From Bacteroidales bacterium (GTDB taxonomy: Bacteria; Bacteroidota; Bacteroidia; Bacteroidales; UBA932), in the NCBI GenBank assembly GCA_017550525.1, contig JAFZOU010000043.1, positions 1 through 40,947 on the forward strand: a stretch of 40,947 nt of DNA. Reading direction: 5' to 3'. Positions 1 through 40,947 of this stretch are shown here, piece after piece. Position 1 is the stretch's first letter. The number at the start of each line of letters is the position of its first letter. The notes below the pieces were generated by a model, which worked only from the letters and a program-made list of their open reading frames with translations, made no database searches and was not told the DNA's origin. The position numbers and the translations under genes are program-made.

Positions 1-513
1 AACGGCCGCAGTAGTTTTGTCACAAGGAGTAGCGTGAGGCAGGTCCAGAAGGACCGCGCAATCAAAATTTTGGCGCGTTACAACCGCCAGTATAATGCAG
101 GCGGAGACACCGGACTCATAGACGGCACACGCGGCAGCATAAACTGGCGCACAGGAGGCTGGCAGGGGTACCAGGACACGGACTTTACAGCCGTGCTGGA
201 CCTCCTTCAAGAACGGCCCTTGAGCATAGTGGGAGCAGGTTTTTGCCAGGATGCAAGGTCATGGATATGGATGCCCCGGTATGTGGAATTCAGCGTGTCT
301 TCAGATGGAGTTGACTTCACCCCCGCAGGGCGCGTTGAAAACCCAGTTTCAGAGGATGATCTGACGGTCCAGACATGGGACGCTGAACTCCCCGTAAACT
401 GCACGGCAAGATACGTTAAGATCTTTGCCAAAAACATCGGCACAATCCCGTCCTGGCACCCCGGGGCGGGCGCGCCAGGTTTTATTTTCACGGACGAGGT
501 CTGGGCCCGTTAA
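1..513 (+). CDS. C-terminal part of a probable GH20 beta-N-acetylhexosaminidase (F5/8 type C domain), 5' end outside window
   Basis: The reading frame is open from base 1 to the stop at 511-513, so the start lies upstream of the window. A GTG at 34 is just an internal codon. The visible 170 residues resemble the discoidin-like (F5/8 type C) carbohydrate-binding domain that closes many Bacteroidales GH20 enzymes: a YNxQYNAGGDTGLIDGTRG stretch, then GGWQGYQ, then the SWIWMPRYVEFSVSSDG strand pair, ending in FIFTDEVWAR. Such enzymes remove terminal N-acetylhexosamine from glycans in the periplasm or at the surface. No catalytic domain is present here, so the GH20 call rests on recognition of the tail alone; another glycosidase carrying the same accessory domain is possible. 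The stop directly abuts the stop of the convergent GH3 gene. Confidence 0.65.
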   Translation, partial: NGRSSFVTRSSVRQVQKDRAIKILARYNRQYNAGGDTGLIDGTRGSINWRTGGWQGYQDTDFTAVLDLLQERPLSIVGAGFCQDARSWIWMPRYVEFSVSSDGVDFTPAGRVENPVSEDDLTVQTWDAELPVNCTARYVKIFAKNIGTIPSWHPGAGAPGFIFTDEVWAR

Positions 514-2586
514 TCAGAACTTATAAGAGAGGGTTTTAAGGTCACAGCTGGAGCCGCCGTAAAGGAGCGTATAGTCACCCTTCAGGGGCACCATATTCTG
601 TGCCTCCTCATCCCACCACAGGAATGTCTCGTCAGTGAGCGGGATGCTAACGTTAACGGTCTGTCCTGCGGGGACTGCTACGCGCTTGAAACCGCGGAGA
701 GTCTTGATGGGACCTTCATTATCTGAAGGGCGGGAAATGTAGAGCTGAACCACCTCAGAGCCATCTACGGCACCGGTATTGGTGACCGGAATCACCAGGG
801 AGCCGCGCCCAACGGATGCATCTCCATACTCAAAAGTGGTGTAGCTGAGGCCGTATCCAAACGGGTACAGGGGCTCACCGCGGAAGTAGCGGTATGTGTG
901 GCCTTCCATATTGTAGTCTTCCACGTCAGGGAGGTCTTCTACGCTCTTATAGAAGGTTACGGGAAGTTTGGCCGATGGATTGACGTCCCCAAAGAGGATA
1001 TCGGCAATGGCTGGCCCCCCTTCCTGCCCGGGATACCAGGCCTGGAGGATGGCGCTGCAGCTTTCCGTTTCCGGGACAAGGCCCATGGCGCTTCCGGAGA
1101 AGTTCACAAGGACCACCTTCTTTCCGGCGGCCTTGAGGCTCTTCAGAAGGTCACGCTGGACGGCCGGAAGTTCAATGTCCGTGCGGTCACCGCCCTCGAA
1201 TCCGGGCACTTCAACGGGCATTTCCTCGCCTTCGAAACGGGGTGAGATACCGCCTGCGAAGATGACGATATCGGTCCCATCAAGCTGGCCGATAACATCC
1301 CCTTCAAGGCCGTCAACAATGCCGCAGCCCTTGACATAAGTGATGCCCGGAATGCGCTCCTGAAGGGCTTCCAGGAGGGTTGTGGTATGGTTAGGAACTG
1401 GGTTGTAGTTACCCCACATCATCTCCTTGTCATTGGCGTTGGGGCCCACAACTGCAATGCGCTCCGTACCCTTCAGGGGAAGGATGCCGTCGTTTTGTAA
1501 AAGCACTATGGTCTCAGAAGCCATCCTGCGTGAAAGAGCCCTGTGCTCCGGGCTTTCCACAAGGGTGGAATCAAGGCTGTCCCAGGGGGAAACGTCATCC
1601 ATCTCTCCAAGGAGGATCCTCTCAGTGAGAATTTTCAGCACGGCACGGTCAAGGTCTTCAGGCTCCAGAAGGCCCTCTGCCGCTGCATCCGGAATGTATT
1701 TATAGGCAACTCCGCACTCCAGGTCAACGCCGTTTTTCACGGCGGCTGCAGCGGTTTCAGCGCCGGTCTTAAGGTAACCGTGGCGGCCTTCCATATAGAA
1801 ATCGTCAAGGGCCCAGCAGTCAGACACGACCATTCCCTTGAAGCCCCATTCTCCGCGGAGGATGTCTTTCACAAGATAGCTGTTTGCGCCACAGGGAACG
1901 CCCCTGAAGCGGTTGTAGGCGGTCATTACCTCCTCCACGCCCGCCTTTGTAACAAGGTCCTTGAAGGCCGGAAGATAGGTTTCGCGGAGATCGCGCTCAG
2001 ATACATCGGCATCAAAATGATGGCGGTTTTTCTCCGTGCCTGAATGCACTGCAAGGTGCTTTGCGCAGGCGTGGAGTTTCTTCACCGGGGCTTCGGAATC
2101 CCCCTGCAGTCCGCGCACCACGGCCATACCCATCACACCCGTGAGATAAGGGTCTTCTCCGTATGTTTCCATACCGCGGCCCCAGCGGGGATCACGGAAG
2201 ATATTGATATTGGGCGTCCAGAATGTAAGTCCCTGGTACCAGCCGCTCTCCTCGGCCATTTTGTGCTTGATGCGGGCTTCGTCGCTCACTACCGTGAAAA
2301 CCTCCTCCAGAAGGGGCTCATCAAAGGAGGCCGCCATGGCAATTGGCATGGGGAACACCGTTGCGGCGCCGTTACGGGCAACCCCGTGAAGGGCCTCGTT
2401 CCACCAGTTGTAACTCCTGATTCCAAGGCGTTCCACCCCGGGGGAATTATACACCATGAGGGAGGCTTTTTCTTCAAGTGTAAGTTGTTTCAGGATATCT
2501 TCGGCACGTTTTTGGGCCTTCTGCTCAGGGCTTTGGCAGGCCGCCAGCACCGCCACGGCAAGTGTTAGGAGGAGAATCTTTTTCAT
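514..2586 (-). CDS. GH3 family beta-xylosidase/beta-glucosidase lipoprotein
   Basis: Glycoside hydrolase family 3 enzyme of 690 residues. It starts with a lipoprotein signal peptide (MKKILLLTLAVAVLAAC, lipobox LAAC), so it should be membrane-anchored. The N-terminal TIM-barrel domain contains WWNEALHGVAR, WTPNINIFRDPRWGRGMETYGEDP and the nucleophile motif GMVVSDCWALDD (D256); the SDC form is common in beta-xylosidase-like GH3 members. The second domain contains RFEGEE, a likely acid/base region, followed by GGDRTDIELP. A fibronectin-III-like domain (YPFGYGLSYTTFEY onward) closes the protein. The start at 2586 is chosen over an in-frame extension to 2745, because the extension would precede the signal peptide and would translate the intergenic repeats at 2640-2723. 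Xylosidase versus glucosidase specificity cannot be read from sequence. It is convergent with the GH20 fragment. Confidence 0.9.
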   Translation of the reverse strand: MKKILLLTLAVAVLAACQSPEQKAQKRAEDILKQLTLEEKASLMVYNSPGVERLGIRSYNWWNEALHGVARNGAATVFPMPIAMAASFDEPLLEEVFTVVSDEARIKHKMAEESGWYQGLTFWTPNINIFRDPRWGRGMETYGEDPYLTGVMGMAVVRGLQGDSEAPVKKLHACAKHLAVHSGTEKNRHHFDADVSERDLRETYLPAFKDLVTKAGVEEVMTAYNRFRGVPCGANSYLVKDILRGEWGFKGMVVSDCWALDDFYMEGRHGYLKTGAETAAAAVKNGVDLECGVAYKYIPDAAAEGLLEPEDLDRAVLKILTERILLGEMDDVSPWDSLDSTLVESPEHRALSRRMASETIVLLQNDGILPLKGTERIAVVGPNANDKEMMWGNYNPVPNHTTTLLEALQERIPGITYVKGCGIVDGLEGDVIGQLDGTDIVIFAGGISPRFEGEEMPVEVPGFEGGDRTDIELPAVQRDLLKSLKAAGKKVVLVNFSGSAMGLVPETESCSAILQAWYPGQEGGPAIADILFGDVNPSAKLPVTFYKSVEDLPDVEDYNMEGHTYRYFRGEPLYPFGYGLSYTTFEYGDASVGRGSLVIPVTNTGAVDGSEVVQLYISRPSDNEGPIKTLRGFKRVAVPAGQTVNVSIPLTDETFLWWDEEAQNMVPLKGDYTLLYGGSSCDLKTLSYKF

Positions 2587-2606
2587 ACAGGTTATCAGTT
2601 TGAACA

Positions 2607-2614
2607 CAAATATA
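2607..2614 (-). promoter_or_regulatory. Possible -7 promoter element of the GH3 gene
   Basis: On the minus strand this reads TATATTTG, a match to the Bacteroidota -7 consensus TAnnTTTG, 20 nt before the GH3 start codon. No convincing -33 TTG is seen at the right distance, so this is tentative. Confidence 0.35.
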
Positions 2615-2639
2615 ATCAATTCCCTCCTTAATTCCTCAC

Positions 2640-2671
2640 CCGTCCAGATTTTGGGGCGTTTTTCAGGACGG
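2640..2671 (+). repeat. Intergenic repeat unit 1 with inverted ends
   Basis: A 32-nt unit beginning CCGTCCAGATTTTG and ending GGACGG, so its ends CCGTCC/GGACGG are inverted. A second copy follows 51 nt downstream. It lies between the divergent GH3 gene and the gene at 2793. Confidence 0.75.
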
Positions 2672-2690
2672 ACAGCGCAATTTACAGGCC

Positions 2691-2723
2691 CCGTCCAGAT
2701 TTTGAGCCATTTTCCCGGACAGG
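2691..2723 (+). repeat. Intergenic repeat unit 2 with inverted ends
   Basis: Shares the first 14 bases CCGTCCAGATTTTG and the terminal GGACnGG with the unit at 2640-2671, while the middle differs. Extended by one base on each side its ends are also inverted (CCCGTCC / GGACAGGG, imperfect). Confidence 0.75.
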
Positions 2724-2755
2724 GCAGTAGGGAAGCAGTCCACATAGTGGAATAG

Positions 2756-2787
2756 TTGCAGGATTATCAAATTTGTGCTAACTTTGC
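2756..2787 (+). promoter_or_regulatory. Promoter of the 2793-8581 operon (-33 TTG, -7 TAACTTTGC)
   Basis: TTG at 2756-2758 and TAACTTTG at 2779-2786 are separated by 20 nt, the usual Bacteroidota spacing. The start codon at 2793 is only six bases past the -7 element, so the transcript should have almost no leader. Confidence 0.65.
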
Positions 2788-2792
2788 AAGAT

Positions 2793-4907
2793 ATGGGAAA
2801 AAGGTTTACCATAGTGGCCGTCACGGCCGTGGCCATTCTTCTTGCAGGCATAGCGTTCGCTGTGTCAAGGCTTTACGCCCCGGGGAAGGGAGAATCCCGC
2901 AGCCAGATGCCTCAGGGCTGGAGCGTTCTCAGCGCCATTCCTTCAGACGCCGTGGCGGTTTTTGTATTTGACGGCTCCTCCAAGGCCGTAAAAGTCCTGG
3001 CCGATTCAACGGGCCTTCTTACGGCGGCAATCGCCCCGGACAGCCCCGCCCTTATGGACTTTATAAGGAGTATCGGCAAAAACAAAATGGCCATTTCCCT
3101 TCACAACAGCGGTTCCCTGGTGCCCCTTGTGGCCGCAGAGATCCCGCTGCCGGATTCCCTCACAAGGGTATTGGCCCTTAACACAGGCCTCAAGCTCCAG
3201 GAAAAGGACGGGTACCTGATTGCCTCTAAGTCAGAGACATTCGTGAAGGCATCGGCCCGCAATCTGGAGGAAGGGACTTCCATCATGGGCTCAAAGAGCC
3301 TCCTGGGCCTCATTCCCAAGGTTTCGGCCCCGGCGGTCCTTCTTGTAAACCATTCCCACGCACCCAAGATTTCAGATGTTTACGCCTCCTCAAAAATGCG
3401 CAAGCAGGCGGGTTTCCTTAAAAACCTTGCCCCCTGGAGTGCCTGGACCATCCAGGTCCCGGAAAAGGACAATATAACCCTTAAGGGTATCAGTGCGCAG
3501 GGAGATGCTGCCGGAAGCTGGTTTGCTGCTTTCAAAGGCAGGGGTGCCCAGGATGCCCTTTTCCCTGAGGCCCTCCCTTATTTTACAGGCGCTGCCATAA
3601 GCCTTCCAATAGAGGACCTGGATGCCGTAATAGCAGCCCGCAGGGCTTTCGAGGACGGTAATGGCCGCCTCAATGCCTTCAACAAGGCCCTCAAGGCCCG
3701 TCCTGCCAAAGACATAACCGTTGAGGAATGGATAAGGAGTCTTCAGCCCAAGGAACTTGTAAAGGCTTCCTTCAGGGCCGATGACGGCGTGAAGCATGAG
3801 GTCCTGCTTCTCCGCTCCGGGAAAGACCTGAAGATTGGAAAGGAGCAGTCAAACCCCTACAGGGACTGTCTTGCAGCGGTTTTTGGAGAAGATTTCAGGA
3901 CTGCCGACTCAATATGCGCTTCCGTAGGAACTAAGTGGGTTGTCTTTGGAGACACCCCTTCAGTCCAGGCATTCCAGGATAAGGAATTCCTGGGGTATAC
4001 CCTGAAGGACAGGATGAGCGATGCCTCCATCCAGGCTCCAAGGGGATTTGTGGCTTATGCGTCCCTTTCTGATGAACCTGCCGTTATCCAGGATATCCTT
4101 GGAGCCAGGCTGGCCGCTCCTGTGGAAGCTTTTGCAAAAGGTGCGGGGTATGCTCCAGCAGTAATATCGGCCGATCTTTCAGGAGAACTTCCATCAATTA
4201 ATGTGCGCCTTGACAAACGCGCCCTGAAGGGCACCAAGGTCCAGGTGCTTGAAAGGGACACCACCGTAGTGGTTCCCGCAGGCTATTTCCCCGTAAGGAA
4301 CCATGCCACAGGAAAAATCAACCAGCTATACCAGAACAGCCACGGCTCCATCTGTCTTAACGACGAAAACGGCAAGGGCGTCTGGGGCATTCCTTTCAAG
4401 GGAAGCCTCTGCGGCAGGGTTCAGAGCATAGATTACTTTGCAAATGGGAAAATCCAGTTCCTGTTTGCCTCAGGAAGCAAATTATACCTGCTTGACCGCC
4501 TTGGCCACTGGGTGAACGGATTCCCCGTAGAAGTTGGGAAACCCATCCTGCTTGGCCCGGACGTATATGATTTCACGGGTGCAGGCGGCTACACCGTAAT
4601 GGTACTGCATAAGGACAATACCCTTGAAAGATACAACCTCCACGGCAAGAAGCCGGAGGGCTGGAAGGGTATTGCCGCTCCGGAAACAGTCAAGAATCTC
4701 CCGGAACTCATAGAGGTCAAGGATAAGAGGTTCTGGGCTGTACGTACATCGGTGCGCACCCTCATCTATCCCTTTGAAGGAGGAGATCCCGTCGTGAGCG
4801 GTGATGGCGGAAAGATGATAAAACCGGATTCCAAACTTACCGTAACCTCCAAGGGTGTAAGCGCAGAATGCTACGACGGAAAAGAACGTGACTTTAAATT
4901 GAACTAA
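2793..4907 (+). CDS. Membrane-anchored protein of unknown function
   Basis: I do not recognise a named family with confidence. The 704-residue protein has one N-terminal hydrophobic segment (RFTIVAVTAVAILLAGIAFAV) and then a long soluble region, so it is likely anchored in the inner membrane facing the periplasm. The first part (WSVLSAIPSDAVAVFVFDGS) recalls DUF3352-like Bacteroidales proteins. The last 200 residues have repeated short strands (GKINQLYQNSHGSICLND, GKIQFLFASGSKLYLLD, YTVMVLHKDNTLERYNL), suggesting a beta-propeller-like fold. The ATG at 2793 is chosen over a GTG at 2775 because the -7 promoter element overlaps the longer start. It is the first gene of an operon with the acyl-CoA ligase, dCMP deaminase and S41 protease; this gives no clear functional hint. 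Confidence 0.8.
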   Translation: MGKRFTIVAVTAVAILLAGIAFAVSRLYAPGKGESRSQMPQGWSVLSAIPSDAVAVFVFDGSSKAVKVLADSTGLLTAAIAPDSPALMDFIRSIGKNKMAISLHNSGSLVPLVAAEIPLPDSLTRVLALNTGLKLQEKDGYLIASKSETFVKASARNLEEGTSIMGSKSLLGLIPKVSAPAVLLVNHSHAPKISDVYASSKMRKQAGFLKNLAPWSAWTIQVPEKDNITLKGISAQGDAAGSWFAAFKGRGAQDALFPEALPYFTGAAISLPIEDLDAVIAARRAFEDGNGRLNAFNKALKARPAKDITVEEWIRSLQPKELVKASFRADDGVKHEVLLLRSGKDLKIGKEQSNPYRDCLAAVFGEDFRTADSICASVGTKWVVFGDTPSVQAFQDKEFLGYTLKDRMSDASIQAPRGFVAYASLSDEPAVIQDILGARLAAPVEAFAKGAGYAPAVISADLSGELPSINVRLDKRALKGTKVQVLERDTTVVVPAGYFPVRNHATGKINQLYQNSHGSICLNDENGKGVWGIPFKGSLCGRVQSIDYFANGKIQFLFASGSKLYLLDRLGHWVNGFPVEVGKPILLGPDVYDFTGAGGYTVMVLHKDNTLERYNLHGKKPEGWKGIAAPETVKNLPELIEVKDKRFWAVRTSVRTLIYPFEGGDPVVSGDGGKMIKPDSKLTVTSKGVSAECYDGKERDFKLN

Positions 4908-4926
4908 AACCTACACCATCCATATT

Positions 4927-6582
4927 ATGGAATTCAAATCAGTAAACAAAACATTGCAGGAGAGCTTTATCCGCAACTGGGACCGTCCGGCCCTAACCAA
5001 CTACCAAGGTATGACGCTTGCATACCGTGAAGTGGCCCTGAGGATTGCCAAACTCCACATTGCCTTTGAGCAGTGCGGCCTCAAGAAGGGTGACAAAGTT
5101 GCAATTTGCTCCCGCAATCAGGCCAACTGGGGCGTCAGTTTCCTCGCTGCCATAACTTATGGCGCAGTGGCCGTCCCCATCCTCCATGAATTCAAGCCCG
5201 GAAACATACACTATCTGGTAAACCACTCGGATTCCCGCGTCCTGTTTGTGGACGACGTAATCTGGGAAGGCCTTCAGGCCGAGGAAATGCCGGATCTTCA
5301 GGTTGTTGTCCAGATCAATACGTTCAAGTTCCTCTACGTTGCTTCTGAAGATCTTTCATACGTCCGTGAGCACCTCAACGAGGAATTCGGCAAGCGTTAT
5401 CCAAACACCTTCGGCCAGGAAGACCTCAATTATTATGAGGATTCCGCAGAGGAGCTTGCCATAATCAACTACACCTCCGGCACCTCCGGCTTCTCAAAGG
5501 GCGTAATGCTGCCCTACAGGGCCCTCTATTCCAATATCGAGTTTGCCGCAAAGGACGCCTGCCCCATGCTTAAGGCCGGTATGAACGTAGTGAGCATGCT
5601 GCCATCGGCCCATATGTACGGCATGATGTTCGAGTTCCTCTTTGAGATGACTATCGGCATGCACGTACACTTCCTCAGCCGCGTCCCCAGCCCCAAGATC
5701 ATCATGCAGGCATTCCAGGAGATTCATCCGGACATCATTATCGCTGTGCCTCTGGTGATGGAAAAGGTGTACAAGAGCAAGCTCAAACCGCTTATTGACA
5801 AGACAAAACTCTACAGGCGCATTCCCATCCTCGGCCCCACCATCGAGAAAAAGTTCTGCACAGAACTTACCAACTCCTTCGGCGGTCAGTTTGAGGAGGT
5901 TATCCTTGGAGGAGCCGCCTTCAACCCTGAGGTGGAGAAGTTCCTCCACAAGATTGGCTTCCACTATACCGTTGGTTACGGCATGACTGAGTGCGCTCCT
6001 ATCATCGGCTATGCCCACTGGGACAAAGTGAAGGTTGGAAGCGCCGGCCGCGCGGCCCTCAATATGGAAATCCGCATTGATTCCGACGATCCCCGTAACA
6101 TTCCCGGAGAGGTTCAGGTAAAGGGCCCCAACGTGTGTCTTGGCTATTACAGGAACGAGGAAGCTACCAAGGATTCTTTTACCGATGACGGCTGGTTCCG
6201 CACCGGAAACATGGGTATCGTTGATGAAGACGGTTACCTCTTCCTCAAGGGCCGTTCAAAGTGCATGGTGCTTGGCCCTTCTGGCCAGAATATCTATCCT
6301 GAGGAGGTTGAAGCTACCATCAATAACTTTGTGTATGTAGTTGACTCTCTGGTGGTTGAGGACGACGGCGGCCTTACCGCCCTCATCTATCCGGACTGGC
6401 ATCAGGGAGAGCTTGACGGCTTCACAAGGGCCGATTTCCGCAAGCGCATCTGCGGCCTTCTTCCCGCAATTAACGACGAACTCCCCAAGTACGCCCAGAT
6501 CAAGAAGATAGAGCTCATGCCGGAAGACTTCGAGCGCACCCCCAAGAAGAGCATCAAGCGTTATCTGTATCAGAGAAACTAA
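4927..6582 (+). CDS. Long-chain fatty acid--CoA ligase (AMP-binding enzyme)
   Basis: ANL-superfamily enzyme of 551 residues that activates fatty acids with ATP and transfers them to CoA, a cytoplasmic step in lipid uptake or recycling. The P-loop motif INYTSGTSGFSKGVMLP lies near residue 180, the second core motif VGYGMTECAPIIGY near residue 350, and the linker/hinge region with GRSKCMVLGPSGQNIYPEEVE near residue 440. The late lysine region RTPKKSIKRYL fits the conserved catalytic Lys of the C-terminal domain. The usual RTGD motif reads RTGNMG: the conserved Asp that contacts the AMP ribose is Asn (N428). It sits 19 nt after the upstream gene and 6 nt before the dCMP deaminase gene, in one operon. 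The family is certain; the exact acyl chain length is not. Confidence 0.9.
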   Translation: MEFKSVNKTLQESFIRNWDRPALTNYQGMTLAYREVALRIAKLHIAFEQCGLKKGDKVAICSRNQANWGVSFLAAITYGAVAVPILHEFKPGNIHYLVNHSDSRVLFVDDVIWEGLQAEEMPDLQVVVQINTFKFLYVASEDLSYVREHLNEEFGKRYPNTFGQEDLNYYEDSAEELAIINYTSGTSGFSKGVMLPYRALYSNIEFAAKDACPMLKAGMNVVSMLPSAHMYGMMFEFLFEMTIGMHVHFLSRVPSPKIIMQAFQEIHPDIIIAVPLVMEKVYKSKLKPLIDKTKLYRRIPILGPTIEKKFCTELTNSFGGQFEEVILGGAAFNPEVEKFLHKIGFHYTVGYGMTECAPIIGYAHWDKVKVGSAGRAALNMEIRIDSDDPRNIPGEVQVKGPNVCLGYYRNEEATKDSFTDDGWFRTGNMGIVDEDGYLFLKGRSKCMVLGPSGQNIYPEEVEATINNFVYVVDSLVVEDDGGLTALIYPDWHQGELDGFTRADFRKRICGLLPAINDELPKYAQIKKIELMPEDFERTPKKSIKRYLYQRN

Positions 6583-6588
6583 GCCCCG

Positions 6589-7008
6589 ATGGACATCAAT
6601 AAATTTGACAAGAGTTACCTTGAGATGGCGGAGGTCTGGGCCCAGAACTCCTACTGCAAACGTCGCAAAGTGGGCGCTCTCCTTGTGAAGGACCGCACCA
6701 TCATCTCAGACGGCTACAACGGCACTCCCTCCGGTTTTGAGAACATCTGCGAGGACGAAAACGGCGTAACAAAGCCCTATGTTCTCCATGCAGAGGCCAA
6801 TGCCATCACAAAGGTGGCAAAGAGCGGCAACAGCTCCGAGGGCGCAACCCTCTATGTTACCGCCTCTCCGTGCGCCGAATGCGCCAAACTCATAATCCAG
6901 TCCGGTATATCCCGCGTAGTTTACAGGGACGCCTACCGCCTCACAGACGGAATAGACCTCCTGAAACGCGCCGGAATCACTGTTGAGCAGAAATGTGCCG
7001 ATGAGTAA
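6589..7008 (+). CDS. dCMP deaminase (cytidine/deoxycytidylate deaminase family)
   Basis: Zinc-dependent deaminase of 139 residues that converts dCMP to dUMP for thymidylate synthesis. The zinc and catalytic signature is complete: HAEAN (H67, E69) and SPCAEC (C95, C98). The N-terminal YCKRRKVGALLVKD and the DGYNGTPSGFEN segment are typical of bacterial ComEB/dCMP deaminases, and the length is normal. It begins 6 nt after the acyl-CoA ligase and its stop overlaps the start of the S41 protease by 8 nt, so translation of the two is probably coupled. Confidence 0.92.
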   Translation: MDINKFDKSYLEMAEVWAQNSYCKRRKVGALLVKDRTIISDGYNGTPSGFENICEDENGVTKPYVLHAEANAITKVAKSGNSSEGATLYVTASPCAECAKLIIQSGISRVVYRDAYRLTDGIDLLKRAGITVEQKCADE

Positions 7009-8581
7009 AAAGACCATCCAGATCCTTCAGATAGTAGTGGGCGTCATATTCGGCGCCCTTATTACTTTAACCGTGGTCCGTTACAGGGAGTCCCAGCATC
7101 TTGTAACCACAAAATACAAGGACTGGCAAAAGCTCAATGCCATCCTCCAGGTTGTGGACGGAAACTATGTGGATACATTCTCCAAAAACGGCCCCACGGA
7201 TGCCGCTGTGGCCGCTGTCCTGTCCAGCCTGGATCCCCATTCCGTGTATATGCCCCCCGTGGAGCGCAATGCCTCGGAGGAGGAACTGGCCGGAAATTTT
7301 GACGGAATCGGCATTCAGTTCAACGTCCCCAATGATACTGCTATTGTGCTGGAGGTCATCCCCGGCGGCCCCTCGGAGAAAGTGGGCCTTCTTCCCGGAG
7401 ACCGCCTCCTTAAGGTGGACGATAAAGTCATTGCCGGCGTGAAATTCCCCCAGGACAGCATGGTGCGCCGCATTAAGGGCCCTTCAGGCACCAAGGTTAC
7501 CATAACAGTCCAGAGGCAGAAGGAGGTGATTCCCTTTGAGATCACCCGCGGAAAAATCCCCATCCACAGCGTTGACGCCGCGTTTATGCTTACGGATACC
7601 GTAGGATACCTGAGGCTTGGAAAATTCTCCCGTACCACCTACGAGGAATGCCATAAGGCCGCCCTGGCCCTCAAGGAAAAGGGGATGAGGCACCTTATCT
7701 TCGATATCCGTGACAATTCCGGCGGCTATCTTGACCAGGCCCTCCTTGTGAGTAATGACTACCTCTCCCGCGGAGATACCATAGTATATATGGAAGGCCT
7801 CCACAGGCCACGTGAAGTTTTCAGGGCCGATGGCAGGGGAGACCTCAAGGATATGGGCCTGAGCATCCTTATCAGCGAGAATTCCGCATCGGCCTCGGAA
7901 ATCTTTGCCGGTGCTATTCAGGATAATGACAGGGGCACCATCATAGGCCGGCGTTCATTCGGGAAAGGCCTTGTGCAGGAGCCGTTTGTCTTTACGGACG
8001 GATCCGGCCTCCGCCTCACCGTTGCAAGGTATTACACTCCTTCGGGCCGATGCATCCAGAAGCCCTATGCCAGTGCACGTGATTATAGCTACGATATTTA
8101 TAATAGGTATATTGACGGGGAGGTTTTCAGCGCCGACAGCGTGCGTCTTGATACAACCGATGTCCATCACACCCGTAGCGGCCGCGTGGTCTACGGCGGG
8201 GGAGGCATAATGCCGGATATATTTGTGCCTGTAGACACAACTAGGGTTTCACAATTTTACATTGAGTGCAATCGAAAGGCCGCCCAGATGAGATTCGCAT
8301 CGGCCATCTTTGACCGTAACGCCGCAAGGCTCAGGGAGATAGACAGTTTTGAGAGCATGGACCGCTTCCTGAAAAATCTTAACCTGAAGGTGGAGTTCCC
8401 GGCATTTACGGCCAAGGAAGGGATTCGTTGCACTGAGGCGGAGTGGGACAATACTGCACCTTATCTTGTCCCTCAGCTATATGCATTGATTTCCAGATAT
8501 TCAAAGCTTGGGGAGAATGCATTTTACAAGTATTACCTGCCGGTAGACGAGACCGTGACCCGCACTTTACAATATTTGTGA
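7001..8581 (+). CDS. S41 family C-terminal processing peptidase (CtpA/Prc-like)
   Basis: Serine protease of 526 residues that trims C-termini of periplasmic or envelope proteins. An N-terminal hydrophobic anchor (IVVGVIFGALITLTVV) exports it. A PDZ domain follows (GIGIQFNVPNDTAIVLEVI, then GDRLLKVDD). The S41 catalytic core contains the nucleophile motif SENSASASEIFAGAIQD and the general-base Lys in RRSFGKGLVQ, with TVARYYTPSGRCIQ after it. A C-terminal region of about 140 residues is poorly conserved. The ATG at 7001 is preferred to an in-frame TTG at 6983 because it gives a normal signal anchor. Last gene of the operon; a long palindrome lies 33 nt past its stop. Confidence 0.92.
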   Translation: MSKKTIQILQIVVGVIFGALITLTVVRYRESQHLVTTKYKDWQKLNAILQVVDGNYVDTFSKNGPTDAAVAAVLSSLDPHSVYMPPVERNASEEELAGNFDGIGIQFNVPNDTAIVLEVIPGGPSEKVGLLPGDRLLKVDDKVIAGVKFPQDSMVRRIKGPSGTKVTITVQRQKEVIPFEITRGKIPIHSVDAAFMLTDTVGYLRLGKFSRTTYEECHKAALALKEKGMRHLIFDIRDNSGGYLDQALLVSNDYLSRGDTIVYMEGLHRPREVFRADGRGDLKDMGLSILISENSASASEIFAGAIQDNDRGTIIGRRSFGKGLVQEPFVFTDGSGLRLTVARYYTPSGRCIQKPYASARDYSYDIYNRYIDGEVFSADSVRLDTTDVHHTRSGRVVYGGGGIMPDIFVPVDTTRVSQFYIECNRKAAQMRFASAIFDRNAARLREIDSFESMDRFLKNLNLKVEFPAFTAKEGIRCTEAEWDNTAPYLVPQLYALISRYSKLGENAFYKYYLPVDETVTRTLQYL

Positions 8582-8613
8582 TTTGTTAGTTTTAACCCCC
8601 GTGTAACTTACAT

Positions 8614-8658
8614 TTTTTAACAATTATGGTCGGATAATCCGGCCATAATTGTTAAAAA
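8614..8658. terminator. Long near-perfect palindrome, possible terminator or attenuator
   Basis: Arms of 21 nt (8614-8634 and 8638-8658) pair with a single T:G wobble around a 3-nt loop (TAA). The arms begin TTTTTAACAATTATGG and end CCATAATTGTTAAAAA. It follows the S41 gene. A plus-strand transcript would have A's rather than U's after the stem, so classical intrinsic termination is not certain; read on the minus strand it is equally symmetric. Confidence 0.6.
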
Positions 8659-8716
8659 GGAGGGATAATTCTAATAAATTATAAGCAATCGTCTGATTAT
8701 CAATCTTTATCAAATA

Positions 8717-8748
8717 TTTGCAAAACTGAAAAATAGGTGTAAATTTGC
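8717..8748 (+). promoter_or_regulatory. Promoter of the DUF4988 lipoprotein gene
   Basis: TTTG at 8717-8720 and TAAATTTGC at 8740-8748 are spaced by 19 nt, an exact Bacteroidota -33/-7 pair. The likely transcript starts near 8752, inside a hairpin CAAAACGC (8748-8755) / GCGTTTTG (8771-8778), giving a leader of about 68 nt with no Shine-Dalgarno sequence before the ATG at 8820. Confidence 0.75.
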
Positions 8749-8819
8749 AAAACGCATACGCTCTTTTAGGGCGTTTTGTTAGCTAGTAAGGTATTTGTTT
8801 AATCCATATTATTTAGCGT

Positions 8820-11800
8820 ATGAAGAAAATGCTTCGCAATTTTCTGTGGGGTGGGGTAGTCCTCTCCTCACTGCTGGTCGCGGGCTGCGCCAAAGAGTAT
8901 GACGACACAGAACTCCGTGGTAAGATCTCGGATCTGGATTCCCGTCTCACTCAGTTGGAACAGGCAGTCAAGACCCTCAACGAGCAGACAGTGCCTAATA
9001 TTCAGACACTTGTCAATGCGCTCGAAGCTAAACTCACCGTTACGGCAGTTGTAACGAACAATGATGGCTCCTATACCATCCTTTTCTCCGACAACACATC
9101 CGTAACTATCGCCAATGGCGAAAAGGGTGATAAGGGTGATCCCGGCGATAAGGGTGATCCCGGTGATAAGGGCGATCCTGGTGATCCCGGTGATCCCGGA
9201 ACTGACGGCGTGACCCCTGAAATCGGCGTAAAGCTTATCGATGGCGTCTATTACTGGACCATCAACGGAAAGCTCATCCCCGATGACGAGAATCCTCTTC
9301 CTGTAACTGGTCAGGACGGTCAGGACGGTCAGAACGGCGCAACTCCTATTTTCCGTCTCAACGAAGATGTCCTTGAGTACTCAATCGACGAGGGCAAAAC
9401 CTGGATTCCCGTTCCCGTAGTAGGTGAGAGTAAGCCTTCAATCACCGTCGAGGAAACTGACGAAGCAGTTATCTTCACTCTCTCTGACGGTACAGTCTTC
9501 CAGCTTGCAAAGGAACTTCCTTTCTGCATCAAGTTCACTAACGCAGACGACATCACCATCATGGCCGGTGAAACCGCATATGTTGGTTATACCCTCCAGG
9601 GCGTAGGTGAGAAGGATGTCACCGAGGTAGGTATCCTTACCGTTACTCCAGGCTTCACCGCAGAGGTAGAGCCTTATGCCGGTCAGAACGATGCCGGTGT
9701 CATCTCCATCACCAATGAGGATGAAGATGACAGCAAGGAACACAGTGTATACGTGTTTGCCGCAAACGGCAAGGGTAAGACAGACATCAAGGGCCTCCAC
9801 TTTGCTTCAACAAGGCTCCAGGCTGTCCTCAGCGTACAGGTAGTTCCCGCAGCCGGTGGAGACTCCTTCCAGCTCAATGTCAAGGCCAACGAGGATTACA
9901 CCGTAGAGGTTTCCCCTGCCGCCCAGAGCTGGATTACCGTAGAACAGCCCACCCGTGCTCTCTACAATGACAAGCTCACCGTTACTGTTGCTCCCAACGA
10001 GACCAACTCATACCGCAGCGGTACCGTAAGCCTCATCTCCAAAGAAAGCTCAGAGGTTCTGGATCAGATAGATGTCCTTCAGGCTCCCGTAGCTACTGAG
10101 GCAACAGACCTTGCATCCGTTTCAGTCCTTCCTGACGGCACCGGCGTTACTGTTTACAACGTAACCGCAATTGCCGCCTCTGGCTCCAAGGCTATCATCA
10201 CAGACGGAACCACGTTCATTTACGCAAACGCCAAGGGCCTGTATAATGGTGTATTTGACCTCAACGGTACCAAGAATACAGATGAAAACGGTCTTGTTTA
10301 CCTCGATGTCAAGTCCTTGAACCTCAAGATGGACGAGGAACCCATTGAGGTGGATCCTCATGCTGCGTTCTACTACTATGCATCAGGCGCAAACGGCTAT
10401 ACCTATTTCTTTACCGTAATCAACGGTAAGGTTGGCAAGAGTAAGGGTCAGTTCTATGTAGAGGATTCTACCGGCGCTGTCCAGCTGCTCCTTCCCGACG
10501 CCCCGGAGGATCTTGGCCTTGAAGCCCTTGAAGGCAAATATGCTGCCGTCAAGGCTTGGGTTATCAATGGAGAAGAAGACAAGGACGAAAACCTCTTCCT
10601 CAATGCAATTGCAACAGATGTGAAGGCTCTCTCATTTGCAGATCCCGGTTGGGCAATCTCTTATGATCAGGAGAATAATGATGCCGTATCCGTGGCTGCG
10701 GGTGCAAGTGACTCTTTCCTGTTCTCCTGCCTCTCAGAACAAGATATCCTGGCCAATTATAAATCAATTGATAACTTCCTCGCAGCGGCTCCTTTTGATA
10801 ACGTAGACAACTTCTACTACACCACCTGGTATTATAACGTACTGTTTGGTTACGACTTCGATTACATCTACAGCGCTCTTGTAAAAACCGGTCCTTATGA
10901 GGATAATATTAAGAATCTCGGTTTTGGCAAGCACTATATAATAGCAGTCGGTGTAGATGAGGATGGAGCCCTTACCGGCGCATTCGCATGCAAGGAGATT
11001 GAAAAGATAAGCCCTTACGGATTCCGTACATATGGGGATTATCTTGGAGAGTATACCTTTACCAACAGCAACGGTGTCAATGAAGTCTGGACATTCTCTG
11101 AGAATGTTGCAGGTGAATCATACCTCGTAAGCGGTATCGCCGGCATCGCTGCCGCAAATCTTGGCGGTGGACAGGTTGCCTCCGCAGAGTTTGATCCCGC
11201 TTCCGGACTTGTGTCCTTCAGCAACCAGGCTCTTGGCGAATGGGACAACAACGGAACGCCCCTTACAGATAAGTTTGTGGCCGTATGGTACAGTGGCAGC
11301 AATTTCTCCAGCAATGAGAACTATATGGACGATCCTCTCATCCTTAGCTTCGGTATGGACCAGGAAGAGAATATTGATATAATCGTCGAGTCCGACTCCT
11401 ATGGACCGCTTGAAGGCTTCGGCTATATTGCAACCACTGCAACCGGCTCACTTGCCGGAAGGTATGGCGCCGTCAAGTTTGACAATGCAAAACTTGTTAA
11501 AGGCGTAGTTGCCCCGGAACCTGATCCGGATCCTGTACCCGTACCTTTCGAAGAAGACTTTGAAGAGGCAATCAAGGGCTGGAAGCTTATTGACGCTGAC
11601 GGAGATGGCTTCAACTGGATGCAGAATATCAATGGCAGCTCCAGCAGTACTCTCAGCACCCATTCCGGTAATGGCGTCCTGTTCAGTCAGTCATACGCTT
11701 CAAGTGCCCTTACACCAGATAACTGGGCATTCACTCCTGAGGTAATCCTTGCAGACAAGAACTATATCAGCTTCTGGGTAGTTGCTCAGGACCTTGACTG

Positions 11801-13271
11801 GAAGGCAGAACACTACGGTGTGTACATCATTGAATCTTCCGAGGGCCTTGAGGATCTTTCTGCTGCTGAACTCCTGTTTGAAGATACTTTCTCCGCAGAC
11901 GATTATGAGCAGATAAAGGTCGCTATCCCTGCATCCTATGCCGGAAAGACTGTTCGCGTTGGCTTCCGCCACTTCAACTGCACGGATATGTTCTATCTGA
12001 ACCTTGACGACGTATCCATCCTTGAGGGTGAGCTTGAGCCGGAACCGGAACCGGAACCCATTCCTTATGATGCTTATATTGGTGACTGGGCCTATGGCAA
12101 TAAAGTAATCTCCATAGCCGAGAATGATCCCGGCGTGAGTTATGCCGTCACCGGTCTTCTGGATCAGGAAGAATTTGAAGTTGTTGCATATTATGAGAAT
12201 AATAAGCTGGTCCTTTATGACCAGGAGGTCGCATCAAGCGCCAGCGCCTCATATGTGCTTCAGGGACTGTATATAAGTAACAACCAATACACTTTTGTAC
12301 CGTTCTATTCTTCTTCCAGTCCCAGAATCCTGTTCAGTGGAGAATACAATGTACAGAGCCAGAAAATCGCAATTACTCCTGGCAGCCCGTCTTCCGGTGT
12401 CAAGTATGCTTATTATTGTTTCATCGAATACGTCGATGGCTCATATAATGATAACTCTGATATAGGCAACATTCCTTCTTCCCTGGAGCCCTACGTGTTT
12501 GTTCCCGACACCAACACTTACGTTTACAAGGAGGATTTTGAGGCCGAAATATCAGGCTGGAAGTTTATTGATGCTGATGAAGATGGCAATAATTGGGCAA
12601 GAGGAAAGCACTCTTCGTATTCGGGAGAATATACGCTCAACAGCGCATCTTATGCTTCCGCGGCTCTTACCCCTGACAACTGGGCTTTCACCCCTGAAAT
12701 CTCATTCACGTCAGAGAACTATCTCAGTTTCTGGGTATCAGCTCAGGATCCTTCTTGGAGCGCAGAGCATTATGCTGTCTACATCACTACAACTGCAGAA
12801 AACAATCTGGAGTCTTGCGTAAAGCTTCATGAGGAAACCATCGCTCAGGCCCAGGCGGCTGAAAGTGTGGCAGTAGATGATGCAGGGAGAGAGTATCGCC
12901 GTTTCATTATCCCCATTCCGTCCAACTTTGAGAACGGGACTGGCTATATAGCCTTCCGTCACTTCAACTGCACGGATATGTTCCAGCTGAACATAGATGA
13001 TGTGGCTGTGATTGAAGGTACTCCTGCTGGCACTTCCTCACTGTCTGTACCTCGTATTGCTGCTATCAGGGCAAATGCTACCCGTGTCGGCAAGCAGATC
13101 AAGGTCCGCAGTGCTTCTATCCCGGTCTTTGCCCGCAAGGCGGCTGTACGTTCCGGTTATGCTCCCAAGGTTATGAAGAAATTCATCCAGGGTTCAGACT
13201 ATGCAGTCCGTCCCGCGGCTCCTGTAACGGCCGATCCTTCACAGATCGTCCTTCAGAAAAAGCAGAAATAG
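8820..13271 (+). CDS. Large surface lipoprotein: DUF4988/collagen-like stalk, BACON and two choice-of-anchor J domains
   Basis: Lipoprotein of 1483 residues. The signal ends at lipobox VAGC, followed by KEYDDTE, which fits the acidic surface-export signal of Bacteroidota lipoproteins. Order: a short coiled coil (residues about 25-65, SDLDSRLTQLEQAVKTL); the DUF4988 / PL29 N-terminal-like region with collagen-like GDKGDPGDKGDP triplets (about 103-127) and GQDGQDGQNG; a BACON-like domain (about 340-420, WITVEQP); a region of OB-fold character; a YLGEY module near 740; a Pro/Glu/Asp linker; choice-of-anchor J domain 1 (about 910-1065); an EPEPEPEP linker; a YIGDW module; anchor-J domain 2 (about 1240-1400); and a strongly basic tail. 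It looks like a glycan- or protein-binding surface adhesin. No catalytic motif is seen. It has its own promoter and terminator, so it is transcribed apart from the SusCD operon but shares domains with it. Confidence 0.85.
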   Translation: MKKMLRNFLWGGVVLSSLLVAGCAKEYDDTELRGKISDLDSRLTQLEQAVKTLNEQTVPNIQTLVNALEAKLTVTAVVTNNDGSYTILFSDNTSVTIANGEKGDKGDPGDKGDPGDKGDPGDPGDPGTDGVTPEIGVKLIDGVYYWTINGKLIPDDENPLPVTGQDGQDGQNGATPIFRLNEDVLEYSIDEGKTWIPVPVVGESKPSITVEETDEAVIFTLSDGTVFQLAKELPFCIKFTNADDITIMAGETAYVGYTLQGVGEKDVTEVGILTVTPGFTAEVEPYAGQNDAGVISITNEDEDDSKEHSVYVFAANGKGKTDIKGLHFASTRLQAVLSVQVVPAAGGDSFQLNVKANEDYTVEVSPAAQSWITVEQPTRALYNDKLTVTVAPNETNSYRSGTVSLISKESSEVLDQIDVLQAPVATEATDLASVSVLPDGTGVTVYNVTAIAASGSKAIITDGTTFIYANAKGLYNGVFDLNGTKNTDENGLVYLDVKSLNLKMDEEPIEVDPHAAFYYYASGANGYTYFFTVINGKVGKSKGQFYVEDSTGAVQLLLPDAPEDLGLEALEGKYAAVKAWVINGEEDKDENLFLNAIATDVKALSFADPGWAISYDQENNDAVSVAAGASDSFLFSCLSEQDILANYKSIDNFLAAAPFDNVDNFYYTTWYYNVLFGYDFDYIYSALVKTGPYEDNIKNLGFGKHYIIAVGVDEDGALTGAFACKEIEKISPYGFRTYGDYLGEYTFTNSNGVNEVWTFSENVAGESYLVSGIAGIAAANLGGGQVASAEFDPASGLVSFSNQALGEWDNNGTPLTDKFVAVWYSGSNFSSNENYMDDPLILSFGMDQEENIDIIVESDSYGPLEGFGYIATTATGSLAGRYGAVKFDNAKLVKGVVAPEPDPDPVPVPFEEDFEEAIKGWKLIDADGDGFNWMQNINGSSSSTLSTHSGNGVLFSQSYASSALTPDNWAFTPEVILADKNYISFWVVAQDLDWKAEHYGVYIIESSEGLEDLSAAELLFEDTFSADDYEQIKVAIPASYAGKTVRVGFRHFNCTDMFYLNLDDVSILEGELEPEPEPEPIPYDAYIGDWAYGNKVISIAENDPGVSYAVTGLLDQEEFEVVAYYENNKLVLYDQEVASSASASYVLQGLYISNNQYTFVPFYSSSSPRILFSGEYNVQSQKIAITPGSPSSGVKYAYYCFIEYVDGSYNDNSDIGNIPSSLEPYVFVPDTNTYVYKEDFEAEISGWKFIDADEDGNNWARGKHSSYSGEYTLNSASYASAALTPDNWAFTPEISFTSENYLSFWVSAQDPSWSAEHYAVYITTTAENNLESCVKLHEETIAQAQAAESVAVDDAGREYRRFIIPIPSNFENGTGYIAFRHFNCTDMFQLNIDDVAVIEGTPAGTSSLSVPRIAAIRANATRVGKQIKVRSASIPVFARKAAVRSGYAPKVMKKFIQGSDYAVRPAAPVTADPSQIVLQKKQK
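9126..9200 (+). repeat. In-frame collagen-like tandem repeat
   Basis: Degenerate 18-nt repeat encoding GDKGDP three times, followed by two GDP triplets. It encodes the Gly-X-Y stalk of the DUF4988 lipoprotein. Near-identical units make slippage and length variation plausible. Confidence 0.85.
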
Positions 13272-13288
13272 TTTCCCGGATATCTTTG

Positions 13289-13325
13289 AAAAAGGGTTGG
13301 CTCCGTCAGGGGTCAACCTTTTTTT
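13289..13325 (+). terminator. Rho-independent terminator after the DUF4988 lipoprotein gene
   Basis: AAAAAGGGTTG at 13289-13299 pairs with CAACCTTTTT (one bulged G), with the right arm running into a seven-T tract. It separates the lipoprotein gene from the downstream operon. Confidence 0.8.
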
Positions 13326-13335
13326 GCGTTATAAA

Positions 13336-13367
13336 TTGTGATTAATAACAAAAAATTATTACATTTG
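13336..13367 (+). promoter_or_regulatory. Promoter of the 13488-28747 SusCD operon
   Basis: TTG at 13336-13338 and TACATTTG at 13360-13367, spaced 21 nt. The predicted leader is about 117 nt and contains a 9-bp hairpin, GAACTTACA (13409-13417) / TGTAAGTTC (13433-13441). I see no other promoter of this type before the operon ends near 28.75 kb. Confidence 0.65.
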
Positions 13368-13487
13368 TACCCCTTGTAAAGTATTTTTACCAGGTTTTAG
13401 AAGGCGTTGAACTTACAGTTTATTAGCGTGATTGTAAGTTCGTTAAGAGATTTTATTATAGTTAGTGTATATAAATTACAATTTGTT

Positions 13488-16439
13488 ATGAAAATTGCAA
13501 GATTTGCGAGTTATGCCCTCGCAGGGCTTTCCGTGCTTTTTGCGCTCTCATGCACAAAAAACAAAGAGGAAGAGAAGCCCGCTTCTGAAGCCAGCAGCGC
13601 AAAATTCAAGGTTGCGCTTAATCTGGTAGAATCCAACCGTGCAGAAGTTATTGTCCGCCATGACGGCAAGGACTCTGATACCTGGTTCGGTTTTATTACT
13701 GACGATATTGAGACTCCCGAAGCAGATCTCATCCAGGCTCAGCTTCCCAATGTGTCCAAGAGCACCCTTCACGTCGGTGCAATCCAGACCGTGGAAGTGA
13801 AGAATCTGGAAGAATACTCCAAGTATCGTTACATCGCCTTCGGCGTAACCGAGGATAAGGAACTATTCGGTACTCCCGGAAGCCTTGTGTTCAGCACAAA
13901 TCCCGATCTTGACGCAAAATTCGCCGTTGAGGTCTCTGCCATCACCAGCAGCAGTGCCAAGGCAAGCGTTACCATGGAGGGTAAATCCTACCTTACTTAC
14001 TATGTGGCCATCTCTGAGGATACTACCTCAAGTGATGCTGAGATTGCTGCAGCTGCCTATTCTGACATCGTAAAGGATGGCGAGCTCCTTGAAGGCGTAA
14101 AGCTCCTTACCGGTGCTTCCAATGAGCTCTCATTCGAAACCCTCAAGGCCGATACCCAGTACAGCGTTGTCGCCTTCGGCGTATTCGTGGATGAGGAAGG
14201 CTCCGCCCTTTACTATGGTACCCCTGCCGTAGCCAAGTTCGCTACCACTCCTGATTATTCCAAAGTTGAATTTACTGCTACCGCAACTTCCATAGGGAAG
14301 AACACAGCTACATTTGATGTCAGCTACAATACGGCAAGTGACCTTACCTGGTATGCATTTGTGTCCGCCGATTTGGAAACAGCAGCGGCCAGCCTCATTG
14401 AAGAAGCCTTCAAGGGAGCAACTGCCGAGGACTTTAAGACCGGTAAGACTTCTTTCACAGCCGAGAACCTCACAGCCACCTCCAAATACCGTCTCATTGT
14501 AACCGGTGTGAAGGATGGTGCTACTTACGGAATCCCCGCAGACGTGAAGTTTGCCACTGCTGATGATGACTATGACGAGATAGTCTTCACCGCAGAACTT
14601 CTGGAAAGCAATATTTCCAGCGCAAAGGTGAAAGTTACCAATTCAGTAGAAAACGAAAACCTGAAGTGGGTGTATGTGGTTTCCTCCGACATGACTTCTG
14701 ATGCCAATTCACTTATGCCTGCTGCAGATGATGTTCAGGAAGCAGACATTAATACTGGAAACGGCGTGGAGATTACACTCTCAGACCTCAGTCCCAAGAC
14801 TGATTATCGTATGATAGTCAGGGGATATCGTGTAGACACCAGCGGAGACAAGTATCTCTATGGTGTAGCGGCCGATCTTTCTTTCAAGACCACCAGCTTC
14901 TATCAGGAGAATCAAGACTGGAATATTACCGTTACTTCGGGAGATACAACTTATGAGGGATATCCTTTTAAGATTACCAATACGGTTTCATCGGCTTCCT
15001 CTGACAAGTACTTCTTCACAGTTTACAAGAAAGACAGTGTCGATCCATTCAACGGTGATCTTGACGGCTTTATTTCTTCAATAATTGAGGCCGAGGTAGA
15101 AAATCTTCAAGCAGAAGCACAAGAGGCCGGAAAGGCTCTGGCCGATATCCTTTACAGCGGTACAGGAAGCACTTATTACAAATTACAGTTTGGAACATAT
15201 TATATGTTTGCCATCGGTCTCTCTGATGCCGGTGAGCCTACAGGAAGTTTTGCTTACACTGTTTACACCAACGAGCCTTCTGAAGAAGATAAGGCGGCCT
15301 ACAACAAATGGCTTGGGAACTGGGTCTCTTCCAATGGTCTCATCACCGTTGAGGCTAAGGAAATGTGCTCCAGCTACACCGTTTCCGGTATTGTTCCGGC
15401 TCTTGGCGGGACTGGTTTTGAGGGAGTAATCGAAACCTCATTCGGAACCAATGGCAATATGCTCTTCAATTCTTATACTATCACCAACTATACAGATTCC
15501 AGTTATGGCTCTGTTGACATAGCTTTCGAAGGCTGCATGCCTCGCAGCGACGGAAATGGTTATGCTCCTATAAGCGGCGGTTATACTATAGCAGAGGCAG
15601 TTCTCTCCGCTGACGGCAAGTCGGCTCAGATTCAGCCCAAAACTATAAACCTGGCAAGCGGTTCGTCTGTTACCCTTTCAGGTATGAACGTATACGGTCA
15701 TATCCTGGAAGGCCAATATGCGGGTTATTATCTCACATATAACGTGGCGGCAAACCCGTTCATGCTGCCTGCTGCTATCAACCGTCCTTCAGATTCTGGC
15801 AGTGATTCTTATAATAAATGGCTTGGCAATTGGGATGTTATTGGAAGAAACGTTGCAAATACAGCCGACTCTACCTTCTTTAGTGTAAATATTGCGAAGA
15901 ATGTGGCAGATATCAGTTACAGTGTTTCTTCCACTTGGGGCCTCTTTGTTGATGAAAAGCCCGCAACGATGAACTTTAATTCAGCCACTGGCGATCTCCA
16001 GATCAGTATTGCTACTCTCCTTGAGGATCAGCAGGTCTTTAGTGACACGGATGAGAAGTTTGATATTAAAATTTGTGGATTCTTCGACTATCAGGGTCAA
16101 ACTTATTATGATGATACGGAAGGTAGCGTTTTGGCTAATGTATCAATGGCTTCTAATGGAAGTACCAGCATGGCAGCCGGAGAATTTATGTCAGGTGTTA
16201 GCTATACCTTTATCAATGCTATGGCAGTCAATGATGACGGAGCTTACCGTCTGTGGTATCCAGCCAATCTGAATATACCTTTCAAGTTCCAGAAGTCTGC
16301 CGGAACAACTTCGGTAAAATCCGTATCCCCCCAATCACGCCGTGTTTTAAGAAAGGGTGTTTCTTTCGGCAGGAAGAGCGTCAGCTTGAATCAGGATTAT
16401 CCTCAGAAGGCTGCATATCTGCCCGTCAAGAGCAAGTAG
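13488..16439 (+). CDS. Repeat lipoprotein with four FnIII-like domains
   Basis: Lipoprotein of 983 residues. The signal MKIARFASYALAGLSVLFALSC is followed by TKNKEEEKP, whose KEEE fits a surface-export signal. Four tandem domains of about 105 residues follow (roughly 33-465). Each ends in a sequence like YSKYRYIAFGV...GTPGSLVFST or SKYRLIVTGV...GIPADVKFAT, the pattern of fibronectin-III-like modules. After a middle domain come two modules that begin YNKWLGNW (near residues 605 and 775). The last 40 residues are basic. No enzyme motif is visible; a binding or scaffold role at the surface is inferred. The ATG at 13488 is chosen over 13407 because it starts the signal peptide. First gene of the SusCD operon, 25 nt before susC. 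Confidence 0.85.
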   Translation: MKIARFASYALAGLSVLFALSCTKNKEEEKPASEASSAKFKVALNLVESNRAEVIVRHDGKDSDTWFGFITDDIETPEADLIQAQLPNVSKSTLHVGAIQTVEVKNLEEYSKYRYIAFGVTEDKELFGTPGSLVFSTNPDLDAKFAVEVSAITSSSAKASVTMEGKSYLTYYVAISEDTTSSDAEIAAAAYSDIVKDGELLEGVKLLTGASNELSFETLKADTQYSVVAFGVFVDEEGSALYYGTPAVAKFATTPDYSKVEFTATATSIGKNTATFDVSYNTASDLTWYAFVSADLETAAASLIEEAFKGATAEDFKTGKTSFTAENLTATSKYRLIVTGVKDGATYGIPADVKFATADDDYDEIVFTAELLESNISSAKVKVTNSVENENLKWVYVVSSDMTSDANSLMPAADDVQEADINTGNGVEITLSDLSPKTDYRMIVRGYRVDTSGDKYLYGVAADLSFKTTSFYQENQDWNITVTSGDTTYEGYPFKITNTVSSASSDKYFFTVYKKDSVDPFNGDLDGFISSIIEAEVENLQAEAQEAGKALADILYSGTGSTYYKLQFGTYYMFAIGLSDAGEPTGSFAYTVYTNEPSEEDKAAYNKWLGNWVSSNGLITVEAKEMCSSYTVSGIVPALGGTGFEGVIETSFGTNGNMLFNSYTITNYTDSSYGSVDIAFEGCMPRSDGNGYAPISGGYTIAEAVLSADGKSAQIQPKTINLASGSSVTLSGMNVYGHILEGQYAGYYLTYNVAANPFMLPAAINRPSDSGSDSYNKWLGNWDVIGRNVANTADSTFFSVNIAKNVADISYSVSSTWGLFVDEKPATMNFNSATGDLQISIATLLEDQQVFSDTDEKFDIKICGFFDYQGQTYYDDTEGSVLANVSMASNGSTSMAAGEFMSGVSYTFINAMAVNDDGAYRLWYPANLNIPFKFQKSAGTTSVKSVSPQSRRVLRKGVSFGRKSVSLNQDYPQKAAYLPVKSK

Positions 16440-16464
16440 TTCTCACAAAATTGATTGAACGCTT

Positions 16465-19400
16465 ATGAAAGGCATTTTCAAAATATTAATCGCAGCGCTT
16501 GCCGTGGTGCTGTCGGTGGAAATCGCCCAGGCTCAGGTGAAAACCGTGAGCGGTGTGGTGGTTTCCGCCGATACCGGTGAGCCCCTCATCGGGGCCGCCG
16601 TCACCATAGACGGTAGCACTACGCGCTACGCTATAACGGATCTGGACGGTAAATTCCAGATTAATAACGTGCCGGCTGGAGCCAAGGAGGTCATAGCCAC
16701 CAACCTTGGTTACAAAGATGCCCGCGTGCCCGTTGCAGCCAACGTCACCATTTCAATGGAGGAGGACGCCAACGTCCTTGACGCTGCAGTTGCAACCGGT
16801 ATGTACACCGTAGACCGCCGCCTGAACACAGGTTCCACCGTCAAGGTGGACGCCTCTGAGTCCAACATCAGCGGTATGGCCGATATCTCACGTTCCCTGG
16901 AAGGACGCGCCGCCGGCGTGTCCGTCCAGAACGTCTCCGGTACCTTCGGTACTGCCCCCAAGATCCGCGTCCGCGGTGCAACCTCCATCTACGGCTCATC
17001 CAAGCCGCTGTGGGTTGTGGACGGCGTTATCATGGAAGATGTTGTGGACGTGAGTGCCGATGACCTCTCCTCCGGTGATGCAAATACCCTTATCTCCAGC
17101 GCCATCGCGGGCCTTAACTCCGACGATATCGAGACCTTCGATATCCTCAAGGACGGTTCCGCTACTTCCATCTATGGCGCGCGCGCTATGGCGGGCGTTA
17201 TTGTGGTTACCACCAAGAAGGGTAAGGCCGGCCAGAGCAACATCACCTATACCGGTGAGTACACCTACAGGCTCAAGCCCACTTACGACACCTTCAACAT
17301 CATGAACTCCCAGGACCAGATGGAAATCTACCAGGAGCTCCAGCAGAAGGGTTACCTCAATTACGCAGAGACCGCAAACCGCAGCAACAGTGGTATCTAC
17401 GGTAAGATGTACCAGCTCATTAGCCAGTACGATGCTACTCAGGGCAGGTTCGGTCTTGCAAATACCGAGGCCGCACGTAACGCCTATCTCCGTGCAGCTG
17501 AGTTCAGGAATACCGACTGGTTTGACATCCTTTTCAATAACACCATTCAGCACAATCACTCCGTGAGCGCTTCAGGTGGTACAGAAAGGGCAAACTACTA
17601 TGCATCCCTTTCCGTGATGCAGGATCCGGGTTGGACCAAGCAGAGCGCCGTCCAGCGTTATACCGGTAACCTCAACGTTACTTACAGGCTCTTTGACAAC
17701 CTGTCCCTGAATCTTATCAGTAATGCATCCTACCGTAGCCAGAGGGCTCCCGGTACCCTTAACGGAGAGACTGACGTGGTGTCCGGTGAGGTAAAGCGTG
17801 ACTTCGATATCAACCCGTACAGCTACGCCCTCAATACTTCCCGTGCACTGGATCCCAATGAGTTCTATACCCGTAATTATTCCAAGTTCAACATTCTCCA
17901 CGAACTTAACAATAACTACATAGACCTCAGCGTAAGCGACATCCGTGTCCAGGGAGAGGTTAAGTACAAACCTATCCCCGGTCTGGAAATCACCGGCCTT
18001 GCAGCTTACAAGCACACAGGGACCACTCAGGAACACTACATCCTGGACGACTCAAACCAGGCTCTCGCATATCGTGAGATGTCTACTGCTTCCATCCGTG
18101 ATGCCAACCCGTTCCTGTATACGGATCCTGAGAATCCCTACGCCCTTCCTATCTCCGTCCTGCCCGTGGGAGGTATCTACGAGCGCACGGACAACGGCCT
18201 CACCGGCTGGGATCTCCGTGGCACTGCAAGCTACAATAACACTTTTGGAAATCATATCGTTAGCCTGTTCGCAGGTACCGAGGTAAACAGCATTGACCGT
18301 CACGGCAACTGGTTCCGTGGCTGGGGTATGCAGTACGACTTCGGTGAGATCGCCAGCTACGACTACAACGTGTTCAAGAAGGGTGCGGAGGATAACTCCC
18401 AGTACTTTACCATGACAAACACCCATGTCCGTAGCGCCGCCTTCTTTGCCAACGGCACTTATTCCTATAAAGGTAAATACACCCTTAACGGAACCATCCG
18501 TTATGAGGGTACCAACAGCCTTGGTAAGGCCCGCACCGCCCGCTGGCTTCCTACATGGAACGTTTCCGGTTCATGGAATGTCCACGAGGAAGACTTCATG
18601 AAGGCTCTCTACCCTTATGTGTCACACATGACGCTTAAGGCTTCATATTCCCTTACAGGTGACCGTCCTGCAGTTACCAACTCCGTGGTGGTCATCATGG
18701 CAGAGAATCCCTGGCGTCCTTTCGCCACGGTCAAGGAGAGCGCCCTCGGAATCTCCGACCTCGCCAACGACGACCTGACTTATGAGAAGAAGCACGAGAT
18801 AAACATAGGCTTTGAGGCCGGCTTCTTTGACAACCGCGTCAACTTTGCCCTGGACTGGTACAAGCGTAACAACTTCGACCTTATCGGCCCTGTCACAACC
18901 CAGGGTATCGGCGGTTTCATCAACAAGTTCGGTAACGTGGCATCCATGACTTCAAACGGTGTGGAGGTATCCCTCACCACTACCAATATCAAAACCCGTG
19001 ATTTCTCATGGTCCACCAACTTCATCTACTCCCACGGAGAGAACAAGGTTACTGAACTTGAGAACCAGGCACGTATGATCGATATGATCTCCGGTAGCGG
19101 CTTTACCATGAAGGGATATCCCGTAAGAAGCCTCTTCTCCCTGGATTTCCAGGGCCTTAACGCGGAAGGTCTTCCTACATTCATCAACGAGAACGGAGAG
19201 CATGTGGTTGGTAATATCAACTTCCAGGAACGTGAGGAGGAGAAGCTCCAGGCAAATCTGGTGTACTCCGGAAGCATGGATCCCACTGACCTTGGTTCCT
19301 TTGGTAATATCTTCACCTGGAAGGGCTTCAAGCTCAACGTGTTCATCACCTATTCATTTGGCAACGTAATCCGTATGGACTCCGTATTCCGCAGTTCCTA

Positions 19401-19827
19401 CGATGACCTTGATTCAATGCCCCGTGAATTCAAGAACCGCTGGATTGTTCCCGGAGATGAGGAAAGGACCACCATCCCTGTCATTGCAGACACATGGACC
19501 AACCGTACTTACAGCTATGCAGGTGAGTATCTGAGCTATGCATACAACGCATACAACCTCTCTACGGCCCGTGTAGCCAGCGGTGACTTCATCCGTCTCA
19601 AGGAACTCTCCCTTGCCTATGACTTCCCCAAGAGCATCGTTGAGAAACTGCACCTTGCAAGCCTCGGCCTCAAGGTTCAGGCAACAAACCTCTTCCTCCT
19701 GTACGCAGATCCCAAGCTCAACGGTCAGGATCCTGAGTTCTTCAACACCGGCGGTGTCGCCGTTCCTCTGCCCAAACAGTTCACCATGACTCTCAAGATC
19801 GGTCTGGGTGGCCGTCACAACAAATAA
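16465..19827 (+). CDS. SusC/RagA family TonB-linked outer-membrane transporter
   Basis: TonB-dependent outer-membrane importer of 1120 residues. Signal peptide 1-23 ends in AQAQ. A carboxypeptidase-regulatory-like domain follows (about 27-95, VSGVVVSADTGEPLIGAAV). The plug domain contains IRVRGATSIYGSSKPLWVVDGVIMED and the SusC-typical DILKDGSATSIYGARAMAGVIVVTTKKG. The rest is the 22-strand barrel, ending QFTMTLKIGLGGRHNK with the final aromatic-poor strand. It would import oligomers captured by the neighbouring SusD, using energy from TonB/ExbBD. It lies 25 nt after the repeat lipoprotein and 18 nt before susD. Proteases in the operon point to peptide or glycopeptide cargo rather than a simple glycan, by inference, as in the RagAB system of Porphyromonas. 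Confidence 0.95.
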   Translation: MKGIFKILIAALAVVLSVEIAQAQVKTVSGVVVSADTGEPLIGAAVTIDGSTTRYAITDLDGKFQINNVPAGAKEVIATNLGYKDARVPVAANVTISMEEDANVLDAAVATGMYTVDRRLNTGSTVKVDASESNISGMADISRSLEGRAAGVSVQNVSGTFGTAPKIRVRGATSIYGSSKPLWVVDGVIMEDVVDVSADDLSSGDANTLISSAIAGLNSDDIETFDILKDGSATSIYGARAMAGVIVVTTKKGKAGQSNITYTGEYTYRLKPTYDTFNIMNSQDQMEIYQELQQKGYLNYAETANRSNSGIYGKMYQLISQYDATQGRFGLANTEAARNAYLRAAEFRNTDWFDILFNNTIQHNHSVSASGGTERANYYASLSVMQDPGWTKQSAVQRYTGNLNVTYRLFDNLSLNLISNASYRSQRAPGTLNGETDVVSGEVKRDFDINPYSYALNTSRALDPNEFYTRNYSKFNILHELNNNYIDLSVSDIRVQGEVKYKPIPGLEITGLAAYKHTGTTQEHYILDDSNQALAYREMSTASIRDANPFLYTDPENPYALPISVLPVGGIYERTDNGLTGWDLRGTASYNNTFGNHIVSLFAGTEVNSIDRHGNWFRGWGMQYDFGEIASYDYNVFKKGAEDNSQYFTMTNTHVRSAAFFANGTYSYKGKYTLNGTIRYEGTNSLGKARTARWLPTWNVSGSWNVHEEDFMKALYPYVSHMTLKASYSLTGDRPAVTNSVVVIMAENPWRPFATVKESALGISDLANDDLTYEKKHEINIGFEAGFFDNRVNFALDWYKRNNFDLIGPVTTQGIGGFINKFGNVASMTSNGVEVSLTTTNIKTRDFSWSTNFIYSHGENKVTELENQARMIDMISGSGFTMKGYPVRSLFSLDFQGLNAEGLPTFINENGEHVVGNINFQEREEEKLQANLVYSGSMDPTDLGSFGNIFTWKGFKLNVFITYSFGNVIRMDSVFRSSYDDLDSMPREFKNRWIVPGDEERTTIPVIADTWTNRTYSYAGEYLSYAYNAYNLSTARVASGDFIRLKELSLAYDFPKSIVEKLHLASLGLKVQATNLFLLYADPKLNGQDPEFFNTGGVAVPLPKQFTMTLKIGLGGRHNK

Positions 19828-19845
19828 ACTAATGGCTCATTGATT

Positions 19846-21582
19846 ATGAAAAAGAATATTTTAATAATTGCTTTTGTAGCATTGATGGGCCTTGTATCCT
19901 GCGACAAATTCCTGGATACCATGCCCGATAACCGTGCCGAGATTGATACTCCGGAGAAGATCCGCGCAATCCTTACCACCGCTTATCCTTCCGGAACTTA
20001 TCTCACCACCAACGAGTATATGTCGGACAACGTGGACCAGATTGGTCATGACAACCCCAGCTCTAGCCGTTTCCTTGACCAGCTTTATGCTTGGGAGGAT
20101 GTGACTGAAGGCTCAAATGACAGCCCTTCAAACTTCTGGGATCACGCTTATTATTCAATTGCCCACGCCAACCAGGCCCTCTATGCAATTCAGGATATTG
20201 CAGGTCAGGAACCCGGCGGAGAACTTGACATTCCCGGCATAGAGGCCGCCGGCCTTACCGCCGAGATGGCAGAAGCCCTCCTCTGCCGTGCCTACAACCA
20301 CTTCCTGCTTGTGAACGAGTTCTGCCTTAACTACAACGCTCTCACCAGTGAGACCGATCCTGGCATCCCGTATATGGAGAAGGCCGAGACCAAGCTCAAT
20401 CCCAAGTATGAGAGGGGTAACGTTGCACACGTATATGAGATGATAGACAAGGACCTTCAGAATGCCCTCCCTTATGTTAGCGAGAAGTATTACAAGGTTC
20501 CCAAATATCATTTCAACGTAAAGGCCGCTTATGCCTTCGCTTCCCGTTTCTATCTCTTCTATGAGAAGTGGGACAAGGCTGCCGATTATGCAACCAAGTG
20601 CCTTGGCAGCCAGCCGGAACAGATGCTCCGCTCATGGCAGCGCCGCAGCACCCTTTCCAGTGACTGGGAAGTTCTCACCAACGACTTCATTGCCGCAGGT
20701 GACAACGCAAACCTGATGCTCCTCACCTCATATTCGGCAGTTGGTTACTCCTTCAGCCGCGGAGCATACAGCAAATATTCCCACAACAGCTACAATTCTT
20801 TCACTGAGACCTTCTTCGCAAAGAATGTCTGGGGAAATCCCCAGCCCAGCTGGAGATCAAACTATGACTGGTTCTGGGAGTGCCCCACTTACTGGGTAGG
20901 TTCCACCACGGACTACATCTCGGTGTTCAAGATTCCCTACCTGTTTGAGTATACGGATCCCGTGGCTCAGATTGGTTACGCACATGCAGTTGCCCCGGCA
21001 TTTACATCTGAGGAAGTCCTCCTCAACCGTGCCGAGGCCTATGTGATGCTCAACCGTTACGATGAAGCCGCTCAGGACCTTACAACCTGGGTTCACAGCA
21101 TCCTTAAGCCCCAGAAGTACAACGGTACCCTTACTCCGGAAATCATCCAGAACTTCTACTCTGCAGTTCCTTACTGGAAGTACGACGCTCCTACCGTGAA
21201 GCACCATCTTAACCCTTCGTTCGCTATCGGCGCAGAGGGCGGTGTGAAGGAGAATATGCTCCAGTGCGTGCTTGGTTTCCGCCGTATGGCACTTATCTAT
21301 GAAGGTATCCGCTGGTGGGATATCAAGCGTTACGGTATTGTCATCTATCGCCGTATCCTTGAGCAGAACCCCGGCGCAAACCGCGGTACCGATCCCTATG
21401 TCATCTTCAATGAGAAGACAGACTCCCTTGCAGTGAACGATCCCCGCAGGGCTATCCAGCTTCCTCAGGAGGTTATCACCGCCGGCCTCACTCCCAACGA
21501 GCGTACGCCGGAACCTGAGCAGGATATGCGTAAGCGCCTGATGGATCTTCCCATTGCATTAACCGTAGAGACTAACGAATAA
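19846..21582 (+). CDS. SusD/RagB family nutrient-binding lipoprotein
   Basis: Outer-membrane lipoprotein of 578 residues that forms the lid of the SusC transporter and binds its substrate. The lipobox is LVSC followed by DKFLDTMPDNRAEIDT, the classic SusD start. TPR-like helices include EALLCRAYNHFLLVNEFCLNYN, the typical core motif; later segments EEVLLNRAEAYVMLNRYDEA and FRRMALIYEGIRWWDIKRYG are the family's C-terminal signature. The ATG at 19846 is used instead of a TTG two codons upstream. It is 18 nt after susC and 12 nt before the metallohydrolase gene. Substrate unknown. Confidence 0.95.
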   Translation: MKKNILIIAFVALMGLVSCDKFLDTMPDNRAEIDTPEKIRAILTTAYPSGTYLTTNEYMSDNVDQIGHDNPSSSRFLDQLYAWEDVTEGSNDSPSNFWDHAYYSIAHANQALYAIQDIAGQEPGGELDIPGIEAAGLTAEMAEALLCRAYNHFLLVNEFCLNYNALTSETDPGIPYMEKAETKLNPKYERGNVAHVYEMIDKDLQNALPYVSEKYYKVPKYHFNVKAAYAFASRFYLFYEKWDKAADYATKCLGSQPEQMLRSWQRRSTLSSDWEVLTNDFIAAGDNANLMLLTSYSAVGYSFSRGAYSKYSHNSYNSFTETFFAKNVWGNPQPSWRSNYDWFWECPTYWVGSTTDYISVFKIPYLFEYTDPVAQIGYAHAVAPAFTSEEVLLNRAEAYVMLNRYDEAAQDLTTWVHSILKPQKYNGTLTPEIIQNFYSAVPYWKYDAPTVKHHLNPSFAIGAEGGVKENMLQCVLGFRRMALIYEGIRWWDIKRYGIVIYRRILEQNPGANRGTDPYVIFNEKTDSLAVNDPRRAIQLPQEVITAGLTPNERTPEPEQDMRKRLMDLPIALTVETNE

Positions 21583-21594
21583 ACGGTACGCCTT

Positions 21595-22545
21595 ATGAAA
21601 AAGACAATCAAATACATTGTTCCTGCCATGATAGCCCTGTTTGCCGCATTATCCTGCAGCCAGGACCGTCTTAGCAGCGAGAGCGTAATCAAGGATTCAA
21701 CCATCGAGATGAATGCCTTCGACTATTGGCTTGAGAGCAATCTCCTGAGGCCTTACAACATAGACTTCAAGTACCGTTTTGAGCTCAATGAGTCCGATAT
21801 GGGTTTCTGGACCGTTCCGCCCACTTATGAATCGGCAATAATCTATGCACATCTTGTAAAGTATCTCTGCGTAGAGACCTACGACGAGATTGCCGGCATC
21901 ACATTTACCCGTTCCTGGTTCCCCAAGATGTTCTTCCTTGTCGGTGAGTGGGAGTACCGCTCCAACAACTCCAAGACCCTTGGTACCGCCGAGGCCGGTA
22001 AGAAAATCATGCTGGCAGGTGCCAACGAGCTTCCTTTCTGGTTTGAATATTATGCCGATGACCCCGCATCTCTTCGTGAAGAGATAAACGCGGAATACAT
22101 CAAGGTGATTCACCATGAGTTCACTCATATCCTCAACCAGACCAAGGAGTTCTCCGATTCCTTCAAGGAAGTCACCGCTCCCACTTATGTGGCCGATGCC
22201 TGCTTTGATACGGATGAATACTGGCATGGCCGCGGATATGTGACCGATTATGCCCAGAGCGAACCCAGAGAGGATTTCGCAGAGATTCTCTCTGAGTATA
22301 TCACTCACGATGCTGCCTGGTGGGATGCCCTCCTGAAGGATGCAACCAGCCAGATGGCCGAGATCCGCAAGAACTATCCCGATGCCACGGACGGCGCCAC
22401 ATATCTTACCACAAAGCTTGACATTGTGCGTGAGTATATGCAGTCTTCCTGGAATATCGACATAGACAAGCTTCGTGACATCGTGAGCCGCCGTACCGAT
22501 GACGTAGTCAACGGCCTTGTCGATCTTACTGATGTTACACTTTAA
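21595..22545 (+). CDS. Substrate import-associated zinc metallohydrolase lipoprotein
   Basis: Lipoprotein of 316 residues with lipobox LSCS and a zinc-protease motif HHEFTHIL (H174, E175, H178). Downstream SEPREDFAEILSEYITHD probably supplies the third ligand. It matches the family found beside SusC/SusD pairs in Bacteroidota (known as substrate import-associated zinc metallohydrolase lipoprotein). The expected role is to cut a peptide or peptide-like substrate at the cell surface before import; this is inferred from the motif and context and has not been shown for this protein. The gene is tightly linked on both sides (12 and 17 nt). Confidence 0.88.
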   Translation: MKKTIKYIVPAMIALFAALSCSQDRLSSESVIKDSTIEMNAFDYWLESNLLRPYNIDFKYRFELNESDMGFWTVPPTYESAIIYAHLVKYLCVETYDEIAGITFTRSWFPKMFFLVGEWEYRSNNSKTLGTAEAGKKIMLAGANELPFWFEYYADDPASLREEINAEYIKVIHHEFTHILNQTKEFSDSFKEVTAPTYVADACFDTDEYWHGRGYVTDYAQSEPREDFAEILSEYITHDAAWWDALLKDATSQMAEIRKNYPDATDGATYLTTKLDIVREYMQSSWNIDIDKLRDIVSRRTDDVVNGLVDLTDVTL

Positions 22546-22548
22546 CGG

Positions 22549-22554
22549 AGGAGG
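22549..22554 (+). promoter_or_regulatory. Strong Shine-Dalgarno sequence before the DUF4302 gene
   Basis: AGGAGG within GGAGGAGGAGAG, eight bases before the ATG at 22563. Such a sequence is unusual here: other genes in the operon lack one. Confidence 0.6.
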
Positions 22555-22562
22555 AGAGAATT

Positions 22563-23873
22563 ATGAAAATGAGAAAAGTATTTGTTTGGGCAGCAGTCGC
22601 CGTGCTTGCCGCATCTTCTGTTTCCTGCCTCAAGCAGGAGGCCGAGATTTTTGACAAGCCCGCATCGGCCCGTCTCGAGGAGTATCTTGAGAATGTACGC
22701 TCGCTCCTTTCCTCTTCCGAGAACGGCTGGCTTCTGGAGTATTATCCCGGAACCAGTTATGCCGGAACCGTATTTGAGCTTAAGTTTACTGAACAGGAGG
22801 TTACTGCACGCCATGAACTGAAGCTTGGCACCAAGGCTACTTCAGGTTATGCCCTGAAGACCGATGCCGGCGCAGTCCTTTCCTTCAACTCCTACAATGA
22901 AGTCCTGCACCAGTATGCAACTCCCAGCGCAAGGCTGTATCAGGCCAAGGGCGGTGACTTTGAGTTCTATATCACAGGCGTGGAGGATGACCTTATCACC
23001 CTTCGCGGAAAGCGTTCCCAGAACGTGTGCTATCTGCACCGTCTCTCAGAATCCGGTCTTGAATACCTCCAGAAAGTGAATGCTATGGAGGCCGGCCTCA
23101 GCGTGGCCGCCCTTGCCACCACCATCTCCGGAGGTATGGTAGAGGCCTTCCTGGACGCCGGTACACGTCTTTTCACTATCGGCCGTAAAGGTGCAACTGC
23201 CGACGAGCAGGTCAATGTCCGCTATGTCATGACAGACAAGGGCATCAAGTTTGCCCACACTTTCACCTTCCAGGGCGTGACCTTTGACGAGCTTGTCTTC
23301 GATGCAGAGAAAGAAGAGCTTTCCGGTTCAGACATAGTGTTCACAAAGACCATCCCTGAAGGCTGGGTTTCCTACGAAGGCTATCTTGGCAAGTATACTC
23401 TCAGCTACGGCAGTGGCCGCGGCACCTTCGAAGTAGAGCTTGCTCAGGAGAATGCCGGCAGCAGCTTCGCCCTCAAGGGCCTCTTCCCCAAGCACGAGGA
23501 AGCTTATGTATCAATTGCCTACAGCGGAGGCCGCGGACGTCTCACAATGCTTCGCCAGGTTGTCGGCTCATGGGGCTCCAAGTCCATGCTGTTTGCTCCT
23601 TGGGATTCCAATGAGGGCTATTACACATGGGTAGAAGGCGTTGGTGTCATTGGCTATGTGGAAGATGCAAGCGTTAATAATTTCACCATTGTGTGGGAGG
23701 ATAACGGTGTATGGAGCACCCTTGGAGACAGCAACTACAAGGTGAACGCCTGGCTGATCGTTCCGTTTGACGGAACATCTCCCACCGATGACGACACTCC
23801 TTCAGACTGGTTCTTCCCCACAGGAAACGAGCAGCTTCCCGGAGATATTACACTCACTAAAAAAGTAGAATAA
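22563..23873 (+). CDS. DUF4302 domain lipoprotein
   Basis: Lipoprotein of 436 residues; the signal ends at lipobox SVSC followed by LKQEAEIFD. The N-terminal segment EYLENVRSLLSSSENGWLLEYYPG and the following FELKFTEQEVTARHEL strands match the DUF4302 family, which occurs in Bacteroidales SusCD operons. Function is unknown; it probably sits at the outer surface with SusCD. The second half repeats short strands of lipocalin-like character (GYLGKYTLSYGSGRGTFEVEL). The start is supported by a strong SD. It lies 6 nt before the next gene. Confidence 0.85.
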   Translation: MKMRKVFVWAAVAVLAASSVSCLKQEAEIFDKPASARLEEYLENVRSLLSSSENGWLLEYYPGTSYAGTVFELKFTEQEVTARHELKLGTKATSGYALKTDAGAVLSFNSYNEVLHQYATPSARLYQAKGGDFEFYITGVEDDLITLRGKRSQNVCYLHRLSESGLEYLQKVNAMEAGLSVAALATTISGGMVEAFLDAGTRLFTIGRKGATADEQVNVRYVMTDKGIKFAHTFTFQGVTFDELVFDAEKEELSGSDIVFTKTIPEGWVSYEGYLGKYTLSYGSGRGTFEVELAQENAGSSFALKGLFPKHEEAYVSIAYSGGRGRLTMLRQVVGSWGSKSMLFAPWDSNEGYYTWVEGVGVIGYVEDASVNNFTIVWEDNGVWSTLGDSNYKVNAWLIVPFDGTSPTDDDTPSDWFFPTGNEQLPGDITLTKKVE

Positions 23874-23879
23874 GCGCAT

Positions 23880-25199
23880 ATGAAAAGATATATTACCTTA
23901 TTTTTGGCTGCTTTTACCGTGCTTGCTCTCGCATCCTGCGAGAAGCAGCCGGACGGCTCCCAGTATGCCGCTGCAGAGGAACTCTCAGTGAGTAATAATA
24001 CTGTCCAGCTTACTCCGGAAGGAGGATCGGCAACTGTCACGGTAGATACTAATTCTGAACTGATTGCCAGCGCTGAAAAGTCCTGGGTGAAGGTTCAGGT
24101 GGAGGGTAACAAGGTTACCGTATCTGCGGAAGCCAACACTAAGCTTACAACCCGCTACTGTAACGTAACCGTTGCGGCAGAGGGATCATCGGCCCGTATC
24201 CAGGTTGTCCAGTTCGGCATGAATTCCACCTATGTGTGGATGGATAGCTACACCGTTCCCGCTGCGGGCGCAGAGATAGTTCTCTATTACAAGGCCGATG
24301 GCGCAATGAAGATGAAAGTAACCGGCGAGGGCTGGCTTACCGTGGATATCAACGCGGAAGAGAAATCCCTTACCTTGAAGGCTGCAAAGAACCCTTACAT
24401 CATTGAGCGTGAAGGCACCCTTGAGTGGTCAATGGGCGAAGACAACCGCACTGTTACCATCATTCAGGAGGCCGATCCCAAGGGTAAGGATCCCAACGCA
24501 CCCGATGATCCCGGCGACGACCCTGGTGACGACCCCGGAGACGATCCCGGCGATGAGCCTGGCGGAACTGTCATTTACAGCAACGGTTTTGAGTCTGAAA
24601 GTGACATTACCGGCTTCATCATTGTGGACGCTGACGGTGATGGGGAGAATTGGAACTGGGAGAATGGTCAGACCGGGTTGACAACCCACTCCGGAGTGGG
24701 CATGCTTTATAGCAACTCATACATTAACGATGTAGGAGCCCTTACCCCGGATAACTGGGCGTTTACCCCTGCCATCAACTTCACAACCAATAACTATTTG
24801 AGTTTCTGGGTATGTGGTCAGGATCAGAGTTATGCCGCAGAGCATTTCGGAGCGTATATCACTTCTGATCTGCCTCAGACCGAGTCGGATCTTTCCGCAT
24901 GCGTAAAGCTTATGGAAGCGACGGTTGGTGCCGATGGCCCTGCGCAGCAGGAAACCGTCAGCGAACATGTCTTCTACCGCTATGTGGTTAAGATTCCAGC
25001 GGAATTCGAGAATAAGAGTGCATACATCGGCCTCCGTCACTTCAATGTTACGGACCAGTATATTCTTAATCTCGATGACCTTATGGTGACAAAGGGAGAA
25101 CCTTCCCAGTCGTCAGTCCATACCGTGTCAGTATCTGCCGCCAGTGGAGCAAATCCTTTTTTCAATCCCTCTTATGCTTTTGAGGCAAAACGCAGATAA
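23880..25199 (+). CDS. BACON / choice-of-anchor J domain lipoprotein
   Basis: Lipoprotein of 439 residues with lipobox LASC. Two BACON-type domains (about 36-105 and 115-198) carry the SWVKVQVEG and GWLTVDINAEE signatures; in other Bacteroidales proteins BACON domains place glycan- or mucin-binding modules at the surface. A low-complexity linker (DDPGDDPGDDPGDE, about 208-225) leads to a choice-of-anchor J domain (about 228-407: DNWAFTPAINF, NYLSFWVCGQDQ, AEHFGAYI, RHFNVTDQYILNLDDLMV). That domain is closely similar to the two in the 8820-13271 protein. The protein ends EAKRR. It probably binds or displays at the surface; no catalytic residues are apparent. Six nt after the DUF4302 gene, three nt before the subtilase gene. 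Confidence 0.85.
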   Translation: MKRYITLFLAAFTVLALASCEKQPDGSQYAAAEELSVSNNTVQLTPEGGSATVTVDTNSELIASAEKSWVKVQVEGNKVTVSAEANTKLTTRYCNVTVAAEGSSARIQVVQFGMNSTYVWMDSYTVPAAGAEIVLYYKADGAMKMKVTGEGWLTVDINAEEKSLTLKAAKNPYIIEREGTLEWSMGEDNRTVTIIQEADPKGKDPNAPDDPGDDPGDDPGDDPGDEPGGTVIYSNGFESESDITGFIIVDADGDGENWNWENGQTGLTTHSGVGMLYSNSYINDVGALTPDNWAFTPAINFTTNNYLSFWVCGQDQSYAAEHFGAYITSDLPQTESDLSACVKLMEATVGADGPAQQETVSEHVFYRYVVKIPAEFENKSAYIGLRHFNVTDQYILNLDDLMVTKGEPSQSSVHTVSVSAASGANPFFNPSYAFEAKRR

Positions 25200-25202
25200 T
25201 AG

Positions 25203-27836
25203 ATGAGAAAAACCCTATTGACGGGCTTATGTTTCGCGCTGGCCCTCTCTTCTTGCACCCGTGAGGCGGAACCCGTGAAGGTTCCGTCTCACGATGGTGT
25301 AAAGGAGGAAACGGTGCGCATTGAGCCTTCAAGCGTTGATCTGGCAGCTCAGCCAGGAGTGGCGCTGGTATATCTCTCCGATGAATATACCATGCGCGTG
25401 GAGAATGACCCGCTGCTTATTTCAAGGCAGCTCAAGGATCTGGACATTACGTCAATGGAGCGTCTTTTCCCGTATGCCGGTGAATACGAACCCCGCACCC
25501 GCCGTGAGGGACTCCACCGCTGGTACATTGTGGAATTTGACAAAAGCGTTGCAGTTTCCAGGGCTATTCAAAGCCTAGGAGCAGTCTCCGGCGTTGAAAT
25601 TGTGGAAATAAGTCCCAAGATAAAGGAAACCGCCACAATCAATGATCCATATTGGAATCAGATGTGGGGAATGAACAACACCGCCAACCCCAATTATGAC
25701 GTGAATTGTCAGAAGGTATGGGAAGAATACACTACCGGTAACCCCGATGTAGTTGTGGCTGTTGTGGACGGCGGTCTCCAGCTGGATCACCCGGACCTTG
25801 TTGATAACATTGCTGCCAGCGGGCACTACAATTACGTCAACGGCAATACAACCATCCTTCAGCATTTTCATGGTGTTCATGTTGGTGGCACAATTGCCGC
25901 AATCAACAATAACAACCTTGGTGTTGCGGGAATAGCAGGTGGAGATAAATCCAAGGGAAAGGGGGGAGTAAAGCTTCTGTCCCTTCAGGTATTCCGTACA
26001 AATTCAAATGGCAGCACTTCTTCGGCTCCCAGTTTCGCAACTGCCCTGAAGGAAGCTGCCGACAAAGGCGCACATATCTCCCAGAACAGCTGGGGATACG
26101 TCTTTGACTTCAACGACAACGGTGTCATAGACCCCGGTACTGAAATGGAATATGCCCGTTATTCCCACGAAAATCCTGAGCGTTCCTTCACACAGGCGGT
26201 GGATTATTTCAACAAGTACGCCGGCTGTGACAATAACGGAAACCAGCTCAAGGATTCTCCAATGAAGGGAGGCGTGGTTATCTTCGCCGCGGGTAATGAC
26301 AATATCCAGTACGGCGCTCCAGGCAACTATGACGGTTGCATCTCCGTGGGCGCCATCCAGAGGAACGGCAACAGGGCATCTTTCTCCAACTGGGGAGAGT
26401 GGGTGGATGTATGTGCCCCGGGACAGGATATCATAAGTACATACCTGAACGGGCAGTATACGTATATGTCCGGAACATCCATGGCGTGCCCTCATGCAAG
26501 CGGCGTGGCTGCCCTTGTTCTGTCCTATTTCGCCGGAGAAGGGTTTACTGCCGATGAACTCCGTGCCCGGCTCACCGGTGGTGCCAAGACCATTCCGGCA
26601 TCCAGTGGCGCAAAGCCTGTCGGCCCTCTTGTGGATGCGTATGGTTCTTTCCAGGTTAGGGGAGACGACAAAACTCCTCCTTCAGTGAATGAGTACACGC
26701 TCTCTCCTTCAGGTCATAACCTCAAGCTTGATTTCACTGCTTCTGATGCTTATGGCTATCTTGCTTTGGCTTCTGAGAACAAGTCCTCCATTGAGAATGT
26801 GGATTTGCAGAATCCCGGAGATGATATCATAACCGTAACCCGCATCATGGGCGCCCAGGAAACAGAGGGGACTCCGGTTTCAGTTCAGCTTCACGGCCTG
26901 CAGCCTGACACTGACTACTATGTAGCCGTTGTCGCGTTCAGTTACAGCCGCAAGTATTCTGCGCTCTCTCCCATAAAGAGTGCACATACAAATAAGAACA
27001 ATCCTCCGGTCATTACCCCTTCGGTTCCTCTGGATCAGTTTGTGTTCCATCATTATGAGGTGGTGGATATTCCCATCATTATCCAGGACCCTGACGGTGA
27101 CGATATCTCCATAGACTTTGAAACCACTGGCCGCGCTACACTTGAAAGCACCGACGGCGCCGTGGGCATCCAGCATTTCAAACTGCTTTGCCCCGTGGTT
27201 TCCGCTCCGGCGTCTTTCAAGGCAACTGTTACGGTAAAGGATGATCTAGGCGCAAACGCTTATCTTACCATCAATTATTCCGTCCTTGCAAACCAGGCTC
27301 CGGCAAAGGTCAAGGAGTTCCCCGTGGTTATCCTGAATAATAAGGGAGAATCCACCAGCATAGACCTTTCTGAGTATCTGCAGGACCCTGACGGAGAGCC
27401 CCTGGATTTCCGTGTGGCTTCATCCAAGGTTTCCATAGTAAGTGCAACCCTTGATGATGAGAATGAGGATATCCTTATCCTTAAGGCAGTGGATTTTGGA
27501 ACGGCCGATATAAATATTTCCGGCACCGACGCCGACGGCCTCTCCATAAAGTCCCTCCTCAAGGTCATCGTGAGGGATGAAGCCGAAGGAGCAGTCACAT
27601 TTGAGGATGCCAACTATGAGAAGACGGGTGTCATAACCATCATTCCCGGGGGAGAATCGGCCCAGATTACGGTCCGAGTCATCTCTTCCTCCGGAGTGGT
27701 TGTATACACTCATACCGGCAGCTATGGCTCCATAAACCCGCTTTCCCTTGATTTGAAGGCCCTTGCCCCCGGTATCTATACCGTAGAGGTAAGCTACCAG
27801 GGTGAGGTGTTCTCTTATACTATTGTCAAACGATGA
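25203..27836 (+). CDS. S8 subtilisin-family protease, lipoprotein-type signal and type IX-like sorting domain
   Basis: Serine protease of 877 residues. The signal ends at lipobox LSSC followed by TREAEP. A pro-region (about 40-140) precedes the peptidase domain. The catalytic triad is Asp in VVVAVVDGG (D189), His in HFHGVHVGGTIAA (H223) and Ser in SGTSMACPHASG (S426); the oxyanion Asn is in FAAGNDN (N365). DGG and HGVHVGG differ from the usual DTG/DSG and HGTHVAG, but the triad itself is intact. FnIII-like and cadherin-like domains follow (about 495-800). The last 80 residues (TVRVISSSGVVVYTHTG, LKALAPGIYTVEVSYQG) resemble a type A sorting domain of the type IX secretion system. It is translationally coupled (4-nt ATGA overlap) to the PorV-like gene. 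Likely substrate-processing protease of the SusCD system. Confidence 0.9.
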   Translation: MRKTLLTGLCFALALSSCTREAEPVKVPSHDGVKEETVRIEPSSVDLAAQPGVALVYLSDEYTMRVENDPLLISRQLKDLDITSMERLFPYAGEYEPRTRREGLHRWYIVEFDKSVAVSRAIQSLGAVSGVEIVEISPKIKETATINDPYWNQMWGMNNTANPNYDVNCQKVWEEYTTGNPDVVVAVVDGGLQLDHPDLVDNIAASGHYNYVNGNTTILQHFHGVHVGGTIAAINNNNLGVAGIAGGDKSKGKGGVKLLSLQVFRTNSNGSTSSAPSFATALKEAADKGAHISQNSWGYVFDFNDNGVIDPGTEMEYARYSHENPERSFTQAVDYFNKYAGCDNNGNQLKDSPMKGGVVIFAAGNDNIQYGAPGNYDGCISVGAIQRNGNRASFSNWGEWVDVCAPGQDIISTYLNGQYTYMSGTSMACPHASGVAALVLSYFAGEGFTADELRARLTGGAKTIPASSGAKPVGPLVDAYGSFQVRGDDKTPPSVNEYTLSPSGHNLKLDFTASDAYGYLALASENKSSIENVDLQNPGDDIITVTRIMGAQETEGTPVSVQLHGLQPDTDYYVAVVAFSYSRKYSALSPIKSAHTNKNNPPVITPSVPLDQFVFHHYEVVDIPIIIQDPDGDDISIDFETTGRATLESTDGAVGIQHFKLLCPVVSAPASFKATVTVKDDLGANAYLTINYSVLANQAPAKVKEFPVVILNNKGESTSIDLSEYLQDPDGEPLDFRVASSKVSIVSATLDDENEDILILKAVDFGTADINISGTDADGLSIKSLLKVIVRDEAEGAVTFEDANYEKTGVITIIPGGESAQITVRVISSSGVVVYTHTGSYGSINPLSLDLKALAPGIYTVEVSYQGEVFSYTIVKR

Positions 27837-28747
27837 GGCGCGCATTCTTATTCTTTAGCACACTCCTTATCTGGGTGGGCTCGGCGGCGCAGGAAGTTGT
27901 TCCCGCCAACACCGTGTTTGATATCCTGGCCCGTCCTGTGGCTCTGGAGAGCGCTGGTATGGCCGGCGCCGGCAGCGCGGTATCATCGTTCAGCGGCGCC
28001 TTTGCGTCTTTCTCCAATCCTGCAGTCCTTCCTTTTGCGGTAAAGAAGATGGATGCAGCCGTTTCCTACGGGCTTTGGGCTCCTGCCTTTTCCCTTTCAA
28101 AGGGGAATAACTTCTCTGGCGCAGTTGCGTTCAGGGCATCAGAATCTTTTGTCCTCAATGCCGGGGCAGCCTTCCAGCTGCATCCCGAGCAGGATTTTGG
28201 GACGTATGGGAAGTATTCTCCCAAGGATCTGATGGTATCTCTTGGTGCGGCTCTGAGCATTGGTGAGTATGTGAGCGTTGCCGTCAGTGGACGTTTGGTG
28301 AATCAGTCTTTCCTGGCCGATTATTCAATCTCCGGGGTGGCATTCACTGGAATGGCCCAGTTCCATAAGGACGGACTTGACATAGCTGCCGGTGTGGCAA
28401 ACTTCGGCCCTGGCGTCAAAGCAGAAGACGGCAGCGTTTCTGCCCTTCCAGCATCGGCCCGCCTGGCTGCGTCTTATGCCCTTCCTTTCGGCCTTGGCTT
28501 TGCGGCCGATGCCGATTATTACTTCAGCGGTAAGTTTGGGGTAAGTGGCGGAGCATACTATTCCTTCAAGGATATGGTCTTTGCCCGTGTGGGATACCGA
28601 TTTGCTACAGAGGGCGCTCCTCTCCCGTCACATCTCTCTGTGGGCATTGGCGGCCGTTTCAGGGGCTTTACCCTGGATATTGCCTATCTAACCCTGAATC
28701 CTCAGATAGGAAACTCCCTGTCTGTGGCCCTAGGATACAGATTCTAA
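27833..28747 (+). CDS. PorV/PorQ-like outer-membrane beta-barrel protein
   Basis: Outer-membrane protein of 304 residues with a signal peptide ending GSAAQE. ARPVALESAGMAGAGSAVSSFSGAFASFSNPAVLPF is the SARxxGMGGAGxA...NPA type of start seen in the PorV/PorQ (and FadL-like) families (quoted here as two adjoining pieces in the protein). Many Ala/Gly-rich amphipathic strands follow, ending LSVALGYRF with a terminal Phe suited to BAM insertion. PorV shuttles type IX cargo to the attachment complex, and PorQ is an accessory part. Coupling to a protease with a sorting-domain-like tail suggests a dedicated partner, but a general barrel role cannot be excluded. Last gene of the operon, just before a strong terminator. 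Confidence 0.7.
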   Translation: MRRAFLFFSTLLIWVGSAAQEVVPANTVFDILARPVALESAGMAGAGSAVSSFSGAFASFSNPAVLPFAVKKMDAAVSYGLWAPAFSLSKGNNFSGAVAFRASESFVLNAGAAFQLHPEQDFGTYGKYSPKDLMVSLGAALSIGEYVSVAVSGRLVNQSFLADYSISGVAFTGMAQFHKDGLDIAAGVANFGPGVKAEDGSVSALPASARLAASYALPFGLGFAADADYYFSGKFGVSGGAYYSFKDMVFARVGYRFATEGAPLPSHLSVGIGGRFRGFTLDIAYLTLNPQIGNSLSVALGYRF

Positions 28748-28751
28748 TAAA

Positions 28752-28785
28752 ATCAGGCGTCCCATTACGGGGCGCCTGATCTTTT
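28752..28785. terminator. Bidirectional rho-independent terminator
   Basis: ATCAGGCGTCCC (28752-28763) pairs with GGGGCGCCTGAT (28769-28780), one T:G wobble, loop ATTAC. T-rich tracts on both sides (CTTTT on plus, TTTTATT on minus) allow it to end both the SusCD operon and the convergent lptB transcript. Confidence 0.85.
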
Positions 28786-28794
28786 ACCAAATAT

Positions 28795-28831
28795 TAACTA
28801 AACCAACTTAAAACTAACCGGTTTTAGTTAA
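28795..28831 (-). terminator. Possible second hairpin downstream of lptB
   Basis: TTAACTAAACC and GGTTTTAGTTAA can pair with one bulge. Read on the minus strand it is followed by TATTT. Weak terminator candidate in the lptB 3' region. Confidence 0.35.
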
Positions 28832-28851
28832 TGCAAGCCGCGTGCCAAACC

Positions 28852-29655
28852 TTACACCAAGTGTTCATGCTCTACCTCTGCGCGGGCGCGTTCAACGCTC
28901 TTGGAACGCTTGAGGATGAAGCCTGAGCCAAGGTACTTGGTGCGGACGTCGTCATCGGCGGCAAGCTCCTCAGGAGTGCCGGCCTGAAGGATAACACCCT
29001 CATACAGAAGGTATGCACGGTCTGTGATGGCAAGGGTCTCACCCACGTTGTGGTCCGTGATGATAACGCCTATGTTGCGGTACTTGAGTTTAGCGATGAT
29101 GTACTGGATGTCCTCCACTGCAATGGGGTCAACCCCGGCAAAGGGCTCGTCTAGGAGGATGAATTTGGGATCTACGGCAAGGGCGCGCGCAATCTCGCAG
29201 CGGCGGCGCTCACCGCCGGAAAGCTGGACTCCGCGGGATTTCCGTACCTTGGAAAGGTTGAACTCGTCTATGAGCCTTTCCATACGCTCTATCCTCTGGG
29301 CCTTTGTCATACCCTTGGTGGAGTCTGACACCTCCATCACGGACATGATGTTGTCCTCCACGGTCATCTGACGGAAAACCGATGCTTCCTGAGGAAGGTA
29401 GCCGATACCCCTCTGGGCCCTCTTGTACATGGGGAGGGTAGTGATATCAGTGATATTTCCTTCGTCGTCCTGAAGATAGATATTTCCACCGTTTGGCTTA
29501 ACCTGACCGGTAATCATATAGAAACTGGTGGTCTTGCCGGCACCATTTGGGCCAAGGAACCCCACAATCTCTCCCTGCTGCACCTCCATGGATACACCCT
29601 TCACAACGGTACGTACACCGTATTTCTTTACAATTTTATCTGCTATTAACTTCAT
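28852..29655 (-). CDS. lptB: LPS export ABC transporter ATP-binding protein LptB
   Basis: Cytoplasmic ATPase of 267 residues that powers lipopolysaccharide extraction from the inner membrane with LptF/LptG. Walker A GPNGAGKT (35-42), the Q-loop area [10 protein letters not shown], the ABC signature [15 protein letters not shown], Walker [14 protein letters not shown] and the H-loop [10 protein letters not shown] are all present. The LptB-type sequence [18 protein letters not shown] separates it from other ABC ATPases. An extra C-terminal stretch of about 25 residues ([19 protein letters not shown]) extends past the usual LptB end. It lies 59 nt downstream of dnaX on the same strand and is probably co-transcribed; a dispersed repeat occupies the gap. 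Confidence 0.93.
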
Positions 29656-29667
29656 AATTCCTTATTT

Positions 29668-29710
29668 GAGATTCTTCGACTTCGCCCTTCGGGCTTCGCT
29701 CAGAATGACA
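29668..29710 (-). repeat. Dispersed palindromic repeat between dnaX and lptB
   Basis: On the minus strand it runs from TGTCATTCTGAGCGAAGC to GAAGAATCTC, with outer ends ATTCT/AGAAT and a central GCCC/GGGC inverted. The same family appears twice in the coding tail of the 31819-34029 gene. Confidence 0.75.
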
Positions 29711-29714
29711 GGGG

Positions 29715-31436
29715 TTATTTGGTGTCAAGTCCCAGTTCTGCGACAAAGTCACGGACGGCGGGATTCTTTTCCATAAGGTCCTTGGCCTTCTCTTCCGGCA
29801 TATAGGGGACTTTCTCCGCGTTCTCCGGCTCTGGCGTTACGGCAACCACAATGTTTACCTTGCGGCAGGAGAGAAGCTCGCGGAGTTTGTTTTCCAGCTC
29901 ACGCTGCATCTTTTCCTCCACCCACTGTTTCTGGGCTTCGTTCATCACCACAAATTCCACAATTTTTACGCCGTCACCATCGCTCAGATTGATCTGGCCG
30001 CTGGACAGCATGCTTGCAAGGCGGGGCTTTGATGTGTACTGACCGGCAAGCTCCTTCCACTTGAGGCGCACTGTGTCATCATCCGGAAGACGGGTATCCG
30101 CTGTCTCTGAGCCGCCTTCGTCATTCCCGGCCTGACCGGGAATCTCTTTCTCTACCGCTATGGCGCTTATAGATAGGGCCGATCCCGTCTTGGGAGCTCT
30201 GCGGCGCGGCTGTGCCGCAGCTACTGGCTTTGCGTCATTCCCGGCTTGTGGTTTTACGTCATTCCCGGCTTGACCAGGAATCTCTTCCTTCGGGGCAGGA
30301 GATGGCCGATCGGGGCCGGCCATGACGGGATTGGTAGCCGGCTTGTTCTGCAGGAAACAAAGCCTCATGAGAGTAAACTCAATATGGAGGCGTGGATTGA
30401 CTGCAGCCTTATATCCAGTTTCGCATGCGGTAGTAACGCCAAGGGCCTGGTACAGGAATGCCATGGAACAATGGGAGCCCTGCTCTGCGTATTTCTTCTT
30501 TAAGGAATCCGGGAGTTCAAGAAGCGGCTCCAGACCGCCTGTCTTGGCAACTACAAGGTTCCTGAGGTGTTCACTGAGAGAGCCCACAAAATGAAGGGCG
30601 TTGAATCCCTTTGCAAGGACCTCGTCAAGGATGGTGAAGCACTTTGCATAGTCTCCGGCAAGAGCTGCATCCACAATGGAGAAACTGTACTCGTGGTCCA
30701 GAACACCAAGGTTACGCTTTACGTCCTCATAACTTACGGAAGTGCCGCAGAAGGCCACCGTCTGGTCAAAGATGGTAAGAGCGTCACGCATTGCGCCATC
30801 GGCCTTTGAGGCTATTACGTGGAGGGATTCGTCGTCTATGGTTACGCCTTCCTTCTCAGCGATGCCGCGCAGATTCTTCACCATATCGGAGATGCTGATA
30901 CGGTTGAAGTCGTAGGTTTGGCAGCGGCTGAGGATGGTGGGGAGTATCTTGTGCTTTTCCGTTGTGGCCAGGATGAAGATGGCGTGTGCCGGGGGCTCTT
31001 CCAGGGTTTTAAGGAAGGCGTTGAAGGCGCTCTGGGACAGCATATGCACCTCATCTATGATGTACACGCTGTACTTTCCTACCTGCGGCGGCACCTGCAC
31101 CTGCTCCATGAGGGTTTTGATATCCTCTACGGAGTTATTGGAAGCGGCGTCCAGCTCATGGATGCAGTAACTGCGGCCCTCCTTGAAGGAGACGCAGGAT
31201 TCGCATTCTCCGCAGGGCTCCATATCGGGGCCGGGATTGGCGCAGTTTATCATCTTGGCAAAGATACGCGCCGTGGTGGTTTTACCAACGCCGCGTGGCC
31301 CGCAGAAAAGGTATGCGTGTGCCAGCTGCCCTCTCTTTATGGAGTTTGACAGCGTCCTTGCAATTGTGTCCTGGCCGATAAGGGTCTCGAAGGAGTCCGG
31401 CCTGTACTTCCTGGCAGATACAATATACTCGCTCAT
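29715..31436 (-). CDS. dnaX: DNA polymerase III subunit gamma/tau
   Basis: Clamp-loader ATPase of 573 residues. The AAA+ domain carries Walker A GPRGVGKTT (46-54), the four-Cys zinc module (C65, C75, C78, C81), Walker B VYIIDEVHML, and sensor/SRC motif TILSRCQTYDF. Domain III ends near residue 360 with RLHIEFTLMRLCFLQNK. The linker to the C-terminal tau region (about 368-440) is built largely from dispersed-repeat DNA and reads EIPGQAGND twice and PQAGND once. The tail EKNPAVRDFVAELGLDTK is typical of Bacteroidota DnaX. The ATG at 31436 is preferred over an extension to 31454: a -7 element lies six bases before it, and MSEYIVSARKYRP is the conserved start. Confidence 0.95.
   Translation of the reverse strand: MSEYIVSARKYRPDSFETLIGQDTIARTLSNSIKRGQLAHAYLFCGPRGVGKTTTARIFAKMINCANPGPDMEPCGECESCVSFKEGRSYCIHELDAASNNSVEDIKTLMEQVQVPPQVGKYSVYIIDEVHMLSQSAFNAFLKTLEEPPAHAIFILATTEKHKILPTILSRCQTYDFNRISISDMVKNLRGIAEKEGVTIDDESLHVIASKADGAMRDALTIFDQTVAFCGTSVSYEDVKRNLGVLDHEYSFSIVDAALAGDYAKCFTILDEVLAKGFNALHFVGSLSEHLRNLVVAKTGGLEPLLELPDSLKKKYAEQGSHCSMAFLYQALGVTTACETGYKAAVNPRLHIEFTLMRLCFLQNKPATNPVMAGPDRPSPAPKEEIPGQAGNDVKPQAGNDAKPVAAAQPRRRAPKTGSALSISAIAVEKEIPGQAGNDEGGSETADTRLPDDDTVRLKWKELAGQYTSKPRLASMLSSGQINLSDGDGVKIVEFVVMNEAQKQWVEEKMQRELENKLRELLSCRKVNIVVAVTPEPENAEKVPYMPEEKAKDLMEKNPAVRDFVAELGLDTK
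30119..30146 (+). repeat. Palindromic repeat within dnaX (copy A)
   Basis: CGTCATTCCCGG followed by CCTGACCGGGAATCTC; stem TTCCCGG/CCGGGAA around CCTGA. Read on the dnaX strand it encodes EIPGQAGND. Confidence 0.8.
30233..30284 (+). repeat. Palindromic repeats within dnaX (copies B, partial, and C)
   Basis: Copy B (30233-30248) has only the first half, CGTCATTCCCGGCTTG. Copy C (30257-30284) is complete with stem TTCCCGG/CCAGGAA and encodes EIPGQAGND on the minus strand. Same family as the repeat at 30119-30146. Confidence 0.75.
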
Positions 31437-31442
31437 AGAGTA

Positions 31443-31450
31443 CAAAGATA
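31443..31450 (-). promoter_or_regulatory. -7 promoter element of dnaX
   Basis: Minus strand TATCTTTG, six bases before the dnaX ATG, so the mRNA would be nearly leaderless. It directly follows the T tract of the rpsU terminator. No good -33 element is seen. Confidence 0.5.
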
Positions 31451-31451
31451 A

Positions 31452-31478
31452 CAAAAAAAACCAACCCGAAGGCTGGTT
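31452..31478 (-). terminator. Rho-independent terminator of rpsU
   Basis: On the minus strand, AACCAGCC TTCG GGTTGGTT forms an 8-bp stem (one G:T pair) with a UUCG tetraloop, followed by eight T's. It lies 24 nt past the rpsU stop. Confidence 0.88.
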
Positions 31479-31501
31479 TATATAAAAAGGTGCTTACAGG
31501 C

Positions 31502-31696
31502 TTACTGCTCCTCCTGGAGACGCAGATGCTGTACATATATGGCCTTCTGATGAGCCATACGCTTGATCACTGAAGGTTTCTCGAAGTTTTTGCGTGCGCG
31601 AAGCTCACGGACTGCTCCGGTTTTCTCGAATTTGCGCTTGAATTTCTTCAGGGCCCTTTCAATATTTTCGCCTTCTTTAATGGGTACGATGATCAT
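31502..31696 (-). CDS. rpsU: 30S ribosomal protein bS21
   Basis: Small-subunit protein of 64 residues; MIIVPIKEGENIERALKKFKRKFEKTG is the canonical bS21 start (given here as the leading part), and the rest is Arg/Lys-rich. In Bacteroidota ribosomes bS21 helps hide the anti-Shine-Dalgarno end of 16S rRNA, which is why the phylum rarely uses SD sequences. This gene has a strong SD, its own promoter and its own terminator, so it is monocistronic. The arrangement fits a feedback in which ribosomes lacking bS21 translate rpsU best; that mechanism was reported in Flavobacterium and is inferred here. Confidence 0.95.
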   Translation of the reverse strand: MIIVPIKEGENIERALKKFKRKFEKTGAVRELRARKNFEKPSVIKRMAHQKAIYVQHLRLQEEQ

Positions 31697-31703
31697 GCTT
31701 TTA

Positions 31704-31713
31704 CACCTCCTTT
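31704..31713 (-). promoter_or_regulatory. Extended Shine-Dalgarno sequence of rpsU
   Basis: AAAGGAGGTG on the minus strand is complementary over 10 nt to the expected 3' end of 16S rRNA. The GGAGG core is nine bases from the ATG. It is the best SD in the window. Confidence 0.9.
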
Positions 31714-31726
31714 TTCTAAATGGGCT

Positions 31727-31758
31727 GCAAAGTTATAATTTTTTTATTGACCTGCAAA
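31727..31758 (-). promoter_or_regulatory. Promoter of rpsU
   Basis: Minus strand -33 TTTG (31755-31758) and -7 TAACTTTGC (31727-31735), spaced 19 nt. Its upstream half overlaps the divergent promoter of the EF-hand gene. Confidence 0.8.
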
Positions 31759-31775
31759 ATTTTTTATTAAATTTG
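31747..31775 (+). promoter_or_regulatory. Promoter of the EF-hand membrane protein gene
   Basis: TTG at 31747-31749 and TAAATTTG at 31768-31775, spaced 18 nt. The start codon follows 43 nt later. It overlaps the divergent rpsU promoter. Confidence 0.65.
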
Positions 31776-31818
31776 TAGGTAACATAATTGTTATGCAAGA
31801 ACAATAACCCATATATTT

Positions 31819-34029
31819 ATGAAAAAGACCCCTCAAACCTATCCCTGGAAGTTCGCCTCAGTAGGCGGAACCGTACGTGTGAATATCCAAAGCGGTGAGG
31901 ATATCCGTCACCTTGGGGAACTTGACCGCAAGCTGTGGACCGTCCTGAGCTGCCCCACTCAAGGCCTTGAGTTTGATGAAAAGACCCTCAAGTACATTGA
32001 CGTGGACAATGACGGCAAAATCCGTGTGGATGAAGTCATCAAGACCGCCCAGTGGCTCACCCGTGTCATCAAGGACGCAGACCTTCTCCTGGAAGGCCGT
32101 GACGTGCTGGAGTTCAGTAACTTCAATGAGGAAGATCCTGATGGCGCAAGGCTCCTTTCATCGGCCCGCCAGATCCTGAAAAACCTGGGAGAAGAGAAGG
32201 AGTCCGTTTCCGTAGAGGATACGGCCGATTTCACCAAGATCTTCGCCGGTACCCTCTTCAACGGTGACGGCATCATCACTCCTGCCTCGGCAGGGGAGGA
32301 TGAGGCTCTTGCAAAGCTCATAGAGACCATTGCAGGCATTTCATCGGCCTTAGACCGCAGCGGCGTGCCCGGCATCACCGCAGACCATATTGAGGCATTC
32401 TACGCCGCCTGCGCGGATTTCAAGGCCTGGAAGGAAGCCGGCACAAAGGAAGTGTTCCCGTTCGGGGACAAGACCCCCGATGCCCTTGCCGCCGTTGAGG
32501 CCCTGAAGGACAAGGTGGCCGATTACTTTATGCGCTGCAAGCTCATCGGCTTTGACGAAGCAACATCGGCAGCCCTTGACGTGAATGTGGACAAGATTGC
32601 CGCCATCGAGGGCAACCTTGCCGCCGCTCAGGACCAGATTGGCGCCCAGCCCCTTGCAAAGCCTTCAAAGGACGGAAAACTGAAACTGGACGCCGTGAAC
32701 CCTGCCTGGAAGGCCGCAGTTGACGCTATGAAGGAACTCGTTGGTGCACCCAAGGTGCTTGACGAGGCTGCCTGGAATGAGATCCTTGGAAAGTTCGGCC
32801 CTTACTGCGCCTGGGTTGGTGCTAAGAAGGGCGGGGAAGTGGAAGGCCTTGGCCTTGAGTGCGTGGAGGCCATCCTCAAGGAAGACAAGAAAGCCGCCCT
32901 CCTTGCACTCATTGAAAAGGACAAGGAAGAGGAAGCCAACGCCCTCTCAATTGAGGAAGTTGGGAAACTTGTGAGCCTTTACAGGAACTTCTACCGTTTC
33001 CTTAATAACTATGTAGTTCTGGCCGATTTTTACGATCCCGAGAAGAAGGCCATCTTCCAGGCCGGACGCCTGTATATCGATCAGCGTTCAACGGACCTCT
33101 GCGTAAAGGTTGCAGGTCCCGCCCCGGAAATCTCCTCCCTCAGCGGAATGTACATCCTCTACTGCGCCTGCACCAGTGAGAAACTTGGCAAGTCCTTCAA
33201 CATTGCCGCAGTTCTCACGGACGGTGACGTGGATGGCCTCCGTGAAGGCAAGAACGCTGTGTTCTATGACCGTGAAGGCAATGACTACACCGCAAAGGTT
33301 ATTGCAATAGTTGACAACCCCATCTCCGTGCGCCAGGCTTTCTGGAGCCCCTACAAGAAGGTTGCACGTATGATCAACGACCGAATTGACAAGAAGGCCG
33401 CAGAGAAGAACGAGAAATCAATGGCCGGCCTTACCGCCGCAACCAATACCGCAGCCGACGGAAAGGCTCCCGCCGCTCCGTTCGACATCGCAAAATATGC
33501 CGGTATCTTTGCCGCAGTAGGTATGGCCGTAGGCCTTATCGGCGCAGCTCTGGCAGGCGTAGTGGCCGCCCTGAAGGGCATCACCTGGTGGCAGGCTCTG
33601 ATCATCATTGCAGTGGTCCTTCTCCTTATTTCCGGTCCTTCCATGTTCATCGCCTGGAGGAAACTCCGCAGGCGTGACCTTGGTCCCGTGCTCAACGCCA
33701 ACGGCTGGGCAATCAATGCCAAGGCCCTTGTGAACACCAAGTTCGGCAAAACTCTCACTTCACTTGCCAAGTTCCCCAAACTTACGGCAGTTGATGAGAA
33801 AGCCCGCAAGGCCCGTAACCGCCGCCGCTTCTGGTGCTGCTTCTGCAGTCTCATTATCGCAGCCCTTCTGTGCCTGTGGCTGTTCAATTTCCTGGCGCCC
33901 AAGTGCCCCAGCCCTCTCAAGCGCTATCAGCCCGCTCCGGAAACTGTCATTCCGAGCGAAGCCGAGGAATCTCCTGAGGCGGCCGATGATGTCATTCCCG
34001 TCGAAGCCCCGGAATCTCCTGCCGAATAA
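31819..34029 (+). CDS. EF-hand-containing membrane protein of unknown function
   Basis: A 736-residue protein I cannot assign to a named family. A textbook EF-hand calcium loop sits at residues 61-72 (DVDNDGKIRVDE: Asp at 1, 3 and 5, Gly at 6, Ile at 8, Glu at 12). A looser candidate is FNGDGIITPASAGED near 150. A large, mainly helical, Ala/Lys/Glu-rich region follows. Two adjacent membrane segments lie at about 559-613 (AGIFAAVGMAVGLIGAALAG; ALIIIAVVLLLISGPSMFIAW) and one Cys/Trp-rich segment near 671-692. There is no signal peptide, so the large N-terminal part is probably cytoplasmic. The last 28 residues (VIPSEAEESP, VIPVEAPESP) are translated dispersed repeats. It is followed after 2 nt by an ATPase gene, suggesting the two act together. 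Confidence 0.8.
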   Translation: MKKTPQTYPWKFASVGGTVRVNIQSGEDIRHLGELDRKLWTVLSCPTQGLEFDEKTLKYIDVDNDGKIRVDEVIKTAQWLTRVIKDADLLLEGRDVLEFSNFNEEDPDGARLLSSARQILKNLGEEKESVSVEDTADFTKIFAGTLFNGDGIITPASAGEDEALAKLIETIAGISSALDRSGVPGITADHIEAFYAACADFKAWKEAGTKEVFPFGDKTPDALAAVEALKDKVADYFMRCKLIGFDEATSAALDVNVDKIAAIEGNLAAAQDQIGAQPLAKPSKDGKLKLDAVNPAWKAAVDAMKELVGAPKVLDEAAWNEILGKFGPYCAWVGAKKGGEVEGLGLECVEAILKEDKKAALLALIEKDKEEEANALSIEEVGKLVSLYRNFYRFLNNYVVLADFYDPEKKAIFQAGRLYIDQRSTDLCVKVAGPAPEISSLSGMYILYCACTSEKLGKSFNIAAVLTDGDVDGLREGKNAVFYDREGNDYTAKVIAIVDNPISVRQAFWSPYKKVARMINDRIDKKAAEKNEKSMAGLTAATNTAADGKAPAAPFDIAKYAGIFAAVGMAVGLIGAALAGVVAALKGITWWQALIIIAVVLLLISGPSMFIAWRKLRRRDLGPVLNANGWAINAKALVNTKFGKTLTSLAKFPKLTAVDEKARKARNRRRFWCCFCSLIIAALLCLWLFNFLAPKCPSPLKRYQPAPETVIPSEAEESPEAADDVIPVEAPESPAE
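33945..34019 (+). repeat. Two in-frame copies of a dispersed repeat in the EF-hand protein tail
   Basis: Copies at 33945-33974 and 33990-34019 each begin TGTCATTCC and end GGAATCTCC with a CGAAGCC core; the period is 45 nt. They match the repeat between dnaX and lptB and encode VIPSEAEESP and VIPVEAPESP. Confidence 0.78.
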
Positions 34030-34031
34030 CT

Positions 34032-35177
34032 ATGGACACCCCGTTCCCGTTTTCGCAGTATGTGACCGGTAACAAGTTTATCGGCCGGAAACAGGACGTG
34101 ACTCTCCTTGGGAACCTCCTTACCCAGGGAGAGCACGTCTCCATCTTCGAGCCCCCGAAGACGGGCAAGACCTCCCTTATCCAGCAGACGCTCTTTTCCT
34201 TAAGGGTAACTGGCCGTACCTTTGCCGTAGGGCAGTTTAGCGCCATGAATATCCGTTCGCAGGAGGATTTCCTCCTACGGCTTGGATCCACCGTCCTCAA
34301 GATGGTGGCTTCAAGCCCGGCGGAGTTCGAGGCCCTTGTGAAGCAGTATCTCCAGGGAACGCACTTTGTCTTTGACGCGGATGAATTCACCCAGACCGGG
34401 CAGGCTGTGTCCCTTGGCTGGCCTTTGGACAAGGATGACGCCCTTGCAATGCTTCGTCTTCCTTTTGCCGTGGCCGATGAAAGGCAGCAGAAGATGATCC
34501 TCATCATCGAGGAATTCCACTGCATAGGCAACCTGGAGGACCCTGACGCAATCCTTCGGCCACTATCGGCCGTTATCAAGGAGCAGAAGGGAAGGAACTT
34601 CTCCTTTATCTTCTCCGGCAGCTCCGTTAATGCAATGAGCGCCATCTTCACGGGAAGCGTCCTTTTCAGCCGCCGCGTGGAGAGGGTGTCTCTTTCACTG
34701 GCGCCGGAGGAGGAAGTGACGGAGCATCTTCACCGCGGGTTCCTATCCAGCGGTAAGGTAGTGGAAAAGCGTCTCCTGCAAGGAGTGTACAACCTCTTCC
34801 GCGGGCACCTCTGGTATATCAATCACCTCATTGCCATCGCGGATTCCCTCAGCCGCGGCTACATCATGGAACCGCTCCTGGTAGAGGCCCTGGAAAGCCT
34901 TGTGAGTATCCACGAGCCATCCTTCCGCGGCATTATGAACAGCCTCACAACCCATCAGGTAAGCCTCCTGAAGGCCACTCTTGACGGAGTTACCCGCTTC
35001 AGCGCGTCTGAGGTGATTCGTAAGTACGGGCTCAATTCATCGGCCAATGTCAAGAGGGTGAAGGAAGCCCTTATGAAGAAAGAAGTGATAATGCTGGACC
35101 AGAATGACAACCCCGTCTTGGAAGATCCGCTCTTCGAGTACTGGGTACGCAAGTACTACTTTGAGATGAAGGACTAG
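34032..35177 (+). CDS. P-loop ATPase (archaeal-ATPase/STAND-like)
   Basis: ATPase of 381 residues. It begins FSQYVTGNKFIGRKQDVTLL, like the 'GR..E...L' entry of archaeal-type ATPases. Walker A EPPKTGKTSLIQQ lies near residue 39-47 and Walker B MILIIEEFH near residue 156. A sensor-like FSFIFSGSS follows. The C-terminal 100 residues form a helical, winged-helix-like region (FSASEVIRKYGLNSSANVKRVKEALMKKEV), ending in DNPVLEDPLFEYWVRKYY, the usual end of this ATPase group. Family members act as ATP-driven switches, often in stress or defence, but no specific role is known. It starts 2 nt after the EF-hand membrane protein, which may be its membrane partner. Confidence 0.8.
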   Translation: MDTPFPFSQYVTGNKFIGRKQDVTLLGNLLTQGEHVSIFEPPKTGKTSLIQQTLFSLRVTGRTFAVGQFSAMNIRSQEDFLLRLGSTVLKMVASSPAEFEALVKQYLQGTHFVFDADEFTQTGQAVSLGWPLDKDDALAMLRLPFAVADERQQKMILIIEEFHCIGNLEDPDAILRPLSAVIKEQKGRNFSFIFSGSSVNAMSAIFTGSVLFSRRVERVSLSLAPEEEVTEHLHRGFLSSGKVVEKRLLQGVYNLFRGHLWYINHLIAIADSLSRGYIMEPLLVEALESLVSIHEPSFRGIMNSLTTHQVSLLKATLDGVTRFSASEVIRKYGLNSSANVKRVKEALMKKEVIMLDQNDNPVLEDPLFEYWVRKYYFEMKD

Positions 35178-35193
35178 CGCGCCGGCGTTTGTT

Positions 35194-35332
35194 TTGCCGT
35201 GTTGACGCGTAAAACACGTATAAGGCCGATTTCACTGCCAACACGGCAAGGAAATCGGCCTTATTGGTCAAAAACGTTGCCGTGTTGGCATTAAAAACTC
35301 CATTTTGGGCAATCTGAGTGTCAACACGGCAA
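35194..35332. repeat. Four alternating copies of TTGCCGTGTTG(A/G)C
   Basis: Copies at 35194-35206 (+), 35236-35249 (-), 35277-35290 (+) and 35320-35332 (-). Copies 1 and 4 are exact inverted matches (…GAC form), as are copies 2 and 3 (…GGCA form). Centres are about 42, 41 and 42 bp apart and symmetric around 35263. A perfect 14-bp inverted repeat, ATAAGGCCGATTTC (35220-35233) / GAAATCGGCCTTAT (35251-35264), encloses copy 2. Confidence 0.85.
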
Positions 35333-35344
35333 AGTGCAAAACTT

Positions 35345-35381
35345 TGGGCGAGGTTGGATTTCGTTCCACCAACCACGCCCA
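35345..35381. repeat. Hairpin 1 of the GGGCGAGGTTGG family
   Basis: TGGGCGAGGTTGG (35345-35357) pairs with CCAACCACGCCCA (35369-35381), one mismatch, 11-nt loop. Confidence 0.8.
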
Positions 35382-35420
35382 CCTAAATGCCATTATAAAT
35401 GCTTCTGATCCACATCTTCT

Positions 35421-35455
35421 GGGCGAGGATGGCCACAGAAAAACCAACCTCGCCC
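35421..35455. repeat. Hairpin 2 of the GGGCGAGGTTGG family
   Basis: GGGCGAGGATGG (35421-35432) pairs with CCAACCTCGCCC (35444-35455), one mismatch, 11-nt loop. Its right arm is perfectly complementary to the left arm of hairpin 1. Confidence 0.8.
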
Positions 35456-35521
35456 GGATTAACAGGCCTTAGTGTTCTCCGGAGCAAGTCCTGCCACCTG
35501 CAGCCGGTACTGACCACGTAC

Positions 35522-35580
35522 GTATAATGCCCTTTTCGTACACAGTGAGTACCCGACGGTACTGAGTATGTGCATTATAC
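35522..35580. repeat. Nested inverted repeat GTATAATGC/GCATTATAC
   Basis: The outer 9-bp arms are perfect; inside, AGTACC (35548-35553) pairs with GGTACT (35558-35563) around CGAC. Another GGTACTGA lies just upstream at about 35506. Confidence 0.7.
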
Positions 35581-35603
35581 CCCCAAAAGTGCAAGCCGTG
35601 GTA

Positions 35604-35644
35604 GTGTCTTTTACCCCTGTATCAGGAATGAGGGTAAACGACAC
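35604..35644. repeat. 13-bp inverted repeat
   Basis: GTGTCTTTTACCC (35604-35616) pairs with GGGTAAACGACAC (35632-35644), one mismatch, 15-nt loop. CAAGCC (35592-35597) and GGCTTG (35668-35673) can pair around it. Confidence 0.7.
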
Positions 35645-35794
35645 CATGCGGCCTCAGAAGTAGCTGTGGCTTGGGTAGGCGTCGTTTAAGTTTCGGACGG
35701 TCAGGCCATAATTCTCCAACGCCACGGGGACAACCGTTAAGGGGTGGAAAACAGACACATAGTTTTGCACTTGATTCGTTTTTTGGCGGAAAAA

Positions 35795-35826
35795 TTTGTG
35801 TTTCTGAGATTTATTCGTATCTTTGC
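35795..35826 (+). promoter_or_regulatory. Promoter of rplU-rpmA
   Basis: TTTG at 35795-35798 and TATCTTTGC at 35818-35826 with 19-nt spacing, a perfect consensus pair. The leader of about 88 nt contains a hairpin, CCTGCC (35864-35869) / GGCAGG (35876-35881), a possible ribosomal-protein leader. Confidence 0.82.
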
Positions 35827-35917
35827 AGTCCCAAATTTTAGATGACCGCTGAGCTCATCAAGACCTGCCGCAGAGGGCAGGCGCTTACGGCCCAAAACTT
35901 TTAACAGTTTTTGAACG

Positions 35918-36229
35918 ATGTACGCAATCGTAGACATTGCAAGCCAGCAGTTCAAAGTAGAGGCTGGAATGGATATCTTCGTAAACCGCCTCCAGGCAAA
36001 GAACGGAGAATCCGTAGAGTTCAACAAGGTTCTTCTCATTGATGCAGAAGGCGCCGTAAAGGTTGGAACTCCGTATGTAGAGGGAGCAGTTGTGAAGGCT
36101 ACCGTCCTTGACGATGACGCCAAAGCAAAGAAAGTGCTCGTATTCAAGAAAATCCGTCGCAAGGGATTCCAGACTCTGAACGGTCACCGTCAGAAGCTCA
36201 CCAAGATCCACATCGACGCTATCGCTTAA
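35918..36229 (+). CDS. rplU: 50S ribosomal protein bL21
   Basis: Large-subunit protein of 103 residues. MYAIVDIASQQFKVEAGMDIFV and the GTPYVEGAVVKATVLDD strand are standard bL21 (shown in short pieces), and the C-terminal RRKGFQTLNGHRQKLTKIHI binds rRNA. Length is normal. It is first in an operon with rpmA, 20 nt downstream, the usual bacterial order. A consensus promoter and a structured leader precede it. Confidence 0.96.
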   Translation: MYAIVDIASQQFKVEAGMDIFVNRLQAKNGESVEFNKVLLIDAEGAVKVGTPYVEGAVVKATVLDDDAKAKKVLVFKKIRRKGFQTLNGHRQKLTKIHIDAIA

Positions 36230-36249
36230 CTTTTTAAAGACAGAAGATT

Positions 36250-36510
36250 ATGGCACACAAGAAAGGTCAATCCAGTTCAAAGAACGGCCGTGAGAGTCAT
36301 TCCAAACGTCTTGGTATCAAGAAGTTCGGCGCAGAGGTCGTAAAGGCAGGAAACATTATCGTGCGTCAGCGCGGTACTCAGCACAACCCTGGTCTTAATG
36401 TGGGTATGGGCAAGGATCACACCCTTTATGCCCTTATTGACGGCACTGTCAAGTTCACCCGCAAGCGTGACGACAAATCCTTCGTGAGCGTAGTTCCCTT
36501 TGAGAACTAG
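36250..36510 (+). CDS. rpmA: 50S ribosomal protein bL27
   Basis: Large-subunit protein of 86 residues beginning [22 protein letters not shown], with the conserved [21 protein letters not shown] core (given in two short pieces). Its N-terminal tail reaches toward the peptidyl-transferase centre. There is no cleavable N-terminal extension of the kind found in Firmicutes: the mature MAHKKG start is encoded directly. It follows rplU by 20 nt, and a hairpin lies 21 nt after its stop. Confidence 0.96.
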
Positions 36511-36531
36511 CCGCTGGGGAAACAGTTAATC

Positions 36532-36560
36532 AAGGAGGACTAGTACGGTCCTCCTTTATT
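36532..36560 (+). terminator. Hairpin between rpmA and serS
   Basis: AAGGAGGAC (36532-36540) pairs perfectly with GTCCTCCTT (36548-36556), loop TAGTACG, then TATTATT. The T tract is weak, so some read-through into serS is likely; no separate serS promoter is evident. Confidence 0.65.
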
Positions 36561-36570
36561 ATTGAAAAAT

Positions 36571-37842
36571 ATGCTTACACTCAAAACCTTACGCGAAGAT
36601 CCGGAACTCGTAATCCGGAAACTTGCAAAAAAGCATTTCGATGCCCGTGAGATTGTTGCGGACGTAATAGCGATGGATGACCGCCGTAAAGCCATCCAGC
36701 AGGAATCTGACGCCCTCCTTGGCAAGCAGAAGAAGGCAGCCGCCGCTATCGGCCAGCTTATGAAGGAAGGAAAGAAGGAAGAGGCAGAAGCCGCAAAGGC
36801 TGAAGTAGCCGCCCTCAAGGCCCGTTCTCAGGAACTCCTTCAGGAGGCCGATTCCAACGCCGCAGCCCTTCAGGACAAACTTGTCCTCCTTCCCAACCTT
36901 CCCTGTGACCTTGTACCGGAAGGAGCAGGCGCAGAGGATAACCTGGTTGTGAAGATGGGCGGCCCCGAGGTCCAGCTTCCTGAAAACGCCCTTCCCCACT
37001 GGGAACTTGCAAAGAAGTATGACATCATTGACTTCGACCTTGGCGTAAAGATCACCGGCACCGGTTTCCCCGTATATAAGGGCAAGGGCGCAAAACTCCA
37101 GAGGGCCCTTATCAACTACTTCCTTGAGAGGAATACCGCTGCAGGTTATCTTGAGGTGGAGCCTCCCGTGATGGTGAATTCGGCATCCGGCTTTGGTACC
37201 GGCCAGCTTCCTGACAAGGAAGGCCAGATGTACCACGCCACCCTGGACAACTTCTATATGGTCCCTACCGCAGAGGTTCCCGTCACCAATATCTTCCGTG
37301 ACGTTATACTTGGTGCCGACGACTTCCCCCAGAAGCTTACCGCATACACTCCCTGCTTCCGCCGTGAGGCCGGTTCCTACGGCAAGGACGTCCGCGGCCT
37401 CAACCGCCTGCACCAGTTTGATAAGGTAGAGATCGTGCGCGTGGAGAAGCCGGAGAACAGTTATGCAGCCCTTGATGAGATGGTTGCACACGTAGAGAGC
37501 CTTGTGAACGAACTTGGCCTCAAGTACCGCATCCTCAGGCTCTGCGGCGGTGATATGAGCTTTACATCGGCCATCACCTATGACTTCGAGCTCTGGAGCG
37601 CAGCCCAGGGCCGCTGGCTGGAGATTTCCTCAGTTTCCAACTTTGAGAGCTACCAGGCCAACCGCCTCAAGTGCCGCTACAAGGACGCAGACGGCAAGAT
37701 GCAGCTTGCCCACACCCTCAACGGCAGTTCCCTGGCTCTGCCCCGCGTAGTTGCAGCCCTGCTGGAAGACAACCAGAAGGATGGCTACATCGAGATCCCT
37801 GAGTGCCTCCGTCCTTACACCGGATTTGACAGGATAGACTAA
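36571..37842 (+). CDS. serS: Seryl-tRNA synthetase
   Basis: Class II aminoacyl-tRNA synthetase of 423 residues that charges tRNA-Ser. The N-terminal coiled-coil arm (about 30-100, rich in Lys/Glu/Ala) contacts the tRNA long variable arm. Motif 2 TPCFRREAGSYGKDVRGLNR and motif 3 TLNGSSLALPRVVAALLEDN are intact, and the segment FYMVPTAEVPVTNIFRD is typical. The ATG at 36571 is preferred to a TTG at 36562 because MLTLKTLREDPE matches the family start. Confidence 0.96.
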   Translation: MLTLKTLREDPELVIRKLAKKHFDAREIVADVIAMDDRRKAIQQESDALLGKQKKAAAAIGQLMKEGKKEEAEAAKAEVAALKARSQELLQEADSNAAALQDKLVLLPNLPCDLVPEGAGAEDNLVVKMGGPEVQLPENALPHWELAKKYDIIDFDLGVKITGTGFPVYKGKGAKLQRALINYFLERNTAAGYLEVEPPVMVNSASGFGTGQLPDKEGQMYHATLDNFYMVPTAEVPVTNIFRDVILGADDFPQKLTAYTPCFRREAGSYGKDVRGLNRLHQFDKVEIVRVEKPENSYAALDEMVAHVESLVNELGLKYRILRLCGGDMSFTSAITYDFELWSAAQGRWLEISSVSNFESYQANRLKCRYKDADGKMQLAHTLNGSSLALPRVVAALLEDNQKDGYIEIPECLRPYTGFDRID

Positions 37843-37851
37843 AAAAATTGC

Positions 37852-37859
37852 TATCTTTG
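37852..37859 (+). promoter_or_regulatory. -7 promoter element of ruvC
   Basis: TATCTTTG lies seven bases before the ruvC ATG, just after the serS stop. The nearest -33-like TTTG (37825-37828) is spaced 23 nt, slightly long. The transcript would be nearly leaderless. Confidence 0.5.
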
Positions 37860-37866
37860 TACCGCA

Positions 37867-38424
37867 ATGGACAAAGAGCGCGTAATACTTGGAATAGACC
37901 CCGGCACCCAGCTGCTGGGGTTTGGTATTATCCGAAGCGCCGGGAAGAAGGCTGAGTACGTGGATATGGGTGTCCTTGACATCCGTAAGGAGAAGGACCC
38001 CTATGCAAAACTCCGTGCCATCTATGACTGCATCTCTGAGGTGTGCAAGAGTTACAGCCCCACGGAACTTGCAATCGAGTCCCCGTTCTACGGAAAGAAC
38101 GCCCAGGTGGTCCTTAAACTTGGCCGCGCGCAGGGAGCAGCAATGATTGCCGCGCTGGAATTTGGCGTTCAGTCCGTTACGGAATACGCCCCAAGAAAGG
38201 CCAAGGAGGCCATTGTTGGAAACGGAGCCGCTTCCAAGGAGCAGGTGCAGCTGATGCTTGAAAAAACCCTTGGCGTAAAGCTTGAATCCCGCCACCTTGA
38301 TGCCACGGACGCCCTTGCCATTGCCCTATGCCACCACTATGAAACTACTTCACCGATTAAGGCCGCCAAGGGAAAAGGCGGTTGGGAACAATTTTTGAAG
38401 GAAAACCCTGATCGTGTAAAGTAA
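37867..38424 (+). CDS. ruvC: Crossover junction endodeoxyribonuclease RuvC
   Basis: Holliday-junction resolvase of 185 residues that acts with RuvAB in homologous recombination. The four acidic metal-binding residues are visible: D11 in GIDPGT, E71 in AIESPFYGKN, and D145/D148 in HLDATDALAIALCHH. Length is normal with a short Lys-rich tail. The gene begins 24 nt after serS behind its own -7 element, and the outer-membrane receptor gene starts 4 nt after its stop. Confidence 0.95.
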   Translation: MDKERVILGIDPGTQLLGFGIIRSAGKKAEYVDMGVLDIRKEKDPYAKLRAIYDCISEVCKSYSPTELAIESPFYGKNAQVVLKLGRAQGAAMIAALEFGVQSVTEYAPRKAKEAIVGNGAASKEQVQLMLEKTLGVKLESRHLDATDALAIALCHHYETTSPIKAAKGKGGWEQFLKENPDRVK

Positions 38425-38428
38425 ACCT

Positions 38429-40947
38429 ATGGTTAGAAGAATGTTAGCTGCCCTGGCAGCCCTATTTGTGGCAGGAACCCTCTTTGCCCAGAACTACAAG
38501 ATTTCGCTTAAACTGGAGGACGCCACCAACGGTGAGCCCGTGGGCTTTGCCACTGTATCGGCCACACCTGAAAAAGGTGATCCCAAGTACGCCCTTACAA
38601 ATCACGACGGCTCTGCCACCGTGGAGAAACTCCGCGCGGGGAAGTATACCCTGAAGGCGGAGATAATGGGCTATGTCACCTTTGAGAAGGCCATTGAGGT
38701 AAAGGAGAATATCAACCTTGGCACCATAAAGCTGGAACAGGACACCCAGGTCCTTGACGCCGCTTCGGTGAGCGCTACGGGTAATCCCATCATTGTAAAG
38801 AAAGATACCATCGAGTATAACGCATCGTCATACAAGATTTCAGACGACAACGTGCTGGAAGACCTCCTGAAGAAGCTTCCGGGCGTTGAGGTAGATGAAA
38901 ACGGCACCATCACCGCAAACGGTGAGACCATCACCAAAATCACCATCGGCGGCAAAACCTTCTTCCTGGACGACCCTCAGCTTGCTTCCAAGAACATCCC
39001 TGCTAAACTTGTGGACAAGGTGAAGGTGGTGAAAAAGAAGAGCGAGCAGGCGGAATTCACGGGCATAGATGACGGTGAGGATGAGACAGTCATTGACCTT
39101 AGCGTAAAGCCCGGTATGATGAATGGCGTCTTTGGTAACGCCATGGCAGGCGGCGGCTATGACATCCCGTCTTCGGGGGAGTACACTCCCTTCAAGGACC
39201 ATTTCCGCTGGCAGGGCGCTTTTATGGGCGGCCGATTCACGGAGGACAGCCAGATAAGCATCATTGCAAATGCCAATAATACCAACAACCGCGGTTTCAA
39301 CGACCTTTCCGGCTCCATGATGAACTCCATGATGGGAGGCGGCGGCGGAATGGGCCGCGGCGGTGGTGGCTGGGGAAATTCCAATGGCGTTGTCACGTCC
39401 TGGATGGGCGGCGCAAACGGCGTTTGGGACCTTCTGGACAAGAAGATGGAACTTGGTGGCAACTACCTTTATAACGGAACCCAGACGGATGTCCTTGAAG
39501 ATACCTACAAAGAGACTTTCCGAAACGACGGCTCCACCCTCATCTCAAGTACCCGGGGCAGCAGTTCCAGGTTCACGGACGGCCATCGCTTTGGTGTGCG
39601 TCTTGAGCATAAGTTCAGCGAGAACACATCCATCCTCTTCCAGCCGCAGTTCAATATCGGCCGCGGCAGTTATCTCCAGCAAAAGGACTTCGAGACCAGC
39701 ACCAGGGATGCCGATGGCCTTGAGAGCAAGACCAACAGCGGTTTCTCCACCAACGGCGGCAACAACAACAACTGGCAGACAAGGGGCTGGGGACTCTTCC
39801 GCCAGAGGCTTGGCATTCCGGGACGTACCATATCCGTGAACGTGGACTGGAATATCTCCAACAACGACATGGACGGTATCAACAGGAGCGCCACCAACAC
39901 CAAGTTCAATGCCGATGGCTCCGTGGATGCCACAGGCACGGAAACCGTGAACCAGCTCATCAACCAGTCAACCCGTACGCGCGGGGGCGGCAGCAGAATA
40001 GTGTATACGGAGCCTCTGGGCGGCAACTTCTACCTGGAAGGCAGTTACAATATCCGTTATTCCCAGACACTTTCCGTCAAGGATGTCATAAATGAAGAGA
40101 CCGGTCTTAAGGACGATACCTATTCCAACAGGATTCTCAATCAGTCCCTCAACCAGAATATCGGCATGGCCTTTATGTACCAGAATGAGAAGCTTCGCGC
40201 TCAGCTTGGCGCAAGCGCCTCACCCACAAGTACTTACAATGAGACTAATGGTTATGAACCCTATAAGGACTTCAGGTGGAATTTCTCACCAAGGGCAATG
40301 CTCTTTTACGACTTCAACGACAACTCCAACGTCCGCCTGTTCTACTGGGGGCGCTCCAGCCAGCCTTCCACGTCTCAGCTGCTTCCTGTGGCCGACAACA
40401 GCAACCCTCTGGCAGTTTCCCTGGGTAACCCGTACCTGACGCCTTACTTCGGCCACGGACTGCGCTCAGACCTTGAGTTCTCCAACAAGAAGACCTTCTT
40501 CACCATGCGTTTCCACCTTGAGGGGAATTACACTCAGAGTCCTATCGTAAGCGCAATCTGGTATGATCTTGCAGGCCGCACGTTCTCCCTCCCGGTAAAC
40601 GGCAACGACTCCTTCAACGGCAATATGCGCCTGATGGTGAATGCCCCTATTGCAAAGAGTAACTTCTCCATATCAAACATGCTGCGCCTGTCCTATTCCA
40701 AGAGTGGAAGTTATATCGGCGCCGCATCCCTCAATATGGACAACTATTACAATGCCGCTACCGCGGATTTCAACTATTCCAAGTTCCACTCAGATTACTT
40801 CACCGAGGATAACAGGAAGAATGACAAGTGGGCTCAGGACTTCCTTGACAACACCACCCGCAGCTTTGGCTTCACGGAGCGTCTGCGTGCGACGTACCGC
40901 TCAGACGACGTTGAGGTTATGCTCAGCGGCCGTACCCGTATGTCCAA
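38429..40947 (+). CDS. Outer-membrane beta-barrel (TonB-receptor-like) protein with carboxypeptidase-like domain, 3' end outside window
   Basis: The frame runs open from the ATG at 38429 to the window end, giving about 839 residues of an incomplete protein. The signal peptide ends LFAQ. A carboxypeptidase-regulatory-like domain (about 25-110, EDATNGEPVGFATVS) precedes a plug-like domain with EDLLKKLPGVEVDENGTI and IPAKLVDKVKVVKKKSEQ, typical of the Bacteroidota outer membrane beta-barrel family (OMP_b-brl_3), which differs from SusC. A Gly/Met-rich insert (about 291-312) lies early in the barrel. No SusD partner is visible in the window, so the substrate is unknown. It starts 4 nt after ruvC, so it may be partly co-transcribed. 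Confidence 0.88.
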   Translation, partial: MVRRMLAALAALFVAGTLFAQNYKISLKLEDATNGEPVGFATVSATPEKGDPKYALTNHDGSATVEKLRAGKYTLKAEIMGYVTFEKAIEVKENINLGTIKLEQDTQVLDAASVSATGNPIIVKKDTIEYNASSYKISDDNVLEDLLKKLPGVEVDENGTITANGETITKITIGGKTFFLDDPQLASKNIPAKLVDKVKVVKKKSEQAEFTGIDDGEDETVIDLSVKPGMMNGVFGNAMAGGGYDIPSSGEYTPFKDHFRWQGAFMGGRFTEDSQISIIANANNTNNRGFNDLSGSMMNSMMGGGGGMGRGGGGWGNSNGVVTSWMGGANGVWDLLDKKMELGGNYLYNGTQTDVLEDTYKETFRNDGSTLISSTRGSSSRFTDGHRFGVRLEHKFSENTSILFQPQFNIGRGSYLQQKDFETSTRDADGLESKTNSGFSTNGGNNNNWQTRGWGLFRQRLGIPGRTISVNVDWNISNNDMDGINRSATNTKFNADGSVDATGTETVNQLINQSTRTRGGGSRIVYTEPLGGNFYLEGSYNIRYSQTLSVKDVINEETGLKDDTYSNRILNQSLNQNIGMAFMYQNEKLRAQLGASASPTSTYNETNGYEPYKDFRWNFSPRAMLFYDFNDNSNVRLFYWGRSSQPSTSQLLPVADNSNPLAVSLGNPYLTPYFGHGLRSDLEFSNKKTFFTMRFHLEGNYTQSPIVSAIWYDLAGRTFSLPVNGNDSFNGNMRLMVNAPIAKSNFSISNMLRLSYSKSGSYIGAASLNMDNYYNAATADFNYSKFHSDYFTEDNRKNDKWAQDFLDNTTRSFGFTERLRATYRSDDVEVMLSGRTRMS

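Follow-up and report, generated by a model that had tools for sequence, protein, structure and literature searches.

The 139 bp array at 35194-35332 of the window (the whole stretch of DNA analysed, 40,947 nucleotides) is probably a non-autonomous element of the REP/BIME/TIR kind that belongs to a RAYT-like transposase, with four putative sites carried on a phased, bendable duplex. The array is dispersed through its genome, linked to one transposase family, variable in its sites from locus to locus, constant in period and phased to the DNA helix. Moreover, it is present or absent at one and the same locus in different relatives, and arrays lie at the junctions of rearrangements. The initial annotation had proposed that the sites themselves were under selection. 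This is partly supported, with the qualification that the sites are carried by a mobile repeat with ties to a RAYT-like transposase, and not by a local regulatory array.

Structure of the array at the window locus

The window contains four exact sites, every one of them inside the array. The outer sites, site 1 (35194-35206, + strand) and site 4 (35320-35332, - strand), carry TTGCCGTGTTGAC (ending GAC), and the inner sites, site 2 (35237-35249, - strand) and site 3 (35277-35289, + strand), carry TTGCCGTGTTGGC (ending GGC). The + - + - arrangement first described was recovered at exactly the same positions, with its centre of symmetry at 35263, and centre-to-centre distances of 43, 40 and 43 bp agree with the helical-type spacing that had been claimed. 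Allowing up to 3 mismatches raised the number of matches in the window to 30, where shuffled sequence averaged 19 (sd 4.65, maximum 29), so the 26 weaker ones are near chance expectation. A chance origin of the array was rejected on this site search.

The whole element (35194-35332, + strand) is an imperfect palindrome that reads site 1, spacer, site 2, linker, site 3, spacer, site 4. Both inner spacers (35207-35236 and 35290-35319) show phasing of A/T and G/C, and the central linker (35250-35276) is the most strongly phased part. A repeat search also returned the perfect 14-bp inverted repeat said to be nested around site 2 (35220-35233 / 35251-35264). By eye, this repeat is lost or partial in the copies on contigs C29, C111 and C135 of the same genome and is therefore not a fixed feature of the element.

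The element begins 16 bp past the stop codon of an ATPase-like gene (34032-35177, + strand; sub-threshold Pfam AAA match). The downstream neighbour, outside the element, is rplU (ribosomal protein L21; 35918-36229, + strand), approximately 585 bp away. A second + - + - array (35345-35455) lies directly behind the first and looks unrelated to it, being made of GGGCGAGGTTGG / CCAACCACGCCC, which recur 75 bp on, and having no 10.2-bp phasing. This stretch matches other genomes of the genus and one further place in the own genome (C60:104186-104412). Further palindromic repeats at 35480-35780, between the array and rplU, have matches elsewhere in the own genome on C60, C106, C129 and C47. The impression is of an intergenic region in which several repeat families have piled up.

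Dispersed copies in the own genome

A whole-genome search of the rumen Bacteroidales genome from which the window derives (G000) found 15 full copies of the element (138-140 bp, window copy included) and a half copy on C102. Site matches with at most 1 mismatch numbered 53, compared with 12 for a reversed-pattern control, and 50 of them fall within the 15 full-length copies. In the genome search for the 13-mer that the initial annotation suggested, the window array is thus not the sole location of the site. The copies resemble one another only as far as the outer edges of sites 1 and 4, the exception being C111a and C111b, which have approximately 30 bp more flank in common. In 10/15 copies one edge is no more than 20 bp from a neighbouring ORF's stop codon, and an automatic ORF call marked two copies as overlapping with ORFs of 120 aa or more. 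No target-site duplication was found at the 15 copies, the longest flank match being 0 or 1 bp.

Presence, absence and rearrangement in relatives

The window locus was searched for in 13 genomes. The array is in place in two of these, G200 and G125, where the rplU side lies 7.8 kb from the array and on another contig, respectively. In G200 the roughly 7.8 kb of other DNA between array and rplU (C90:2734-10508) begins directly after site 4. Seven relatives with collinear flanks have no array at this locus. Four of them (G180, G184, G201 and G202) have flanks that are 78-95% identical, and the gap that replaces 613-640 bp measures 42, 42, 1 and 86 bp, respectively. The upstream homologue is more distant (66-70%) in the other three (G028, G148 and G197), where rplU is collinear some 700-800 bp away and a scan of that intervening DNA revealed no array. 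The remaining four genomes (G019, G126, G133 and G141) have two flank matches that are not collinear and so are uninformative. Absence of the array from close relatives with conserved synteny had been named in advance as evidence against selection on the sites, and taken literally these seven loci are such a case. Mobility or loss accounts for them, because all seven genomes match the array elsewhere. G180 and G184 are related to the own genome at roughly the same distance as G200.

Copies of the array are also found where gene order differs between relatives. A 2.4-kb segment on C9 that lies between two inverted copies has the opposite orientation in G125. Around the transposase gene described below, the gene blocks between copies are ordered differently in G200. 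G180 has no transposase block at this locus, where its array is down to one site pair, as expected from contraction by one 83-bp unit. Homologous recombination between copies is sufficient for these rearrangements and transposase action is unneeded. Since closely related species have inverted or exchanged blocks where the arrays sit, the arrays may drive genome rearrangement in rumen Bacteroidales.

A 'scar', in which the start of site 1 is joined to site 4, is common to G200 and G184 at one locus. A scan of seven genomes recovered its exact sequence nowhere else, apart from one instance within an intact array, and precise excision was therefore not relied on as an explanation.

A separate repeat family built on GTCGCAGGT was observed at L028 818, L056 7822, L105 and L106. 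It occupies gene 3′ ends where the array of the own genome sits in other species, L105 and L106 being the syntenic spots of copies C9a and C9b. Those gene 3′ ends look like landing places common to both repeat families.

A RAYT-like transposase gene

One copy of the element (C9:55334-55471) lies directly 3′ of a transposase-like gene of 304 aa (C9:55478-56389, minus strand), with 3 bp between the end of the copy and the stop codon of the gene. Residues H50 and H52 (HxH) and Y107 are invariant in all 19 aligned proteins. In the predicted model (pLDDT 92.4, pTM 0.90), the order of strands and helices fits the fold of HUH enzymes with a single catalytic tyrosine (Y1), and the C-terminal part is helix or coil throughout, bar isolated strand residues. 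The own protein has no Pfam or NCBIfam match at 1e-3. Weak matches were obtained for other family members, 3/19 to Y1_Tnp (best 5.5e-4) and 1/19 to REP_Tyr_transpos (1.7e-6), and a paralogue on C78 (E 3.3e-8 to the own protein) passes the Y1_Tnp cut-off. Alignment to E. coli RayT with hhalign paired the HxH and Y motifs, weakly (E 0.078, probability 0.7%), and a PDB sequence search with the protein returned no meaningful match. On these features the protein is a candidate HUH/tyrosine transposase, and it is termed RAYT-like and not RAYT.

About ten further candidate Y1-type transposase-like matches were observed in the 2.4-Mb own genome (C78, C9:40861, C109, C47, C80, C49, C111, C60 and C76), three above the Y1_Tnp cut-off and several weak. 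Among 15 loci scanned around such candidates, only L028 shows a four-site array.

Arrays beside related transposase loci

Two homologue searches contributed 23 and 19 loci, the first after the removal of L061 (24 to 23), a short match from another phylum. Together with the own locus these make 43, or 35 distinct loci once 8 duplicates were removed. They were scanned for four alternating sites, w, rc(w), w, rc(w), placed 34-49 bp apart, which allowed periods of 68-98 bp. The scan returned 81 array hits in 223 kb of locus DNA versus none in 669 kb of mononucleotide shuffles; 20 of the 81 stem from two tandem loci, L078 and L083. At least one array is present in the fetched flanks of 32 of the 35 distinct loci, own included (31 in one scan, where the L076 array touches the gene end). 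The flanks fetched for L049, L059 and L080 contain no detectable array, and the nearest array is more than 1 kb from the transposase gene in L046 and L060. Arrays start within 300 nt 3′ of the gene in 25/35 loci. Of the 33 loci whose 5′ DNA extends for 750 nt or more, 15 have an array that ends within 600 nt 5′ of the gene. Cognate repeats thus flank the transposase gene, as in RAYT / TnpAREP systems.

Individual loci depart from the common arrangement. L083 has tandem repeats of the 83-bp unit behind its transposase gene (2460-3912), and the locus contains 13 overlapping four-site hits. The transposase genes of L042 and L054 have one in-frame stop each, with arrays still alongside. The two most phased 138-bp stretches of L059 (scores 9.6 and 7.3) lie just 3′ of its transposase, and this region (5087-5370) is possibly a diverged array.

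The architecture of the arrays is uniform and their letters are not. All 162 measured periods are 82-84 bp; measured between 12-bp cores, the linker is 31 bp in 28/31 loci and the inner spacers are 27-29 bp. The site itself varies by locus, from GCCGTGTTGACA in the own genome to GCCGCGTTTACA, GCCGGATATCCA, GACACTTGCGCA and TCCAACCGTACA in others. Site distance is correlated with protein distance (Mantel r = 0.65, 0/9999 permutations, 31 loci), and among the 27 loci at least 55% identical to the own protein the correlation is not significant (r = 0.22, 766/9999), both statistics coming from elements of common ancestry, so that loci are not independent. The 32 loci with arrays are therefore a natural set in which the recognition letters are separated from the architecture, period and helical phase staying the same.

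The association also holds between genomes. The exact site pair of the G185 type (GCCGGATATCCA) was found in just one of 200 genomes, mostly metagenome-assembled, and this was G185 itself, in 7 places; the G185 transposase is the one whose locus has the GCCGGATATCCA site. Arrays of the window type (E <=1e-8) occur in at least nine of the 200, a lower bound with at most 4 candidates scored per genome. Seven of these nine hold a transposase of at least 57% identity. The other two, each about 80% complete, have array matches with no transposase at E 1e-20 (G184) or with a best transposase of 37% identity (G133). If the sites are read by the cognate protein, the G185 protein would be expected on GCCGGATATCC arrays and not on TTGCCGTGTTGRC arrays.

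Helical phasing of the spacers

Tests for phasing were post hoc, the runs of A/T having first been noticed by eye in spacers placed side by side. In 31 elements A/T power was 6.5 at 10 bp and 5.2 at 10.5 bp, compared with 1.0 and 0.9 once the spacers had been shuffled around the fixed sites, and none of 300 shuffles reached the observed value at either period. A weaker peak exists at 8.5 bp (3.4 versus 0.9). In 122 flanking stretches the power was 1.1 at both 10 and 10.5 bp. For a set of 32 elements (31 loci and the window copy), the best period of A/T versus G/C is 10.20 bp (bootstrap 10.15-10.20). L078 was left out of this set, its register being flipped, and also out of the folding sets below, and L083 was left out of some counts. 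Taken singly, 28/32 elements peak at 10.0-10.3 bp and four lie outside this range. None of the 32 departs by more than 26 degrees from zero phase at the central dyad, and masking the sites puts the peak at 10.25 bp. All 15 copies in the own genome peak at 10.1-10.3 bp, and the window array is the top-phased 138-bp stretch of the 41 kb at 10.2 bp (16.3; next 9.0). Measured against 2,856 other stretches, 58/81 array hits score above the 99th percentile and 23 do not. However, the window stretch that scores 9.0 has no such array, and an unrelated E. coli stretch that starts inside yafJ and contains no array reaches 11.3, so phasing by itself is no marker of an array.

Transversions that keep the A/T or G/C class make up 41% of spacer differences among the 15 own copies (1294/3152), 21% in two neighbouring coding stretches from six genomes (804/3896; 437/2060), 11% in the sites (65/611) and 50% in 28 linkers compared between loci (2627/5258), all of these being pairwise counts and not independent events. 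The data favour two kinds of constraint, with spacers keeping their A/T-or-G/C class and sites keeping their letters. Compensated changes in a hairpin would likewise preserve base class, and folding was therefore scored against a null that keeps it.

Proposed recognition of the array and alternative explanations

We propose that the RAYT-like HUH/tyrosine transposase encoded at G000 C9:55478-56389 would spread the non-autonomous element. Each 12-13-bp site would be a recognition site for the enzyme, and the 10.2-bp phasing of the spacers would set all four on one face of a bendable, dyad-symmetric duplex. A multimeric complex, which we assume, would bind or wrap the four-site segment before strand cutting and copying. 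We infer binding of the sites by the transposase, bending or wrapping of the DNA and spreading of copies by the enzyme from the patterns above; by analogy with its relatives, transposition would proceed through single-stranded DNA. The initial annotation had offered two options, a DNA-binding protein that acts as a multimer and an RNA folded as a double hairpin. The former is favoured and the latter disfavoured by a period that stays at 82-84 bp, by the 10.2-bp phasing of the spacers and by the weakness of hairpin structure beyond the sites.

A stronger version of this proposal, which we put forward tentatively, is that recognition takes place on wrapped duplex, the four sites on their 139-bp dyad-symmetric segment with a 10.2-bp rhythm forming a nucleosome-like particle in a bacterium. 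Nucleosome-positioning DNA has a period and length similar to those of the 139-bp, 10.2-bp phased element. It is conceivable, with about the same reserve, that the sites would then be rewritten whenever transposase specificity changes and the bending code kept. Such particles may also organise gene 3′ ends and serve as recombination joints.

Recognition of single strands, as in REP systems, is a realistic if less than even prospect. Here sites 1+2 and 3+4 (or 1+4 and 2+3) would pair as hairpins to be read by the transposase, and the 10.2-bp rhythm would be secondary. Known TnpAREP enzymes do use folded single-stranded REPs (PMC8266576), and the predicted folds of both strands of the window array are much more stable than those of shuffled sequence (z = -7.5 and -6.1). 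However, stems are guaranteed by the inverted sites alone. With sites fixed and spacers dinucleotide-shuffled, mean z is -1.06 and -1.28 for the two strands (30 loci), and under the class-preserving null it is still -0.61 and -0.71 (standard errors 0.20 and 0.23; n=32), with the window element unremarkable at -0.4 and -0.1. From these small values, hairpin selection in the spacers is slight, though above zero. A central mini-hairpin in the linkers is weak (10/200 shuffles equal it) and none is evident in the inner spacers (58/200 shuffles reach it). A G.T-wobble strand bias between sites, sought as a sign of single-strand folding, was not consistent, many of the site differences being transversions. 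Nor is a GTAG-type foot visible by eye in the printed arrays, and large loops would be free to vary in length.

A main role as a docking site for DNA gyrase, such as some E. coli BIME-2 provide, or for a nucleoid protein, with the array managing supercoiling behind genes and merely being spread by the transposase, seems unlikely. The E. coli gyrase motif is symmetric, 130 bp long and has periodic GC arms, and BIME-2 elements are enriched in gyrase cuts (PMC6379681, as far as its text was available); the own element is likewise symmetric and phased at 139 bp, and its copies commonly lie close to stop codons, as noted above. However, its period is 10.20 and not 10.75 bp and its centre is phased too. 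Moreover, E. coli DNA on both sides of rayT has no 10.2-bp phasing (maximum 2.0) and scores at most 4.1 at 10.75 bp, and the change of site letters with the transposase is left unexplained.

A role in RNA, with a double hairpin that terminates transcription or stabilises mRNA at 3′ ends, is improbable. It would suit the position of the array just 3′ of genes and the strong predicted RNA folding, but the two strands fold alike, spacers conserve base class over pairing, and close relatives differ in whether the array is present. A described RNA family was rejected, as Rfam gave no family above threshold in 34000-36600, only two sub-threshold ones (best E 0.23).

An operator controlling the neighbouring rplU-rpmA genes, suggested by the position of the array upstream of rplU, is hardly credible for an element that lies ~585 bp away, has 14 further genomic places and is absent from seven collinear relatives; a locus-specific operator is contradicted by those other copies and empty loci.

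The transposase-linked mobile element therefore remains the best reading of the array. The literature examined describes RAYT enzymes, together with their repeats, as systems of single-stranded hairpins. The arrays raise two questions: whether some RAYT-type enzymes use wrapped duplex DNA, and how a transposase and all of its target copies shift specificity together.

Comparison with known systems

CRISPR arrays and integron attC sites were both dismissed by eye on account of the alternating orientation and inverted copy pairs. Searches of an open-access library of papers returned no description of a four-site phased array.

The REP/BIME/REPIN repeats of TnpAREP, such as the E. coli REPtron, are likewise dispersed palindromic repeats at 3′ ends in alternating orientation, and the 15 full copies described here are similarly numerous, dispersed, mostly intergenic and alternating. 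As in the REPtron, the arrays flank and match an HUH/tyrosine transposase gene, have locus-specific sequences and can grow in tandem (L083). Unlike the REPtron, the unit consists of four 12-13-bp sites at a fixed 82-84-bp period on 10.2-bp phased DNA, a phasing without counterpart beside E. coli rayT. The protein has 304 aa with an extra C-terminal part, whereas E. coli RayT has 165 aa. The GTAG/GTGG foot beside a short hairpin, typical of REP/BIME, was not seen in the printed arrays by eye.

TIRYT genes, or TIRtrons, were described in 2013 as RAYT-like genes with inverted repeats instead of REPs, some of which are self-complementary and repeated in the genome (PMC3733652, from the text available). 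Most of their repeats have GGGGWSAS in common, and the others are mutually unrelated. By eye, the listed site cores do not contain this motif; the definition allows other repeats too, so it is the motif alone that fails here. A four-site phased array like the own element is not described in the available TIRYT text (PMC3733652).

The gyrase motif (PMC6379681, text in part) is the closest described DNA pattern found. Like the own element, it and BIME-2 are symmetric, some 130-140 bp long and helically phased in GC content. However, its periodic regions, with a period of 10.75 bp, form two arms flanking a 36-bp central part, whereas the own element has a period of 10.20 bp and is phased through its centre, so it lacks the period and the two-arm layout of a strong gyrase site.

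Two TnpAY1 subclasses are also relevant, according to the accessible text of Quentin et al. 2018 (PMC6006769). Subclass 2.1 has a C-terminal helix-turn-helix and is reported there without REPs, and subclass 2.6 is mostly from Bacteroidetes and has 'atypical secondary structures'. Common to these subclasses and the own family are HxH and Y motifs, an added C-terminal domain, Bacteroidota hosts and atypical flanking repeats copied elsewhere in the genome. The own family may overlap subclass 2.6. Taken together, RAYT/REP, TIRYT/TIR and the Bacteroidetes subclass 2.6 are, in the available text of these sources, the nearest described systems (PMC6006769, PMC3733652).
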